A DNA stretch of 64,000 nt from Nannocystis pusilla (GTDB taxonomy: Bacteria; Myxococcota_A; Polyangia; Nannocystales; Nannocystaceae), in assembly GCF_026626665.1 (NCBI RefSeq), contig NZ_JAPNKE010000002.1, positions 42,501 through 106,500 of the forward strand, given 5' to 3'. The notes beneath the pieces are model-generated. The model made no database searches, was not told where the DNA came from, and worked only from the letters and a program-made list of their open reading frames with translations. The position numbers and the translations under genes were made by a program. Shown piece by piece: positions 1 to 64,000 of this stretch. Position 1 is the first letter of the stretch. Every line of letters starts with the position of its first letter.

Positions 1-2708
<2,708 letters not shown>

Positions 2709-2872
2709 GGGCACCGTCCCGTGTGGCGGTTTGCAGTCCGAGGTTCCGAGCGACACCTGCACAAAGGCCGTAATGGCCCGCTCCAAATCGGAGCTCACTT
2801 CACAGCACGATCTCTTGCGAGGCGATTCGATGGCTCCGCCGTCATCTCTCCTCGCCGCTCGTCGACAAGTTT

Positions 2873-2990
2873 TGCTGGTGGCTATAGCGGAAGGGCCACA
2901 CCCGATCCCATCCCGAACTCGGTCGTTAAGACTTCCAGCGCCGATGGTACTGCAGGGGAGACCCTGTGGGAGAGTAGGACGCCGCCAGCG
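2873..2990 (+). rRNA. rrf: 5S ribosomal RNA
   Basis: About 118 nt with the standard 5S core: GCTGGTGGC at 2874 pairs with GCCGCCAGC at 2981-2989 (helix I), and CCCATCCCGAACTCGG and GCGCCGATGGTACTGC lie between. It follows the 23S gene by about 165 nt on the same strand, the usual 23S-5S order. The 2709-2872 spacer shows no tRNA. Confidence 0.96.
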
Positions 2991-2994
2991 CTAT

Positions 2995-3021
2995 GCCCCC
3001 TTCGTAAGAAGGGGGCTTTTT
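2995..3021 (+). terminator. Rho-independent terminator of the rRNA operon
   Basis: An 8-bp stem (GCCCCCTT / AAGGGGGC) with a six-base loop is followed by TTTTTA. It starts five bases after the 5S gene. This is a textbook intrinsic terminator and the clearest one in the window. Confidence 0.92.
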
Positions 3022-3164
3022 ATTTGGGTCCCGCGCGGCCGCGGTGGCGCTCTGGTCGCGTCGAGGCCACGCCTGCGGTGGGCTCCCGGGCCACCCTCGG
3101 CTCGCCGCGAGAAGCCGAGCTGCGCCGCGCCCGCGGTCGTCGGGGTCGATATACTCCGCGCCGC

Positions 3165-4354
3165 GTGAGCACCGTGTCACCCCGCATACCCACGCCGTCC
3201 CTCGGGGTGCTGGCGGCGATCAGCGTGTGCCACGGCATGAACGACCTGATGCAGTCGGTGCTGCCGGCGGTCTACCCGCTGCTCAAGGACGCCTATCGCC
3301 TCGACTTCGGGCAGATCGGCCTGATCACGTTCGCCAACCAGGCGACCGCTTCCTTGCTGCAGCCGCTGATCGGGGCGTTCACCGACCGGCGGCCCCAGCC
3401 GTTCTCGCTGCCGATCGGGATGGCGTTCACGCTGGTCGGGCTGTTGCTGCTGTCGGTGGCGCCGGCGTACGCGACGATCTTGCTGGCGGTCGCGCTGGTC
3501 GGCATCGGCTCTTCGGTGTTCCACCCCGAGTCGTCGCGCGTGGCCAGGCTGGCGTCCGGCGGCCGTCATGGGTTCGCGCAGTCGCTGTTCCAGGTCGGCG
3601 GCAACGTCGGCTCGTCGACGGGGCCGCTGCTGGCCGCGTACATCGTCTTGCCCTACGGGCAGCAGAGCATCGCCTGGTTCGGGGTGACGGCGCTGGCGGC
3701 GATGACGATCCTGATCGGCGTCGGCAAGTGGTACCGCGGGCAGATCGCCGACCACCTGAAGACGCGCGCGAACGTCGTCGGCGCGCTGCCTCGCGGCAAG
3801 GTGCGCACGGCGCTGATCGTCTTGGTGCTGTTGGTGTTCTCGAAGAACATCTACCTGGCGAGCCTGAGCAGCTATTACACGTTCTATCTGATCGACAAAT
3901 CGGGGTCTCGGTCCAGAGCGCGCAGATTCACCTGTTTGTGTTGCTGGCGGCGGTCGCGGCCGGCACCTTCATCGGCGGCCCCGTCGGCGATCGCGTCGGT
4001 CGCAAGTACGTGATCTGGGCCTCGATCCTCGGGGCGCTGCCGTTCACGCTGCTGCTGCCGCACGCGAACCTGTTCTGGACCGAGGTGCTCTCGGTGATCA
4101 TCGGCCTGGTGCTGGCGTCGGCGTTCTCGGCGATCGTCGTGTTCGCGCAGGAGCTGGTGCCCGGACGCGTCGGGATGATCGCCGGGGTGTTCTTCGGCTT
4201 TGCGTTCGGCGCGGGGGCGCTCGGGGCTGCCCTGCTCGGGCAGCTCGCGGACGCGACGAGCATTCAGTTCGTGTTCACGGTCTGCTCGTTCTTGCCGGCG
4301 ATCGGGCTGTTGACCTGGTTCTTGCCGGACATCGGGCCGGCGAAGCGAGGTTGA
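3165..4354 (+). CDS. fsr: MFS efflux transporter, fosmidomycin-resistance (Fsr) type, with one frame break
   Basis: This is a twelve-helix major facilitator of the Fsr subfamily, which exports fosmidomycin and related compounds across the inner membrane. The segment around 3480-3640 carries the family text GSSVFHPESSRVARLASGG followed by SLFQVGGNVGSS, very close to E. coli Fsr. The frame breaks near 3898-3901. The first frame reads to YLIDKSG, and the continuation GVSVQSAQIHLF is in the +2 frame. Restoring one base (likely a second T, giving YLIDKFGVSV) yields about 396 residues, the normal family length. The GTG at 3165 is chosen because the text before it is not family-like; GTG 3174 is an alternative with no ribosome site to decide. 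The gene stands alone downstream of the rRNA terminator. The break is more likely a sequence error than true loss, because both halves are fully conserved. Confidence 0.88.
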
Positions 4355-4456
4355 GGCTCCGCGGCGAGACGGCGATCTCCGCGCGCAGGTCGGGGTCGAG
4401 TGCCTCCTGCCGGATCTCGTGGTCTGCCCGCCGCGACGCGGGATGCTCACAGCGCA

Positions 4457-4673
4457 CGACCTCGTCGCGGGGGCGTCGATGGATTCACGTGGTTCGAGCT
4501 CGCCGGGCACGAACGCGTCGGCGGGGCTCGAGCTCGCGGTACGTAGGAGGTCCCCGCTCGCGGAATTCGAGCACATGGGTTGGCAGCGCTCGACCTCGTC
4601 GAGGGGGCGTCGATGGATCGCATGGTTCGAGCCCGCCGATCAGGAACGCGTCGGCGGGGCTCGAGCTCGCGGT
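4457..4673. repeat. Imperfect direct repeat, two 84-bp copies
   Basis: Copy one is 4457-4540 and copy two is 4591-4673. Both run from CGACCTCGTCG to GCTCGAGCTCGCGGT with a few changes. They fill most of the 325-bp spacer between fsr and the next gene. No gene or clear terminator was seen here. Confidence 0.8.
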
Positions 4674-4679
4674 GACAAG

Positions 4680-6851
4680 TCACTGCGGGCGGCGTCGGCG
4701 GCGGGCTCCGAGCGCGAACAGCAGCAGCGCGGCGCCGGCGGGGTCGGGGCGGCCGGATTGCGTGCAGGCGCAGCCGGCTTCACTGCCCTCGGTCGCGCCT
4801 CCGCTGTCGCTGGCGCCGGCCGTGCTGCTCGCCGCGTCGGTGGTCGCGGGCGGGCTCGCGTCGGTCGTCGATGCTTCGTCGCCGGTGCTCGATGGGCCAT
4901 CGCCCGTCGTGGGCGCATCGCCGGTGGTCGGTGTCTCGCCGGTGGTGGCCGGTTCGCCGCCCGTGGTGTCGTCGGGCGGCGGGTCCGGTGGGGCGGGCGC
5001 GTGCACGAGGGCGAGGTAGGCCCGGGTCGCGCCGCCCTTGCCCGCGTCCCAGGCGATGAGGTCGTGCGAGCCGCTGGCGTCGATGTCGGCGAGGAAGTAG
5101 CGGTTGTCGGCGGACTCGCTCGGGCCGGCGTTGACCATCATCGGGCTGGGGTCGAATCCGTCGGGTCTGCCGAGATACAGCTGCGGGTGGCCCTGGCGGA
5201 AGCTGGAGCGCCAGAACAGCTTGTCGGCGCGGCCGTCGGCGTCGACGTCGGCGTGGAAGAAGCGCGAGGCGGCGACGCCGCTGGTGCCGCCCGTGTGCTC
5301 GGCGAGGAGCGTGAAGGTGCCGTCGCCGACGCCGGCGTAGACCCGCGTGCGCCCCTCGACGGCATCGGGGTCCCAGACGATCTTGTCGGCGAGGCCGTCG
5401 CCGTTCACGTCTGCGAGATCCATCCGCGCGTCGGTGTTGGTGCTGGCGCCGGGGTCGTCGTTGACGAGCTCGGGGTCGAATTCGCCGTCGCAGCGCGACA
5501 GCGCGACCCGGGATCGTCCGTCGAGGGCGCCCGGATCCCAGGCCATGCGGTCGGCGCAGGCGTCGGCGTCGATCCGCGCGAAGTACAGCCGAGCGCCCGC
5601 ACCGTCGACGACGTCACCGCTGTCCGCGGAGGCGGCGAAGCTGCCGTCGCACAGGGCGCGGCCGACTCGTAGGGCGCCGCCGTCGGCGTCCCGTTCGATG
5701 CGGTCGGCGCAGCCGTCACCGTCGACGTCGGCGAACCACATTCCGGCGTCGACGGCGGCGCCGATGACAGGGTCGCCGAACTGGCCGGTGCCGTCGCTGG
5801 GATAGACGCGCAGGAGATCGTCACCGGACTTCCACACGAGCTTGTCGGCCGCGCCGTCGCCGGTGACGTCGGCGAAGGCGAGCGCGGCCCCGGACGCGTC
5901 GCCTCTGTCGTCAATCAGCGGATCGGGGCCGAAGGGGGCGGTGCGGATGGTCGCCAGCACCGCGAAGTGATCGGAGGGCGTGATGCCGTCGACCTCGCGG
6001 CGATCGACGAGCTGGTGGTAGGTGGTGGCGTCGGCGATCTTGGTGAAGATGTAGTCGAGGCGCGAGAAGTTGTTGCTGGGAGATTTCCAGGCGCTGTTGA
6101 AGGTGGCGGTGTCGGCGGAGGTTTCGCCCGAGTGGCGGGCCGAGCGGGCGAGCCGATAGGTGGTTTGCAGGGCCTCGAGCAGCTCGACGATGTCGTCGTC
6201 ACCCGAGGCGCCGGCGGTCTGCGGATCGGAGTTGAGGTCGCCGAACAGGACCACGCCGAGCCCCTCCGACTGGGCGCCGATCAGCGCGTGCAGGGCGTCT
6301 GCGGCGAGGTTGCGGGCCTCATAGCAGGCGTTGCCGTGGGCGACGTGGGCGTTGACGATCAGGTAGCCGCGTCCGGACACGAGGTCGCGCAGCTTGACCC
6401 ACGCGGCGGTGCGTCCGTTGGCGTTGTCGAAGCAGGCGTGATCCTCGGGGTAAGGGTTGGGGATGCTGATGTTGCCCTGGCCGTCCTCGGGCGGCACGAC
6501 GAGTCGCTCGAAGCGCGCGCGGCGGAAGAAGATGGTCTTGGGGCTGCCGTTGGTCGGCTGGAACCTGTCGTAGGCGGCGTCGAAGGCGGCGACGAGGTCG
6601 TCCTGAATGATCTTGCTGCTCGACTCCTGGACGCCGAAGATGTCGGGGTCGTTGTCGGCGATGACCTCGATCACGCCGGGGCTGCGGTTCTCCCAGGTAT
6701 AGGCGCCCGTGTCGGCGGCGTTGACCTGCCGGACGTTGTAGGTCATCACCCGAAACGGCTCGTGCAGCGGCTCGGCCGCCGCCGCCGACGAGGCCGCACC
6801 GGCGAGGAGCAGAAGGGCGCAGGAGCTCACGGCACGTCGAATTCTCGGCAC
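4680..6851 (-). CDS. Secreted endonuclease/exonuclease/phosphatase-fold protein with FG-GAP-type repeats and a MYXO-CTERM tail
   Basis: 723 residues. Residues 1-25 form a Sec signal peptide (ALLLLAGAASSAAAA). Residues about 35-310 are an endonuclease/exonuclease/phosphatase fold: MTYNVRQV at the start, a VQES metal-binding step, VVLFGDLNSDP, and the terminal catalytic SDHFAV. Residues about 320-620 hold calcium-binding-like FG-GAP/VCBS repeats of the form FADVTGDGAADKLVW, giving a beta-propeller. A Pro/Thr/Ser-rich linker follows, and then GCAC, a hydrophobic stretch and RRRRR, the layout of the myxobacterial MYXO-CTERM sorting signal. The protein is therefore probably exported and surface-anchored. 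Substrate (DNA, lipid or inositol phosphate) cannot be told from sequence. It is monocistronic. Confidence 0.88.
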   Translation of the reverse strand: MPRIRRAVSSCALLLLAGAASSAAAAEPLHEPFRVMTYNVRQVNAADTGAYTWENRSPGVIEVIADNDPDIFGVQESSSKIIQDDLVAAFDAAYDRFQPTNGSPKTIFFRRARFERLVVPPEDGQGNISIPNPYPEDHACFDNANGRTAAWVKLRDLVSGRGYLIVNAHVAHGNACYEARNLAADALHALIGAQSEGLGVVLFGDLNSDPQTAGASGDDDIVELLEALQTTYRLARSARHSGETSADTATFNSAWKSPSNNFSRLDYIFTKIADATTYHQLVDRREVDGITPSDHFAVLATIRTAPFGPDPLIDDRGDASGAALAFADVTGDGAADKLVWKSGDDLLRVYPSDGTGQFGDPVIGAAVDAGMWFADVDGDGCADRIERDADGGALRVGRALCDGSFAASADSGDVVDGAGARLYFARIDADACADRMAWDPGALDGRSRVALSRCDGEFDPELVNDDPGASTNTDARMDLADVNGDGLADKIVWDPDAVEGRTRVYAGVGDGTFTLLAEHTGGTSGVAASRFFHADVDADGRADKLFWRSSFRQGHPQLYLGRPDGFDPSPMMVNAGPSESADNRYFLADIDASGSHDLIAWDAGKGGATRAYLALVHAPAPPDPPPDDTTGGEPATTGETPTTGDAPTTGDGPSSTGDEASTTDASPPATTDAASSTAGASDSGGATEGSEAGCACTQSGRPDPAGAALLLFALGARRRRRPQ

Positions 6852-7148
6852 CCGGAGACCTTAGGCCGAGACGCCGCGAGATGGAATCCCGGCGCGCGCC
6901 AAGGCCCGCAGACGGAGACCCGATGGTCCGTGCGCCGACCTGCGGGTCGTCGGAGACTGCCGCGATTCGTCAATCACAGGACAGGCTCGGGGCCGGCGGC
7001 CCGCTGCGCGAGAGTCGTCGGAGACACACGCGGCGACAGGCGCCGGAATCGTCGACCCGACCGACGAATCGGACGAGCCGGGGCCGCGGGTCGGGCGCTG
7101 TGGACATTGGGCGCTCTTGCAGGCGGCGTTTCGTGGTACGTAGCCGGC

Positions 7149-7685
7149 ATGATGACCGTCGACGACGTGATCCAGCGTCTCCGCAGCGAGGGCGACGTCG
7201 GGAGGTCGTGGTACGAGATCTATCGCGACCCGCGCCCGCTGGAGCCCGCGGCGCTCGCCCGGCTGCGCCTGCCCGACGGTTCGGAGCTGCCCGCGGAGCT
7301 CGCCGCGTGGCTCGCCTACGACGCCGCGTGGTTGCCGTTGCTCGACCCGTCCGCGCCGCTCGCGGCGCCACGCCTGAACTTGAGCCCGCTGCGCGAGATC
7401 CTGGCGCGGTGGCTCGTGACGTCCGCCGACGGCGCGCAGGACCCCGCCGATCCCTCGGGCGCGGAGCTCCTGGCGGCCTGGATCGACCTGCTCCCCGAAC
7501 GCGGCCTCGCCGAGGCCCCGAGCCTCGAGCTGCCGATGTCGGGCAGCCAGGAGCACGTCCTCGTGCTGCGGCCCGGCCGCGAACCTCGCGTGCTCGGCTG
7601 CGACCGGCGCTACGAGTTCTGGTGGAAGTACGACTCGTTCGGGCAGTTCCTCGCTCACTGGTTCGGCTACGAATCGATGGCGTGA
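7149..7685 (+). CDS. SMI1/KNR4 (SUKH)-like hypothetical protein
   Basis: 178 residues with no signal peptide. The C-terminal part (RYEFWWKYDSFGQFLAHWF) and the ELPAELAAWLAYD segment resemble SUKH-superfamily proteins, which often act as immunity proteins or protein-binding modules. I assign this only by feel of the motif. No toxin gene is visible beside it. ATG 7149 (ATG-ATG) is the first sensible start; there is no strong ribosome site. The antisense frame over this gene is poorer in conserved character. Confidence 0.55.
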   Translation: MMTVDDVIQRLRSEGDVGRSWYEIYRDPRPLEPAALARLRLPDGSELPAELAAWLAYDAAWLPLLDPSAPLAAPRLNLSPLREILARWLVTSADGAQDPADPSGAELLAAWIDLLPERGLAEAPSLELPMSGSQEHVLVLRPGREPRVLGCDRRYEFWWKYDSFGQFLAHWFGYESMA

Positions 7686-7740
7686 TTCGGGCGACGTCGG
7701 TCACCGCAATGATAAATCGAGAAGGCTCGCGGGACGCGAG

Positions 7741-8041
7741 GTTCGTCCGCGCCGTCGTCGCAATGCGCGGACGAGGGGTCTCGCGAACACGACATGAGTC
7801 TCGCGCTGAAATCGCCAGCGGTCCGTCGCGGGCGAAGGCGTGGTCGAGTTGCAGCTTGACCTCGCGGATCGCGTCGCGGCGCGCCTATGGTTGTTCGCCG
7901 GCGCCGTCGTCGCAATGCGCGAACGAGGGGTCTTGCGAACACGACATGAGTCTCGCGCTGCGATGGCCAGCGGTCAGTCGCGGGCGAAGGCGTGGTCGAG
8001 TTGCAGCTTGACCTCGCGGATCGCGTCGCGGCGCGCCTAGG
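7741..8041. repeat. Tandem duplication (152-bp period) of the 3' tail of the downstream minus-strand hydrolase gene
   Basis: Copy one (7741-7892) and copy two (7893-8041) are near identical over most of their length. The right part of copy two is the in-frame continuation of the minus-strand gene ending at 8037, past its TAG. Both copies share the same sequence at the TAG position. Confidence 0.85.
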
Positions 8042-8846
8042 GTTCGGTGCCCGCGTGCGCCTCGCCGGTGCCCGAGGCGGTGAACGCCAGGCCGGTGTGC
8101 GGGCGGAGCGGCTGGGCGGGCGCGTCGAAGCCGTGGAAAGCGCCCGGATACTCGACGAGGTCGATCATCCGCGGGAACCGCTGCGCCAAGCGTCGACAGG
8201 GCTCGGCGGGCGTCCAGTCGTCCTCGGCGCCGATGAGGATGGTGAGGGGGATCCGCGGCCGCCAGCTGCGATCGGCGAGGAAGCGCTGGCAGCCGGGGTA
8301 GAACGCCACGGCCTTGCGGACCTCGACCCCGGGCGGGCGGCGCCGGTCCGCGAGCAGCAGCACGCTGGTGGCGCCATGCGACCAGCCGAGCAGGGCCAGG
8401 CGCTGGCCGTCGACGAAGGGCTGGCGCGCGAGCCAGGCGATCGCGCCCTGGACATCGCGGGCGCGCCGACCCACCGACACCGGGCGCGGGCGGGTCTTGC
8501 AGACGTTGTCGACGCCGCGCGAGCGGAAGCTGTCGGGGAAGAACACGACGTAGCCCTGGCGGACGAGGCGCTGGGCCCAGTCGTCGTGGCGGGCCGACAG
8601 TCGCTTCGGCGATTCGGTGCTGAACAAGCCGCTGCAGCCGTGCAGCGCGATCACTGCGGGGAAGGGTCCGGGGCCGGCCGGGCGGTAGAGATAACCGGCG
8701 AGCGACGTGTCCTGGCGGTCGTCCGAATTGAACTCGACGAGCGCGGGCTGCTCCGCCGCGGCGAGCGCCGGCGCCGACGCGAACCACCACGCGCACAGGG
8801 CCGCCAGCGAGCGGCTGCGCGTGACTCCTGCGATTCGTCGGAGCAT
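8037..8846 (-). CDS. Exported dienelactone hydrolase family alpha/beta-hydrolase
   Basis: 269 residues. Residues 1-31 look like a signal peptide (ending ALAAAEQ). The hydrolase core shows VIALHGCSGLF (oxyanion loop), LLGWSHGATS (nucleophile elbow, G-x-S-x-G with Ser), an acid in GAEDDWTP and the catalytic His in FHGFDAP. The family normally continues some 20 residues past the present end. Here TAG 8037-8039 interrupts, and the frame then stays open to TGA at 7974-7976, encoding a tail ARRDAIREVKLQLDHAFARD. A GAG-to-TAG change is the simplest explanation. The catalytic triad lies before the stop, so the short form may still work. The substrate is unknown. Confidence 0.85.
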   Translation of the reverse strand: MLRRIAGVTRSRSLAALCAWWFASAPALAAAEQPALVEFNSDDRQDTSLAGYLYRPAGPGPFPAVIALHGCSGLFSTESPKRLSARHDDWAQRLVRQGYVVFFPDSFRSRGVDNVCKTRPRPVSVGRRARDVQGAIAWLARQPFVDGQRLALLGWSHGATSVLLLADRRRPPGVEVRKAVAFYPGCQRFLADRSWRPRIPLTILIGAEDDWTPAEPCRRLAQRFPRMIDLVEYPGAFHGFDAPAQPLRPHTGLAFTASGTGEAHAGTEP

Positions 8847-9134
8847 CTGTTCCGGGGAGAAATCGTAGCACCGCGGCGCGCCTGGGCCGGGCTCCGCGCG
8901 AAAATGCTCGCCGCTCCGCGAGGGCCGACCGCCCCGCAGTCACCTCGTGAGGGCCTCGCGGCGGCGGTTGCGGCTCACGCCACGCTCGGGGGCGCCGCCG
9001 CGAGCGCGCGGGCCGGGGCGGAGAGCGCGGGGAGCGACGCCTCGCCGGGGAGCGAGCGCGCGTCGCGGAGCTGCACGCCGGGCGCGCCAGCCGGATAGAC
9101 GGGAGCGGTGCCCCGTTCGTCGTCATCCGCGATG

Positions 9135-9392
9135 CACGGCGCTCGTCGGCGCGGCGCACGAAGCCAAGCGTGAGGCGATGGCGAGCTCGCCAGACGAGAT
9201 CCACGAGGCTCGTGGGCGATGCGCACGAAGCCAAGCGTGAGGCGATGGCGAGCTCGCCCGTCGAGTTCACGAGGCTCGTCGATGCTGCGCACGGAACCCA
9301 CGCGCGAGGCGATGCCGAGCGTGCCCGGTCGAGATTCACGAGGCTCGTCGGCGTCGGGCAAGGGACCGAAGCGACGCGCTGTCGGGCTCGCC
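9135..9392. repeat. Degenerate tandem repeat, about four units of 66-67 bp
   Basis: Units start at 9135, 9202, 9268 and 9335, each opening with CACGRSGCTCGT and containing CACGAAGCCAAGCGTGAGGC or a decayed form. The period is not a multiple of three, so a coding role is unlikely. It lies in the 800-bp spacer 8847-9646, in which I found no gene. Confidence 0.82.
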
Positions 9393-9397
9393 ATGGG

Positions 9398-9409
9398 CTA
9401 TGTACATAG
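9398..9409. promoter_or_regulatory. Perfect 12-bp palindrome, possible operator
   Basis: CTATGTACATAG is a perfect palindrome directly after the 67-bp repeats and 238 bases upstream of the lipoprotein gene at 9647. It is the only AT-rich spot nearby. The role is inferred only from symmetry. Confidence 0.3.
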
Positions 9410-9646
9410 TCATCGAGACCATGTCCCGCCGAGGTCGGCATTCGTCGTCCCCACGACATCCGTGCCCTGGTATGGCCCGCGCGTCGCGGTGCGACCGACG
9501 GCGCGCACCCCCGCGCAAATGCAAACGCTGACAGGGGCCCCGCCGAGGCATCGATCACGTCGATAGGTGTTTGCGCCCCCCGGTGGCCAGATGCTATCGT
9601 CAATTGCTTCCGCTCCCTGCTTAACCACTTACCTGAAACGCACACC

Positions 9647-10510
9647 ATGATTAAAGCCAACCTGTCCCCCATGGCCCTGTCGCTGGCGGTGTTGTTCGCC
9701 TGCAACCCCGACAAGAACCCGATCGACAGCACGACCGACGAGCCGAGCACCGAGAGCTCCGGCACCGACTCGACCGCGGGCGACCCCACGGGCGACCCCA
9801 GCGGCGATCCGACCGGCGACGAACCGATCGCCACGACCACCGAGGGCGACACGAGCACCAGCGACCCGACCGAGGGCTCCGGCGACACCACCGGCCCGGT
9901 CGACGGAGGCCCGGCGTGCATCGACACGCCGACGGTCATCGCCGTCGACGCCGACACGCCGCTCGGCAACACCGCCCAGGGGCTCCTGGCCGACAAGCTC
10001 GGCCCGCGCTCGACCCTCCTGACCTTCGCCGAGGAGCCGCTGACGCTGGCCGACGCCTGGCGCGGCGTGACGCTGCCGCTGTCCGTCGAGCTGCGCTACG
10101 AGGGCGGCGAGATCCGCTGGGTCGACTCGGAGATGAACCCCGAGTACGGCGGCGAGGGCTTCCCGGGCGAATGCCTCGATCGCCTCGAGGTCGACGTCGG
10201 CTTCGACTTCGTCACCGAGGGGCTCGAGTTCGACGAGCACCGCGACGGCGTGCTGCAGTTCTTCGACGCCGAGTCGGCCCAGCTCCGCGTCGAGCTGCTG
10301 CCGCCCGGCCTGAACGGCTCGCTCGACCCGGCCTCGCTCTACAAGGACGAGGAGCCGCAGTGGATCGTGACCGGCATCGAGATCGGCGCGACCTTCCAGG
10401 GCGCGGCCCTCGGCGGCTCGCTGCTCAACGAGGTCAAGGTCGGCGACGACGAGGAAGGCTTCGCCGGCTTCGGCAGCGTGGCGTGGTGGGGCGACCCGAT
10501 CGACCCGTGA
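9647..10510 (+). CDS. Lipoprotein with acidic Thr/Ser/Asp-rich linker
   Basis: 287 residues. A short signal peptide ends in a lipobox (AVLFAC, Cys about 19). Residues about 22-90 are a low-complexity linker of Asp, Thr, Ser, Gly and Pro repeats (DPTGDPSGDPTGDEP), typical of myxobacterial outer-membrane lipoproteins. The rest is a unique acidic domain with many Asp and Glu residues and no motif I recognise. ATG 9647 puts the signal peptide at the N-terminus. No partner gene is obvious. The function is unknown; an extracellular, surface-tethered protein is likely. Confidence 0.85.
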   Translation: MIKANLSPMALSLAVLFACNPDKNPIDSTTDEPSTESSGTDSTAGDPTGDPSGDPTGDEPIATTTEGDTSTSDPTEGSGDTTGPVDGGPACIDTPTVIAVDADTPLGNTAQGLLADKLGPRSTLLTFAEEPLTLADAWRGVTLPLSVELRYEGGEIRWVDSEMNPEYGGEGFPGECLDRLEVDVGFDFVTEGLEFDEHRDGVLQFFDAESAQLRVELLPPGLNGSLDPASLYKDEEPQWIVTGIEIGATFQGAALGGSLLNEVKVGDDEEGFAGFGSVAWWGDPIDP

Positions 10511-10569
10511 CGATGATCGGCGGCCCGCCGCCCGCGCGTCGCATCGACGCCGGCGGCGGCCGCTCAATG

Positions 10570-11160
10570 TCATGACTCGCGCCGGAGGTCGATCGACTGC
10601 GCCGGCGCGGTGTCGACGCGCATCGACTCGCGCATCAGCTCGAGGGCGCGGCGATTGTTGGCCTCGTCGACGGAGGCGATGCAGTCGCCGGGGGCGCGCA
10701 GCTCGAAGCCCCGCATGTAGGCGTCCATCGCGGTGAACAGCACGCAGAGGTCGCCGGTGATGCCGGTGAGGATCAGACAGCGCGCCTCCAGGTGGGCCAG
10801 CAGGACCTCGAGGGAGGTGCCGAGGAAGCCGGAGTGGCGCGGCTTGAGCACGAAGTAGTCGCGCTCCGCCGGGGCCAGCCGCTCGGCGATCGCGGCCCCG
10901 GCGGTGTGGCCCCGGACGTGCTGGATGACGCGGCGGAAGTCGGAGCGCCAGCGGCCGAAGTTGTCGTTGACGTAGATGACCGGCACCTCGGCCGCGCGCG
11001 CGCGAGCTGCCAGCGCGGCGATCCGCCCGGCGGCCGCCTCGGCCTGCGGCCGCAGCCGCTCGCCGTCGGGGAAGTCGAAGCCGTTGATCATGTCGATGAT
11101 CAGCAACGCGTAGTGACATCCCTTCTCGTCGTCGTCGGACAGGTTGGGCGCGTCGGACAT
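10570..11160 (-). CDS. Isochorismatase-family cysteine hydrolase
   Basis: 196 residues. The three catalytic residues of the family are visible: Asp in ALLIIDM near residue 22, Lys in [10 protein letters not shown] and Cys in [13 protein letters not shown]. Members hydrolyse nicotinamide, isochorismate, N-carbamoyl amines or similar amides. The longer DNFGRW segment resembles YcaC/nicotinamidase-like proteins. The substrate is not fixed. Start ATG 11160 gives MSDAPN; ATG 11184 would add eight residues. It is divergent from the FAD oxidoreductase starting 297 bp away. Confidence 0.88.
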
Positions 11161-11456
11161 CGCGGCGATCCTCGCCGCTGTCATGCACCATTTCACACGC
11201 GCGGCAACGCGGAGGCGGCGCGCGACGACGAGGCCCGCCGAAAGGCCCGCGAACGGCCTCGTACGCGGTCGTGACCGCTGTCCGCGTCGCATGCGCGAGA
11301 ACGAACTGCGCGCCCGCTGCCCGGGTTTTTCCGCGGTCGTGCGGCCCGCGGCCTTCGCCGCAGATCCGCGCGCCGATTGTGACGACCTCGCCGCGTCCTC
11401 GCCGCTCGCCGGACCGCGGCTTGTCGGGCCGCGATCCTCGGGCACACCCACAGTTC

Positions 11457-12823
11457 ATGCTCCCGCGCCAAAACCCCCGCGTCGTCATCGCCGGCGGCGG
11501 CCTCGCCGGCCTCGCCTGCGCCAAGCAGCTCGCCGAGGCCGGCCTGCCGGTCACGGTGCTCGAGAGCCAACCCTACCTCGGCGGGCGCGCCAGCACCTTC
11601 CTCGACCAGGACGGCGAATGGGTCGAGCAGGGGCTTCACCTGTTCCTCGGGGCATATTCACAATCCGGGCGCTGCTCCGCGACATCGGCCGGCCGCCGCG
11701 CGAGGTGCTGTACTGGACCGACGACCTGCGGTTCGAGACGCCCTCGGGTCCTTCGGCGCTGTTCGGCACCAACCCGCTGTACGCGCCGCTGCGCACGCTG
11801 CTCGGCGCGCTCGGCAACAACGATTATCTGGGGCCGCTGGCCAAGCTGTCCCTGCTGCCGCTGCTGGCCCCGGCCGCGCTGCCGGAGGCGCTGCTGCGGC
11901 GCTTCGATCGCCTCACCGTGGTCGACTGGTGGCGGCGCGCGAGCGGCTCGCAGCAGGCGCTGGAGCGGGCCCTGCGGCCGTTCTGCCGCGCGATCCAGTT
12001 CACCGACGCGGAGCAGTTCTCGGCCTACAACCTGCTCGGCTGGGCGCATCAGACGCTCATCCGTCCGCTGCGGGCGCGGCTCGGCGGCTATCGCGGCGCG
12101 CGTGACTCGCAGATCTTCGCTCCGCTCGCGGCCTGGCTGAAGCAGCGCGGGGTCGAGATCCGCACCAAGGTGGCGCTCGACGAGATCGTGTACGACGAAC
12201 AGGCGGGCGCGATCACCGGCTTCAAGCTCGTCGGCGGCGAGCTGCTCGAGGCCGACATCTACGTGGTCGCCCTGCCGGCTTGGTTGTTCGCGCCGAAGAT
12301 CCCGACGCCGCTGCGCGGCCTGCCGTTCTTCGCCGACATCCTCGATCTGCCGACGGCGCCGGCGATCTCGGTGCAGCTGTGGTTCGACCGCGTGGTGACC
12401 CGACGCGACGGCTTCACGATGGTGGCCGGCAGCAATTGCCCGGTGTATCAGGACCAGTCGCGCTACACCTATCCTTACGCGCAGGGCAGCCGGATCTCGG
12501 TGATCGTCAGCCCCGCCGATCCGCTCATGGATTGGGAGGAGGCGGCGATCGTCGCCCACGTGCTCGCCGACCTCGGCGCCGCCCATCCGCAGATCGCGGC
12601 GGCGAAGGTCGTCAAGCAGGTGGTGCTCAAGCACAAGCAGCACCTGATCCGCCCGCTGCCCGGGGCGATGACGCGGCGGCCCCGACAGGCCACTCCGGTC
12701 GAGAACCTGTTCCTCGCCGGCGACTGGACGCAGCAGGAGTTCTTCGGCTCGCAGGAGGGGGCGGTCCGCGGCGGCAACGCCTGCGCGCGGGCGCTGCTCC
12801 GCGCGGTGGATCGCGGACTATGA
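11457..12823 (+). CDS. FAD-dependent amine-oxidase-fold desaturase (phytoene desaturase CrtP / HpnE-like), one frame break
   Basis: The N-terminus has a Rossmann FAD motif ([21 protein letters not shown]), then YLGGRAS and the plant/cyanobacterial-type [11 protein letters not shown]. The C-terminus has the second FAD motif [20 protein letters not shown]. This layout fits 15-cis-phytoene/zeta-carotene desaturases and the related hydroxysqualene dehydroxylase HpnE, so carotenoid or hopanoid/sterol precursor chemistry is likely. The frame breaks near 11650-11660: the first frame ends FLGAYSQ and the conserved continuation [10 protein letters not shown] lies in the +2 frame, as if one base were lost. 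The corrected length is about 455 residues, normal for the family. It stands alone, with no other carotenoid gene in the window. Confidence 0.85.
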
Positions 12824-12851
12824 ACATAGCGCGCGCGGCCGCGGTCGCGCG

Positions 12852-13262
12852 TCAGTTCGCGCCGCTCGCTCGCCACTTCAGAGCGTCGACGATCGTCAGC
12901 GTCAGATCGAGCGGCGAGAAGCTGGGCGGGAGGTAGCGGCAGCGGGTCGAATCGCCGGTCGCGCGCTGGTCGCGGAGCGAGCCGGACTGCGGCACGATCA
13001 CGATCGACGCCTGCGACGGCATCTCGCGCAGCAGGGTGAGCGGGTCGACGCCGGCGCCGATGCACAGCGCCTCCTCGACGACCGCCAGCCGGAGCTCGTG
13101 GGCGCTGTGGTCGCCCATCTGGGCGGAGGTGGGGACCCCGTAGTGCTCGTGCACGGCGAAGCCGAAGCGGCGCAGCAGGTCCCCCACGTGGGTCAAGCGG
13201 GCGCCCGCGCCGATCAGCAACACCGCTCCGAGAGTCGTCTTGGCGCCTTGAAGGCAGGTCAC
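12852..13262 (-). CDS. Receiver-like protein lacking the usual phosphorylation residues
   Basis: About 136 residues from GTG 13262. The layout (hydrophobic strand VLLIGAG, helix, HYGVP, a buried ELRLAVVEEAL strand, SIVIVPQSG, and a terminal helix with a preceding PPSFSPLDL) follows the alpha/beta receiver fold. The acidic pair and the phospho-acceptor Asp are not seen in their expected places, so it may be a pseudo-receiver. It is divergent from the sigma-54 activator gene with about 70 bp between the starts. That activator lacks a receiver of its own, so the two may work together; this is inference. Confidence 0.55.
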   Translation of the reverse strand: MTCLQGAKTTLGAVLLIGAGARLTHVGDLLRRFGFAVHEHYGVPTSAQMGDHSAHELRLAVVEEALCIGAGVDPLTLLREMPSQASIVIVPQSGSLRDQRATGDSTRCRYLPPSFSPLDLTLTIVDALKWRASGAN

Positions 13263-13332
13263 GCCCCCTGGGCTGCAGCAAGCGTGCCACGCGCAGGATT
13301 CGGCCGCCCAGGGGCTCCGAGGGGCCTTCGGG

Positions 13333-14370
13333 GTGCATTTCCGGGACGGGGCGACGAAACGGGCGTATCTTTGCCCGCGCCATGGCGAAGAAACGACAGA
13401 CTGTCGCCGCTTTGCTCCGATTTTGCAGTCCACCGCCATGCGCAAGCTCGATCGGGTGCTGCGATCCGTCGCCGACAAGCAGGTGATGCTGACGTTCATC
13501 GGCGAGAGCGGGGTGGGGAAGGAGGTGCTCGCTCGCCGGGCGCACGAGCTGTCGGATCGGCGCAACGGGCCCTTCGTGCCGATCAACTGCGCGGCGATTC
13601 CGGAGTCGCTGTTCGAGAGCGAGTTGTTCGGTCACGAGCGAGGGGCGTTCACCGGCGCCAGCGAACGGGCGCGCGGCAAGGTCGAGGCGGCCGACGGCGG
13701 CACCCTGTTCTTCGACGAGATCGGCGAGATGCCCGCGCCCATGCAGGCGAAGATCCTCCGCTTCCTCGATAACCGCCGATTCATGCGAGTCGGCGGGACC
13801 ACCAAGCTCGAGGCCGACGTGCGCTTGATGTGCGCCACGTTGCGGCCGCTCGCCCAGGACGTGCGCGCGGGACGGTTTCGCGCCGATCTCTACTATCGCA
13901 TCGAGGGCGTGACCCTGCAGGTCCCGCCGCTGCGCGAGCGTCGCTCGGCGCTCATGCCGCTCATTCGCCAGTTCATCGCCGAGACGACGACGCGCCACCG
14001 GGTCGAGCCGCCGCGGTTGACCCGGCCGGTGCGCGCGGTGCTCTTGCAATACGACTGGCCCGGCAACGTCCGCGAGCTCCGCAACGTCATCGAGCGGCTG
14101 TGCCTGCTGCGCGGCGGTCGCCAGGTCCGGCTGCACGATCTTCCGGAGCACATGCACGCGCAGGCGCCGGGCGAGCTCGCCGTCGCGCCCGGGCCGCTGG
14201 TGCTCTCGCTCGACGACGGCCTCGACGCGATGGTCCGCAAGATCGTCGAGGCCACGTTGATCGAGGCCGGCGGCGATACGAGGCGGGCCGCGACTCGCCT
14301 GCGGATCAGCCCGCGGACGATTCAACGCTATATCGCCACCGGCCAGGTCCGCGTCCAGGTTCCGGGGTGA
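13333..14370 (+). CDS. Sigma-54-dependent AAA+ transcriptional activator with Fis-type HTH
   Basis: 345 residues. The central AAA+ domain has Walker A GESGVGKE, the sigma-54 contact loop GAFTGA, Walker B GGTLFFDEIGEM, and the WPGNVRELRNVIERL sensor region. The C-terminal residues about 300-340 form a Fis-type helix-turn-helix (RRAATRLRISPRTIQRYI). There is no N-terminal sensory domain; the AAA+ domain begins almost at once. GTG 13333 is the only in-frame start before FAPILQSTAMRK. An ATG at 13382 in another frame begins a natural-looking MAKKRQTVAA, so a further indel near 13400-13430 is possible. It activates sigma-54 promoters; the targets are unknown. Confidence 0.9.
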   Translation: MHFRDGATKRAYLCPRHGEETTDCRRFAPILQSTAMRKLDRVLRSVADKQVMLTFIGESGVGKEVLARRAHELSDRRNGPFVPINCAAIPESLFESELFGHERGAFTGASERARGKVEAADGGTLFFDEIGEMPAPMQAKILRFLDNRRFMRVGGTTKLEADVRLMCATLRPLAQDVRAGRFRADLYYRIEGVTLQVPPLRERRSALMPLIRQFIAETTTRHRVEPPRLTRPVRAVLLQYDWPGNVRELRNVIERLCLLRGGRQVRLHDLPEHMHAQAPGELAVAPGPLVLSLDDGLDAMVRKIVEATLIEAGGDTRRAATRLRISPRTIQRYIATGQVRVQVPG

Positions 14371-14521
14371 CGCGGCGCGAGGCGCCCCATCGAGGCCGAA
14401 TCGCAGTCACCGAGCCAGGCTCGACGCAGCGCGAGGCGGTCCGCGTGCGAGTGCGGTCGCCCCGTCGAGGGCTGCGGACGCGGGCGCCGAGGTGCTTCGG
14501 TCGCGGGCGGGTCGCAGGGGC

Positions 14522-15109
14522 TCAGGAAGTGGGCGCTGCCTGGGGGTTGGAGACCAGGTCGCCGGGGACGAAGCCCGGGCATTGGGTCTGCACGCGGCGG
14601 CATGCCTCGCCGGGCTCGGGCTCCTTGCTCGGCATCTCGTCCTTGTACTTGCCGATGTTCCCGCAATCGAGCTCCATGTAGAACGACTTGAGCTCGGTGA
14701 CGACCTCCTCGATGCAGGCGTCGAGCTCGCCGACGGTCGTCTTGCAGGTGGACCAATCGATGGCGCAGGTCCTGTCGTCCGACTCGACGTGGGCGGGCTT
14801 TTCGGGCGCGGCGAGGCACTCGTCGCGGGCGGTGATGCAGGCGTCGACGCTGCCGTCGTGCAACGTCGACGAGAGCACGATGCCCTGCAGCGAGCACACC
14901 GCACGGCGGATCTCGTCCGCCTCGATCTCGTGCGCGGAGTAGGTCGCAGTGGCCTCGCAGAGCTGCTCTTGCTCGGCCGCGCTCAGCTCGGAGACCTTCT
15001 TGTTCGCGGGCAGGTCGGAGATGGTGGAGTGGGCGGTCGCCCCGTCCTCCTTGCACGCGAACAGACCGAGCAGGGCGACGAGCGGCAGCGGAGAGAGCTT
15101 GGTAATCAT
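14522..15109 (-). CDS. Cys-rich lipoprotein of unknown function
   Basis: 195 residues. The signal peptide ends in the lipobox LLGLFAC (Cys about 19). The mature part has about ten Cys in a regular spread (for example ACITARDECLA and TCAIDWSTCKTTVGELDACIEE), suggesting a disulfide-stabilised helical domain of a type common in myxobacterial lipoproteins. No catalytic motif was recognised. It is monocistronic, convergent with the sigma-54 activator. Confidence 0.83.
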   Translation of the reverse strand: MITKLSPLPLVALLGLFACKEDGATAHSTISDLPANKKVSELSAAEQEQLCEATATYSAHEIEADEIRRAVCSLQGIVLSSTLHDGSVDACITARDECLAAPEKPAHVESDDRTCAIDWSTCKTTVGELDACIEEVVTELKSFYMELDCGNIGKYKDEMPSKEPEPGEACRRVQTQCPGFVPGDLVSNPQAAPTS

Positions 15110-15329
15110 GGCCAGCGACTATGCGCGGCTTCGTCGAGTTGGCAACCGCGCGAGGCCGCCGTCCGGCCGAGCCGCCGGGCTGCGGGGCGAGCGGGCGGCG
15201 CGGTGAAGCGTGCTGGACAATCGTCATTTACCGTGAGGTGATTTCAGCGAATTGACGGGACTCTGACCGGCCCTGGTGCGAATGGTCGTGAACGGTCGAT
15301 GCATGGAGCCGCCGGCGCCGGAGGTGCCG

Positions 15330-16064
15330 TCAGCGCGCCGGCTGTGATGGTTCGGCCGGGCCGCTCGAGACGCCGAGGTCGACCAGCAGTCGCGCGTAGG
15401 GGCTGGCGACGGCGCGGTCGCGGACGTCGTGGAAGGCGCCGGCGAAGCCGGCCATGCCGAGCACCAGGGCCGCTGCGCCGACGAGCCAGAGGCTGGCGAC
15501 AACCCGGCCCGAGCGCACGGCCGCGGGGACCGGCAGGCCGATTCGTGGCAGGGCGAGGGCGAGGCCGTTGAGGCCGTGATAAAGTCCGGCGAGCGAGAAC
15601 AGCAAATAGTAGGGGAAGAAATAGGCGAAGAACCACACGAGGGTGTAGGCGACGCCGTCGAAGCCGGGGAACACGCCATACACCAGAGAGGCGCCGCGGG
15701 TGGCGAGCGTGTGGCCGAACACGAAGACGAGCAGCACGATCGCGGTGATCCGCTGCCAGCGCGCTCGCGGGTGATCGGAGGCTTTCTGGCCGCGCCGGCG
15801 CCGTCGGGCCATTCGCCACACGCTGACGACGATATGCACGAGCAGCGGACCGAGGACGCACGCGAGCTCGACGAGCGGCGCCTGGTAGGCCGTCCTGAGC
15901 CGGCCCTGAATTTCGTCGTACACGTCGGGCCCGGCGGCGGCGAACATCTGGTTGACGAGGTGGGCCAGGAGGAACAGCGCGAACAGGGCGCCGCTGGCGG
16001 CCTGAACACGGATGAGCGCGCGCTCGCGCGCGGCGTCGCGGGAAGGGTCGGTCGCGTGACTCAT
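15330..16064 (-). CDS. Heme-b-type integral membrane protein (succinate dehydrogenase cytochrome b-like)
   Basis: 244 residues with about five hydrophobic helices. Histidines sit inside helices in the pattern of di-heme cytochrome b subunits: LAHLVNQ, GPLLVHIVVSVW, VFVFGHTLATRG and LYHGLNG. This resembles SdhC/FrdC-type subunits of succinate:quinone reductases, but the flavoprotein and iron-sulfur subunits are not next to it. An orphan membrane cytochrome is the cautious call. ATG 16064 gives a short cytoplasmic N-terminus before the first helix. Confidence 0.65.
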   Translation of the reverse strand: MSHATDPSRDAARERALIRVQAASGALFALFLLAHLVNQMFAAAGPDVYDEIQGRLRTAYQAPLVELACVLGPLLVHIVVSVWRMARRRRRGQKASDHPRARWQRITAIVLLVFVFGHTLATRGASLVYGVFPGFDGVAYTLVWFFAYFFPYYLLFSLAGLYHGLNGLALALPRIGLPVPAAVRSGRVVASLWLVGAAALVLGMAGFAGAFHDVRDRAVASPYARLLVDLGVSSGPAEPSQPAR

Positions 16065-17124
16065 GCAGGCACGACGAGGCAGGGGGTCGGCGGCGTGACA
16101 GGCAAAAATCGCGCGTGGGGTGGGCGGTGAACCCCATGGGGGCAGTCCGCGAGCCGGCGAATTGCCGGCGCTGGCGAGCGCGTCGTCGACGCTGTGAGCG
16201 GGTCACTGCGGGTGCTGCGGTGCAGGATCTCGCGGCGTCGGTGCGGAGGACAGACCCGCGAGGTGGACAGGAGCTGCCGGCGCGTCTTGACGCTCGCAGT
16301 ACGGCAGAGATCGCGGGCTCGATCCGCGGCGCCAGGGCGGTGGTGATGACCTCGTCCGCGTCGATGGCCGTGCTTGCGAGGCGGCGCGGCTGCTGCGCAG
16401 CGCAGCAGCGACGGCGCTGGCGAGGAGCTCGTCCGCGGCGATCGTGCGCGTCGCGGAGGACGGATCGTAGGTGGCTCGCGCTCGCAAGCTGCCGCAGCGT
16501 GCAGGGCCCGGCGACGCGCTGCTCTCGTGCAGGTCGGGGACGTCGTGGGGGCTCGAGCTGTCGCAGCAGCAAGCAACCTCCTCGCGGCGCGTCGGACCTT
16601 GCGTCGCTGCAAGCGTCGGGCGTGACGACGACGTCGGCACGCGTCGGCCGCTCCGACGACGCGATCGACCGGGCCGCGGCGGCGTGCCGACCAGGGCATG
16701 AGCCGCCGGTCGCTCCGTCCGAGTTGCGGCGGGCGTGCCGACGACGTCGTCAGGCGCTCGCCGCTGCGGCCGCGTCGTCGGCCGCGCCGAGCGGTCGCAG
16801 GGGCCTGGCGTCACCGCGGATTGGCATTGCTCATAATCGCGCGTGTCGCCATAGTTCGTGGATGTGGGACTCGACCGATCTCGCAGGCGACCGGCGACGG
16901 CGATCGGACCGCCGCGGGCGGCGATGAATCTTCGTGAAAGTCGCGTGTAAGGGCGCGGGGAGCCCGCTGGCGGCCGCTCGTGGGCGGGGCCTCGCGGACG
17001 CGACGCCGGCACAGACGGCCGTAAAAGCGGGGCTGGAACGGTCGTGAGTTGCCGCCGCGGCTCCGCTTGATCCGCGCGAGAACACTCCGTTGCGATATAC
17101 ACATCGTCACACGGAGTACGGACC
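16065..17124. other. 1.06-kb stretch without a supportable gene
   Basis: The DNA is very GC-rich and open in several frames on both strands, but all translations are Arg/Ala/Ser-rich with no family resemblance and no hydrophobic or motif pattern. No RNA gene or clear repeat period was seen. The last 60 bases are more AT-rich and probably hold the promoter of the small HTH gene. Confidence 0.6.
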
Positions 17125-17346
17125 TTGCCACAGATGATTTTGGAAGACTTCAACCTCGAGAACGCCGAACGCCGCCTCTGCAACGAGGCGCTCACCACCG
17201 CCGGTAACATCGTCGGCGCGGCGTCTCTGCTCGGCATCACCCGCCACGCGCTCAAGCGGCGGATCGTCAAGCTCGGCCTCGAGTGGCCGCGTCGGGCCGG
17301 TGAGTCCGCCGCGGTGTCGGCGTCGGCGTCGGCGCACACGAGCTGA
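17125..17346 (+). CDS. Stand-alone Fis-type helix-turn-helix protein
   Basis: 73 residues. Residues about 8-50 (NAERRLCNEALTTAGNIVGA, then ASLLGITRHALKRRIVKLGL) match the C-terminal HTH of sigma-54 activators (HTH_8/Fis). No AAA+ domain is attached, so the protein may bind DNA alone as a small dimer. The TTG at 17125 is preferred: GGAG at 17113-17116 is eight bases upstream, the right spacing, whereas ATG 17134 would be 17 bases away. The C-terminal tail is low-complexity (AVSASASAH). Confidence 0.72.
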   Translation: MPQMILEDFNLENAERRLCNEALTTAGNIVGAASLLGITRHALKRRIVKLGLEWPRRAGESAAVSASASAHTS

Positions 17347-17654
17347 GCGACCGCCGCGTCCAGGACTGGCGTCCTGGCGGCGCGGACCGGCCCCGCGGCG
17401 CTCCTCGACGGGCGCCGCACGACGGCGGCACCGGACCTCTCCGGCTGCGCCGAACCTCGCCCCTCGAGCGGCTCCGGTGTCGATCCAGAGTTCTGCTCCG
17501 AAGTACATGTCCTGAAGTTCAGCAGGTCCCGTGGGCGCGAGCGCGCCCCGCCCGTCCGAGCGAGTCTCGGAGCGGCGGGGCGGCTCGGGCCGGCAGGGCG
17601 TGGGTCGCCCCGCGCCGCTCTCCCGCCGTCGGCCGGCTGTGGCATGCTCGCGGC

Positions 17655-17978
17655 ATGCACGAGGTCGATCGTTTCAGCGCGCTGCGGAGCGCGGTCCAGC
17701 AGGCGATCCTCGGCCGCGACGGCGTCACTGACCGCGCGACCCGCCGGCGCGCGTACGACGGCGAGGGCGAGCCGGGGGCGATCGCGGCGTACGTGGCGAC
17801 GGTGCAGCGCGACGCGTACCGCGTCGACGACGACATGATGGCGGCGGTGCGCCAGGCGGGGCTGGGCGACGACGCGATCTTCGAGCTCACCGTGGCGACG
17901 GCGGTGGGCGAGGCGACGCGGCAGTTCGACGCGGCGATGGCGGCGCTGGCGACGGCGCTGGCGGAGAGCGAGGGCTGA
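17655..17978 (+). CDS. Partner protein of the AhpD-like gene, function unknown
   Basis: 107 helical residues with a conserved-looking core (AYRVDDDMMAAV followed by LGDDAIFELTVATAVGEA). The TVATAVGEA helix recalls the helical hairpins of carboxymuconolactone decarboxylase-fold proteins, but the redox Cys pair is absent, so this may be a non-catalytic paralog. From general knowledge, short proteins of this kind often sit directly before CMD-family genes. The stop (TGA 17976-17978) is one base from the next ATG, so the two genes are co-translated. Confidence 0.75.
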   Translation: MHEVDRFSALRSAVQQAILGRDGVTDRATRRRAYDGEGEPGAIAAYVATVQRDAYRVDDDMMAAVRQAGLGDDAIFELTVATAVGEATRQFDAAMAALATALAESEG

Positions 17979-17979
17979 C

Positions 17980-18561
17980 ATGCGGATCCCGTCGATCGAG
18001 GCGCCGCGCGGCGTGCGAGAGAAGTTGATGCTGGCGCTGATCCGGGTGCTCAGCGGGCACCGGGCGCCCGATGTCGTCCGCACCCTGCGCTACCGGCCGG
18101 AGATGTTCGGCGCGCCGATGGGCGCGCTGTTCCAGGAGGTGCTGCGCGGGCCGTCCGAGTGGTCGCTCGGCGAGCGCGAGCTGTTCGCCGCCTGGGTGTC
18201 GAAGAAGAACGAGTGCGAGTTCTGAACGCGGGCCCACGGCGCGGTCGCGTCGAAGGTGATGGGCGACGAGACGGTCGCGGCGGCGCTGGCCGACCCCGAC
18301 GGCGCGGCGCTGTCCGAGAAGGTCAAGGCGACGCTGGGCCTGCTGACGAAGGTGACGCGCGCCCGCGAGTCGCTCACCGCGGCCGACGTCGCGCCGGTGC
18401 TGGCCGCCGGGGTGTCGCGCCAGGGGGTGATCGACGCGCTGATGGTGGCGTTCGCGTTCAACGTGATCACCCGCCTGGCCGACGCCTTCGAGTTCGAGGT
18501 GCCGTCGCAGGCGTCGTTCGACGCCTCGGCGAAGATGCTGCTGACGCGCGGCTACAAGTGA
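17980..18561 (+). CDS. AhpD/carboxymuconolactone decarboxylase-family peroxidase-type protein, candidate selenoprotein (in-frame TGA)
   Basis: The frame from ATG 17980 reads to TGA 18223-18225 and continues open in the same frame to TGA 18559-18561. It gives 193 residues if the internal TGA is decoded. The interruption falls at residue 82 in KKNECEF-(TGA)-TRAHGAVASKV, where AhpD/CMD proteins have the redox motif C-x-x-C followed by a conserved His. The TGA replaces the second (resolving/attacking) Cys, giving C-x-x-U. The downstream half is a well-formed CMD helical domain (VSRQGVIDALMVAFAFNVITR, ADAFEFEVPSQ). A SECIS-like hairpin lies at 18244-18272. A ribosome site (GAGG) precedes ATG 17980. 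The role would be thiol/selenol-dependent peroxide reduction. The alternative is a TGC-to-TGA mutation or sequencing error; the other apparent errors in this window are indels, not substitutions. Confidence 0.75.
18244..18272 (+). promoter_or_regulatory. Candidate bacterial SECIS hairpin
   Basis: GTCGCGTCG (18244-18252) pairs with CGACGAGAC (18264-18272), giving nine positions with a single G-A mismatch. The 11-base loop AAGGTGATGGG contains GGT, as bacterial SECIS loops usually carry an exposed G/GU. The loop starts 27 bases after the TGA, inside the 16-37 base range generally given for bacterial SECIS elements. No folding energy was computed. Confidence 0.5.
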
Positions 18562-18584
18562 GCGGCGCGCGGGCGGGCCGACGT

Positions 18585-18606
18585 GACATGTCCCCGAGGA
18601 CATGTC
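18585..18606. repeat. GACATGTC element, two copies with a 6-base spacer
   Basis: Perfect GACATGTC, CCCGAG, GACATGTC. Each 8-mer is its own reverse complement. The element sits between the convergent 3' ends of the AhpD-like and protoglobin genes. Confidence 0.85.
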
Positions 18607-18621
18607 ATTCCGGGCCGTGAC

Positions 18622-19161
18622 TCAGCGGGCCTGGGCGATGCAGCGCTCGATCAGCTTGCGGCTCATGCCGGTGAAGCGGCACAGGCGGTCGACGCGATCG
18701 TCGGCGTAGGCGAGGTTGATGATCATGAGGTCGAGGTCGAGGATCTTGAGCAGGCTGCGCCCGGCGGCGGTCCGGCGGGCGGGATCGTCGGCGTGCGCCT
18801 CGATCAGCGCGAGGCCCTCGCCGCGGAGGAAGCTGGTGACGGCCTCGACCCACCACGGGCGCACGCCGACGCGCACGTGGGCGAGGCCGATCCGCCAGCG
18901 CTCGGCGAAGTAGCGCTCGCCGTAGTCGCCGGCGAACAGCTCGTTCAGCCAGCGCAGGTGGGTCTGCTTGAGCGCGTCGACGCGGCCGGCGATGAGCGCC
19001 GCCTGCTCGGGGTCGGCGGCGAGCTTGGCGTAGAAGCGATCGGTGAGCTCGGGGCCGTGGGTAGCGAACAGCGGGGCCAGCTCGCGCAGGCGCGCGGCGT
19101 CGTCGGCGTCGAAGCCGATGAAGCGCTGGATGGCGGCGTAGATCTCGGACGTGTCGGTCAT
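18622..19161 (-). CDS. Protoglobin-domain heme protein
   Basis: 179 residues forming a single globin-coupled-sensor-type globin: LRELAPLFATHGPELTDRFY for the early helices, QTHLRWLNELFAG, and the proximal-His region RIGLAHVRVGV. The residues after it (WWVEAV, and AAGRSLLKILDLDLMIINLAY) match the last helices. There is no output domain, so it is a stand-alone protoglobin for O2/NO/CO binding or sensing. Its ATG overlaps the stop of the preceding gene by ATGA, and it is the last gene of a four-gene minus-strand operon with roadblock proteins. Hence a gas signal to a small-GTPase system is plausible, but this is inference. Confidence 0.85.
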   Translation of the reverse strand: MTDTSEIYAAIQRFIGFDADDAARLRELAPLFATHGPELTDRFYAKLAADPEQAALIAGRVDALKQTHLRWLNELFAGDYGERYFAERWRIGLAHVRVGVRPWWVEAVTSFLRGEGLALIEAHADDPARRTAAGRSLLKILDLDLMIINLAYADDRVDRLCRFTGMSRKLIERCIAQAR

Positions 19162-19568
19162 GGCGTGTCCTGCGGGGCCGCAGCGCGCGTGAGCCAGGGG
19201 CTGAGCAGCGCCAGCAGCTTGCGGGTGATGAGATTGGTGTGGCGGCGCCAGGTGCGGCCGCCGGGGACGAATACGACGAGGAACAGCCGCGGCACGCAGT
19301 CGCGCGCCAGCGGGCGAATGACGACACGACCGGCGTCGGGCGCGGCGAGGGTGAGCTCGTCGACGCCGGCGAGGCCGAGGTCGCGAACGGCGCGGTTGAC
19401 GATGTCGTCGAACAGGCTGGTGAGCCCGGCGGCGACGTCGCTGCGCGCGTGCTCGCCGGCGGCGGCGACGAGCAGGCCCTGGTCGGTGCAGACGAGCGAC
19501 AGCGGGTAGCCGCCGCCGCGGTTCATGCCGCCCAGGAGCGTGGTGAGCTGGGCCTCGACGCCGAGCAT
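19158..19568 (-). CDS. Roadblock/LC7-like protein
   Basis: 136 residues. The strand-helix pattern YPLSLVCTDQGLLVAAAGE, followed by a helix and then VVIRPLARDCVPRLFLVVFV, fits the roadblock/LC7 fold that regulates small Ras-like GTPases such as MglA. It is more divergent than its upstream neighbour. Start ATG 19568 leaves four bases after the previous gene's stop (19573), and its own stop overlaps the protoglobin start, so translation is coupled. Confidence 0.7.
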   Translation of the reverse strand: MLGVEAQLTTLLGGMNRGGGYPLSLVCTDQGLLVAAAGEHARSDVAAGLTSLFDDIVNRAVRDLGLAGVDELTLAAPDAGRVVIRPLARDCVPRLFLVVFVPGGRTWRRHTNLITRKLLALLSPWLTRAAAPQDTP

Positions 19569-19572
19569 CGGG

Positions 19573-19941
19573 TCACCCGAGCAGGCGGCCGATCTCCTTC
19601 GCCGCGCGCGAGATGTCGAGGAAGACGAGGCCGAGCTTGGCGGCCTCGGTGGCGAGCACGGTGAGCACCGCGTCGGCGCCGGTGCGGGCGAGGATCGCAA
19701 AGCCCTGCGAGCCGCGGACCATGACCAGCGAGAACTCGCCGCGCGCCAGCTCGCGGACGATCCGCTCGCTCATGCCGAGGAGCGCCGCGCTCATGGCGGC
19801 GACCCGGTCGTCTTCGACGTCGGCGGGCAAGGCGGAGGCGATGAGCAGGCCGTCGTTGTCGACGACGGCCGCGGCCTCGATGTCGGGGGTGGTGGTGGAG
19901 AGGTTGCGCAGCAGCTTGCTTATCTGTTCGGAACGGGTCAT
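19573..19941 (-). CDS. Roadblock/LC7 domain protein (MglB-like)
   Basis: 122 residues of classical roadblock domain: ISKLLRNLSTTTPDIEAAAVVDNDG, LLIASALPAD, and GEFSLVMVRGSQGFAILAR. In myxobacteria the best-known member, MglB, is the GTPase-activating protein of the polarity GTPase MglA; no MglA gene is in the window. GGAGGAAGT at the right distance marks ATG 19941. That ATG overlaps the true stop of the upstream gene (ATGA). Confidence 0.85.
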   Translation of the reverse strand: MTRSEQISKLLRNLSTTTPDIEAAAVVDNDGLLIASALPADVEDDRVAAMSAALLGMSERIVRELARGEFSLVMVRGSQGFAILARTGADAVLTVLATEAAKLGLVFLDISRAAKEIGRLLG

Positions 19942-20697
19942 CGGACTTCCTCCGGGTCGGGCCCGGCCTCGGCGCGACGCCGGGCGAGGACCCGCAACTT
20001 GTTGGACCGCGCGATCGTCCGGGCGGCGGGCGAGGGCGCGGCGGAGCAGCGCTTCGGCGGCGTCGAACTCGCCGCGGCGGGTGAGCTCGCGGCCGCGGTC
20101 GACGAGGTCGTCGTAGTCCTCGCTGTCGACCACCGCGAGCGGGGGCGGGCGCCGCGGGACGCCGTGCACGCGCTCGACGAGGCCGAGGCGCAGGGCGTCG
20201 AGGGCGGCGTCGATCACCAGGGTGGTGATGCCGGGGTGGGGGTCGACGAGCTCGGCGAGGCTGCGGCGGCCGTCGAGCTCGAGCACGATCGGGTCGAACG
20301 GGCCGCCGGTGGGCTTCCACGGCTTGTCGTCGACCCGACGCAGCACGGTGTCGGCCAGCCGCTTCCACTCGTCGCGCAGGCGATAGGCGTCCATCAGCGC
20401 GAAGGGGACGTTGTCGCAGGTGCGGTCGCCGGCCGGCTCGCCGCGCGCCAGGACGAAGCGGCCGCGGTCGTGGAAGGCGAGCTCGCGCAGGGCCTCGACG
20501 CCGGTGAGGCGGCCGCAGGCGACGGTGCCGACATGACCTTTGAGCAAGCTGATCTCGCCGCGGCCCTCGATGCGCAGCCAGCCGCTGATGGCCTCGACCT
20601 GCGCCAGTTGCAATAATGAGACGAGGCTCACGTCGCGCAGGTCGCCGCGCAGGAGTTCGGTAGATCGGGGGCGCAACGCGCGTATGGGCTCTATCAC
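19938..20697 (-). CDS. DUF4388 (PATAN-like) protein with C-terminal helical tail, one frame break
   Basis: About 252 residues after correction. Residues about 14-85 are a DUF4388 domain (LRGDLRDVSLVSLLQLAQVE, ISGWLRIEGRG, GRLTGVEALRELAFHDRGRFVL), a module linked to signalling and GTPase systems in myxobacteria. The middle (about 95-190) is a second DUF4388-like or winged segment, and the end has a TPR-like helix pair (GRELTRRGEFDAAEALLRRALARRPDDRA). Near 20003-20012 the frame must move: the alternative frame gives NKLRVLARRRAEAGPDPEEVR and a TGA overlapping the next ATG. Without the shift the gene would run into the roadblock gene. Start GTG 20697 is chosen because the domain begins soon after. 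Confidence 0.75.
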
Positions 20698-21179
20698 CGC
20701 AATCTCCGGTCGACAGCCAATCGATGGACTGCACTGTATCACCAGCGATACGCGATACCAGGGAGTCGTGCCGGCAAGACTTGCGGGGCGCGTGAGCTGG
20801 ACCGGACACCGTCCGCAGCGTGTGCGCGCGAGGTGGACCTGCCCCGGCGTCATCGGGGCGAGCCGACAGCGCAGGGACACGGCGCCGCGACGCGAGGTCG
20901 CACGGCTTGAGACGGGAATGCGCACTTCCGCGGGGCGGGGACAGCAGCGAGGTGGATCGGAGACGCGAGGGGAGTGCGAGGAATTGGCGAATGCGAGGAT
21001 GTGAGCGGATGAGGCGGATAGTGAGACGCGCGGAGGTGCATCGAGGGGACGAATGGTGGATGAGGCGAGTGCGCGAACGCTGCGGAGCCGATTGGATAGC
21101 GATGAAGCGAGATGGAAAATGTAGCGAGGCGAAGGGGAGCGGTGAATGGGACGCAAGCGGAGCATCGAGGCGAGAGAGG

Positions 21180-21470
21180 ATGGCTCGCGGGCCTCGGCGG
21201 CGGAAAAGGGGCGGACGGAGCGTCGGCGTGAAGCGAGGTTGCCTCGCGGCCCGCGGCGGTGAATGGAAAGCGAGCGGAGCGTGGGAGTAAAGGGAGAGAA
21301 TGCTCGCGGCGGCGAATGGAAGGCGAGCGGAGCGTGGGAGTGAAGAGGGAGAATGCTCGCGGCTCGCGGCGGCGAATGTGAGGCGAGTGAAGCGCAGGGG
21401 TGAAGCGAGGGAGAATACTCGCCGGCTCAAGGCGGCGAATGTGAGGCGAGTGGAGCCTCGACATGAGCGG
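21180..21470. repeat. Degenerate tandem repeat of about 53-62 bp within a gene-free spacer
   Basis: Units begin near 21180, 21243, 21303, 21356 and 21418. Each has CTCGCGG, GGCGGCGAATG and GAGCGTGGGAGTGAA-like text. The whole spacer 20698-21657 holds purine-rich plus-strand DNA of this style and no recognisable gene. Confidence 0.7.
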
Positions 21471-21657
21471 CGGGGGCGATAAAGGTGATACGGGGGTAGA
21501 CGGCGGACGTGGCGAGCCACGAGCCGGCGAGCGAGGCGCCCCGGGCGGGCGAGAACCGGGGCGCGGCGGGGTCGACCCGCGCGGGCGGGCGCTCGTGCGC
21601 GCGGCGAAGATCGTTGCGAGTCGGGAATAGCCGGGCGGTCATCGGGTTCAAGGTCGC

Positions 21658-22377
21658 ATGCTCCCACGCGGACTCGCGCTCGCGTCGCTCGTCGCGGCAG
21701 GCTGTAGTACCCACCTCTCACCGCTGCACGAGGCGCCGATCCACCTGCCCGCGCTGCCGGAGGCTTCGGGCCCGCCGGTGCCGCTGCTCGTGTGTCGATT
21801 CGACGACCTGCGCGGCGACCGGTTGATGACGACCTCGCCGGTGGGCCTGATCCCCGGGCCCAATCTCCTCTATATGGGGAACACGATCCACTACGTCGAC
21901 CGCGGCGGGTTCGCGGGCAGCAAGAACGGGCGACCGCAGGTCCGCTCGGGCGATCTACAGACGGCGCTGCCGGACCTGCTGGCGGCGACGATCCGCGAGG
22001 CGCGGCCCGACTGGCCGATCGAGGTCACGGCGTCGCCGGATCGCTGTCGGGCCGGCGGCGACGCGAGGTATGTGATCGACGGCGCCATCCGCCGCACCGA
22101 CCTGCGCCTGCACAGCAATGCAGTACCGCTCGGAGTGCTGGGGCTGCTCGGGGTGCCGTTCACGTTCCTCTCGTTCGACGGGGAGCTGGACGTGGAGATC
22201 CGCCGCGCCGACACGGGGGCGATCGCGTGGCGCCACGGCTTCCGCATCGACGAGCGCCGCGCGGTGGGGCTGTACTACGGGCACAAGGCCGCGTATACGC
22301 TGTTCTCGTCGCTGCTGCAGGAGACGGTGGCGCACAGCGTCGCCAGCGCGATCCACATCGCCGAGCGCGGAGCGTGA
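21658..22377 (+). CDS. Lipoprotein of unknown function
   Basis: 239 residues. Signal peptide with lipobox SLVAAGC (Cys about 16). The mature part has a conserved-looking beta-rich core: LLVCRFDDLRGDR, YVIDGAIRRTDLRLH, ELDVEIRRADTGAIAWRHGF, and a C-terminal amphipathic helix (LFSSLLQETVAHSVASAI). This recalls lipoproteins of the GNA1162/LpoB-like type that act in envelope assembly, but I cannot name it firmly. It lies alone between two repeat-rich spacers. Confidence 0.82.
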   Translation: MLPRGLALASLVAAGCSTHLSPLHEAPIHLPALPEASGPPVPLLVCRFDDLRGDRLMTTSPVGLIPGPNLLYMGNTIHYVDRGGFAGSKNGRPQVRSGDLQTALPDLLAATIREARPDWPIEVTASPDRCRAGGDARYVIDGAIRRTDLRLHSNAVPLGVLGLLGVPFTFLSFDGELDVEIRRADTGAIAWRHGFRIDERRAVGLYYGHKAAYTLFSSLLQETVAHSVASAIHIAERGA

Positions 22378-23070
22378 GCGCGCGGCGCAAAAAGGCCGAG
22401 GTCGCGGCGCGCTCGTGATTCAGGACGGTGCGTGCGAGCGACAGGGGAATGGGAGGAGCGCGCGCGCTGGGGTCCGGATGCACCGAGGCGATTCGCCCGT
22501 CGTCCGGCGCGCCTCGAGGGCATGATTCATGCGGGACTCGCGGGCGCGAGTCGACGCTCCGCGAGCCGCACACCGCGTCGCCCCGACGGACGAAGGCGGA
22601 CCGGGCATCCGACGATGAATGCCAGGAGCGCCTCGCCCGGTGTCCTCGACGCGAGCGTCGGGCCGTGGCCGGGTCGATGGCGGCGAATTGTCGCAGCGCG
22701 GAGGTGCGCGGGAGAGATGTCTTTTAAAACATGCGGTCAATCGACCGCGGGACGGCGCACGTCAGGCACGATTCACGGCGGCCGCCGATGATTCGGCCAG
22801 GTGCTGTCTGTGGGCCGCAACCTCGGGCGTCGCTGCAGATTCATGGCAGGCCGAACCGGTTGCGTCTGGTCCGCGCGCCGGTTACCGTCGGAACGTGCGG
22901 GCCCATTCCTTTTTACTTTTATTAACGGGGGAGAGCGGGAGGCGAGTCGACGCGCTGGGTGGCCGCCGGGCCTCGCCGGGATCGATCAAGCGAGCTCACG
23001 GCGGTTGACGAATGCCTGAGCGAGGCCGCCGCGGGGAACCGAGCCAGGCGCAGCGACGAGGGCGACGGGG

Positions 23071-23600
23071 CGGTGAATGGCGGTGCGGGTGAACATCGCA
23101 GTGAGGGGGCGATGAGTGGCCGCGGCCGCGAGGGGGCGGCGGCGCGGGGAATCGCGGGGCGGGTGACGGCGCGGGTGAACATCGCGGTGAGGGGGCGACG
23201 AGTTGCTGCAGGCGGGGCGGTGCGAGGAATCGCGGTGCGGGCGGCGACGCGGGAGAACATCGCAGGGAGGGGCCGACGAGCTGTGGCGAGGGCGGCGGTG
23301 CGGGGAATCGCGCGGCTGGCCGCGACGCGGGTAAGCATGGCGATGACGGATCGACGAGTGGCCGCGGTCGCCAGGGGCGTGGCGGTGCGAGGAATCGCGG
23401 TGCGGGTCGTGTCGCGGGTACACATGGCGAAGCGGATCGTCGAGCTGCGATCGTGATGGAGATCGCAGCGCGGGTGGACTCCGCGAGGACGGCCCCGCGC
23501 CGTCGCCGTGGCGACGGGCGCGGCGGTGCGAGGAATCGAAGCGCCCCCGAGCCGTCGCGGGCGCGGCGGTGCGGGGAATCGAGGCAGGCGCCGGAGTGCG
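23071..23600. repeat. Tandem repeat array, 78-bp main period
   Basis: The anchor GGAATCGCG occurs at 23148, 23226, 23304 and 23391 (spacings 78, 78, 87), with shortened forms at 23532 and 23575. Each unit also has GCGGGTGAACATCGC-like and CGACGAG text. The first four spacings are multiples of three. On the plus strand a frame from about 22959 to 23456 reads a 26-residue repeat (VRGIAVRAATREN, then IAGRGRRAVARAA). The minus strand is also open, so coding is unproven. Confidence 0.75.
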
Positions 23601-24225
23601 GAGAGGAAGAGCGGCGGCGATCTTGCGCGCGCGAGCGGCCGCCTGCGCGGTGGCTCGCGGTCGAGCGAGCGCGCGAGTCCGGCGGTGGGCGCCGACGATC
23701 CGTCGCTGCGCGCGAGGAGGCGGCGACAGATCGACCCGCGTTTCGCGGCCCGCTCGGCGACGACCGCGGCGGTCTCGCGCGGCAGGCGGACGTCGGTCTC
23801 CGCTGCGGTGTCGGGGGTCGTGACGGACCGGCCGCGATTGTTGCCCGGCGCGCCGCGGTTCCTGACAGGCCGGTCCGCAGCGGGCCGCCGACGAGGACGT
23901 GCGCGGGCGGATCGATTGTCAGCACGAGGAGGCGGGGTGGCATGATTCGCCCGGCGATCTCCTCGGCGTCGGCGCACCGTCGGGTCGCGCCGGGCGGTCT
24001 CATCAGGGTCCAGTGCAAGCAGCGGTCGCCGACCTCGCGGCTGGAGAGAGTCCACGTCCGCGAGCGCCCGCGAAATGTGGAGACAGGCCAGTACACATCC
24101 GAGGTGCGCGATGCTGACCTTTCCTGTAGTGTGGCCGCGGCGACCGAGAAACACCCCAGCATGTGCATCTCGCGCGGCGAGCGGCTCGCTGCAGGAGCCG
24201 TGAATGTTTCACAGTGTCATTCGCC

Positions 24226-24353
24226 GGGGAGATCTCCCCACTCCGCACGAAGCAGTTTCACCGGTGCGAAAGTTTGTTGCCCAGGTCGCGATACCTTGAA
24301 ATACATAGTTCTCGCGAATGACATTCGCGACGCGAATGGCGGACAGGTGTCCG
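24226..24353. promoter_or_regulatory. Cluster of three inverted repeats in the megasynthase control region
   Basis: GGGGAGATCTCCCC (24226-24239) is a perfect palindrome. TCGCGAAT-GAC-ATTCGCGA (24312-24330) is a perfect 8-bp inverted repeat. CGGACA-GG-TGTCCG (24340-24353) is another. They lie 200-320 bp before the start codon. Regulator binding is inferred from symmetry only. Confidence 0.45.
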
Positions 24354-24549
24354 GTCGGTAGAATTCCTATTACGCGGCGAGTTGCCGCGGTGTATATCTA
24401 TTCATACCCGCTACACGGGACATAGTCTTTATTTGGCTCCACGACCAGGGGCATTTCTCTCGGCGATACATATTCGCGCTCGAGACGAAGTGGCCAGGGA
24501 CAGCAGCGAGTCGCTCTAGCGCGTGGACTTCGCGCATCAAGGGGGAAAT

Positions 24550-27500
24550 GTGCACCTTCGTCGTTCGGATGTATACACGGAAATCGACTGCGTCGACGTC
24601 GGCCCGCCGCACCGGGAGGCACCTGTCGAGGGCTACACAATCGCCGCCTCGTGCGAACAGGCGCTGGTGTGGCTGCGCCTGGGGCTGTTCGGGCCGTCGC
24701 CGGTGAACCACCGCTGCGCCGGCGCGTGGCTCGACGGACCGCTCGAGCCGGGGCGGGCCCTGCAGGCGACGGCGCGGCTCGGGGAGCGCCACGATCTGCT
24801 GCGGACGACCTTCTGCGAGCAGACGCAGGAGAACGGTGAACCGCGGCTGTACCAAGTGATCGCCGGGGCCGCGTCGCCGCGGCTGGTCCGCGTCGAGGGC
24901 GGCGACTGGAGCGAGGAAGAGGTGCTGCGCCGCGCCGCCGAAGCGGCCCGTGGCAGCCTCGACCCGCAGGGCGAGCCACCCTGGCGGATCTACCTGATCC
25001 GTCAGCGCGCCGACCGGCACCTGGCAGTATTGGTCGTACACGCGCTCCTCGCCGATGCCGACAGCGACGCGGAGTCCCTCCTCAAGGAATGGCGAATGCT
25101 GGTCGAGGGGACCGGTCTCATGACCGGACAGGTGACCGGGCTCTATACGCAGCACCTGCACGCGCAGGCCGAGTCGCTGGAGTCGCCCCGGACCCGCGGC
25201 GCGATCGCATGGTGGCAAGCCCAGCACGCCGGCGCGCCGGCGCTGCTCGAGCTGCCGGTGGATCGCCCGCGCTCGCCGATGCCCGCACGCGCCGGCGGCA
25301 GAGTGTCGCGGCGGGTCGGCGACGACCTTCCGGCGGCGCTCACGGCCGCGGCGAGCCGCGCCGGCGTCGACGTCGAGACGGTCGCGCTGGCGGGGCTGCT
25401 GGCGGTGCTGCATCGCTATACCGGCCAGGTCGAGCTGGTGGTGGAGGCCCGCGCGGCCCGGCCGACCGAGAAGGTACGGCTGGGGCCGGTGGCCGACCGC
25501 TGGATGCTGCGGGTCGCGGTGGCGCCGGAGCAAGGCTTCGAGTCCCTGCTGTCGCGGACGCGCACGGCGATCGCGACGGCGCAGGAGCACGGGGCGCTGG
25601 CCTCGCTGGTCGCGGCGATGACGACCCGCGCGCCGGGCTGCCAGGTCTACTTCCACGGCGCGTGCGCGGAGCCGTCGGCGGTCGCCCTCGACCTCGGGGT
25701 GGTGGGCCACGAGCTCGAGCTGTCGATCGACCTGCGCGACGGGCTGCTGCTCGCCGCCTACGACCGCGACCTGTTCGAGGCCGACACGGTGGCGCGATTG
25801 CTCGGCCACTGGGAGATGGTGCTGGTCGCGGCGCTGGCCGAGCCGACGCGGCCGGTCGCCGCGCTGGCGCTGCTGGTGCCGACCGAGATGCAGGCGATCG
25901 TCCGCGAATGGAACGCCACCGACGCGGCCCGTCGCGGGCCCGACTGCCTGCAGGCGCTGTTCGCCGCCCAGGTCGCGCGCACGCCCGAGGCGCCGGCGGT
26001 CGTGTGCGCCGGGCAGAGCCTGACCTACCGCGCGCTGCACGAGCGCGCGACCCGCCTGGCCTGGCGCCTGCGGGCCCTGGGCGTCGGCGCCGACGTGCCG
26101 GTCGGGCTGTTCCTCGATCGCTCGCTCGAGCTGGCGGTCGGGGTGCTGGCGATCTTGCTGGCCGGCGGGACCTACGTGCCGCTCGACCCGGCGTACCCGG
26201 CGGAGCGGGTGGGGTGGATCGTCGCCGACAGCGGGGCGGCGGCGATGGTGACGACCTCGGCGCTGGCGGCCGCGCTGCCGCCGAGCCAGGCCCAGTCGGT
26301 GCTGGTCGACGTCGCGTTCGAGGCGAGCCCGGTGCCGCTGCCGCGCACGGCCCCCGGCGACCTGGCGTACGTGATCTACACTTCGGGCTCGACGGGCCGG
26401 CCGAAGGGGATCGGCATGCCGCACGGAGCGCTCGTCAACCTGATCGAGTGGCACGCGGCGGAGCTGCTCGGGGAGCGCGCACGCTGCAGTTCGCGGCGCT
26501 CGGCTTCGATGTCTGCTTCTACGAGATGTTCATCGCCTGGCGCACCGGCGGCTCGGTCCACATGATCGACGAGGCGGTCCGCCACGACGTGGCCCGCCTC
26601 GGCGCGGTGATCGAGGCCGAGGCGATCGAGAAGGTCATCCTGCCGGTGGTGGTGCTGCAGCAGCTGGCGGAGGAGTTCGCCGAGCGCCCCGAGGTGCTGC
26701 GCAGCCTGAAGGAAGTGACGACGACGGGCGAGCAGATGCACCTGACCGCGCCCGTGATCGCGCTGCTCGAGCGCCTGCCGGGCTGCAGCCTGCACAATCA
26801 CTACGGGCCGGCGGAGAGCCACGTGGTCACCGCCCACGCGCTGCCCGAGGCGCGCGCGCAGTGGGTGCCGCACCCGCCGATCGGGCGGCCGATCGCCAAC
26901 ACCCGCGTGCTGGTGCTCGACCCGCACATGAACCCGTGCCCGGTCGGCGTGCCGGGCGAGCTCTACATCGGCGGCGAGGGCCTGGCCCGCGGCTACTGGA
27001 ACCGCCCCGATCTGACGGCCGAGCGCTTCGTGCCCGATCCGTTCGCCACAGAGCCCGGGGCGCGGCTCTATCGCACCGGCGACATCACCCGTCAGCGGCC
27101 CGACGGCATCATCGACTACCTGGGGCGGCGCGACGATCAGGTGAAGATCCGCGGCGTCCGGGTCGAGCTCGGAGAGGTGCTGTCGGCGATCTCCCGTCAC
27201 CCGCGGGTGCAGGAGGCGGTGGTGATCGCCCGCGAGGACACGCCGGGCGAGCGCCGGCTGGTGGCCTACTTCGTGGCGACCCAGGACGAGGCCGCCGGCG
27301 AGGTGGCGGCCGAGCTGCGGGTGTTCCTCCGCCGCTCGCTGACGGAGGCGATGATCCCGACGGCGTTCGTGGCCCTGCGCGAGCTGCCGCTGACGCCGAA
27401 CGGGAAGATCGACAAGCGCGCGCTGCCGCGGCCCGAGGACGACACGACGGCGAGCACGTCGGTGCCGCCGCGCTCGGAGCTCGAGGTGTCGCTGGCGGCG

Positions 27501-30500
27501 ATCTGGCAGGACGTGCTGAAGGTCGAGCGGGTCGGGGCGCACGACGACTTCTTCGCGCTCGGCGGGCACTCGCTGCTGGCGACGCAGGTGCTGGCGCGGG
27601 TGCGGCGGACCTTCGGGGTCGAGCTGACGCTGGCGCAGCTGTACGCGGGGCCGACGGTGGCGGCGCTGGCGGGGCTGGTGCGGGCCCGGCGGGCGCCGGT
27701 GACCGAGGCGCCGGCGATCGAGCCGGCCGGGCGCGGCGGGCCGCTGCCGCTGTCGCTGGCGCAGGAGCGGCTGTTCTTCCTGCACCGCCTGGCGCCCGAG
27801 AGCACGGCCTACAACTGCCCGCACGGGTTCCGCCTGCGCGGGCGGCTCGACGCGGCGGCGCTGCAGCGCGGGCTCGACGGGCTGGTGGCGCGCCACGAGG
27901 CGCTGCGCACGACCTTCGTCGAGATCGAGGGGCAGGCGCGGCAGGTCGTCGCGGAACGCGGGGCGGTGCCGCTGCGCCGCTTCGACCTGCGCAGCCTGCC
28001 CGACGAGCTGCGGGCGCTCGAGCTCGAGAAGCGGCTGGCGACCGAGGTGCGGCGGCCGTTCGACCTCGAGCGCGGGCCGCTGGTGCGCGGCTGCCTGGTG
28101 CAGCTGGCCGACGACGAGCACTTCCTGCTGCTCGACCTGCACCACATCGTCATCGACGGCTGGTCGATGCGGCTGCTGCTCGACGAGCTGGCGGCGCTGT
28201 ACGAGGCCGACGTGCGCGGTGAAGCCGCTTCGTTGGCGCCGCTCGGGCTGCAATTCGCCGACTACGCGGCGTGGGAGCGCGGACGCCTGCAGCAGGGGTT
28301 GGAGGGGTCGATCGCGTGGTGGCGCGAGGCCCTGGCCGGCGCGCCGCAGCTGCTGCCGCTGCCGACCGATCGGCCGCGGCCTTCCACGCAGAGCTTCCGC
28401 GGCGGGGCGATCGCGCTGACGCCGGGGGCCGAGGTCAGCGCGGCGCTGCGGCGCCTCGGCGCGCCGGCCGGGCTGTCGCCGACGCTGGTGCTGCTGGCCG
28501 GGTTCGCGGCGCTGCTGCACCGCTACACCGGCGAGTCGACGATCGTGCTCGGCATGCCGACGGCGGCCCGCGACCGCGTCGAGCTCGAGGGGCTGGTCGG
28601 GTTCTTCGTCAACACGCTGCCGATCCGCGTCGACCTGGCCGGCGACCCGAGCTTCGTCGAGCTGCTGGCGCAGGTCCGCAAGACCACCCTGGCGGCCTAC
28701 GACCACGACGCGGTGCCGTTCGATCGCATCGTCCAGGAGCTGCGGCCCGAGCGGACGCTGAGTCACAACCCGATCGTGCAGGTCGGCTTCGCGCCGCAGC
28801 CGCCCGGGGCCCGCGCGCTGCGGCTCTCGGGGCTGCAGGTCGAGAGCGTCGAGGCCGACGTGCCGCGGGCGATCTTCGACCTGACGCTGTACGTGTCGGA
28901 GGAGGGCGGCGAGCTGACGGCGATGCTCGAGTACAGCGCCGATCTGTTCGAGCGGGCGACGATCGAGCGCATGGGCGAGCACCTGCTGGCGCTGCTGCGC
29001 GGGGCGATCGCGCGGCCGCAGGGGCGGGTGTCGCAGGTGGCGATCCTGGGGCCCGAGGAGCGCGCCGAGGTGGTGACCCGCTGGAACCGGACCGCGGCGG
29101 CGCCGGGGCGTGAGACGGAGATGATGCACGCGCTGGTGGCCCGGGCGGCGGCGCAGGGGCCCGAGCGCGTGGCGGTGACCCTCGGCGAGGCGCGGCTGAC
29201 GTACGCGGAGCTCGAGCGGCGCGCCGAGCAGCTGGCGCGGCACCTGACGGCGCGGGGCGTCGGCGCGGAGTCGCTGGTGGCGGTGAGCGTGGAGCGCTCG
29301 CTCGAGCTGGTGATCGCGGTGGTCGCGGTGCTCAAGGCCGGGGCGGCGTTCCTGCCGCTCGATCCGGCGTACCCCGCGGAGCGGCTGGAGTTCATGCTGG
29401 CCGACAGCGGCGCGCGGGTGGTGCTGACGCAGGCGCGGCTGGCCGAGCGGTTCGTCGGGCGCGAGGTGATCCGGCTCGACGCCGATCACGAGGCGATCGT
29501 TGCGAATGCAACGGACTTGACTGTCGCCGACGATCCGGGGCGGGCGGCGTACGTGATCTACACGTCGGGCTCGACCGGGCGGCCGAAGGGGTGGTCGTCG
29601 AGCACCGCAGCGCGGTCAACCTGGCGCGGGCCCAGCGGGCGCTGTTCGGGCTGACGGACGCGAGCGTCGTGCTGCAGTTCTCGGCGCTCTCGTTCGACGC
29701 GTTCGTGTTCGAGCTGCTGCTGGCGTGGGGGGTGGGGGCGACGCTGTGCCTGCTGCCGCCGCGGTTGCCGGTGCCGGGGCCCGAGTTCGCCGAGCTGCTG
29801 CGCGGCCAGCGGGTGTCGATGTGCGTGCTGCCGCCGTCGGTGCTGGCGGCGATGGCCGACGACCCGCTGCCCGACCTCGTGCACGTAGTCGCCGCGGGCG
29901 AGGCCTGCAGCGCCGAGCTGGTGGCGCGGTGGGGCCGCGGGCGGCGGTTCGTCAACGCCTACGGGCCGACCGAGACCACGGTGTGCGCCTCCGCGGCCGC
30001 GTGCGAGCCCGGCGAGGGTCCGCCGCCGATCGGCCGGCCGCTCGCCGACGTGCAGGTGTACGTGCTCGAGCCGTCGGGGCAGCCCGCGCCCGTCGGCGTG
30101 TTCGGCGAGCTGTACGTCGGCGGCGCCGGGGTGGCGCGCGGCTACCTCGGGCGGCCCGCCCTGACCGCCGAGAGGTTCGTGCCGGATCCGTTCTCGGGCC
30201 AGCGCGGCGCCCGGCTGTACCGCACCGGCGACCGCGTGCGCTGGCGGCCCGACGGGCAGCTCGAGTTCGCCGGGCGGCTCGATCGCCAGGTCAAGCTCCG
30301 CGGCTTCCGCATCGAGCTCGGCGAGGTCGAGGCGGTGGTGCGCGCCCACCCCGAGGTGCAGGACGCGGTGGTGGTGGTGATCCGCGAGGAGCTGGCGGCG
30401 TACGTGGTGCCGCGCAGCGGTGACGCGGGGCTGGCGGCGGCGGTCCGGGCGTTCGCGCAGGGGCGCCTGCCGGGGCACATGGTGCCGTCGTCGGTGGTGG

Positions 30501-33500
30501 TCGTGGAGGCGTTGCCGACGCTGCCGAACGGCAAGGTCGACGTGCGGGCGCTGGCGGACCGGGGGCCGCGGGCGGAGGCGCGGGCGATCGAGCTGCCGCG
30601 CTCGCAGGTGGAGCAGGCGCTGGCGCAGATCTGGCGCGAGGTGCTGGGGCTCGAGCAGGTCGGGATCGACGAGGCGTTCTTCGAGCTGGGCGGGCACTCG
30701 CTGCTGCTGGCGCGGGTGCGCACGGCGATCGAGGCGCGGTTCGGGCGGCGGGTCGACATGGTCGAGCTGTTCCAGCACCCGACGATCCGCAGCCTCGCGG
30801 GGCGGCTGTCCGGGGCGGCGACCTCGGAGGTTGCAGCTGCAACGACGGCGACGCGGCCGGAGCTGCGGAGCGAGGCGATCGCGATCGTCGGCATGGCGGG
30901 GCGCTTCCCCGGGGCCGACGACGTCGAGGCGCTGTGGCAGGGCCTGCTCGGCGGGGCTTCAGGCATCCGCTTCGCCGACGCCGAGGAGCTGAGCGCGGCC
31001 GGGGTCGACCCGGCGCTGCGGACGGCGGCGGGATTCGTGCCGGCGTTCGGGCGCATGAACGACGCGTTCTGCTTCGACGCGGCGTTCTTCGGCTACAGCC
31101 CGCAGGAGGCGCGGTTGATGGACCCGCAGCAGCGGGTGTTCCTCGAGGCGGCGTTCGCGGCGCTCGAGGACGCGGCCTGCGACCCGGGCCGTGGGACGCT
31201 GCGCGTGGGCGTGTTCGGCGGCTGCGACCCGCCGCGCCACTGGCTGGCGCTCGGCGGGTCGAGCGGGGGCATCGACGAGTTCCAGCGCGGGGTCGCCAAC
31301 ATCCCCGACAACCTGACCTCGCGCGTGGCCTACAAGCTGGGGCTGCGCGGGCCGGCGGTGACGGTGCTGTCGGCGTGCTCGACGTCGCTGGTGGCGGTCC
31401 ACCTGGCCAGCCAGAGCCTGCGCGCCGGCGAGTGCGACGTGGCCCTGGCCGGCGGGGCCGCGGTGGCGCCGGCGTCGGTGCTGGGCCACGTCCACGAGGA
31501 CGGGTCGATCCTGTCGCCCGACGGCCACTGCCGGCCCTTCGACGCCGAGGCCGGCGGGACGGTGGGCGCCAGCGGGGTCGGGGTGGTGGTGCTGAAGCGC
31601 CTCGGCGACGCGCTGCGCGACGGCGACGCGATCCGGGCGGTGATCCGCGGCTCGGCGATCGGCAACGACGGGGCCGAGAAGGTCGGCTACACCGCGCCGG
31701 GGCTGCAGGGCCAGGTCGACGTGCTGCGCCGGGCCTACGCGGCGGCCGAGGTGTCGCCGGCCAGCGTGGCGCTGGTCGAGGCCCACGGCACGGCGACGCG
31801 GCTCGGCGACCCGATCGAGGTCGCGGCGCTGACGCAGGTGTTCCGCGGGGCCGAGGCGGCGGTCGGGAGCTGCGCCCTGGGCTCGGTGAAGAGCAACCTG
31901 GGCCACCTCAGCGCGGCCGCGGGGGTGACGGGGCTGATCAAGGCGACTCTGGCGCTGGAGCGCGGCCAGATCCCGCCGACGCTGCACTTCCGGGCGCCGA
32001 ACCCGAAGCTGCGGCTCGCGGAGAGCCCGTTCTTCGTCAACACGGCGCCGGTGGCCTGGCCGGCGGGGGCGGGGCCGCGGCGCGCGGGAGTGAGCGCGTT
32101 CGGGGTCGGAGGGACGAACGCGCACGTGGTCCTCGAGGAGGCGCCGGCGCCCGCGCCGAGCGGGCCCGGGCGACCGTGGTCGCTGTTGCCCCTGTCGGCG
32201 CGTACGAGCGCCGCCCTGGCGTCGCAGGCGGAGCGGCTGGCCGGGCACCTGGGCTCGCGGCCGGCGCTGCCGCTGGCCGACGTCGCGTACACGCTGCAGC
32301 AGCGAGCCGCGCTGGCGCCGGCGCGCTGCGTGGCGGTGTGCCGCGACTCGGAGGGCGCGCGGGCGGCCCTGAGCGGCCGTGGCGCGGGCCAGGTGGTCCG
32401 CGGGCAGGTGCGCGCCCGCGCGCCGCGGGTGGTGTTCGTGTTCCCGGGCGGCGGCAGCCAGCACGTCGACATGGGCCGCGAGCTGTACGCCCACCTGCCG
32501 GTGTTCCGCGCGGCGCTCGACGCGTGCGCCGCGCTGTTCGTGAACGAGCTCGGCGAGGACATCCGGGACTCGATGTTCCCCCGCCGGGCGGGTTCGAGGC
32601 GGCCAAGCAGCGGCTGCTGGCGCCGTCGCGCAACATGGCGTCGATCTTCGCGGTCGAGTACGCGCTGTCGCAGGTGCTCGCGAGCTGGGGCCTGCGCCCG
32701 GCGGCCGTGTTCGGCCACAGCCTCGGCGAGTACGTGGCGGCCGCGCTCGCGGGGGTGTTCTCGCTGGCCGACGCGGTCGCGCTGGTGGCCACCCGCGGGG
32801 CGCTGTGCGACGCGGCCCCGGCGGCGGCGATGGTCGCGGTGCCGCTGGCGGTGACGACCCGCTTGCCGCCGGGGCTGTCGGTCGCGGCGATCAACGGGCC
32901 CGAGGACTGCGTGATCGCGGGCGCGGCCCCGGCGATCGAGCCGTTCGTGGCGATGCTGCAGGCCGAGGGGCTCGAGGCGCGGCGGCTGCCGATCGCCACC
33001 GCGTCGCACTCGGAGCTGATGGAGCCGCTGGTGGGGCGCCTGGTCGAGCGGGCGCGCGAGGTCGCGTTCGCGGCCCCGCAGATCGCGATGATCTCGGGCG
33101 TGACGGGCGACTGGATCGACGCGGAGGTGCGCGACCCGGCCTACTGGGGCCGCCACCTGCGCCAGACGGTCCGCTTCGCCGACGGGGTGGCGACGCTGCA
33201 CGCCGACCCCGACTTCGTGTGCCTCGAGGTCGGCCCCGGCGGCCACCTGGCGAGCTTCATCCGCAACCACCCGGACGCGGGCCCCGACCGGCTGGTGGTG
33301 GCGTCGATGGCCCACTGGCGCTCGGGTCGCAGCGAGCTCGAGGCGCTGATGCTCGCGGTCGGCCAGCTGTGGTGCGCGGGGGCGACGGTCGACTGGCAGG
33401 CGTTCACCGGCGAGGAGCGCCGGCGCAAGCTGCCGCTGCCGACCTACCCGTTCGCGCGCACCCGCCACGCGCTCGAGCTGCGGCCGGCCGCGCCGACTCT

Positions 33501-34555
33501 GGTGCTGGTCCCGCCGCCGGCGGACGAGCCGACGAGCACGGAGGTGCGCGACGCCGAGGCGCCGCGCGACGGGTTGGCGGCGATCGTGGCCGACATCTGG
33601 CGCGAGGCGCTGGGGGTCGGGCGCGTGCGCGACGAGGACAACTTCTTCGACCTCGGCGGGACCTCGCTGACGGCGGTGAAGATCCGCGCCCGTCTTAGCG
33701 AGCGCTTCGGCGTGACGACCCCGGTGCACGCGCTGCTCGAGCGCCCGCGCTTCGCCGACTTCGTGGCCGCGCTGCGCAGCCTGATCGGCGGCCAGGACGA
33801 GGCCCGCGGCGCCTCGTTGCTGGTCCATGCGCCCGGGTCGGCCGGGGACGCGGCCGATCTTCCTGGTCCAGCCGATCGGCGGCACGGTCTACACCTACCT
33901 GCCGCTGGCGCGCCACCTCGACGCCGGCGGGGCGGCGATCTTCGGCGTGCGCGCGTCGGGCACCGACCCCGGCGAGCCGGTGCTCGACGAGGTGCCGGCG
34001 ATGGCGGAGCGCTACGTGGCCGACATCCTGCGCGAGCAGCCCGAGGGGCCGTACACCGTCGGCGGGCACTCTGCCGGCGGGATCACGGCCTACGAGGTGG
34101 CCCGCCAGCTCGAGGCCCGCGGCCAGGCGGTCAAGTTGCTGATCCTCGACGCGCCGTCGATGCCGGCCGTGTACGACGACGTGATCGAGACGATCGACGA
34201 CTTCCTGCGCAGCCACGAGGCGTTCGCGTCGTGCGAGTCGACGTCCTATCAGAGCTTCGTGGCGGCGCTCGAGACTGACCCGGCGCTGCGCCAGATCGTG
34301 CTGGCGACGTGCCTGGCGGAGCAGCGCTACAAGCCGCGGCCGATCTCGGCGGAGGTGGTGTACTTCGCGGCCAGCGAGCAACGCGACGCCCGCGACACGC
34401 ACGCAGGGATGTACTGGCTCGACCTCGTCGAGGGCGAGTTCTCGCTGTACCGCACGCCCGGCGACCACTTCACGATGATGGACGACCCGTGGGTCGAGAC
34501 CCTGGCGCGGCTGATCGACCGCCACCTGGCGCGCGACCTGCCGCGGCGGGCCTGA
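24550..34555 (+). CDS. Hybrid NRPS-PKS megasynthase, C-A-T-C-A-T-KS-AT-T-TE, four frame breaks
   Basis: About 3,335 residues after correction. Order by nucleotide: condensation C1 (24600-25880, HHxxxDG decayed to VHALLAD), adenylation A1 (25900-27460, [22 protein letters not shown]), carrier (LGGHSLL near 27560), C2 (27730-29060, intact HHIVIDGWS), A2 (29100-30560, NAYGPTET), carrier (near 30690), ketosynthase (30860-32140, [24 protein letters not shown]), acyltransferase (32420-33480, [12 protein letters not shown]), carrier (LGGTSLTA near 33660) and type I thioesterase (33850-34540, GGHSAGG). There is no KR, DH, ER or MT. My alignment to GrsA gives A1 code DVYITTHVV-K (shares HVV-K with proline codes) and A2 code DAFVVAAVC-K (close to phenylalanine codes). 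Expected product: two amino acids plus one unreduced acetate unit. Breaks lie near 26476, 29590 (GGGG for GGGGG), 32580 (C5 for C6) and 33843. GTG 24550 follows AAGGGGGAA; GTG 24523 is the alternative. Confidence 0.9.
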
Positions 34556-34558
34556 GGC

Positions 34559-34592
34559 GCGCGGCCGCGGGCAGGCGTGCCCGCGGCCGCGC
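34559..34592 (+). terminator. Strong hairpin after the megasynthase
   Basis: A perfect 15-bp GC stem (34559-34573 with 34578-34592, loop GGCG) begins four bases after the stop codon and is followed by AGGCTTTATT. The T-tract is weak, but the stem is exceptionally stable. Confidence 0.7.
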
Positions 34593-34609
34593 AGGCTTTA
34601 TTGCCGGGA

Positions 34610-34714
34610 GCATGTCTTTCGGGACATGTCATCGCGGCGCTGGGCAGGCGCATGAGGTCGAGGTCGCACGGCAGCAGGCTCGCTCGCGGCCGAGCATGTC
34701 TCTCGGGGCATGTC
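34610..34714. repeat. Two GACATGTC-type elements
   Basis: 34610-34630 reads GCATGTC, TTTCGG, GACATGTC. 34694-34714 reads GCATGTC, TCTCGG, GGCATGTC. Both keep the six-base spacer. They lie between the convergent ends of the megasynthase and the next gene. Confidence 0.75.
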
Positions 34715-34756
34715 ATTGTCTCGTCGGGCGCGCGGCCCGAGGTCGAGCCGCGCGCC

Positions 34757-35716
34757 TCACGGGCGCGGAGGGGCGCGGAACCCGGCCTCCGCGTCGTCGA
34801 GGGCGCGCCGCACGGCGTCCAGGAAGGTCGTCTCGACCGAGGCCTCGAGCACGAGCTCCGGCATCTTCGCTGCGAACGGGCGCCGGCAGATCGCGCGGGC
34901 CGCCGCGACGTCGACCAGCCACAGCTCGCCGACGGCCTGGCCGCCCGAGAATTCGCGGGCGCCGGGGTGGCGCTGCGGCGGCTCGATGTGCTCTACCTGC
35001 GCCACGATCACGTGCGTCCACGGTCGCCGCTGCTTGCACGCGAACTCGGCCTGCGGATCGGCGGCGTCGGGATCGGCGCACAGCTCGAAGGCGGGGTCGT
35101 GGGGGATCATGTTCGTCCACGCGGGGATCGGCGTACCGGGCTCGAGGCGCCGCGCGTCGAGGTGGGCCGTGCCTTCGGCCGGGGCGAGGGATGCGCAGGT
35201 CTCGGGCGGCGCGGGCTGAGCCAGGGCGGTCTTCACGGCCGCCCGCGCTCGCGCGACGTCCTCGGCCACCAGCCCCCGCACGCGTCGCGCCGCGTCAGCC
35301 GCAGGGTCGTCGCTGCCGACCGGGAGCGAACGACAGTCGTCGAGCTGGTTTGCCTCCCCGAGCACCGACCACCCCTGACCGCGGCCGAGGCACAGCTCGC
35401 GGACGAAGCGTCCCGCCATGAATTCCGGCTCCACCAGCACGCGCGTGAGCTTGTATCCGCCCGGGACGGCGACCATCTCCCCGGCACACTCGACGAGCGG
35501 CGCACGGCCCATGCGGCCCCGGCCGGAGTGGTAGAAGTCCATGACCAGCCAGCACGCGTCCTCGCCCGTCAAGGTCGCCTTCGTGGCGCGCGAGGCGGCC
35601 TCCCTGGCCGAGGCGACGCGCTGCTCGTTCACCTCCTGGTGGCGGAGCCAAAACGCGACGCCGACGCCGAGCGCCGCCAGCAATACGAGGGTTCCCAGGA
35701 TCTTCGCCGTCCTCAT
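34757..35716 (-). CDS. Membrane-anchored hypothetical protein
   Basis: 319 residues. An N-terminal helix (ILGTLVLLAALGVGVAFWL) anchors the protein, and the rest is outside the cytoplasm. The mature part starts with a short coiled helix (EVNEQRVASAREAASRA) and has paired Cys (ACWLVMDF, VECAGEM, DDCRSL, ETCASL, ELCADP, FACKQR, AICRRPF), suggesting several disulfides. No catalytic motif was recognised. Start ATG 35716 places the helix at the N-terminus. It is monocistronic and convergent with the megasynthase. Confidence 0.78.
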   Translation of the reverse strand: MRTAKILGTLVLLAALGVGVAFWLRHQEVNEQRVASAREAASRATKATLTGEDACWLVMDFYHSGRGRMGRAPLVECAGEMVAVPGGYKLTRVLVEPEFMAGRFVRELCLGRGQGWSVLGEANQLDDCRSLPVGSDDPAADAARRVRGLVAEDVARARAAVKTALAQPAPPETCASLAPAEGTAHLDARRLEPGTPIPAWTNMIPHDPAFELCADPDAADPQAEFACKQRRPWTHVIVAQVEHIEPPQRHPGAREFSGGQAVGELWLVDVAAARAICRRPFAAKMPELVLEASVETTFLDAVRRALDDAEAGFRAPPRP

Positions 35717-35808
35717 GATGCGGGGCTCCGGACAGGGGCGGGCGGGAGTATAGGGGCCCGCGCGGCTGGGGGGAAAGGCCTCGCGCGAGCGCCTGGCGGC
35801 GGACCGAG

Positions 35809-36050
35809 GACTGTCCCTTGGGGCATGTCCATTCGTGCCGCCCGGTGAACCCCGGGCGTCTGCCGCGACGAGACCCGGGTGTGCCCGCGAGCGCGGGCGG
35901 AGGGCGAGGCTCATCGCTCGCGTCGTGGTCTCGCGGGTGACTGCCGTGGTCGCACCGCGGAGCGCGAGGACGGCGGTGCGGAGCGGCGACGATCGTTTCG
36001 CGTGCTCGGGGTCCGCGGTGAGGTCGAACCTGTCTTCCGGGACACATGAT
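35809..36050. repeat. Two GACATGTC-type elements between divergent genes
   Basis: 35809-35831 reads GGACTGTC, CCTTGG, GGCATGTC. 36028-36049 reads ACCTGTC, TTCCGG, GACACATG. The 35717-36095 spacer otherwise shows no gene. Confidence 0.6.
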
Positions 36051-36095
36051 TGCCACCCTTGAATTTCGCCGCCCACTTCTCGAAGATGCCGGCCG

Positions 36096-36620
36096 ATGGC
36101 CACCGAGACGCGCGACTATCTGCTGCGACAGCTCGACACAGCGTGGATGCTGACGCAGTACCACCTCGACGGGCTCGCCACCGAGGAGTGCCTGTGGCGC
36201 CCGGCGCACGTCGGGTTGCACGTCCACCGCGCCGCCGACAGCCGCTGGCGCGCCGACTGGCCCGAGCACGAGGGTTACGACATCGGCCCGCCCAGCATCG
36301 CCTGGCTGACCTGGCACGTCGGCTTCTGGTGGTCGATGGCCCTCGATCACTCCTTCGGCGCCGCCACCCTCGCGCGCGAGGACGTGACCTGGCCGGGCGA
36401 CGCCGAGGGCGTGCGCGAGTGGCTGGGCCGCCTTCACGGGAGCTGGCGCGCCGCCCTCGAGGCGCTCACCGACGACGACCTGCGCGCGCCCGAGCGGACC
36501 CGCTGGCCGATCCAGGACCGCCCGTTCGCCGACGTGGTCGCGTGGGCCAACCTCGAGCTGATGAAGAACGCCGCCGAGATCGGCTACGCCCGCTTCCTGT
36601 ACGCCGTGCGAGCCCGCTGA
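36096..36620 (+). CDS. DinB-family protein
   Basis: 174 residues forming a DinB four-helix bundle: RDYLLRQLDTAWMLTQYHLDGL with the first helix, IAWLTWHVGFWWSMALDH carrying two of the metal-site His, and VVAWANLELMKNAAEIGYARF as the last helix. Members bind a metal through three His and include bacillithiol/mycothiol-type transferases. The third His position here appears to be Asn (WANLELMKN), so the metal site may be incomplete. It is monocistronic. Confidence 0.8.
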   Translation: MATETRDYLLRQLDTAWMLTQYHLDGLATEECLWRPAHVGLHVHRAADSRWRADWPEHEGYDIGPPSIAWLTWHVGFWWSMALDHSFGAATLAREDVTWPGDAEGVREWLGRLHGSWRAALEALTDDDLRAPERTRWPIQDRPFADVVAWANLELMKNAAEIGYARFLYAVRAR

Positions 36621-36636
36621 AGCGCGGCTTGTCATA

Positions 36637-37060
36637 ATCTGTCCTCAGAGACATGTCCGGCGTTGCGGCGCTCGCGGCAGGGACTCGCCGCGCTCGTCGC
36701 TCGCGGCCAAGGCCTCGCCGTCCGGAGATGACGCGCGAGTAAAAAACGCCATGCGGGCGCGCTGAGGCGGCACCTGTCCTCGGAGACATGACGAATGCTG
36801 CGGCGCTCGCGGCCCGCCAGAGGCACAGCCCTGGCGGCGAGGGCCCGCGGCGCTCGTCGCTCGCGGCCAAGGCCTCGCCGTCCGGAGATGACACGCGAGT
36901 AAAAAACGGCATGCGGGCGTGCAGAGGCGGCACATGTCCTCGGAGACATGACGAATGCTGCGGCGCTCGCGGCCCGCCAGAGTCACAGCCGGCGAGGGAC
37001 CCGCGGCGCTCGTCGCTCGCGCCAAGGCCTCGCCGCCCGGAGGTGACACGCCGGTAATGA
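36637..37060. repeat. About 160-bp tandem repeat, 2.5 copies, each with a GACATGTC-type element
   Basis: The anchor GGCCAAGGCCTCGCC occurs at 36705, 36865 and (slightly decayed) about 37020. Elements of the family lie at 36637-36658, 36771-36793 and 36931-36953, each followed in the last two by GACGAATGCTGCGGCGCTC. The 36621-37461 spacer has no gene that I can support. Confidence 0.8.
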
Positions 37061-37435
37061 CGCGAGAAGGCGCCTGTTCGGCGGCCAGCCCTGGCCGTCG
37101 AACAGGCGCCCCGCGATCTGCGGCCGGCCAAGGCTTGCGGCGGAGCCCACGACGGCGGGTCGGCCACTCACGGCTGCAGCCGTGCCAGGGGTGCGGGGAA
37201 AGGGCGGCCGCGATTAGAGGCGGGATGGGCGCGAGGCACGAGCGTGCATCCTGCCGGTTAACTCGCGGCCGTCCTTTCCCCGCGCCCCCGCGAGGCGCAG
37301 TCGGCAATCTGCGAAGCGCGAGCTCCAGGCCGACGCGAACCCAGCCATGCCACAGCCCGCGACGCCGCAAGCTCCGCGAGCCCCAGGTCAGACCTTCGCA
37401 GAGAGCCCGTCAGTCCCCCAAGAACGAGAACTCAA

Positions 37436-37457
37436 GTACATGTCCCGAAGGACATAA
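37436..37457. repeat. GACATGTC-type element
   Basis: TACATGTC, CCGAAG, GACATAAA, immediately after the 3' end of the GNAT gene. The right half is decayed. Confidence 0.6.
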
Positions 37458-37461
37458 AAGA

Positions 37462-38073
37462 TCAGCCCGAAGGATTCTCGAGTTCGAACACCTCGTGCGC
37501 CACCATGCGCCCGTACAGCGCCTCCCCCGGATCGATCACCCCCACCACGCGGAAGCCCAGCCGGCGCACCAGCGCTGCGCTGCGGACGTTGCCCGGCGCG
37601 ATCCGGGCCCGCACCGTCTTCAGCCCCAGCGTAGCGAACGCGAACTCGACCACCGTGCGCAGCGCCGCCGTCGCCAGTCCGCGGCCCGTCGCCGGCTTCG
37701 CCAGCCAGTAGCCGATCGACGCCACCCGCGCCGACCACTCGATCTCGTGGAAGCTGATCACTCCCACCGGCTGACCCCCGTGGCGGATCGCCCACTCGAT
37801 CGCCCCCTCGTCGCGGGTCCGGCTGCGCGCCTCGGCGATGAACTCGCGCAGGTTCTCGGCCTGGACCGTCACGTCGAGCCAGCCCAGCCACTCGCGGAGG
37901 TGCGCTCGGTTCTCCTCGATCAGCCGGAAGTGCCCTGGCGCGTCGGCCTCCTCCATCCGCACCAGCTTCACCTCGCCGGCCGCGCTGACCAGGCGGAGGC
38001 CGTTCTGCTCGAGCTGGCGGAGCAGGCGCGCTTGCAGCTCGGCGATCTGGCTGGCGGGGCTCTCGTGGGTCAT
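37462..38073 (-). CDS. GNAT-family N-acetyltransferase (RimJ/RimL type)
   Basis: 203 residues. The acetyl-CoA fold is clear: LREWLGWLDV after the first helix, GVISFHEIEWSARVASIGYWL, the pyrophosphate loop LAKPATGRGLATAAL, and RIAPGNVRSAALVRRLGFRVVGV. This pattern is typical of RimL-like enzymes that acetylate ribosomal-protein N-termini or small amines. An extra N-terminal helix of about 30 residues (SQIAELQARLLRQLEQNGLRL) precedes it. ATG 38073 is preferred; ATG 38124 adds 17 poorly conserved residues. The gene ends about 80 bp from the large kinase start side and shares its strand with it. Confidence 0.88.
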   Translation of the reverse strand: MTHESPASQIAELQARLLRQLEQNGLRLVSAAGEVKLVRMEEADAPGHFRLIEENRAHLREWLGWLDVTVQAENLREFIAEARSRTRDEGAIEWAIRHGGQPVGVISFHEIEWSARVASIGYWLAKPATGRGLATAALRTVVEFAFATLGLKTVRARIAPGNVRSAALVRRLGFRVVGVIDPGEALYGRMVAHEVFELENPSG

Positions 38074-38152
38074 GACGATGCTTTGCGCCGTCCCTCGGTC
38101 GTCTGCTCCCGCTTGCAACCGCATCGTCGATCGGCCGGCGAGTGAAGGCGCC

Positions 38153-41100
38153 TCACGCTGCCGGCAGCGTGAAGAAGAACAGGCTGCCGGAGCCGAGTTC
38201 GCTCTCGACGCCGACGCTGCCGCCGAGGCGTTCGATGATGCGGCGCACGATCGACAGGCCGAGGCCGTGGCCTTCGGCGCGGACCGTGTCGAGGCGGGAG
38301 AACTCGGCGAACAGTTTCGCCTGCGCCTCCTCGTCGATGCCCGGGCCGTTGTCGCGGACCCAGAAGCGGATCTTGCCGTCCTGCAGGTCGGCGCCGAGCT
38401 GCAGGCGCGGCGGAGAGCCGCCGTACTTGAGGCCGTTGCTGATGTAGTTCGTCCAGGCCTCCTCGATCCACGGGGCGTAGCCGATCGCGGCGGGCCAGGA
38501 CTCCGGCCCCGCGATCTCGCCGCCGTACTCGCGCAGCATGTAGTCCATGCGTTGCTCGACCTGGCGCATGATCACGGCCATGTCGAGGCGGGACGACTGG
38601 ACCTGCTGCTTGCGCACTCCGGCCAGCAGCAGCAGCTCGTCGATGATGTTGGTCGCGGTGTGCGACGCGCGGCGGATGTTCTCGACCACGCGTTCGACCT
38701 CCTCGCGGTCGACCTCCTCGATGTTCTCGAGCAGGTACTCCGAGTAGCCGACCATCGCGCCGAGCGGGTTCTTGAGGTCGTGGGCGACCGTGCGGGCGAA
38801 CGCGTCGAGCTCGGCGTTGCTGGCGGTCAGCGATTGATTGACGCGGTGCAGCTCGTCGGTGCGCTTCTGCACCAGCCGCTCCATGTTCGCGTACAGGTTG
38901 GCGTTCTCGATCGAGATCGCCGCCTGCGAGGCGATGAGCTTCAGCGTGTGCAGGCGGGCCTCCGGGAACACCGACGGGATCAGCTCGTTCTCGAGGTAGA
39001 GCACCCCGGTGAGCTTGGTCTGGTGGACCAGCGGCGTGCACAGCACCGAGCGCATCCCGCTGCGGGCCACGTAGGTGTCGGTGGTGAACGGCCCGGAGCG
39101 GGCGGCGTCCTCGAGCACCACGCTGTCGGTGGTGTGGACCACGTAGTTGACGATCGACACCGGCACCGCCGCCGTCTCGCTCAGCGGCAGCGGCTGCTTC
39201 AGCGTGTACGAGCCGGTGTCGACCGACGACTCCGCGACCACGCACAGCTGGCCGTCGCGCTCGAGCAGCAGCACCCCGCGGCGGGCGCCGGCGTTCTCGA
39301 TCATGATCTGGATGATCTTCTCGAGCAGCGGCTCGACCGCGATCTCGGCGGTCAGCGCCTGCGCCGCCTTGATCACGCTGGTGAGGTCGAGGCCCTGGTT
39401 GCCGGTGGTGGTCAGCGAGCTGGTGATGAGCGCGCGGCTGCTGCTGGCGGTGATCGTCGCGCCGACGCTCTCGGCGCGGGCGGCCAGGTGCGGGTACTTC
39501 ACGTCGAGCGCGCGGACCTTGGCGAGCGCGCCCCAGCGCTCGTAGCCGTAGCGGGCCTGGCCGAGGTAGACGCGGGCGATCTGGGCGCGGCCGCGGGCCT
39601 GGTGGAAGCGCCCGCACAGCTCGTTGGCGATCGCCTCGTGGTGGATGAACTGGCTGCGGCGGGCCCACTCGATCGCGCGGTCGTACTCGTCGAGCGCCAC
39701 CAGGTCCTGGCCGCGGAGCCGCGCGATCTCGGCGTCGATGATGTGCAGGCGGTGCTGCTCGTTCTCGGGGCACAGCTGGGCCCACTGGGCCGTGACCGCG
39801 CGGTGCTCGAGCAGCTGGGCCATCAGCGACGCGCGCTCGGCCTCGTCGGCGGCCTGGGCGTGGCTGGCCGCGAGCGCCAGCGCGCTGTAGAACGGCAGGT
39901 CGGCGGTGTGCGGCCCGCCGACGGCGACGGCCATGAGCGGCTGGGCGGCGGCGGCGAGCGCCAGCGCCTCGGCGTACGCCTCGAACAGCGTCGCCACCAT
40001 CAGCTTGTTGACGTGGTGCAGGAAGCGCACGATCACCAGGCCGGCGGCGTCGACGACCTTCAGCCAGTCCGCCTCGCCCTGGTTGTCGCCGAACAGCGGG
40101 CCGCCGAACCACCGCTCGTGCTGCAGCGCGTCGACGACGTTGCCGAGCAGCACCAATTGCGCCGTCGACATCGCGTCGCGCGTGCGGACCATCAGCGCCC
40201 GGCCTTGATCGATCTCCTCGCGGACCGCCGACAGGTCTTCGCCGCGGCGCAGGTTGGCCAGCGCGTGGAACACGGCCCCCTGCGACGCGTACATGAAGTC
40301 GCCCGTCTCGAGGCCGAGCACGCGGGCCTGGTTCAGGTGGTGCAGGCTGTCGCGCAGCGGGCGGGTGTGGCCGGTGTAGAAGCCGACCATGAAGTGGACG
40401 CGGCTGGCGACCTCGGTCGACGTGAAGCGCTCGAGCAATTGCAGCGCGAGTCTGCCGTAGCGCAGGCCGTCGGCGGGGCGGCCGAGCGGGCCGACCAGCA
40501 GGTAGCCGTAGGTCGCGAAGCCGAACGCCGACAGCTCGCCCGGGCCGTGGGTGAGCGACAGCAGCACGTGCTTGAGGATCACCACCGAGCCGAGGCGGGC
40601 GTCGACCACGAAGCCGGCGCCGAACGCCTCGTTGAGCAGGCGGAGCACCGCGCTGCGGGCCGGGTCGCGCATCGCCGGGGCGTCGGCCAGCGACTCCACG
40701 GTGCGGCCGGCCAGGCCGGCCTCGATCTCGCCGTAGACCGCGCCGAAGGTCGCCATCGTCGCCTCCGGGGTCTCGGGCAGGAGCTCGCCGAATTGCGCGA
40801 GGCCGGCGCGGCTGGCCGCCAGGCCCTCGGTGAAGCGGCCCTGCGACGACAGCAGCATCACCCGCAGCGCGAACAGGTCGGCCTGCTCGAGCGGCGAGCG
40901 GGCGCGGCGGATCAGGTCCTCGAGCTTGGCGTCGGCCCGGTCGACGCGGCCGCACATGTAGTCGCACTCGGCCTGCTCGCGGTGGAGCGCGAGCGTCAGC
41001 GCGTACTGCGAGTCCCAGGCGTCTTCGGGCAGCACGGCGACGCCGGCGGCCGCGAACGAGGCGCCGGCGGCGTAGGCGGTGGCGCGCTTGGCGCGCGCGC

Positions 41101-43410
41101 CGCCTCGAGGTTGGCGCGGGCCAGCTGCAGGCGCTCGCCGGGGTCGGTGAGGCGCGGCGCGCCGGCGTTGAGGTGGCGGACCACGTCGAACAGCGCGTCG
41201 CCCCGCAGCTCGCCGACGTGCGCCGCCTGCAGGCTGCGACCGATCCGCAGGTGGACCTCGTGCAGCGCCTCGGGCGTGCTGAGCGACAGCGCCGCCTGCT
41301 GCACGCGGTCGTGCAGGAACCGGCAGGCGACCACCAGCTCCGCTGTCTCATTCGCCTCGGGCGCGCCGTCGTCGATCCCCTCGAGCAGGCGGTAGTTGGA
41401 GTCGAGCGGCACGACCAGGCCGGCCTGCAGCGCGGGCCACAGCTCGGCGGCGACGCGGCCCACCCCGCGCTCGGCGATCCGCGCCAGGGTGACGACGTCG
41501 AACTCGTGGCCGACGCAGGCGGCGACGGCGAGCAGGCGCTGGGTGTCGGGCGGGAACTCGCGCAGGCGCTCGGACAGCAGCTCGGCGACGTTCTCGGTGA
41601 TCGGCGCGGCGGCCACCGCGGCGGGGTCCCACGTCCACCCGCCGGTGGCGGCGTCGAAGCGGACGAGCCCGTTCCGGTGCAGCATCGTCAAGAACTGCGA
41701 CAGGAAGAACGGGTTGCCGTGGGTCTTGTCGAACACCAGGGTGGCGAGGGCCTCGAGGCGTTCGACCTCCTCGCGCGGGGGCGCGGCGCCGGGGCGCTCG
41801 CGGGTGAGGGTGTCGGCCAGCAGCGCGCGCACGCTGGCGCGGTCGAGCGGGCCGAGCGCGAGCTCGTGGAGGGCCACGCCGTCCTTGCGCAGCTGGGCGA
41901 CCGCGGCGCGCAGCGGGTGGGCGAGGTCGACCTCCGCGTCGCGGTAGGCGCCGACGAGCAGCAGGTGGCCGCCGTCGGGGTCGGTGAGGATCAGGCGCAG
42001 CAGCGACAGCGTGCCGGCGTCGGCCCACTGCAGGTCGTCGAGGAAGATCACCAGCGGCGACGTGCGCGGGCACAGGGCGCGCACGAAGTTCTGCATGACC
42101 AGGCCGAAGCGGTTCTGCGACTCGGTCGGGCGCAGCGGCGGCAGCGGCGGCTGCTTGCCGATGACGCGCTCGAGCTCGGGCACGAGGTCGACGACCAGCT
42201 GACCGCTGGCGCCGACGGCCACCTGGATGCGGGTGCGCCACTCTGCCAGCGTGCGCGACGACTCGGTGAGCAGCTGGCGGATCAGCTCGGACAGCGCCGC
42301 CGCCAGCGCGCTGAACGGGATGTTGCGCTGGACCAGGTCGAACTTGCCGCTGACGAAGCGGCCGCCGCCGCGGGCGATCACGCGGTGGATCTCGTGGGCC
42401 AGCATCGACTTGCCGACGCCCGCGCCGCCGGCGACCAGCAGCAGCTCGGGGCGGCCGTCCTGCACGCGGCCGAACGCCTCGGTCAGCGCGCGGATGTCGG
42501 CCTCGCGGCCGTAGAGCTTCTGCGGGATGCGGAGCACGTCGGCGCGGTCGCGCTGGCCGAGCTCGAACGGCTCGATCTCGCCGGTCTCGTCGAGCGCGGC
42601 GAGGCAGCGGGCGAGGTCGGCCGCCAGCCCGAGGGCGTGCTGGTAGCGGTCCTCCGGCCCCTTGGCCAACAGCTTCATGACGATGTCGGAGACGACGCGG
42701 GGGATCGTCGGCGTGCGCACCCACGGCGGCACCGGGGTGCGGGCGATGTGGCTGTGGACCAGCTCCATCGCGTCGTTGGCGTTGAACGGGACCGAGCCCG
42801 TCAGCATCTCGTAGAGCGTGACGCCGAGCGAGTAGAGGTCGGTGCGCTGGTCGACGACCCGGTTCACGCGCCCGCTCTGCTCGGGCGACATGTACATCAG
42901 CGTGCCCTCGAGCGCCTCCGGGCTCGACACCTGAGCTGTCTCGTGGGCCAGGTTGGTGGCGATGCCGAAGTCGATCAGCTTGACGCTGCCGGTCGACGAA
43001 TTGACGAGGATGTTGTGCGGCTTGATGTCCTTGTGGATGATGGCCCGCTCGTGCAGCCGGGCCAGGGTCTCGGCCAGCGCCAGGCCGAGCTCGAGCGCGC
43101 GGCGCAGCTGCAGCGCCTCGCCGTGGATGACGTCGCTGAGCGGGACGCCGCCGTCGTCCTCCATCACCAGCGCGAGGCCGTTGCCGTAGCTCTCGAGCGA
43201 GTAGACCTGGACCACGCCGGGCACGTCGAGCTCGCGCAGGGTGACGTACTCGCGGCGCAGCTGTCTCAATGCGCGGGGGCTCGGGTACTCGCCCTTCAGC
43301 ACCTTGATCACGACGGGGGTCTGCTCGTCTTCGCGGACGCCGCGGAAGATGATCGAGTTCTGCCCCTCGTGGAGCCGTTGCTTGAGCGAGAAACGTGGAG
43401 AGGCGTCCAT
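38153..43410 (-). CDS. Trifunctional Ser/Thr kinase - AAA ATPase - GAF - histidine kinase, one frame break
   Basis: About 1,752 residues after correction. Residues 1-270 form a Hanks-type kinase (PVVIKVLKG, IIHKDIKPHNIL, LIDFGIA). Residues about 285-690 form an AAA ATPase with Walker A GGAGVGKSML and Walker B VIFLDDLQWAD. A long helical TPR-like region follows (about 700-1330), then a GAF domain (about 1340-1490) and a C-terminal histidine kinase with VAHDLKNPLGAMVGYSEYL (phospho-His), NYISNGLKYGG (N box) and GHGLGLSIVRRI (G box). The domain order matches known myxobacterial and cyanobacterial hybrid kinases. The frame breaks near 41090-41103: the N-terminal part runs to LEAAR and the continuation AKRATAYAAGASF needs one added base in a GCGCGC run. 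The start ATG 43410 is supported by the short leader before the kinase. Confidence 0.9.
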
Positions 43411-43799
43411 GTCGCGGAGTCGCTGAGCCGAACAGGCGTATCATACTGTCTGGCGACCCCGCTGCGTCGCGTGTCGTCACCCCTGCATTCGCGCGGTGCG
43501 CAGGGCCACGCCCGCAGGCGGGGTCAGCCCTTAGCGCCCTGGCGGCGATGACGCGCCGCCGGAGCCCGCGAACACCCGTCCGCGGGCCGTGGCGCGCAGT
43601 CGGCCCGAAACCGCGCCTTGCACCATCCGCACGACGTCCGCCTTCGATCGATGGCCACAGCACAGGACCCGCGGCGCTCGCAGAAGGGCCTCGCGTTTCC
43701 GTTCTCGGCCGCCGTGCCGCGATGTATGCTCAACCATCTTGAACCGTCGGCGGCGGGCCGGGCCGCGCCGTCACCAGGACGGTCTCGGAGCTCCCGCCG

Positions 43800-45047
43800 A
43801 TGTCTCTTCAGCCGACCGCGCCTGCAGTCAAGTACGACATCCTCAGCCCAGCTTTCTTCGCCGACCCGTACCCGACGCTCCGGCGCATGCGCGAGGAGGA
43901 CCCGGTGTTCTGGCACCCGCTGCTCAAGAGCTGGGTGCTGACCCGCTACGCCGACATCCAACGGGTCCTGCGCGACAGCAAGTCGGAGTTCTCCAACTCG
44001 AAGGTCGAGCAGTACGGCCTCGGCGCGCCCGACAGCGTGCGCGACAAGCTCGAGGTGTTCAACACCTTCGTCTCGAGCTGGGTCGCGTTCATGGACCCGC
44101 CGAACCATACGCGGCTGCGGGCGCTGATCGCCAAGGCGTTCACGGTGCAGGCGGTCGAGCGGCTGCGGCCGCGGATCCAGCACGCGGTCGACGATCTGCT
44201 GGCCGCGGTGCGCCCGCGCGGGCGCATGGACGTGGTCGCCGACTTCGCGGCGCAGCTGCCGATGATCGTGTTCAGCGAGTTGATGGGCATCCCGCGCGAC
44301 GACGGCGAGCGGCTGCGGGAGGACGCGCTCATCGTCATGTCCCTGTTCGGCGCCGGCATCGCCACCGCCGAGAGCGTCGAGTCGGCCTACCGCGGCGTCA
44401 TGAGCTACTACGAATACTTCAACGCGCACATCGCCGCGCGGCGCAGCCGCTCGACCGAGGACCTGCTGAGCAAGTTGGTCGAGGCGCGCGTCGACGGCGT
44501 CGGGATGACCGACACCGAGCTCGTGGCGATGTGCGTGACCCTGTTCCTGGCCAGCCAGGAGACTACACTATATATGGTGGCCAACGCGGTGAACACTCTG
44601 GCGCGCCACCCCGAGCAGGCGCAGCGCCTGCGCGAGGAGCCGCGGCTCATCGACGGCGCGCTCGAGGAGCTGATGCGCTACGACAGCCCGACGTTCGGCA
44701 CCTTCCGTCGCGCGGTCGTGGCCGTCACCGACCTCCCGGGGGGCCCGATCCCCGCCGGCGACTATGTGCTGAGCGTCCTCTGCTCCGCGAACCGCGACGG
44801 TCATCGGTTCCCCGATCCCGACCGGTTCGACATCGAGCGTCAAGACACACGTCACCTGTCCTTCAGTTCTGGTATCCACACTTGCCCGGGCGCGGCGCTG
44901 TCGCGGCTCGAGGGGCGTATTGCCATTCAAACGCTGTTGCGGACGTTCTCCGAGCTGCGCCTCGAGGGCGACGCGCCGCTCGAGTGGGTGCCGAGCATGA
45001 TGGTCCGCGGCTTCAAGTCGCTGCCCGTCGCGGTCACGCCCGCCTGA
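43800..45047 (+). CDS. Cytochrome P450
   Basis: 415 residues, full length for a bacterial class I P450. Visible features are the C helix WVAFMDPPNHTRLRAL, the I helix LFLASQETTLYM (in place of the usual AGxxT), the ExxR pair in ALEELMRYD, and the heme ligand region FSSGIHTCPGAAL with its Cys. The substrate is unknown; no ferredoxin partner is adjacent. GGAG in the bases before ATG 43800 provides the ribosome site. The 43411-43799 spacer separates it from the divergent kinase and holds no gene I can support. Confidence 0.93.
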   Translation: MSLQPTAPAVKYDILSPAFFADPYPTLRRMREEDPVFWHPLLKSWVLTRYADIQRVLRDSKSEFSNSKVEQYGLGAPDSVRDKLEVFNTFVSSWVAFMDPPNHTRLRALIAKAFTVQAVERLRPRIQHAVDDLLAAVRPRGRMDVVADFAAQLPMIVFSELMGIPRDDGERLREDALIVMSLFGAGIATAESVESAYRGVMSYYEYFNAHIAARRSRSTEDLLSKLVEARVDGVGMTDTELVAMCVTLFLASQETTLYMVANAVNTLARHPEQAQRLREEPRLIDGALEELMRYDSPTFGTFRRAVVAVTDLPGGPIPAGDYVLSVLCSANRDGHRFPDPDRFDIERQDTRHLSFSSGIHTCPGAALSRLEGRIAIQTLLRTFSELRLEGDAPLEWVPSMMVRGFKSLPVAVTPA

Positions 45048-45396
45048 CGCCCGCTCGCTGCACGGGCCCCGCCCGCGACGCCCCGCCGCAGCCTCGCTCG
45101 GCGGGGTTCGGCATTGTGAGCACGCGCTGTCCCTCGGTGTGGCGATTGTACATACAGACTTCGCGCGCGGCCCTCCGACCTCGGCGTCGGGTCGGGTGCG
45201 GTGGGATACCCGGAGCGGGCGACCCGGCGGGGGATTTTGATTAATTAATCGTAGCCCTAGGATCCTTTGACCTGCTAACATACACTCATACGACGGCGCC
45301 GCGCCCGCGCAGGCGCCTCGGACACGCGACAGTGGGGGTCGGACCCGGGGGGGACGATTCGTTGGACAATCGGCTCTGCGTAGTTGGAGGTGAGGG
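45048..45396. other. Intergenic spacer with an AT-rich promoter-like patch
   Basis: About 350 bp without a gene. An unusually AT-rich stretch (TTTTGATTAATTAATCG near 45235-45251, and TGCTAACATACACTCATA near 45273-45290) contrasts with the GC-rich surroundings and probably holds the promoter of the cytochrome protein gene. Confidence 0.45.
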
Positions 45397-48111
45397 ATGC
45401 TCTCGATAGGCGCGCGCGTATTTTCGTGGTCGGTAGGTCTGGGGCTGGCGATGGGCGCGGTGGGGGCGGCGAAGGCGACGCCCCCTTCGTACACCCTGTT
45501 CGAAAGCGGACAAGTCCGTCCGCTTGCGCTCTCGCCCGACAAGAAGACGTTATTCGCCGTCAACACGCCGGACGGCCGGCTCGAGGTCTACGACGTGACG
45601 TGGTGGGGCCTGACCCACCGGACGTCGATCCCGGTCGGCGTCGAGCCGGTCGCCGTGGCGGCCCGCAGCAACACCGAGGTGTGGGTCGTCAATCACGTGT
45701 CGGACAGTGTCAGCGTCGTCTATGTCGGCACCGCGGCGCCCAATCGCGTGACGCGGACGCTGCTCGTCGGTGACGAGCCGCGCGACATCGTCTTCGCCGG
45801 CCCCGGGAAGAACCGGGCCTTCATCACCACGGCCCACCGCGGGCAGAACATCGGCTTCGACCCGCAGTTGACGACGCCGAGCGTCGGCCGGGCCGACGTC
45901 TGGGTGTTCGACGCGACCAACCTGGGCGCGACGCTGGGCGGCACGCCGAAGACCGTGATCACCCTGTTCGCCGACACCCCGCGCGCGCTGGCGACGTCGC
46001 CCGACGGCTCGAAGGTGTACGCGGCCGCGCACTTCTCCGGCAATCGCACGACCACCATCGACTCGGTGCTGGTCGCCGGCGACACGCCGGCCCCGAACGA
46101 GAACTACGACGGCGTCCCCGCGCCCAACAACCCCCTGATCGTCAAGTACGACGGCCAGCACTGGGTCGACGAGCGCGGCGTCCAGTGGGACAGCAACGTC
46201 AAATTCAGCCTGCCCGACAAGGACCTGTTCGTCATCGACGCCAACGCCGCCACGCCGGTGCAGCTCGCCGGCTCTGCGGGCTTCTACACCGGGGTCGGCG
46301 CCATCCTCTACAACATGATCGTCCACCCGGTGAACGGGAAGATCTACGTCGCCAACACCTCCGCGCGCAACGAGGTCCGCTTCTCCGGGCCCGGCGTGTT
46401 CGCCGAGTCCAACGTCAACGGCCACTTCGCCGAGAACAACATCAGCATCGTCAACCCGCAGAGCCACACGGTCACCACCCACCACCTGAACCCGCACCTC
46501 GACTTCGACGCGCCGTTCCAGCCGCTGCCGAACGAGGACGCCGAGCTCAGCCTCGCGCTCCCGCAGGGCATGGCGATCTCCGCCGACGGCAACACGCTCT
46601 ACGTCGCCGCGCTCGGCTCCGACAAGATCGGCATGTACGACACCGCGGCGCTCGAGAACAACGCGTTCTGGCCCGACCCCGCCGAGCAGCTGCAGGTCAG
46701 CGGCGGCGGACCGACGGCGGTGCTGCTCGACGAGTCGCGCTCCCGTCTGTATGTGATGACCCGCTTCGACAACGCGGTGTCGATCCTCGACACCTGCGAC
46801 GGCGACGAGATCCAGCACCTGGCGATGCACAACCCCGAGCCGGCGAGCGTGACCGAGGGCCGCCGCTTCCTTTATGACGCGACGTACACCTCGGGCCGCG
46901 GCGACTCGGCGTGCGCGACCTGTCACGTGTACGGCGACGTCGACCACCTGGCGTGGGACCTCGGCAACCCAGACGGCGACGTGACGATCGCGCCCGGGCC
47001 GTTCAAGACGATCTTCCTGCCCGACTTCCCGATCGACTTCCACCCGATGAAGGGGCCGATGACGACCCAGAGCCTGCGCGGCATGGCAAACCACGGGGCG
47101 ATGCACTGGCGCGGCGACAAGACCAGCCCGAACTTCCCGCCGAACGCGCAGCCGAACCAGGGTTCGTTCGACGAGGTGATGGCGTTCAAGCAGTTCAACA
47201 AGACGTTCGTCGAGGTCATGGGCCGGACGCAGGAGATCCCGGCCGCCGACATGCAGAAGTTCACCGACTTCGCGCTGCAGCTGACCTACCCGCCGAACCC
47301 GGTGCGCAACCTCGACAACTCGCTCACCGCGTTCCAGGCGGCCGGCCGCGACCTCTACATGAACAAGCCGGCCACGCTCGGCATGACCTGCAACTTCTGT
47401 CACGTGCTCGACACGACCGGCAACGCCCAGTACGGGGTCGACCGCCCGGGCTTCTTCGGCTCCGACGGCTCCTACGTCGGCACCGAATTCGTGCAGACCA
47501 TGAAGGTCCCGCACCTGCGCAACGCCTATACGAAGATCGGCAAGTTCGGCCTGCCGCGCAATTCGTCGATCAACCCGCAGGAGGACGACTCGTTCCTGGG
47601 CGACCAGATCCGCGGCTTCGGCTACACGCACGAGGGCTCGATGGACTCGGTGTTCGGCTTCCTCAGCCAGATCGGCTTCGTCGAGGACCCGATCTTCAAC
47701 CCCGGCGGGCTCGAGTCCGACACCCCGACCGAGCGCCGCCAGGTCGAGGCGTTCGTGCTCGCCTTCGACTCCAACATGGCCCCCATCGTCGGTCAGCAGA
47801 TCACCCTGACCAGCAGCAACGCCACGACCGTCAGCTCGCGCCTCACGCTCATGCGGACCCGCGCGAGCGCGGGCGAGTGTGACCTCGTGGTCCACGGCGC
47901 CTACGGCGGGCGGATGCGCGGGTACCTGTGGAACGGCACCGCGTTCCTGCAGGACGAGCAGGCCAAGCCGACGCTCACCGACTCGCAGCTGCGGGCCCGC
48001 GCCGCCCTGCTCCTGCAGGAGCTCACCTACACCTGCGTACCGCCCGGTTCGGGCCGCCGCGTGGCCATCGACCGCGACCTCGACGGCACGCTGAACGGCG
48101 ACGAGTGCTGA
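45397..48111 (+). CDS. Secreted beta-propeller protein with two c-type heme sites
   Basis: 904 residues. A signal peptide ends near residue 27 (GAVGAAKATPP). Residues about 35-490 are a YVTN/Lp-type beta-propeller with repeats such as RPLALSPDKKTLFAVNTPDG, RALATSPDGSKVYAA and GMAISADGNTLYVAALGSDKI. Then come two CxxCH heme sites: SACATCHVYGD (about 507) and MTCNFCHVLDT (about 668), the second in a MauG/cytochrome peroxidase-like domain. The C-terminal part has RRVAIDRDLDGTLNGDEC, an EF-hand-like end often seen in such proteins. It is probably a periplasmic or extracellular electron-transfer or oxidase protein. GGAGGTGAGGG precedes ATG 45397, a strong ribosome site. Confidence 0.9.
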   Translation: MLSIGARVFSWSVGLGLAMGAVGAAKATPPSYTLFESGQVRPLALSPDKKTLFAVNTPDGRLEVYDVTWWGLTHRTSIPVGVEPVAVAARSNTEVWVVNHVSDSVSVVYVGTAAPNRVTRTLLVGDEPRDIVFAGPGKNRAFITTAHRGQNIGFDPQLTTPSVGRADVWVFDATNLGATLGGTPKTVITLFADTPRALATSPDGSKVYAAAHFSGNRTTTIDSVLVAGDTPAPNENYDGVPAPNNPLIVKYDGQHWVDERGVQWDSNVKFSLPDKDLFVIDANAATPVQLAGSAGFYTGVGAILYNMIVHPVNGKIYVANTSARNEVRFSGPGVFAESNVNGHFAENNISIVNPQSHTVTTHHLNPHLDFDAPFQPLPNEDAELSLALPQGMAISADGNTLYVAALGSDKIGMYDTAALENNAFWPDPAEQLQVSGGGPTAVLLDESRSRLYVMTRFDNAVSILDTCDGDEIQHLAMHNPEPASVTEGRRFLYDATYTSGRGDSACATCHVYGDVDHLAWDLGNPDGDVTIAPGPFKTIFLPDFPIDFHPMKGPMTTQSLRGMANHGAMHWRGDKTSPNFPPNAQPNQGSFDEVMAFKQFNKTFVEVMGRTQEIPAADMQKFTDFALQLTYPPNPVRNLDNSLTAFQAAGRDLYMNKPATLGMTCNFCHVLDTTGNAQYGVDRPGFFGSDGSYVGTEFVQTMKVPHLRNAYTKIGKFGLPRNSSINPQEDDSFLGDQIRGFGYTHEGSMDSVFGFLSQIGFVEDPIFNPGGLESDTPTERRQVEAFVLAFDSNMAPIVGQQITLTSSNATTVSSRLTLMRTRASAGECDLVVHGAYGGRMRGYLWNGTAFLQDEQAKPTLTDSQLRARAALLLQELTYTCVPPGSGRRVAIDRDLDGTLNGDEC

Positions 48112-48335
48112 CGACGACCTGCGCGGCGACGCGGGCGTGAGGCTCCTCGTCGCGCGGGCGCATCGGGGCGTATGGAGCGTGCGCGATTTTGTCCGGAATG
48201 GCTCTTCGCGGCTCGCCCTGTCGCCATTGACGACCCCTCGGATTCGCGCATGGGCCGCTCCGCGGGCCGCAGGCCGCCGTTGCGGCCGGCTCAGGTCGGT
48301 GCGGCGGCGCGGGGCCTCCGATATAGTGCGGCCCG

Positions 48336-49466
48336 ATGGCGACCGTCGATCCTGCGCTCAAGTTTCAGGTCCTGACCGGGCTGCTCGAGTCCGAGAGCAC
48401 GACGCTGATCGGCATCGACGCCGGTGAGGTGTTGACGCTGGCCGAGGGCAGGGGGCTGGGGCCCATGGGTGTGGCCGGGACCGCGACGGTGGGCGCCTCG
48501 CTCGCGGCGGCGTTCGGCGAGCACCCCGAGCTGGTCGAGCTGTTCCGCCGCGGCCTGCGGGGCGAGCGGGTGCGGGTCGAGAAGATTTATGGTCAGGCGT
48601 ACTGGCTGCAATCGTTCTACCCGCTGCGCGGAGCCGACGGCGCCATCGTCGGCGCCGCGATGCTGGCGATCGACGTCACCCGCGACCTGACCACCGTGCG
48701 TCAGGCGCACATGCTCCGCGAGCTGGTCAACAACCTGCCGACCAACGTGTTCGCGGTCGACCCGCGCGGGGTCTGCGAGATCTCCGAGGGCGGCTTGCTG
48801 GCGGAGATCGGCCTCAAGCCGGGGCAGAACGTCGGCGTCAACGTCTTCGAGGCCTACAACGCCACCATCCCCGACCTTGCCGACGCCATGGGCGCCGCCT
48901 TCCGCGGCGAGACGCGGGTGATCGAGTTCAGCTTCGGCGACTCGCTCTACAGCCAGACCACGCTGCCGCGCCGCGACGCCCAGGGCAACTACGCCGGCGC
49001 CTACTGCATCGCCTCCGACATCACCCAGCGGCGCCGCGACGAGGAGCTGCTGCGGGCGCAGATGCGCATCATTCAGGAGCAGAAGGAGGCCATCGTGCGG
49101 CTGTCGAGCCCGATCATCGAGGTCGGGCACGACGCGCTGGCGGTCCCGCTGGTCGGGTCGCTCGACGAGCAGCGGGCGGCGACCATCATGCACGGGCTGC
49201 TCGAGGCGATCGCGCACAAGCGGGCGCGCTTCGCCATCCTCGACCTCACCGGCGTCGACACCGTGGACCCGACGTCCGCCGAGCACCTGATCCGCATCAT
49301 CCACAGCGTGCGCCTGCTCGGCGCGCAGGCGATCATCACCGGCATCCGTCCGCCGATCGCCCGGATCATGGCCGAGCTCGGCCTCGACCTCAGCCGCCTG
49401 CACACCCTGCGCTCGCTGCAGGACGCGCTGCGCTACTGCGGCGAATCGAGCCCCGGCGTCCGCTGA
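48336..49466 (+). CDS. PAS-PAS-STAS regulator (RsbR-like)
   Basis: 376 residues. Residues about 10-120 form a PAS-like sensor (LIGIDAGEVLTLAEGRGL, WLQSFYPLRGADGAIVGAAML), residues about 125-235 a second PAS (VNNLPTNVFAVDPRGVC, PRRDAQGNYAGAYCIASDIT), then a coiled linker (RRRDEELLRAQMRIIQEQKEAIVRL). The rest is a STAS domain (PIIEVGHDALAVPLVGSLD, FAILDLTGVDTVDPTSAEHL). RsbR-type STAS proteins build stressosomes and are phosphorylated on Thr/Ser in this stretch. No RsbS or RsbT gene lies beside it. It is monocistronic. Confidence 0.87.
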   Translation: MATVDPALKFQVLTGLLESESTTLIGIDAGEVLTLAEGRGLGPMGVAGTATVGASLAAAFGEHPELVELFRRGLRGERVRVEKIYGQAYWLQSFYPLRGADGAIVGAAMLAIDVTRDLTTVRQAHMLRELVNNLPTNVFAVDPRGVCEISEGGLLAEIGLKPGQNVGVNVFEAYNATIPDLADAMGAAFRGETRVIEFSFGDSLYSQTTLPRRDAQGNYAGAYCIASDITQRRRDEELLRAQMRIIQEQKEAIVRLSSPIIEVGHDALAVPLVGSLDEQRAATIMHGLLEAIAHKRARFAILDLTGVDTVDPTSAEHLIRIIHSVRLLGAQAIITGIRPPIARIMAELGLDLSRLHTLRSLQDALRYCGESSPGVR

Positions 49467-49820
49467 AGCCAATCATCACAGTCGGCCGCGCTCGCCGACT
49501 CGCTGCTCGCTCGCCGTCGGTTCGCCGGCGAGCACGTCGCGGACGACGAGGTGGCGAGCCTCCGCCCGTCGCGCCGGGTGGCTCTTGCCGAGAATTTCGC
49601 CGGTAAGTTTCCTGAAGGGCGATCGCGCGTCGCCGCGCGCGTCGCAGGGAGCGCCGGGGCGCCGCCGGGCATGCGCAGGACGACCGTGCTTCTTGAAGGG
49701 CTGAAGGCGTCAGGGACGCCAGCGCGACGGCCTGGACGGCGTATTCCCGCCATCGGTGAGCGGTAGACGCACGCATCGGTGACGCCGCTGCTGACGCTTC
49801 AGGGGTACACTGGCGAGTTC

Positions 49821-50915
49821 ATGGGTTTTTCACGACCGGCGTCCACGATGCGCGAGCGCACCTATCCACCTCCTTTCCCTGACGGGTGGTACCGCGTCGC
49901 GCTGTCGAGCGAGGTCAGGCGCGGCAAGATCCGCTACATCGAGTGCCTTGGCGAGCAGATCATCGTGTACCGCAGCGACGTCGACGACAGCGTGCACGCG
50001 ATGGCGGCGTTCTGCCCGCACCTGGGGGCCAATCTCGCCGGTGGCTGCGTCAAGCAGGGCCACGTCGAGTGCCCGTTCCACGGCTGGCAGATGGCGTGCG
50101 ACGGCCGTGTCGCGCACATCCCTTATGCCAGGCGGCTGCCCACGCGCTCGCTGCAGGCGACCTGGCCGATCCGCGAGCAGTACGGCCAGATCTTCATCTA
50201 CCACCGCGGCGGCAGCACCCCCGACGCCGCCGTACCGCCGCCGTACGAGATGCCGGCCGTCCCCGACATCGACGACGGTCGCCTGGTGTTCCGCGGCAAG
50301 CACGACGCCGAGGTGGTGCACATGCACTTGCTCGAGTTCGCCGAGAACAGCGTCGACTTTCAGCACTTCGGCCCCCTGCACGGCAAGATGTTCGTGCCGT
50401 GGACGCGGCTGCAGGTGCCGGGGATCGCCATTCGCCACGAGGCCGCGTGGGAGCTGGACATCGACCCGGCGCGTCGCCACCTGGCCTACTTCAAGAACCA
50501 CGCGATCCTCAAGATCTTCGGCCGCTTCGTGCAGAGCACCCGGGCGTCGGCGCTGATCACGTTCTACGGCCCCGCCGGGGTCGTCACGTTTCGCTTCACG
50601 ATCCCCGATCTCGGCGAGATCGTCATGTTCCAGACGCACCTGCCGCTCGGCCCGCTCGAGCAGAAGGTCGATTTCCACTGGTTCGCGGCGCCGAAGATCC
50701 CGCGGCTCCTGGTGTCGTACGTGATCGGCAACTGGGTGTCGCAGTGGCGCAACGACGTCGTCATCTGGGAGAACAAGATCCACCGCCCGCGGCCGGTGCT
50801 GGTCCAGGAGGACGGGCCGATCCACCGCCTGCGCCGGTGGTTCTCGCAATTCTACCCGGACGGCAGCGACGCCAGGCTGACCCCGCAAGGCGACCAGGCG
50901 ACGGCCGGCGATTGA
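49821..50915 (+). CDS. Rieske non-heme iron oxygenase, cholesterol 7-desaturase (DAF-36/Neverland)/KshA-like
   Basis: About 364 residues. The N-terminal Rieske [2Fe-2S] domain has CPHLGANL and CPFHGWQM (C-x-H and C-x2-H ligands). The mononuclear iron site is DFQHFGPLH (D-x2-H-x4-H) inside AENSVDFQHFG. The overall character (YIECLGEQIIVYRSD, then AAFCPHLGANLAGGCV) is that of 3-ketosteroid 9-alpha-hydroxylase oxygenases and animal DAF-36-type sterol 7-desaturases. Some Nannocystineae make sterols, so a sterol substrate fits. The reductase partner is not adjacent. ATG 49821 is chosen; GTG 49779 and ATG 49848 are alternatives. The upstream spacer 49467-49820 has no clear gene. Confidence 0.88.
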   Translation: MGFSRPASTMRERTYPPPFPDGWYRVALSSEVRRGKIRYIECLGEQIIVYRSDVDDSVHAMAAFCPHLGANLAGGCVKQGHVECPFHGWQMACDGRVAHIPYARRLPTRSLQATWPIREQYGQIFIYHRGGSTPDAAVPPPYEMPAVPDIDDGRLVFRGKHDAEVVHMHLLEFAENSVDFQHFGPLHGKMFVPWTRLQVPGIAIRHEAAWELDIDPARRHLAYFKNHAILKIFGRFVQSTRASALITFYGPAGVVTFRFTIPDLGEIVMFQTHLPLGPLEQKVDFHWFAAPKIPRLLVSYVIGNWVSQWRNDVVIWENKIHRPRPVLVQEDGPIHRLRRWFSQFYPDGSDARLTPQGDQATAGD

Positions 50916-50916
50916 C

Positions 50917-50940
50917 CACCTGCTCGAAGGGGCAGGTCAT
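50917..50940. repeat. Inverted repeat between convergent genes, possible diverged GACATGTC-type element
   Basis: ACCTGC, then TCGAAGG, then GGCAGGT. It overlaps the end of the DUF3606 gene and lies in the gap after the Rieske gene. It keeps the size but not the core of the family, and may also act as a bidirectional terminator. Confidence 0.4.
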
Positions 50941-51152
50941 CACGCGCTGCGGTCGATGATCTGCTGCGGCCGGGCGCCCATGAGGTGCTTGCGGACCCGC
51001 TCGGTGTCGTTGCTGCCGACCGAGCGGATCGCCTCGCGCAGCTCGAGCTCGGTGACGCCGAGCTCGCGCGTCCAGTAGTCGAGCTCCCAGTCGTGGTCGA
51101 GGTCGATCTTCTTCGGGTCGTGCGGCCCGTGGATCTTCTGGGCGGCGGTCAT
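50940..51152 (-). CDS. DUF3606 small protein
   Basis: 70 residues. The text KKIDLDHDWELDYWTRELGV and ELREAIRSVGSNDTERVRKHL is the DUF3606 signature, a short family of unknown role, commonly in soil bacteria. Start ATG 51152. It sits 61 bp downstream of the DUF3072 gene on the same strand and may share its transcript. Confidence 0.85.
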   Translation of the reverse strand: MTAAQKIHGPHDPKKIDLDHDWELDYWTRELGVTELELREAIRSVGSNDTERVRKHLMGARPQQIIDRSA

Positions 51153-51213
51153 GCCTCGAGTGTGAGGGCGGGCGATCGCGGGCGCATGCGGGCTCAGGCG
51201 ATCGCGGGTCCGC

Positions 51214-51528
51214 TCATTCGTCGAGGTCGTCGGGGCTGTAGTCCTCCTCGGGGCGGCCGCGCGAGGCCGGCCTCGTCGGTTCGTGCGGGGCGTCGTCGTG
51301 CCGGCCGCGGCCGGTGACCTGCTGCAGGGCGTCGATCCGCTTGGAGGCCTCGGCCTTCGTCAGCGCCGGGTCGAAGTCCTCGTGGGCCTCCTCGCACAGC
51401 GTCTTCAGGTACGAGGCCTGGGCGTCGGTCATCCGCTCGTCGCCGGTGACCCAATCGTCGGGGTCCTTCTCGAGGTTGGAGGGGGCGTCGTGCTCGCGCG
51501 GTGCGAGCTTCGGGTTGTCCTTGCGCAT
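51214..51528 (-). CDS. DUF3072 small protein
   Basis: 104 residues with the DUF3072 motif (DPDDWVTGDERMTDAQASYL, KTLCEEA) near residues 23-48, then a KAEASKRIDALQ helix and a charged, disordered tail (SRGRPEEDYSPDDLDE). Function unknown. Start ATG 51528 gives MRKDNPKL, a natural start for the family. It pairs with the DUF3606 gene just downstream; both families are often found as small stress-type proteins, so co-expression is plausible. Confidence 0.85.
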   Translation of the reverse strand: MRKDNPKLAPREHDAPSNLEKDPDDWVTGDERMTDAQASYLKTLCEEAHEDFDPALTKAEASKRIDALQQVTGRGRHDDAPHEPTRPASRGRPEEDYSPDDLDE

Positions 51529-51654
51529 GCAAGGAGTGTAGGGGCGGCGCGCCATTCGCCCAGCCATGGGCCGAACGACCGCGAACCCCGGCGCCCGCGG
51601 CGGCACGCGCCCATCGCCGCGCAGGCCGCGGCGACGCGGCGACGGTCGCGGTCG

Positions 51655-52869
51655 CTAGGCGCCGAGGCGGACCCGCAGCTGCGAGGGGCCGCGGTCTTGC
51701 AGGCTGGCGCCGCGGTAGTCGAATCCGCCGACGAGCCGCCACTCGGGGAATCGCAGCAGGGCCTGCAGCGCCTCCTCGAGCTCGAGCCGGGCGAGCGGGC
51801 CGCCGGGGCAGTAATGCGGGCCGACGCTGAAGGTCATCGGTCGCCCGCCGCGCGCGAGGTCGAGGCGGTCGGGATCGACGTAGGCGGCGGGGTCGCGGTT
51901 GGCGGAGGCGAGGATCGGGAACACCAGCTGGCCCTTGCGGATCTGCTTGCCGCCGATCTCGAGGTCCTCGGCCGCCAGACGATTGGTGGTCAGCACCGAG
52001 GGCGCGAAGCGCAGCAGCTCCTCGATCGCCGGGATGAGCAACGCCGGGGTGGCGCGCAGGCGGGCGAGCTCGTCCGGGTGCTCGAGCAGGGCCAGGACGG
52101 CGCAGGCGATCTGGTTGCGCGAGGTGACGTAGCCGGCGCCGACCATCTGGAAGCACTGGATCGTGACCTCCTCGAACACGGCGGGGTCGTCGCGGTCGTC
52201 GCCGAGGAAGCGGCTGATCATGTCGTCGCCCGGGCGGGCGCGCCGCTCCTGGACGATCGCGGCGAGCAGCGCGAACAGCCTGGCGGACGACTCCTTGGCC
52301 CGCAGGGCCGGATCTTCGTCGGTGGCGCCGGCGCCGGCGACCTGCATGATGTCGGTGGTCCAGCGGCGGAAGTCGGACCGCTGCTCGTCGGGGAGGCCGA
52401 AGATCGCGCACAGGACCTCGAGGGCGATCGGGTCGGCGAATTGCCACACCACGTCGAGCTCGCCGCCGACGGTCACGCCCGCGAGAGCGTGCTCGACGCT
52501 CGCGCGCACCTCGCCGCGCACGCGCTCGATCGCCGCGGCGCTGAAGCCTCGCATCACCAGGCCGCGGCTGCGCGTGTGCTGCGGCGGGTCGAGGAACCAC
52601 AACAGGCGCGACCATTGCCCGATCATCGCCTCGAGCTCGCCGGTGCCGCGCAGCGCCGGCATCAGCGTCGACAGCAGCTCGCGGGCGCGGGCGTTGACGA
52701 GACGTCGGTCGCGCACCGCGGCCTCGCAGTGGTCGTGGCGGGCGAGGAACCACGCACCGAGCGGCTCGTGATAATAGACGGGGCACTCCTCGCGGAGCCG
52801 TCGCAATAGCGGGTACGGGTCGGCGAAGAAGGCTTCGGAGAGGATCGGATATTCGGGCGACGCGGCCAT
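51655..52869 (-). CDS. Cytochrome P450
   Basis: 404 residues. The C helix is LWFLDPPQHTRSRGL. The I helix reads FQMVGAGYVTSRNQIA (AGxxT-type G-A-G-Y-V-T). The ExxR is in IEELLRFAP. The heme loop is FSVGPHYCPGGPLARLE with the Cys ligand. It is of the same general type as the P450 at 43.8 kb but clearly a different subfamily. There is no redox partner nearby, and the substrate is unknown. Start ATG 52869 gives MAASPEYP before the usual PILSEAFFADPYP. Confidence 0.93.
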   Translation of the reverse strand: MAASPEYPILSEAFFADPYPLLRRLREECPVYYHEPLGAWFLARHDHCEAAVRDRRLVNARARELLSTLMPALRGTGELEAMIGQWSRLLWFLDPPQHTRSRGLVMRGFSAAAIERVRGEVRASVEHALAGVTVGGELDVVWQFADPIALEVLCAIFGLPDEQRSDFRRWTTDIMQVAGAGATDEDPALRAKESSARLFALLAAIVQERRARPGDDMISRFLGDDRDDPAVFEEVTIQCFQMVGAGYVTSRNQIACAVLALLEHPDELARLRATPALLIPAIEELLRFAPSVLTTNRLAAEDLEIGGKQIRKGQLVFPILASANRDPAAYVDPDRLDLARGGRPMTFSVGPHYCPGGPLARLELEEALQALLRFPEWRLVGGFDYRGASLQDRGPSQLRVRLGA

Positions 52870-53011
52870 CCGCCCAGGATAGCGCGGAGCCGCGGGCGGC
52901 GATCGACGCTCGGGATCGGCCGCCGTGGTCGTGCAGAACGATGATTCATTGCGCGTTCGGTTCGCGGCGCTCGCCATCGCGCGTCGGCAGATCGCGGACT
53001 TCGGGATGGAC

Positions 53012-53145
53012 GCGCGACATGTTGCGGAGCGAGGAGCCCGACGCGGCGGTCGGCGCCGACGTGGGGCGAGCGACGGCGCGACATGCTGCGGAGCGAGAGC
53101 CCGACGCGGCGATCGGCGCCAGCAGGCCGACGTGCGGGCGAGCGA
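53012..53145. repeat. Two-copy direct repeat, 64-bp period
   Basis: Units start at 53012 and 53076 with GCGCGACATG, YTGCGGAGCGAG and CCCGACGCGGCG. They fill much of the spacer between the P450 and cupin genes. No gene seen. Confidence 0.75.
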
Positions 53146-53165
53146 GCCCTACGAACATTCGCCGG

Positions 53166-54239
53166 TCACGCCGGCAGGCGCACCTCGAGCAGCTCGAGAT
53201 CGGGCGAGCAGGCGGTGAGGGCGTGCGGCAGGGCGGGCGGGACCACCACGCAATCGCCGGCGGCCAGCGACTCGTCGCGAGGGCCCGACCAGGTGACGCT
53301 GCCGGCAAGCACGAACCACAGCAGGAGCTCGCCGTCGTGGCGGGCGTCCGGCGTGGCGTCGGCGCCGTGCGGCCGGATCACGCGTACGTCGGCGAGGCCG
53401 GCGGTCGCGGCGGCGATGCCGGTGTCGCGCGCGAGGAAGCCGGGGAAGCGCCAGGCGTCCCAGCGGGCGCTCGCGGCCTGGTGGTGGACGAACCGCTGGC
53501 CGCCGAAATCACGCTCGGGTCGCAGCTCGGCGGTCGGCAGCGCGAGCTCGTGATCGGCGAAGGTCTCGTGCTCGGCGGGGCAGCTGACCTCGAGCACCTC
53601 GAGGCCCGGCGAGCTCTCGAGCACGCGGTGGCGGATGTGCGGCGGCTGCAGCACGCAGTCGCCGGCGTGCAGCTCGAACGGCGGGCCCTGGTCTTCGTAG
53701 ACGACGCGGACCCACCCGCGCAGGCAGTAGATCAGCTGGAAGCGGACGATGTGATAATGCACGTAGTCGGGCACCGGGCCGCCGGCGACGATGCCGATCT
53801 GCGAGCCGATGAATCGGCCGCCCAGATGCCCGGGGATGAGGTCGCGGTAGCGCATGCCGGCCCGGCCGACGCCGCGGTGGGCGTCGTCGCCGGCGCGCGT
53901 GAGCACCAGCGCGGGCACGAGCGGCGGCAGCTCTGGCGGCGGAGCGGCGGCCACCAGCTCGACGCGGGTCCCGTTGGGTGCGACGAGCTCGCCGGCCCCA
54001 CCGGCCACGCGCGCAGGGTCGTCGCAGCAGAGCCGCAAGACGCCGGGCGCGCCCGCGGCCCCCTGCAGCAGCCGCAGCCGCAGGCCGTGGCCGCTCAGGA
54101 GGGCGGTCCGCGGGGCGTCGGCCGGGGCGATGGCGTCGAGGCGGAAGCCGAGGACGTCGACGAAGAAGGCGATCGTGAGCGCGAGCTCGGGGCAGGGCAG
54201 GACGACCTCGGCGGCGCGGATGTTGGTGCTCGTGGACAT
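53166..54239 (-). CDS. Glyoxalase-fold plus double cupin fusion protein
   Basis: 357 residues. Residues about 8-105 form a glyoxalase/dioxygenase-fold half (VVLPCPELALTIAFFVDVLGFRL, HGLRLRLLQG). Residues about 150-235 form a first cupin (YVHYHIVRFQLIYCLRGWVRV, HAGDCVLQPPHIRHRVLESS). Residues about 285-355 form a second cupin (DGELLLWFVLAGSVTW, LAAGDCVVVPPALPHAL). The cupin metal ligands of the first domain (HYH and later HRH) are present. The second domain has fewer His and may be structural. A dioxygenase or isomerase role is possible. The start codon lies inside a GACATGTC array at 54235-54284. Confidence 0.83.
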   Translation of the reverse strand: MSTSTNIRAAEVVLPCPELALTIAFFVDVLGFRLDAIAPADAPRTALLSGHGLRLRLLQGAAGAPGVLRLCCDDPARVAGGAGELVAPNGTRVELVAAAPPPELPPLVPALVLTRAGDDAHRGVGRAGMRYRDLIPGHLGGRFIGSQIGIVAGGPVPDYVHYHIVRFQLIYCLRGWVRVVYEDQGPPFELHAGDCVLQPPHIRHRVLESSPGLEVLEVSCPAEHETFADHELALPTAELRPERDFGGQRFVHHQAASARWDAWRFPGFLARDTGIAAATAGLADVRVIRPHGADATPDARHDGELLLWFVLAGSVTWSGPRDESLAAGDCVVVPPALPHALTACSPDLELLEVRLPA

Positions 54240-54284
54240 GTCGTGAGAGACCTGTTGTCATGGACATGTCGCCAAGGACATGTC
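54235..54284. repeat. GACATGTC array, four half-sites with an exact 14-bp period
   Basis: Half-sites start at 54235 (GACATGTC), 54249 (GACCTGTT), 54263 (GACATGTC) and 54277 (GACATGTC), each separated by six bases. The first half-site covers the ATG of the minus-strand gene at 54239, so the array extends upstream of that gene as a possible operator. Confidence 0.85.
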
Positions 54285-54415
54285 TGTAGCGATTCGCCGC
54301 GGCTCGGAGCGGCCCGGGGGCCCGGGCAGCTTAGCTCGAGGCTGCCCGCGGCTCTGGGGGGCGCGGGCCGCAGACCCCGCGATCCGCGCGAGGGGCGGCG
54401 TGGTAGGCTGCGGGC

Positions 54416-54853
54416 GTGAGACCCGACATCGGACGAAGACTGTGCGTGCCGGCGATCCTCGCGGTGTCCTCGGTGACCGCGGCGCCGGCCTGCAGCAATA
54501 CCGACAAGACGACGATGACCGAGACCACCGGGACGTCCGAGGGCGACCCGACGAGCACGAGCACGAGCACGACCACGAGCACGACCACGACGGCGACCGA
54601 GCCGACCACCGGGACGACGATGGACCCGACGGCGGCGACGACGACGACGACCTCGGAGACGGACACCGACGGGGTGCCCGACTGCGACGCGATCGAAGAT
54701 CAGGCGACCTGCGAGGCGACACCCCTGTGCGCCTGGCCGCCGGAGATCTTGCAATGCACGGTCGACTGCATGCAGATCACCGACGAGTCGGTCTGCGGCG
54801 TGCAGCAGTTCTGCGCGTGGATCGACGGCCAGTGCGAGATGCTCATCATATGA
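54416..54853 (+). CDS. Thr-rich, Cys-rich exported protein (probable lipoprotein)
   Basis: 145 residues from GTG 54416. The N-terminus looks like a signal peptide ending TAAPACS, a weak lipobox. Residues about 28-85 are almost pure Thr/Ser/Asp (TSTSTSTTTSTTTTATE). The last 60 residues contain eight Cys in repeated C-x(6-7)-C-x-W units (CEATPLCAW, CGVQQFCAW), a disulfide-rich domain. It lies 49 bp before the flavoprotein/methyltransferase fusion on the same strand, so it could be the partner or even a substrate of that enzyme; this is inference only. Confidence 0.75.
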   Translation: MRPDIGRRLCVPAILAVSSVTAAPACSNTDKTTMTETTGTSEGDPTSTSTSTTTSTTTTATEPTTGTTMDPTAATTTTTSETDTDGVPDCDAIEDQATCEATPLCAWPPEILQCTVDCMQITDESVCGVQQFCAWIDGQCEMLII

Positions 54854-54902
54854 TAGCATCCCGGGCGGCCCGGTCGGGCTGCGAGCTGAACCAGGACGAG
54901 AG

Positions 54903-56390
54903 ATGACGGATCCCGAGCGCTGGACCGAATGGAACCTCCGCCGCGCGTCGGTGGTCCGGATCTACGAATGCGGCGAGCGCATGGTGGTGCTGTCCCCGGA
55001 CGGCGACGGCCAGGCGCTCACCGGCGACTCGGCGGCGCTGGCCGCCGCGGTGCTGGCGTTCCTCGAGGCGCCGCACACGGGGGCCGAGGTGCTGGCGCAC
55101 GTCGAGGCGCTGGCCGGCGCGCCGATCGAGCGGCCCGAGGTGATCGGGGAGCTGCTCGCTCTGCTGCTGCGGGCGGGCGCGCTCGCGGCGGCGACGGCCG
55201 CAGAGCCGGCGAGGCCGACGCGGGCTGGCGGGCCGCGGGTGGTGCTGGGGCTGACCGGGGCGGCGGCGACGATGCACGCGCCGGCGCTGATCCAGCGGCT
55301 GCAGGCGCGCGGCTTCGAGGTGCGCGCGGCGGTCACGGACAGCGCGCTGCGGTTCGTCCGCGCCGAGGCGCTCGAGGCGCTGACGCACGCGCCGGTGGTC
55401 AGCGCGATCTGGCCGGAGAGCCAGGTCCACCGCGTGCCCCACATCGAGCTGGCGCAGTGGGCCGACGCGGTGCTGGTGTGCCCGGCGTCGGCGACGACGA
55501 TCGCGCGCCTGGCCGCGGGCGACCACGCGTCGGTGGTGGCGGCGATCGCCCTGGCCACGCGCGCGCCGGTGCTGGTGGTGCCGTCGATGAACCCCGCGAT
55601 GTACGCGGAGCCGGCGGTGCAGCGCAACCTGGCCCGGCTGGTCGCGGACGGGCTGCACGTGGCGCACCCGGCCCGCGCGCTCGAGGTGGCAGACCCGCCG
55701 GCGACGCGCACGCCGATGCTCGGCGGGGCGCCGCCGCCGGAGGTGGTGGTGCAGCTGCTCGAGGCGATCGTCCGCGAGCGCGCGAGCGCGGCGCTGTCGC
55801 AGGCGCCGCGCGGGGCGGCGGGCTGGGACCGGCTGTACCGCACGCACGCGGCCGCCGCGCTGCCGTGGCAGCGCGAGGAGGCCGATCCGGACCTGCTGGC
55901 GGCGCTGGAGCACGAGGGCGCGTCCGGGCTGGCGGTGCTCGAGGTCGGGGCAGGGCTCGGGGCGCTGGCGACCGCGATCGCGGGGCGCGGGCACTCGGTG
56001 ATCGCCAGCGACATCTCGGCGGCGGCGCTCGAGCAAGCCCGCGCCCGCGCGCCCGAGAGCCGGGCGATCTGGCTGTGCGACGACATCACCGAGACGCGCC
56101 TGCGCGGCCGCTTCGACGCGGCGATCGACCGCGCGTGCCTGCACCTGCTCGCCGGCGCGGAGGCCGGGCGCTACGCGGCGGCGATGGCCCGGCTGGTCCG
56201 ACCCGGCGGGGCGCTGCTCGTGAAGACGCTGGCGGAGCCGGCGGCGGGCGTGACGCCCTATGCCCGCGAGGCGATCGCGGCGCTGTTCGCCCCGGCGTTC
56301 GCGCTCGAGCGCGAGGCCGCGAGCACGCTGCCGGGGCCGGCCACGAACCCGGCGGCGCGGCTGTTCGTGCTGCGGCGGCTGTCCGATTGA
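54903..56390 (+). CDS. Fusion of PqqD-like, HFCD flavoprotein and SAM methyltransferase domains
   Basis: 495 residues. Residues about 10-95 resemble a PqqD/RiPP-recognition-type winged helix (ASVVRIYECGERMVVLSPD, then DSAALAAAVLAFLE). Residues about 110-285 form a flavoprotein of the HFCD family (VVLGLTGAAATMHAPALIQRL, and the signature VPSMNPAMY after LVCPASATTIARLAAG), the class that includes EpiD/LanD cysteine decarboxylases and Dfp. Residues about 310-450 form a class I methyltransferase (LEVGAGLGALATAIAGRG, FDAAIDRACLHLL) of the TPMT type. The three-domain fusion is unusual. GAGAGATG gives a weak ribosome site at ATG 54903. The catalytic His of HFCD enzymes was not pinned down with confidence (candidate VHRVPHIELA). 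Confidence 0.75.
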   Translation: MTDPERWTEWNLRRASVVRIYECGERMVVLSPDGDGQALTGDSAALAAAVLAFLEAPHTGAEVLAHVEALAGAPIERPEVIGELLALLLRAGALAAATAAEPARPTRAGGPRVVLGLTGAAATMHAPALIQRLQARGFEVRAAVTDSALRFVRAEALEALTHAPVVSAIWPESQVHRVPHIELAQWADAVLVCPASATTIARLAAGDHASVVAAIALATRAPVLVVPSMNPAMYAEPAVQRNLARLVADGLHVAHPARALEVADPPATRTPMLGGAPPPEVVVQLLEAIVRERASAALSQAPRGAAGWDRLYRTHAAAALPWQREEADPDLLAALEHEGASGLAVLEVGAGLGALATAIAGRGHSVIASDISAAALEQARARAPESRAIWLCDDITETRLRGRFDAAIDRACLHLLAGAEAGRYAAAMARLVRPGGALLVKTLAEPAAGVTPYAREAIAALFAPAFALEREAASTLPGPATNPAARLFVLRRLSD

Positions 56391-56452
56391 GCATGCTCTG
56401 AAGGGCATGTTCCGATGGGCATGGCGTGAAGACCATATCCTGAGAGACATCT
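56389..56452. repeat. GACATGTC-type array, five half-sites with an exact 14-bp period
   Basis: GAGCATGC (56389), GGGCATGT (56403), GGGCATGG (56417), GACCATAT (56431) and AGACATCT (56445) are separated by six-base spacers TCTGAA, TCCGAT, CGTGAA and CCTGAG. The array starts on the stop codon of the upstream gene and ends before the convergent TetR gene. Confidence 0.75.
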
Positions 56453-56456
56453 GGAC

Positions 56457-57092
56457 TCAGGCGCGGCGGCGGCTCTCGCCGAGGGTGCCGAGGATCATCG
56501 CGCGCATGGCGAGGGCGAGGGCGGGGTCGTCGAGGCGCTCGGGTTCGCGGCGCAGGGTGGTGCGGATGAGGCCGCCGAGGCCGCGGACCAGCACGGTGGC
56601 GGTGAGGGCGGGGTGGGCCAGGTCGAGCTCGGCGCGGCCGGCGAGGGCCTGCGAGACCATGGCCTCGACGGCGACCTCGAAGGCGTCGATGGTGTCGAGG
56701 TGGTCGCGGGCCAGCGATTGGTGCAGCGCCTGGTGCAGCCGCGGGGCGACGCGGTGCATGGCGACGATCGCGGCGACCAGGCGATCGACCGCGGCCGGCA
56801 GCGCCAGGCCGTCGATGCCGGTGAGGGCGTCGGCGAGCACGGCCTGCATCTCGGCGACGTGACGGCGACCGATCTCCTGCAGCAGCGCCTCGCGGTCGGC
56901 GAAGTACTGGTAGAGGGTGCCGATGCTGACGCCGGCGCGCGCGGCCACGGCGTTGGTGGTGGCCGCGGCCGGTCCCTTGCGCGCCAAGATCTGAGCGGCC
57001 GCCTCGACGATGGCGTCGACGGTGGCCTGACCCCGGCTCTGAATCGGGCTCCGGCGGCGTTTGACGGGCTTCTTGCGGGCGGCGGCGGGCAC
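56457..57092 (-). CDS. TetR/AcrR-family transcriptional repressor
   Basis: 211 residues. The N-terminal HTH is clear: IVEAAAQILARKGPAAATTNAV, then AARAGVSIGTLYQYFADREAL. The C-terminal ligand domain is of the general helical type with no named relation. The gene is divergent from the Coq4-like gene, 72 bp apart between start codons, with an inverted repeat in between. It therefore probably represses itself and that gene. Confidence 0.9.
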   Translation of the reverse strand: MPAAARKKPVKRRRSPIQSRGQATVDAIVEAAAQILARKGPAAATTNAVAARAGVSIGTLYQYFADREALLQEIGRRHVAEMQAVLADALTGIDGLALPAAVDRLVAAIVAMHRVAPRLHQALHQSLARDHLDTIDAFEVAVEAMVSQALAGRAELDLAHPALTATVLVRGLGGLIRTTLRREPERLDDPALALAMRAMILGTLGESRRRA

Positions 57093-57120
57093 GGGACAAA
57101 AGCGAGTAGCGAGGATCTGA

Positions 57121-57141
57121 GCAAAGGCTCATTTTCTTTGC
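57121..57141. promoter_or_regulatory. Inverted repeat GCAAAG-N9-CTTTGC, likely TetR operator
   Basis: Both arms are perfect. The site is the AT-richest point in the 71-bp gap between the divergent tetR-type and Coq4-like genes, where a repressor would cover both promoters. Confidence 0.55.
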
Positions 57142-57163
57142 AAGCCCGCAGGGAGTGATTCGC

Positions 57164-57824
57164 ATGCGCAAGATCGTCGGCCTGTTCCGCTTCGCCAGCA
57201 CCTACGTCCGCCTCGTCCGCGACACCGACCGCCTCGACCTGGTGTTCGCCCTCGCCGATTCGTTCGACGAGTCGCCCGGGCTGCGGCGCATGCTGGCCCG
57301 CCCCGAGGTGAAGGCGTACCTGGCCCGCCCGCTGCCGCCGCTGACGCTCAAGCTCGAGGAGCTGCGTGCGCTGCCGGAGGGCAGCCTGGGGCGCGAATTC
57401 GCCAGGTTCCTCGACCAGCGCAAGCTCGACCCGACGGGGGTCTATCACAGCGCCGTCGACACGTCGGGCGACGCGGCGCTGATGAAGCTCCACCTCGAGC
57501 GCAGCCACGACCTGTGGCACACGGTGCTCGGCTTCGACACCGACGTGGCCGGCGAGCTCGGGCTGCAGGCGTTCTACATCGCCCATGCAGTCGCCGCTCG
57601 GGCACCTGCTGCTGTCGGCGGGGCTGCTCAACGGGATGCTGTTCCAGCACGAGGACGGCGACCGGCGCATGGAGGCGATCACCCGCGGCTGGCGCCTCGG
57701 CAAGACGATGCGGCCGCTGTTCGGGGCGGACTGGGCGGCGATGCTGACCTGGCCGATCGAGCAGGTGCGCGAGCACTTCGGGATCACGCCGGAGCACGTG
57801 CGCACGGCGGCGATGGCGGCCTGA
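57164..57824 (+). CDS. Coq4-family protein, one frame break
   Basis: About 220 residues after correction. The conserved metal-binding motif of Coq4 is present (HLERSHDLWHTVLGFDTDVAGEL, H-D-x2-H ... E), as is the downstream QSPLGHLLLSAGLLNG and the C-terminal WPIEQVREHFGI. Coq4 functions in ubiquinone biosynthesis as a scaffold and, in recent work, as a decarboxylating hydroxylase of the ring. Bacterial relatives can belong to other pathways. The frame changes near 57585: GCCCATGCAG should probably be GCCCAGATGCAG, a two-base loss (or one-base gain) in the IAQMQSPLG motif. ATG 57164 has AGGGAG upstream; GTG 57155 is less likely. Confidence 0.8.
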
Positions 57825-58105
57825 GCCACGAGCGATGGGCCGAGGCCGGCTCTGTGCGGCCCGGCTTGACAGGGCGCGGCGGGGCGGGCCAGATCGCGCA
57901 GCGATGAGCCGGGCTCCGTCGTTCCGCGCGCGCTTCGAGGCGAAAGTCGCTGGCCTGCGCGCGCAGCCCACGATTCACGAGAGGGTCATCCGGCCGCGGG
58001 CGTCGGCGGAATGCGAGCTCGAGAGCGGCTGGACGCGCGCGCCGCAGTGCGTGCAGGCGTGGGCCTCGCCGTGCAGCGTGGAGGCGCTGAGCGGGGTCCG
58101 CGAAC

Positions 58106-60394
58106 ATGCGTAGCGGGCTCGGGCTGGTACTGGCATTGGCGAGCGCGTGCGGGCGGCCGGCCGCGGCCCCGCCGGCGACGCTGGTCGGGCGCGCGGTGCT
58201 GCCGGCGGCCACGTTCGCGCCCGGGCCGGCCTCGGGCGCCCGGCTCGGTCCGTCGCCGATCCACGGGCAGCAGGCGCCGTTTCCGTCGCAGCCGGTGCAG
58301 GGGTTCTCGGCGCTGGTCGCGGTGGGCGACGGGACCTACCTCGCGCTCGCCGACAACGGCTACGGGAAGATCGAGAACTCGGCCGACTTCCACCTGCGGG
58401 TCTACACATTGCGGCTCGACCCGCGCACTGCGAATGGTGGTAGCGGTGCGGTCGAGATCGTCGGGCACTTCGAGCTGCGCGATCCGGGGCGCGCGGTCAG
58501 ATTCCCGATCGTCCAGCAATTCAGCGAGGCGCGGGTGCTGACCGGCGCCGACTTCGACCCCGAATCGATGCAGCGCGCGCCCGACGGGACGCTGTGGTTC
58601 GGCGACGAGTTCGGGCCGTTCTTGCTGCACACGTCGGCCGATGGGATCGTGCTGGAGCCGCCGATCGGCCTGCCGGACGTCGAACAGCCGGGGCTGGAGC
58701 TGCGCGCGCCGCAGAACCCGAACAACGAGGAGGGCGCGGCGCTGCGGCTGATGAACGCGCTGGACTGGCGGGCTCGGCAGCGCGGCGCGACTCGGCCCCC
58801 GGTGCTGTCGCCGCACCACGCGATGGTCGTCGACGACGAGCCCGGCGAGCTCGGGCGCGAGCTGTTCGACGTGAAGTCGCTGCGCGCGGCCGGGTTCCCG
58901 GTGGTGGTGTGGACCGTCAACGAGGTCGCGCGCATGCACGCGCTGATGCGCCTCGGGGTCGACGGCATCATCTCCGACCGGCCCGATCTTTTAATGAAGG
59001 CGGCGCGCAGCTTCGACGGGGACGGGGACGGGGTGCCGGAGCTCGTCGGGGCGGACGGGCTGGTGCGGCGCGATGTGATCGACCTGCAAGGACATCGCGG
59101 GGCGCGTGACCTGCGGCCCGAGAACACGTTGCCGGCGATGGAGGCGGCGCTCGACCACCTGGTGACGACGCTCGAGACCGATGTCGGCCTGACCGCGGAC
59201 GACGTACCGGTGCTGGGGCACGATCCGCAGCTCGATCCGCGCAAGTGTCGTGACGTGCTCGGCGGCGAGACTTCGCGCGCGGTGCGGGCGCTGATGATCG
59301 CGGAGCTGCAGCGGCGGTTCGTGTGCGACGGTCTGGTGCGCGGGCCCGAACAGACGAATGAGCGCGCGCTGTCGCCGGTGACGGTCGCGTTCGCCGGCGC
59401 GGAGGGGCTCGCCGATCCGTACACGCCGCCGACGCTGGCGCAGTGGCTCCGCTTCGTCGCGGCTTACGCCGACTACTATTCGACGGGGCCGGGCGCGAGC
59501 CACCCGGAGGCGGCGCTACGGGCCGCGAACGCGCGGCAGGTGCGGTTCAGCGTCGAGACCAAGTTGACGCCGGAGGACGACTTCGCGGCGCTGTTCGCCG
59601 CGCGCGTCAGCGAGGCGATCGCGGCCGCGGGTGTGGCCGAGCGGGCGTGGGTGCAGAGCTTCGACCTTCGCGCTCTGGGGCACGTGCAAGACCTTGCGCC
59701 GGCGATCGGTACGGTGGTGCTGCTGGCCGACGGGGTGAACCTGCCGATCGGGAGCGAGGCGCCGAGCCCGTGGCTGGCGGGGCTCTGGTGGCCGCACGGG
59801 GTGACCGCGCGGACGCAGCCGCTGCGGGTGGCGACGAGCGGCGGGTTCGAGGGGATGGCGCTGCGCAGCTCGCCGCCGGCGCTGCTGCCGATGCTCGAGA
59901 AGCCGGTCGCGGGTGCGCCGGCGGGCGAGGTGTGGGTCCACGAGTTCGACCTGTCGCAAAGGACATATACCGGTCGGCGCTGGGTCCATCGCCTGGAGCC
60001 GCGCGCGACGGCGGCGGCCGACTTCCAGCTCGACGCCGAGGGGCGCGGGTTCGTGATCGAGCGCGACGACAGCGAGGGCGAGCTCGGCGGTTACAAGGCG
60101 ATCCGCGTGCTCACGCTCGGCGCTCCAGGCGCGACGGCGGAGGTGGTGACGCAGATCGATCTGCTGGCGATCGCCGACCCGCACGGGCTCGCGCCGGCGG
60201 TCGCGGGGGACGTCGGTGTGGGCGAGGGTCGCTTCGCCATGCCGTTCGTCACCATCGAGAGCCTGGTGCTGCTGCCCGCGGAGCGGGTGCTGGTCGCCAA
60301 CGACAACAACTTCCCGTTCAGCGTCGGGCGCCACCGCGGCGACGAGCGCCCGGACGACGGGGAATTCGTGGTGCTCCAGTGGGCGCCCCGGTGA
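58106..60394 (+). CDS. Lipoprotein with phytase-like propeller and glycerophosphodiester phosphodiesterase domains
   Basis: 762 residues. The signal peptide ends in LALASACG (lipobox Cys about 15). The N-terminal part (about 45-210) and the C-terminal part (about 575-760) both read as 'esterase-like activity of phytase' propeller segments (FSALVAVGDGTYLALADNGYG, LTGADFDPESMQRAPDGTLWFGDEFG; and later DFQLDAEGRGFVIERDDSEGE, LVANDNNFPFS). Between them lie a GDPD C-terminal half (VVVWTVNEVARMHALM, VDGIISDRPDLL) and a fuller GDPD domain (LQGHRGARDLRPENTLPAM, ETDVGLTADDVPVLGHD, RFSVETK). The enzyme probably cleaves glycerophosphodiesters or phosphate esters at the cell surface. It is monocistronic. 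Confidence 0.85.
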   Translation: MRSGLGLVLALASACGRPAAAPPATLVGRAVLPAATFAPGPASGARLGPSPIHGQQAPFPSQPVQGFSALVAVGDGTYLALADNGYGKIENSADFHLRVYTLRLDPRTANGGSGAVEIVGHFELRDPGRAVRFPIVQQFSEARVLTGADFDPESMQRAPDGTLWFGDEFGPFLLHTSADGIVLEPPIGLPDVEQPGLELRAPQNPNNEEGAALRLMNALDWRARQRGATRPPVLSPHHAMVVDDEPGELGRELFDVKSLRAAGFPVVVWTVNEVARMHALMRLGVDGIISDRPDLLMKAARSFDGDGDGVPELVGADGLVRRDVIDLQGHRGARDLRPENTLPAMEAALDHLVTTLETDVGLTADDVPVLGHDPQLDPRKCRDVLGGETSRAVRALMIAELQRRFVCDGLVRGPEQTNERALSPVTVAFAGAEGLADPYTPPTLAQWLRFVAAYADYYSTGPGASHPEAALRAANARQVRFSVETKLTPEDDFAALFAARVSEAIAAAGVAERAWVQSFDLRALGHVQDLAPAIGTVVLLADGVNLPIGSEAPSPWLAGLWWPHGVTARTQPLRVATSGGFEGMALRSSPPALLPMLEKPVAGAPAGEVWVHEFDLSQRTYTGRRWVHRLEPRATAAADFQLDAEGRGFVIERDDSEGELGGYKAIRVLTLGAPGATAEVVTQIDLLAIADPHGLAPAVAGDVGVGEGRFAMPFVTIESLVLLPAERVLVANDNNFPFSVGRHRGDERPDDGEFVVLQWAPR

Positions 60395-60545
60395 CGGCGG
60401 GGGCGGTCGACCTCGCGGCGTAGATCGATCGCGCCGCGGGCTCGTTCGGGGAGAGCAGCCTCATTTCCTCGGCGCAGCTCCAGCGACGGCGGTCCTTCGA
60501 TCCTGTCCGTCGCGGCGAGTTGCGGCGAATGGAAGGTACGCCGTC

Positions 60546-61688
60546 ATGAACCTCGTATGCGATCACCATGGTGCCCTGATCTTGTCCGCCGCGGGCGCGT
60601 CCTCGACCCCGCGGTGCAGCCGGTGCGGCGAGTCGATCGCCGGCCGGGAGGTTCGAGGCGCGGGCCGCATGACGGGCGCCCGCGATGAAAACTCGGTGTT
60701 GTTCTCGCTCGCCAGCCTGCGCGCGCTCGAGGTCGGTACCGTCGCCGATGCGCCCGCGCCGCTGGCGGTGGCGAAGCGCCCGTCGTCGGCGCCGGAGCCG
60801 ACCGACGGCTCGGGCCTCATCGATGTGCGCGCGCTCGGCGGCGTGATGCAGGCGGAGCGCCCGCAGGCGCGAGCGCCCCGCTTCAGCGAGCTGACGACCG
60901 CGCCGCTGGTGATCCCGCCGACGCCGGTGCGCGGCCGGGCGACGTCGGCGCCGCCGCCGATGCCGCTGTACCTGATGCTGGGCGTGGTGGCCCTGGGAAT
61001 GATGGGACTCGCGGGCTTCCTGGTGACGCGCCCGCCGACGCCGGCGCCGGTGATCATCGAGCGCCACATCTCGCAGGCGCCGATGGTGGTGGCGTCGGCG
61101 TCGGCGGCGGAGGCGGAGCCCGAAGCGGAGGCGGAGCCGGCCGTGCCCGCGGCGACGGTCGCCGCGGCCCTACCCGCCGAGCCCGCCGAGCCCGCCGAGC
61201 CCGGGCCGAGCAAGCGCCCGCGCAAGCCGGTCATCAAGCCGGCGACGCCGGGCGCGGACAAGCCGGCGCCGATCAAGGTGGTGACGCCGGCGGCCCCGTC
61301 CGGGCCGGCGAACGACAGCGTCGAGTGCCTGCTCTCGCCCGAGAAGTGCAAGACCAAGCCGGCGACGGCGCCGAAGGTCGAGCCGCCGCCGGCGTCTGTC
61401 TCTGCGGACAGCTTGCCCGAGAAGCTCGAGCCGGCCGACATCGCCGACGGCACCCGCGCGGCCAAGGCCGCGGCGCTGGACCGCTGCCGCACGCACGCGC
61501 GCGGCGGCGAGAAGGTGACGATCAAGCTGTCGATCGCGGGCCCCGACGGCAAGGTGCTGACCGCAGCGCCGCAGGACGACGCGGGCAACCCGACGCTGGC
61601 GAATTGCGCGGCCGGCGAGCTGATGCGCTCGACCTTCAAGAAGGTGAGCAAGGCGCAGATCGGGGCGGTGGCGACGCTGAAGTTCTGA
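60546..61688 (+). CDS. AgmX/PglI-like membrane protein with N-terminal zinc-ribbon-type Cys
   Basis: 380 residues. The start MNLVCDHHGALI and the later RCSRCGESI give a short Cys/His cluster, possibly a zinc ribbon. One membrane helix follows (LYLMLGVVALGMMGLAGFLV, about 140-160), then a long Pro/Ala/Glu linker (EAEPEAEAEPAVPA, EPAEPAEPG). A C-terminal domain ends with NCAAGELMRSTFKKVSKAQI. This layout matches AgmX/PglI proteins, which in Myxococcus act with adventurous gliding motors. The C-terminal domain is periplasmic if the orientation holds. ATG 60546 places the Cys cluster at the N-terminus. Confidence 0.8.
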   Translation: MNLVCDHHGALILSAAGASSTPRCSRCGESIAGREVRGAGRMTGARDENSVLFSLASLRALEVGTVADAPAPLAVAKRPSSAPEPTDGSGLIDVRALGGVMQAERPQARAPRFSELTTAPLVIPPTPVRGRATSAPPPMPLYLMLGVVALGMMGLAGFLVTRPPTPAPVIIERHISQAPMVVASASAAEAEPEAEAEPAVPAATVAAALPAEPAEPAEPGPSKRPRKPVIKPATPGADKPAPIKVVTPAAPSGPANDSVECLLSPEKCKTKPATAPKVEPPPASVSADSLPEKLEPADIADGTRAAKAAALDRCRTHARGGEKVTIKLSIAGPDGKVLTAAPQDDAGNPTLANCAAGELMRSTFKKVSKAQIGAVATLKF

Positions 61689-61696
61689 GGTCGAGC

Positions 61697-61924
61697 CGCG
61701 CCACGAAGACGAGCGCGGTCGCGGGCGAGGATGCCCGCGACCGCCGGTGAATCGGGGCGGGCTTGTGATTCGCGCGGAAGCCATCGGTCGGGCCGAGTCA
61801 TTGCATTCGCCGCGCCACGAAGACGAGAGCGGTCGCGGGCGAGGATGCCCGCGACCGCCGGTGAATCGGGGCGGGCTTGTGATTCGCGCGGACGCCATCG
61901 GTCGGGCCGAGTCATTGCATTCGC
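61697..61924. repeat. Near-perfect 114-bp tandem duplication with a strong hairpin in each copy
   Basis: 61697-61810 and 61811-61924 differ at about two positions. Each copy holds a perfect 12-bp stem (GCGGTCGCGGGC, loop GAGGAT, GCCCGCGACCGC). The 61689-62117 spacer has no gene I can support; the hairpins may act as terminators. Confidence 0.88.
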
Positions 61925-62117
61925 CACGCCCCCGAGGGCAGTGTGGTTGCGGGTGACGTAGAGCGCTCCCAGTTGCGGGAGTGGGAGCGGCGGCGGATCC
62001 TCGCATTCGCCGGGTTCGTGGGTGTCCTTGGCGACGACGAGAGCCTGTCTTGATTGGCCAACCTGGTCGATTGCGAATGCGCGCATCGCCGAACGCGCGT
62101 TCGGCGATGCGCGTAGG

Positions 62118-63689
62118 TCAAGGCTGCGTCGCCCAGAACTCGAGCTGGTGCTCGGTCCGATGATCGACGGGCTGGATGTTGCCCTTGCCGGCCGCCAGCG
62201 CCAGCACGTTCGGGGTCGCCGCGGTGAAGCGATCCCAGGTCGGGAGCTGCTCGCCGTTCGGATCGCCGGTGCGGGCGAAGTTCGACCAGTAACGGATCAT
62301 CTGCTCCGACAGGCGCAGCCGCGCCGGCGTCAAGGTCGAGCCGTCGCCGAACAGGTACTCGGTGTCGTCGGCGTGCAGCGCTCCGGCGCGCAGCTCGGGC
62401 GCAAACGGGAGGTCGTGCTCGCTCGCCTCGGCGAACTCGAAGAAGTAGACCGGGGCGCGCTCGGCGAAGATCGCGTTCTGCTCGGAGGTCGTGCGGGCCC
62501 ACAGGCGATCGGTCAGCAATTGCGCCCAGGCCTCGGCCGCCGAGGCGTAGTTTGCCAGCGGGTAGGCGGCCGCGACGGCCTCGGCCTGATCGCCGAAGGC
62601 CTTGGCCAGCAGGTCGGGGTATTGCTCGGCGGTGATCGGCGCGCCGGCGAGGTCGTGGAACAGGCCGACGAACAGGCGGTGCTCGTCGCGGGTGTGACCG
62701 GCGAGCACCGGCACCGCGCGGAACCGGCCGGCGCGCAGCGCCTCGCCCGGGTTCTCGGGCAGGATCGCGTCGCCGGGCACGTAGGGCTGGAACATGTGCA
62801 TGACCGCGGGGACCGCGAGGATCTGCGCGACCGGAAGCTCGCGCAGGCACGCCAGCGCCGTCGCCGGGTCGCCGCAGCCGAGCTGGCCTGCGACGTGGAG
62901 GCCGAGCGGCTCCTGCTCGTCCCGCGTGGCCCACAAGATGTAGGGGTCGGCCGGCACGTCCGGGCCCATGCCGCCGGGGACGATGTCCATCAGCGCCTCG
63001 CCGCTGTGCAGGATGACGCGGTGGAACAGCCCGTCGGCGCTCGGCGAGGTCAGATGGGCGGTCGTCGCGGTCGCGCCGTACGACACGCCGAACAGGGTGA
63101 CGTTGTCGGGGTCGCCGCCGAACGCCGCGGCGTTGCGCTGGACCCACTTCAGCGCGAGCTGCTGGTCCTGCAGGCCGAAGGTGCCCGAGCCGTCGAGGCC
63201 GGGGTAGACGAAGTTGCCGAACACGCCGAGGCGGAAGTTGATCGTCACGACCACGACGTCGCCCTCGCTGGCCAGCCTGCGGGCGTCGAACAGGTCGCCG
63301 GCCCCGATCGCGCCGTCGCCGTGGATCCACACCATCACCGGCCGCGACGCGCCGGGTCCGCGCGGGGTGGTGACATTGAGGTACAGACAATCCTCGGTGT
63401 CGCTGGCGATGTCGACGTAGGCGGTGCCGACCTGCGGGCAGCGGTTGCCCGGGCGCGTGGCGTCGCGCAGCTCGGTCCACGCGCTCGCGGGACGCGGGGC
63501 CTGCCAGCGCAGCGCGCCGACCGGGGGCTCGCCGTAGGGGATGCCTTGGAACAGGCGGACCTCGTCGGTCAGCGTGCCGCGCACGCGACCGACGTCGGTC
63601 TCGACGATCGACTCGTCGCTGGTCGAACACGCCGCCAGGGACAGGGCTGCGCCGATTCTCATCCATTGCTTCGTCGCTCTCTGCGTCAT
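62118..63689 (-). CDS. Exported type-B carboxylesterase
   Basis: 523 residues. Signal peptide with lipobox LSLAAC (Cys near 21). The carboxylesterase type-B fold is complete: GIPYGEPPVGALRWQ, EDCLYLNV (the conserved EDCLYLN), WIHGDGAIG (oxyanion), the nucleophile elbow VTLFGVSYGAT (Ser in G-x-S-x-G, with VSY where most members have ESA), and a C-terminal His in RSEQMIRYWSNFA-type text further on. It hydrolyses esters, but the substrate is unknown. ATG 63689 is used; ATG 63662 would still keep the signal peptide. Confidence 0.9.
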   Translation of the reverse strand: MTQRATKQWMRIGAALSLAACSTSDESIVETDVGRVRGTLTDEVRLFQGIPYGEPPVGALRWQAPRPASAWTELRDATRPGNRCPQVGTAYVDIASDTEDCLYLNVTTPRGPGASRPVMVWIHGDGAIGAGDLFDARRLASEGDVVVVTINFRLGVFGNFVYPGLDGSGTFGLQDQQLALKWVQRNAAAFGGDPDNVTLFGVSYGATATTAHLTSPSADGLFHRVILHSGEALMDIVPGGMGPDVPADPYILWATRDEQEPLGLHVAGQLGCGDPATALACLRELPVAQILAVPAVMHMFQPYVPGDAILPENPGEALRAGRFRAVPVLAGHTRDEHRLFVGLFHDLAGAPITAEQYPDLLAKAFGDQAEAVAAAYPLANYASAAEAWAQLLTDRLWARTTSEQNAIFAERAPVYFFEFAEASEHDLPFAPELRAGALHADDTEYLFGDGSTLTPARLRLSEQMIRYWSNFARTGDPNGEQLPTWDRFTAATPNVLALAAGKGNIQPVDHRTEHQLEFWATQP

Positions 63690-63814
63690 CGCCGGACCTC
63701 GTGTGCGGCGAGGTTAGGCGACGGACCGCGACGCGCCGGCCCGCGCGGGACGAAGGCCGGCGTTCGGGGGACGAACGCGGTCGCTCGTGGGACGGGCGCG
63801 GTCCACGGCGAACG

Positions 63815-63889
63815 ATCGCGGCAGCGCTGGCGGACCGGCAGCTCGACGCCGCCGACGAAGAGCGCCCGACGCTGCGCAGCAGCTCACTC
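63815..63889. repeat. Decayed copy of the 3' end of the adjoining LytTR gene
   Basis: GCAGCGCTGGCGGACCGG, CAGCTCGACGCCG and ACGCTGCGCAGC repeat text found again at about 63906-63980 with substitutions. On the minus strand the copy still reads VGGVELPVRQRCRDR in one frame. Confidence 0.65.
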
Positions 63890-64000
63890 TCACGGCAGGC
63901 GGTCGCGGTAGCGCTGGCTCACCGGCAGCTCGACGCCGACGGCGAGGATCGCCCGGTACTCGCCGGCGCCGACGCTGCGCAGCTCCTTGACCGCGTCGAG
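63890..64000 (-). CDS. C-terminal end of a LytTR-type DNA-binding regulator, partial
   Basis: The 36 visible residues end with GEYRAILAVGVELPVSQRYR then DRLP and the stop. This is the last strand-turn of LytTR domains, which bind direct repeats and regulate as LytTR response regulators. The rest of the gene lies past the right edge of the window, so the N-terminal domain is unknown. Its 3' end is duplicated just downstream (63815-63889). Confidence 0.7.
   Translation of the reverse strand, partial: LDAVKELRSVGAGEYRAILAVGVELPVSQRYRDRLP

Follow-up and report, generated by a model that had tools for sequence, protein, structure and literature searches.

The gene at 17980-18561 of the window, by which we mean the whole 64,000-nucleotide stretch of DNA analyzed here from the soil myxobacterium Nannocystis pusilla, and the small gene immediately upstream of it very probably form a two-gene module, in which a selenocysteine (Sec)-dependent peroxidase or oxidoreductase of the AhpD type is accompanied by a dedicated, inactive pseudo-subunit. 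The features of this module are the following.

17655..17978, + strand: partner gene for a CMD-like half domain without the active-site helix, 107 aa, assigned from homology and a structure model
17970..17974, + strand: GAGGG, a plausible ribosome-binding site in the last codons of the partner gene, 5 nt upstream of the selenoprotein ATG (17980), recognized by sequence inspection
17980..18561, + strand: putative AhpD/CMD-family selenoprotein gene, 193 aa through the TGA, with Glu67, Cys79, Sec82, and His86
18223..18225, + strand: TGA codon, predicted to encode selenocysteine, residue 82, at the second position of the CxxC/CxxU motif
18237..18252, + strand: SECIS hairpin core, with a 6-bp stem (18237-18242/18247-18252) and the loop GGTC (18243-18246)

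There is a single internal TGA in 17980-18561, the frame is open on either side of it, and both halves belong to one CMD/AhpD protein of 193 aa, as a sequence-only reading of this DNA had claimed. The protein passes the PF02627 (CMD/AhpD) profile with 23.8 bits (cut-off 23), and its motif is NECEF-U-TRAH, compared to motifs of the RCVYCAVSH type in solved relatives. Its closest named relatives are from Nannocystis (88-96% protein identity). In the genes of 59 relatives matched at E<=1e-10, exactly one TGA lies within the match in every case, and the TGA of the homologues is kept in independently assembled genomes down to ~30% identity, which argues against a read error or a chance occurrence. 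All 28 TGA-bearing homologues collected have it at the second CxxC position. The alignment also bore out two further points of the sequence-only reading, namely that the TGA stands at the second Cys of C-x-x-C and that other homologues have Cys codons there: TGC or TGT is found in the distant relatives L081, L083, L085, L087-L090, and L092-L095, and TGT in L073, an apparent orthologue within the clade. L073 (G189:C18:70672-71549) is the sole Cys form of the clade, with moderate branch support (86/95). Glu67, Cys79, U/Cys82, and His86 are invariant in a 30-sequence alignment (A4).

Three other explanations of the TGA were considered. A sequencing error that turned TGC or TGT into TGA, or a local point mutation, would fit a genome with an estimated completeness of 80%, in which some errors are likely; nevertheless, the TGA is shared by independently sequenced genomes, among them those of N. 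exedens DSM 71, N. pusilla DSM 53165, and N. poenicansa, and its presence in relatives rules this explanation out, leaving it a negligible probability. It is very unlikely that the TGA is a true stop, giving a pseudogene or two peptides from the two halves, even if standard annotation would split the gene and an in-frame GTG start is available at 18256 for the second half. The clade keeps the TGA precisely at this place in the CxxC motif with both halves conserved, dN/dS is <1 both 5' and 3' of it in every pair compared, and a hairpin under selection and a complete Sec machinery, described below, also oppose a stop; the pseudogene was rejected on the homologue evidence. So was code reassignment, and the chance that a reassigned code or an ordinary suppressor inserts Trp or some other residue at the TGA is practically nil. 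The only point in its favor is that the frame stays open whatever the TGA encodes, whereas the position aligns with Cys and not Trp, TGA serves as a normal stop at 17976-17978 and 18559-18561, and the local hairpin and the tRNA-Sec fit Sec decoding. Judged from sequence, the assignment of TGA 18223-18225 as a selenocysteine codon holds.

The hairpin spans the 12th to the 27th base 3' of the TGA, leaving a spacer of 11 nt, and six pairs close its GGUC loop. In the 28 TGA-bearing genes, 167 of 168 hairpin cells are paired, and the loop is GGUC in 27 genes and AGUU in one. The sequence-only reading had described a hairpin of nine positions with a GGT-containing loop at SECIS distance; the hairpin and its GGT loop stand, but the conserved core comprises 6 bp and a GGTC tetraloop instead of nine positions. 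Among 27 distinct sequences, a set that includes the Gemmatimonadota sequence L101, 99.4% of the cells are paired, three pairs vary on both sides, and 14 cells show double changes. The covariation score of this set is above that of 500/500 shuffles and of all slid versions, a result to be read with the caveat that descent alone can lift related sequences above such shuffles. Codon usage matters therefore as a second line of evidence: the same-codon fraction is 0.97 in residues 87-91 compared to 0.50 elsewhere, which indicates a synonymous freeze under the hairpin. Residues 87 and 91 vary jointly, as Gly-Ser, Thr-Val, Ala-Ala, or Asp-Ser, due to the demands of RNA pairing. In the Cys form L073 (TGT), the hairpin is broken (2/6 pairs and the loop lost).

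In the SECIS of E. coli fdhF, the apical loop is AGGUCU, similarly spaced from the codon, and a U is bulged; a bulged U of this type is not seen in the window hairpin. The Rfam scan gave no SECIS family match and nothing relevant. A search of the genome for the same SECIS pattern returned 7 places, compared to 3 in a reversed control, which is no clear signal beyond the window gene. Outside the phylum, L101 (Gemmatirosa kalamazoonensis plasmid 2, record 453643-457221) is a TGA gene with the motif CPFUIASH and the same GGTC hairpin, and a separate partner gene was not seen in this record. An Acidobacteriota plasmid match, a truncated Cys form (NRCEFCTRAH), adds little.

The sequence-only reading had named a lack of selB or selC as what would speak against it. 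In the 12-Mb window genome, selA (413.7 bits), selB (258 bits), and selD (312.5 bits) each score over their cut-offs and lie clustered in a 7-kb region; the genome also encodes a tRNA-Sec, whose anticodon is UCA. With the limit set at 60 bits (no score lies between 61 and 51 bits), a tRNA-Sec is present in 26 of the 29 genomes with a TGA form, compared to 2 of the 12 whose listed matches are Cys forms only. It is not clear in three TGA-form genomes, G029, G046 (L026), and G186 (L082), all of which are fragmented assemblies; in the last two, the contigs carrying tRNA-Sec are possibly missing from the assembly. The genome of L073 (G189) keeps a tRNA-Sec (67.6 bits), and L073 may for this reason have exchanged Sec for Cys while the Sec machinery was retained.

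Two other genes of the window genome contain in-frame TGA codons. Its selD (L099, G000:C2:5640073-5640924, - strand) carries a TGA at its own active site (GGGUAAK) and a second one near the C-terminal end, after the similarity drops, which looks like an assembly frameshift. A second AhpD-like gene (L034, G000:C2:664900-665355, NHCVYUTRAH) scores 137 bits with TIGR01926, over the cut-off, is without a partner, and has a different hairpin, GACCUC...GAGGUC.

The stop codon of the partner gene ends one base 5' of the selenoprotein ATG. A partner is present in all 29 clade members, directly upstream in 25 and as a C-terminal fusion in 4; every one of the 25 split members, the Cys form included, has the upstream homologue, and the fused members (L029, L032, L033, and L080), which come from other myxobacteria, have no upstream copy in the stretches examined. 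Three of the four fusions fall in one well-supported clade of the tree, and two genomes, G009 (L028 and L032) and G019 (L025 and L033), contain split and fused forms together. Of the 14 strong partner matches (E <1e-10) across 284 genomes of the phylum, 13 occur together with the enzyme. The partner-bearing clade is one branch (support 100/98), apart from the partner-less Sec and Cys forms. Partner and enzyme distances are correlated (r 0.68-0.86, with 0/2000 permutations as high), as shared descent alone can produce. A search for the pair gave nothing in two genomes of the genus Nannocystis: G001, a fragmented assembly, and G006, which retains only the second AhpD-like gene (L031). L078 (G148:C4:4190-5520) consists of tandem AhpD-like TGA genes with a partner gene between them. 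A tblastn search of plasmids with a partner protein gave no match.

In TIGR01926 and in AhpDs of the PDB, sequence similarity to the partner (E 3e-7 to 5e-4) covers the C-terminal third, and the partner model (pLDDT 94.4) shows five helices matching AhpD folds; the catalytic residues are absent. From its sequence and model, the partner is half of a CMD protein and catalytically dead. The sequence-only reading was right to suggest that this gene without a Cys pair might belong to the same system, given its conserved position upstream or in fusions, but its identity as an AhpD half-domain and the sestrin-like layout had not been recognized. No widely conserved neighbours were found beyond the pair, and for that reason neither a reductant nor a substrate can be named. 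Downstream, a convergent ORF (window 18622-19161, - strand) has the look, judged by eye, of a globin-coupled sensor or protoglobin. PADLOC gave no match, and a scan for sigma-70 promoters and terminators found nothing.

We modeled the natural fusion L032 with Cys in place of Sec (pLDDT 93.7, pTM 0.92). Compared with solved structures, the model matches human Sestrin2 best over its full length (Z 24.6, 2.7 Å, 262 residues): residues 10-318 of the model superpose on chain 66-479 of Sestrin2, and single AhpDs reach Z <=15.9. Sestrin is a human stress and nutrient sensor, whose GATOR2 binding and leucine sensing are eukaryotic functions, and bacteria are not known to have GATOR2. In the L032 model, an active N-terminal and a dead C-terminal AhpD-like domain are related by a pseudo-twofold as in Sestrin2, and the window carries the corresponding parts as separate genes. 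The dead domain of the model is short of two helices: the catalytic one, which in the active domain spans residues 80-90 and holds Sec82 and His86, and the one following it.

Sestrin2 combines an active AhpD-like N-terminal domain with a C-terminal domain whose catalytic helix-turn-helix has turned into a helix-loop (PMC4674687). Sestrins (human Sestrin2, PDB 5t0n, 5dj4, 5cuf) are thus like the fusion in having the active domain first and the dead domain second, and in the lack of the catalytic helix in the C-terminal domain (PMC4674687, PMC11429811). On the other hand, Sestrin2 is only 11% identical to the natural fusion and has Leu128 at the second Cys position, where the window clade has Sec. 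In sestrins, an electronegative DDYDY-type hinge takes the place of the catalytic helix of the C-terminal domain; the hinge of the window partner (AYDGEGEPG) is acidic, but it is not conserved across the family. The sestrin profile PF04636 (PA26) matches neither the fused L032, L029, and L033, nor the split relative L028, nor, at E 0.001, the window protein. It is over its cut-off in 0 of the 284 genomes of the phylum, where the weak sub-cut-off matches are mostly other AhpD-type genes and none lies in the clade. A profile of the fusions (A6) searched against PDB sequences did not find sestrin. The structure model supports the description of the fusion as built like a sestrin; that it is a sestrin or the ancestor of sestrins is not supported, because the PA26 and fusion-profile searches link neither way. 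The idea that the myxobacterial Sec-AhpD with a dead half-domain, and the fusion, form a prokaryotic lineage sister or ancestral to the sestrins of eukaryotes, with a two-gene selenoenzyme first and fusion later, seems quite improbable to us.

The module can be pictured as follows. The UGA at 18223-18225 would be decoded as Sec with the help of the downstream hairpin, SelB, and tRNA-Sec, giving an enzyme that retains the AhpD catalytic set Glu67, Cys79, Sec82, and His86. Its constant companion, as neighbour or C-terminal fusion, is the CMD half-domain without catalytic helix encoded upstream. From the fused relative, at 34-35% identity, we infer that the Sec-peroxidase and the pseudo-subunit may assemble into a sestrin-like heterodimer, laid out like an AhpD dimer or the two halves of a sestrin. 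It is unlikely that the partner instead acts only as a chaperone-like neighbour or as a small, transiently bound regulator. The separate ORFs of the split members, the missing catalytic residues, and the weak Foldseek E-values of the partner alone (best 0.03) would agree with such a role, but the four natural fusions, with three in a single clade, and the confident, sestrin-like domain packing in the fusion model argue for the stable pseudo-subunit. This pseudo-subunit might complete the fold, regulate or present the enzyme, or do both.

In the presumed reaction, Sec82, activated by a His86/Glu67 relay, would reduce an organic hydroperoxide or a similar substrate, Cys79 would resolve the selenenic acid into a selenenylsulfide, and a cellular dithiol would reduce the latter again. 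Both the peroxidase activity and the dithiol reductant are proposals for the window enzyme. Another activity of the CMD fold, such as thiol-disulfide exchange, dehalogenation, or decarboxylation, is a less probable alternative that deserves some weight, since the debrominase Bmp8, a CMD-fold protein, also matches the model and the TIGR01926 relatives are mostly uncharacterized. Nevertheless, the full Glu/Cys/Sec/His set of AhpD is invariant and the closest relatives with solved structures bear the name peroxidase-related or AhpD, which favors a peroxidase.

With this module, myxobacteria gain a clear selenoprotein clade that is easily mis-annotated, with a small SECIS whose RNA pairing forces the covariation of encoded residues 87 and 91. 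The sestrin layout, an active AhpD domain plus a domain without catalytic helix, appears to be built in bacteria both as two genes and as a fused gene. A 2024 review that searched for prokaryotic analogues stated that the deletion of a helix in the C-terminal domain and the acidic hinge in its place set sestrins apart from their prokaryotic analogues, in which the deletion was not found (PMC11429811). Since the bacterial clade shows a deletion of this kind, the origin of sestrins and the role of the dead domain become directly testable in a simple system.

Among known systems, AhpD of M. tuberculosis has Glu118/Cys130/Cys133/His137, which correspond in spacing to Glu67/Cys79/Sec82/His86 of the window enzyme; it differs by a Cys where the window has Sec, and the sequence match is weak. 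NF041238 (AhpD_rel_CFYUT) also comprises a CxxU CMD domain and gives 43 bits with the window protein, but its cut-off of 175 is not reached, and the model has 357 positions with the CMD domain at the C-terminal end. The prokaryotic two-domain AhpDs that the 2024 review names as sestrin analogues (YciW and the Corynebacterium and Comamonas hydroperoxidases) share the two AhpD-like domains, one of them without Cys in the Corynebacterium and Comamonas proteins, whereas the review reports an N-terminal dead domain for them and states that prokaryotic analogues retain the helix missing from sestrins (PMC11429811); in the window clade the dead domain is C-terminal or separate, and the helix is gone. 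Neither the half-domain partner nor the fusion turned up in the open-access literature searched. As the sequence-only reading had noted, AhpD-like proteins with Sec in place of Cys were already reported: from 2005 onward, such CxxU selenoproteins appear in the Sargasso Sea and GOS surveys and in later lists (PMC1088965, PMC1794560, PMC2398784, PMC13188914). The AhpD-like/TIGR01926 selenoproteins (PMC1088965, PMC2398784, PMC13188914) share the CMD fold, CxxU, and a bacterial SECIS with the window protein, and one such family is listed under TIGR01926. The window protein differs in scoring 66.6 bits against the TIGR01926 cut-off of 81.8, which the fused relatives L032 and L029 pass, and in belonging to a separate clade marked by the half-domain partner. 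The selenoprotein part is already known in kind as an AhpD-like CxxU protein, and the half-domain partner and its fusion are the newer part.
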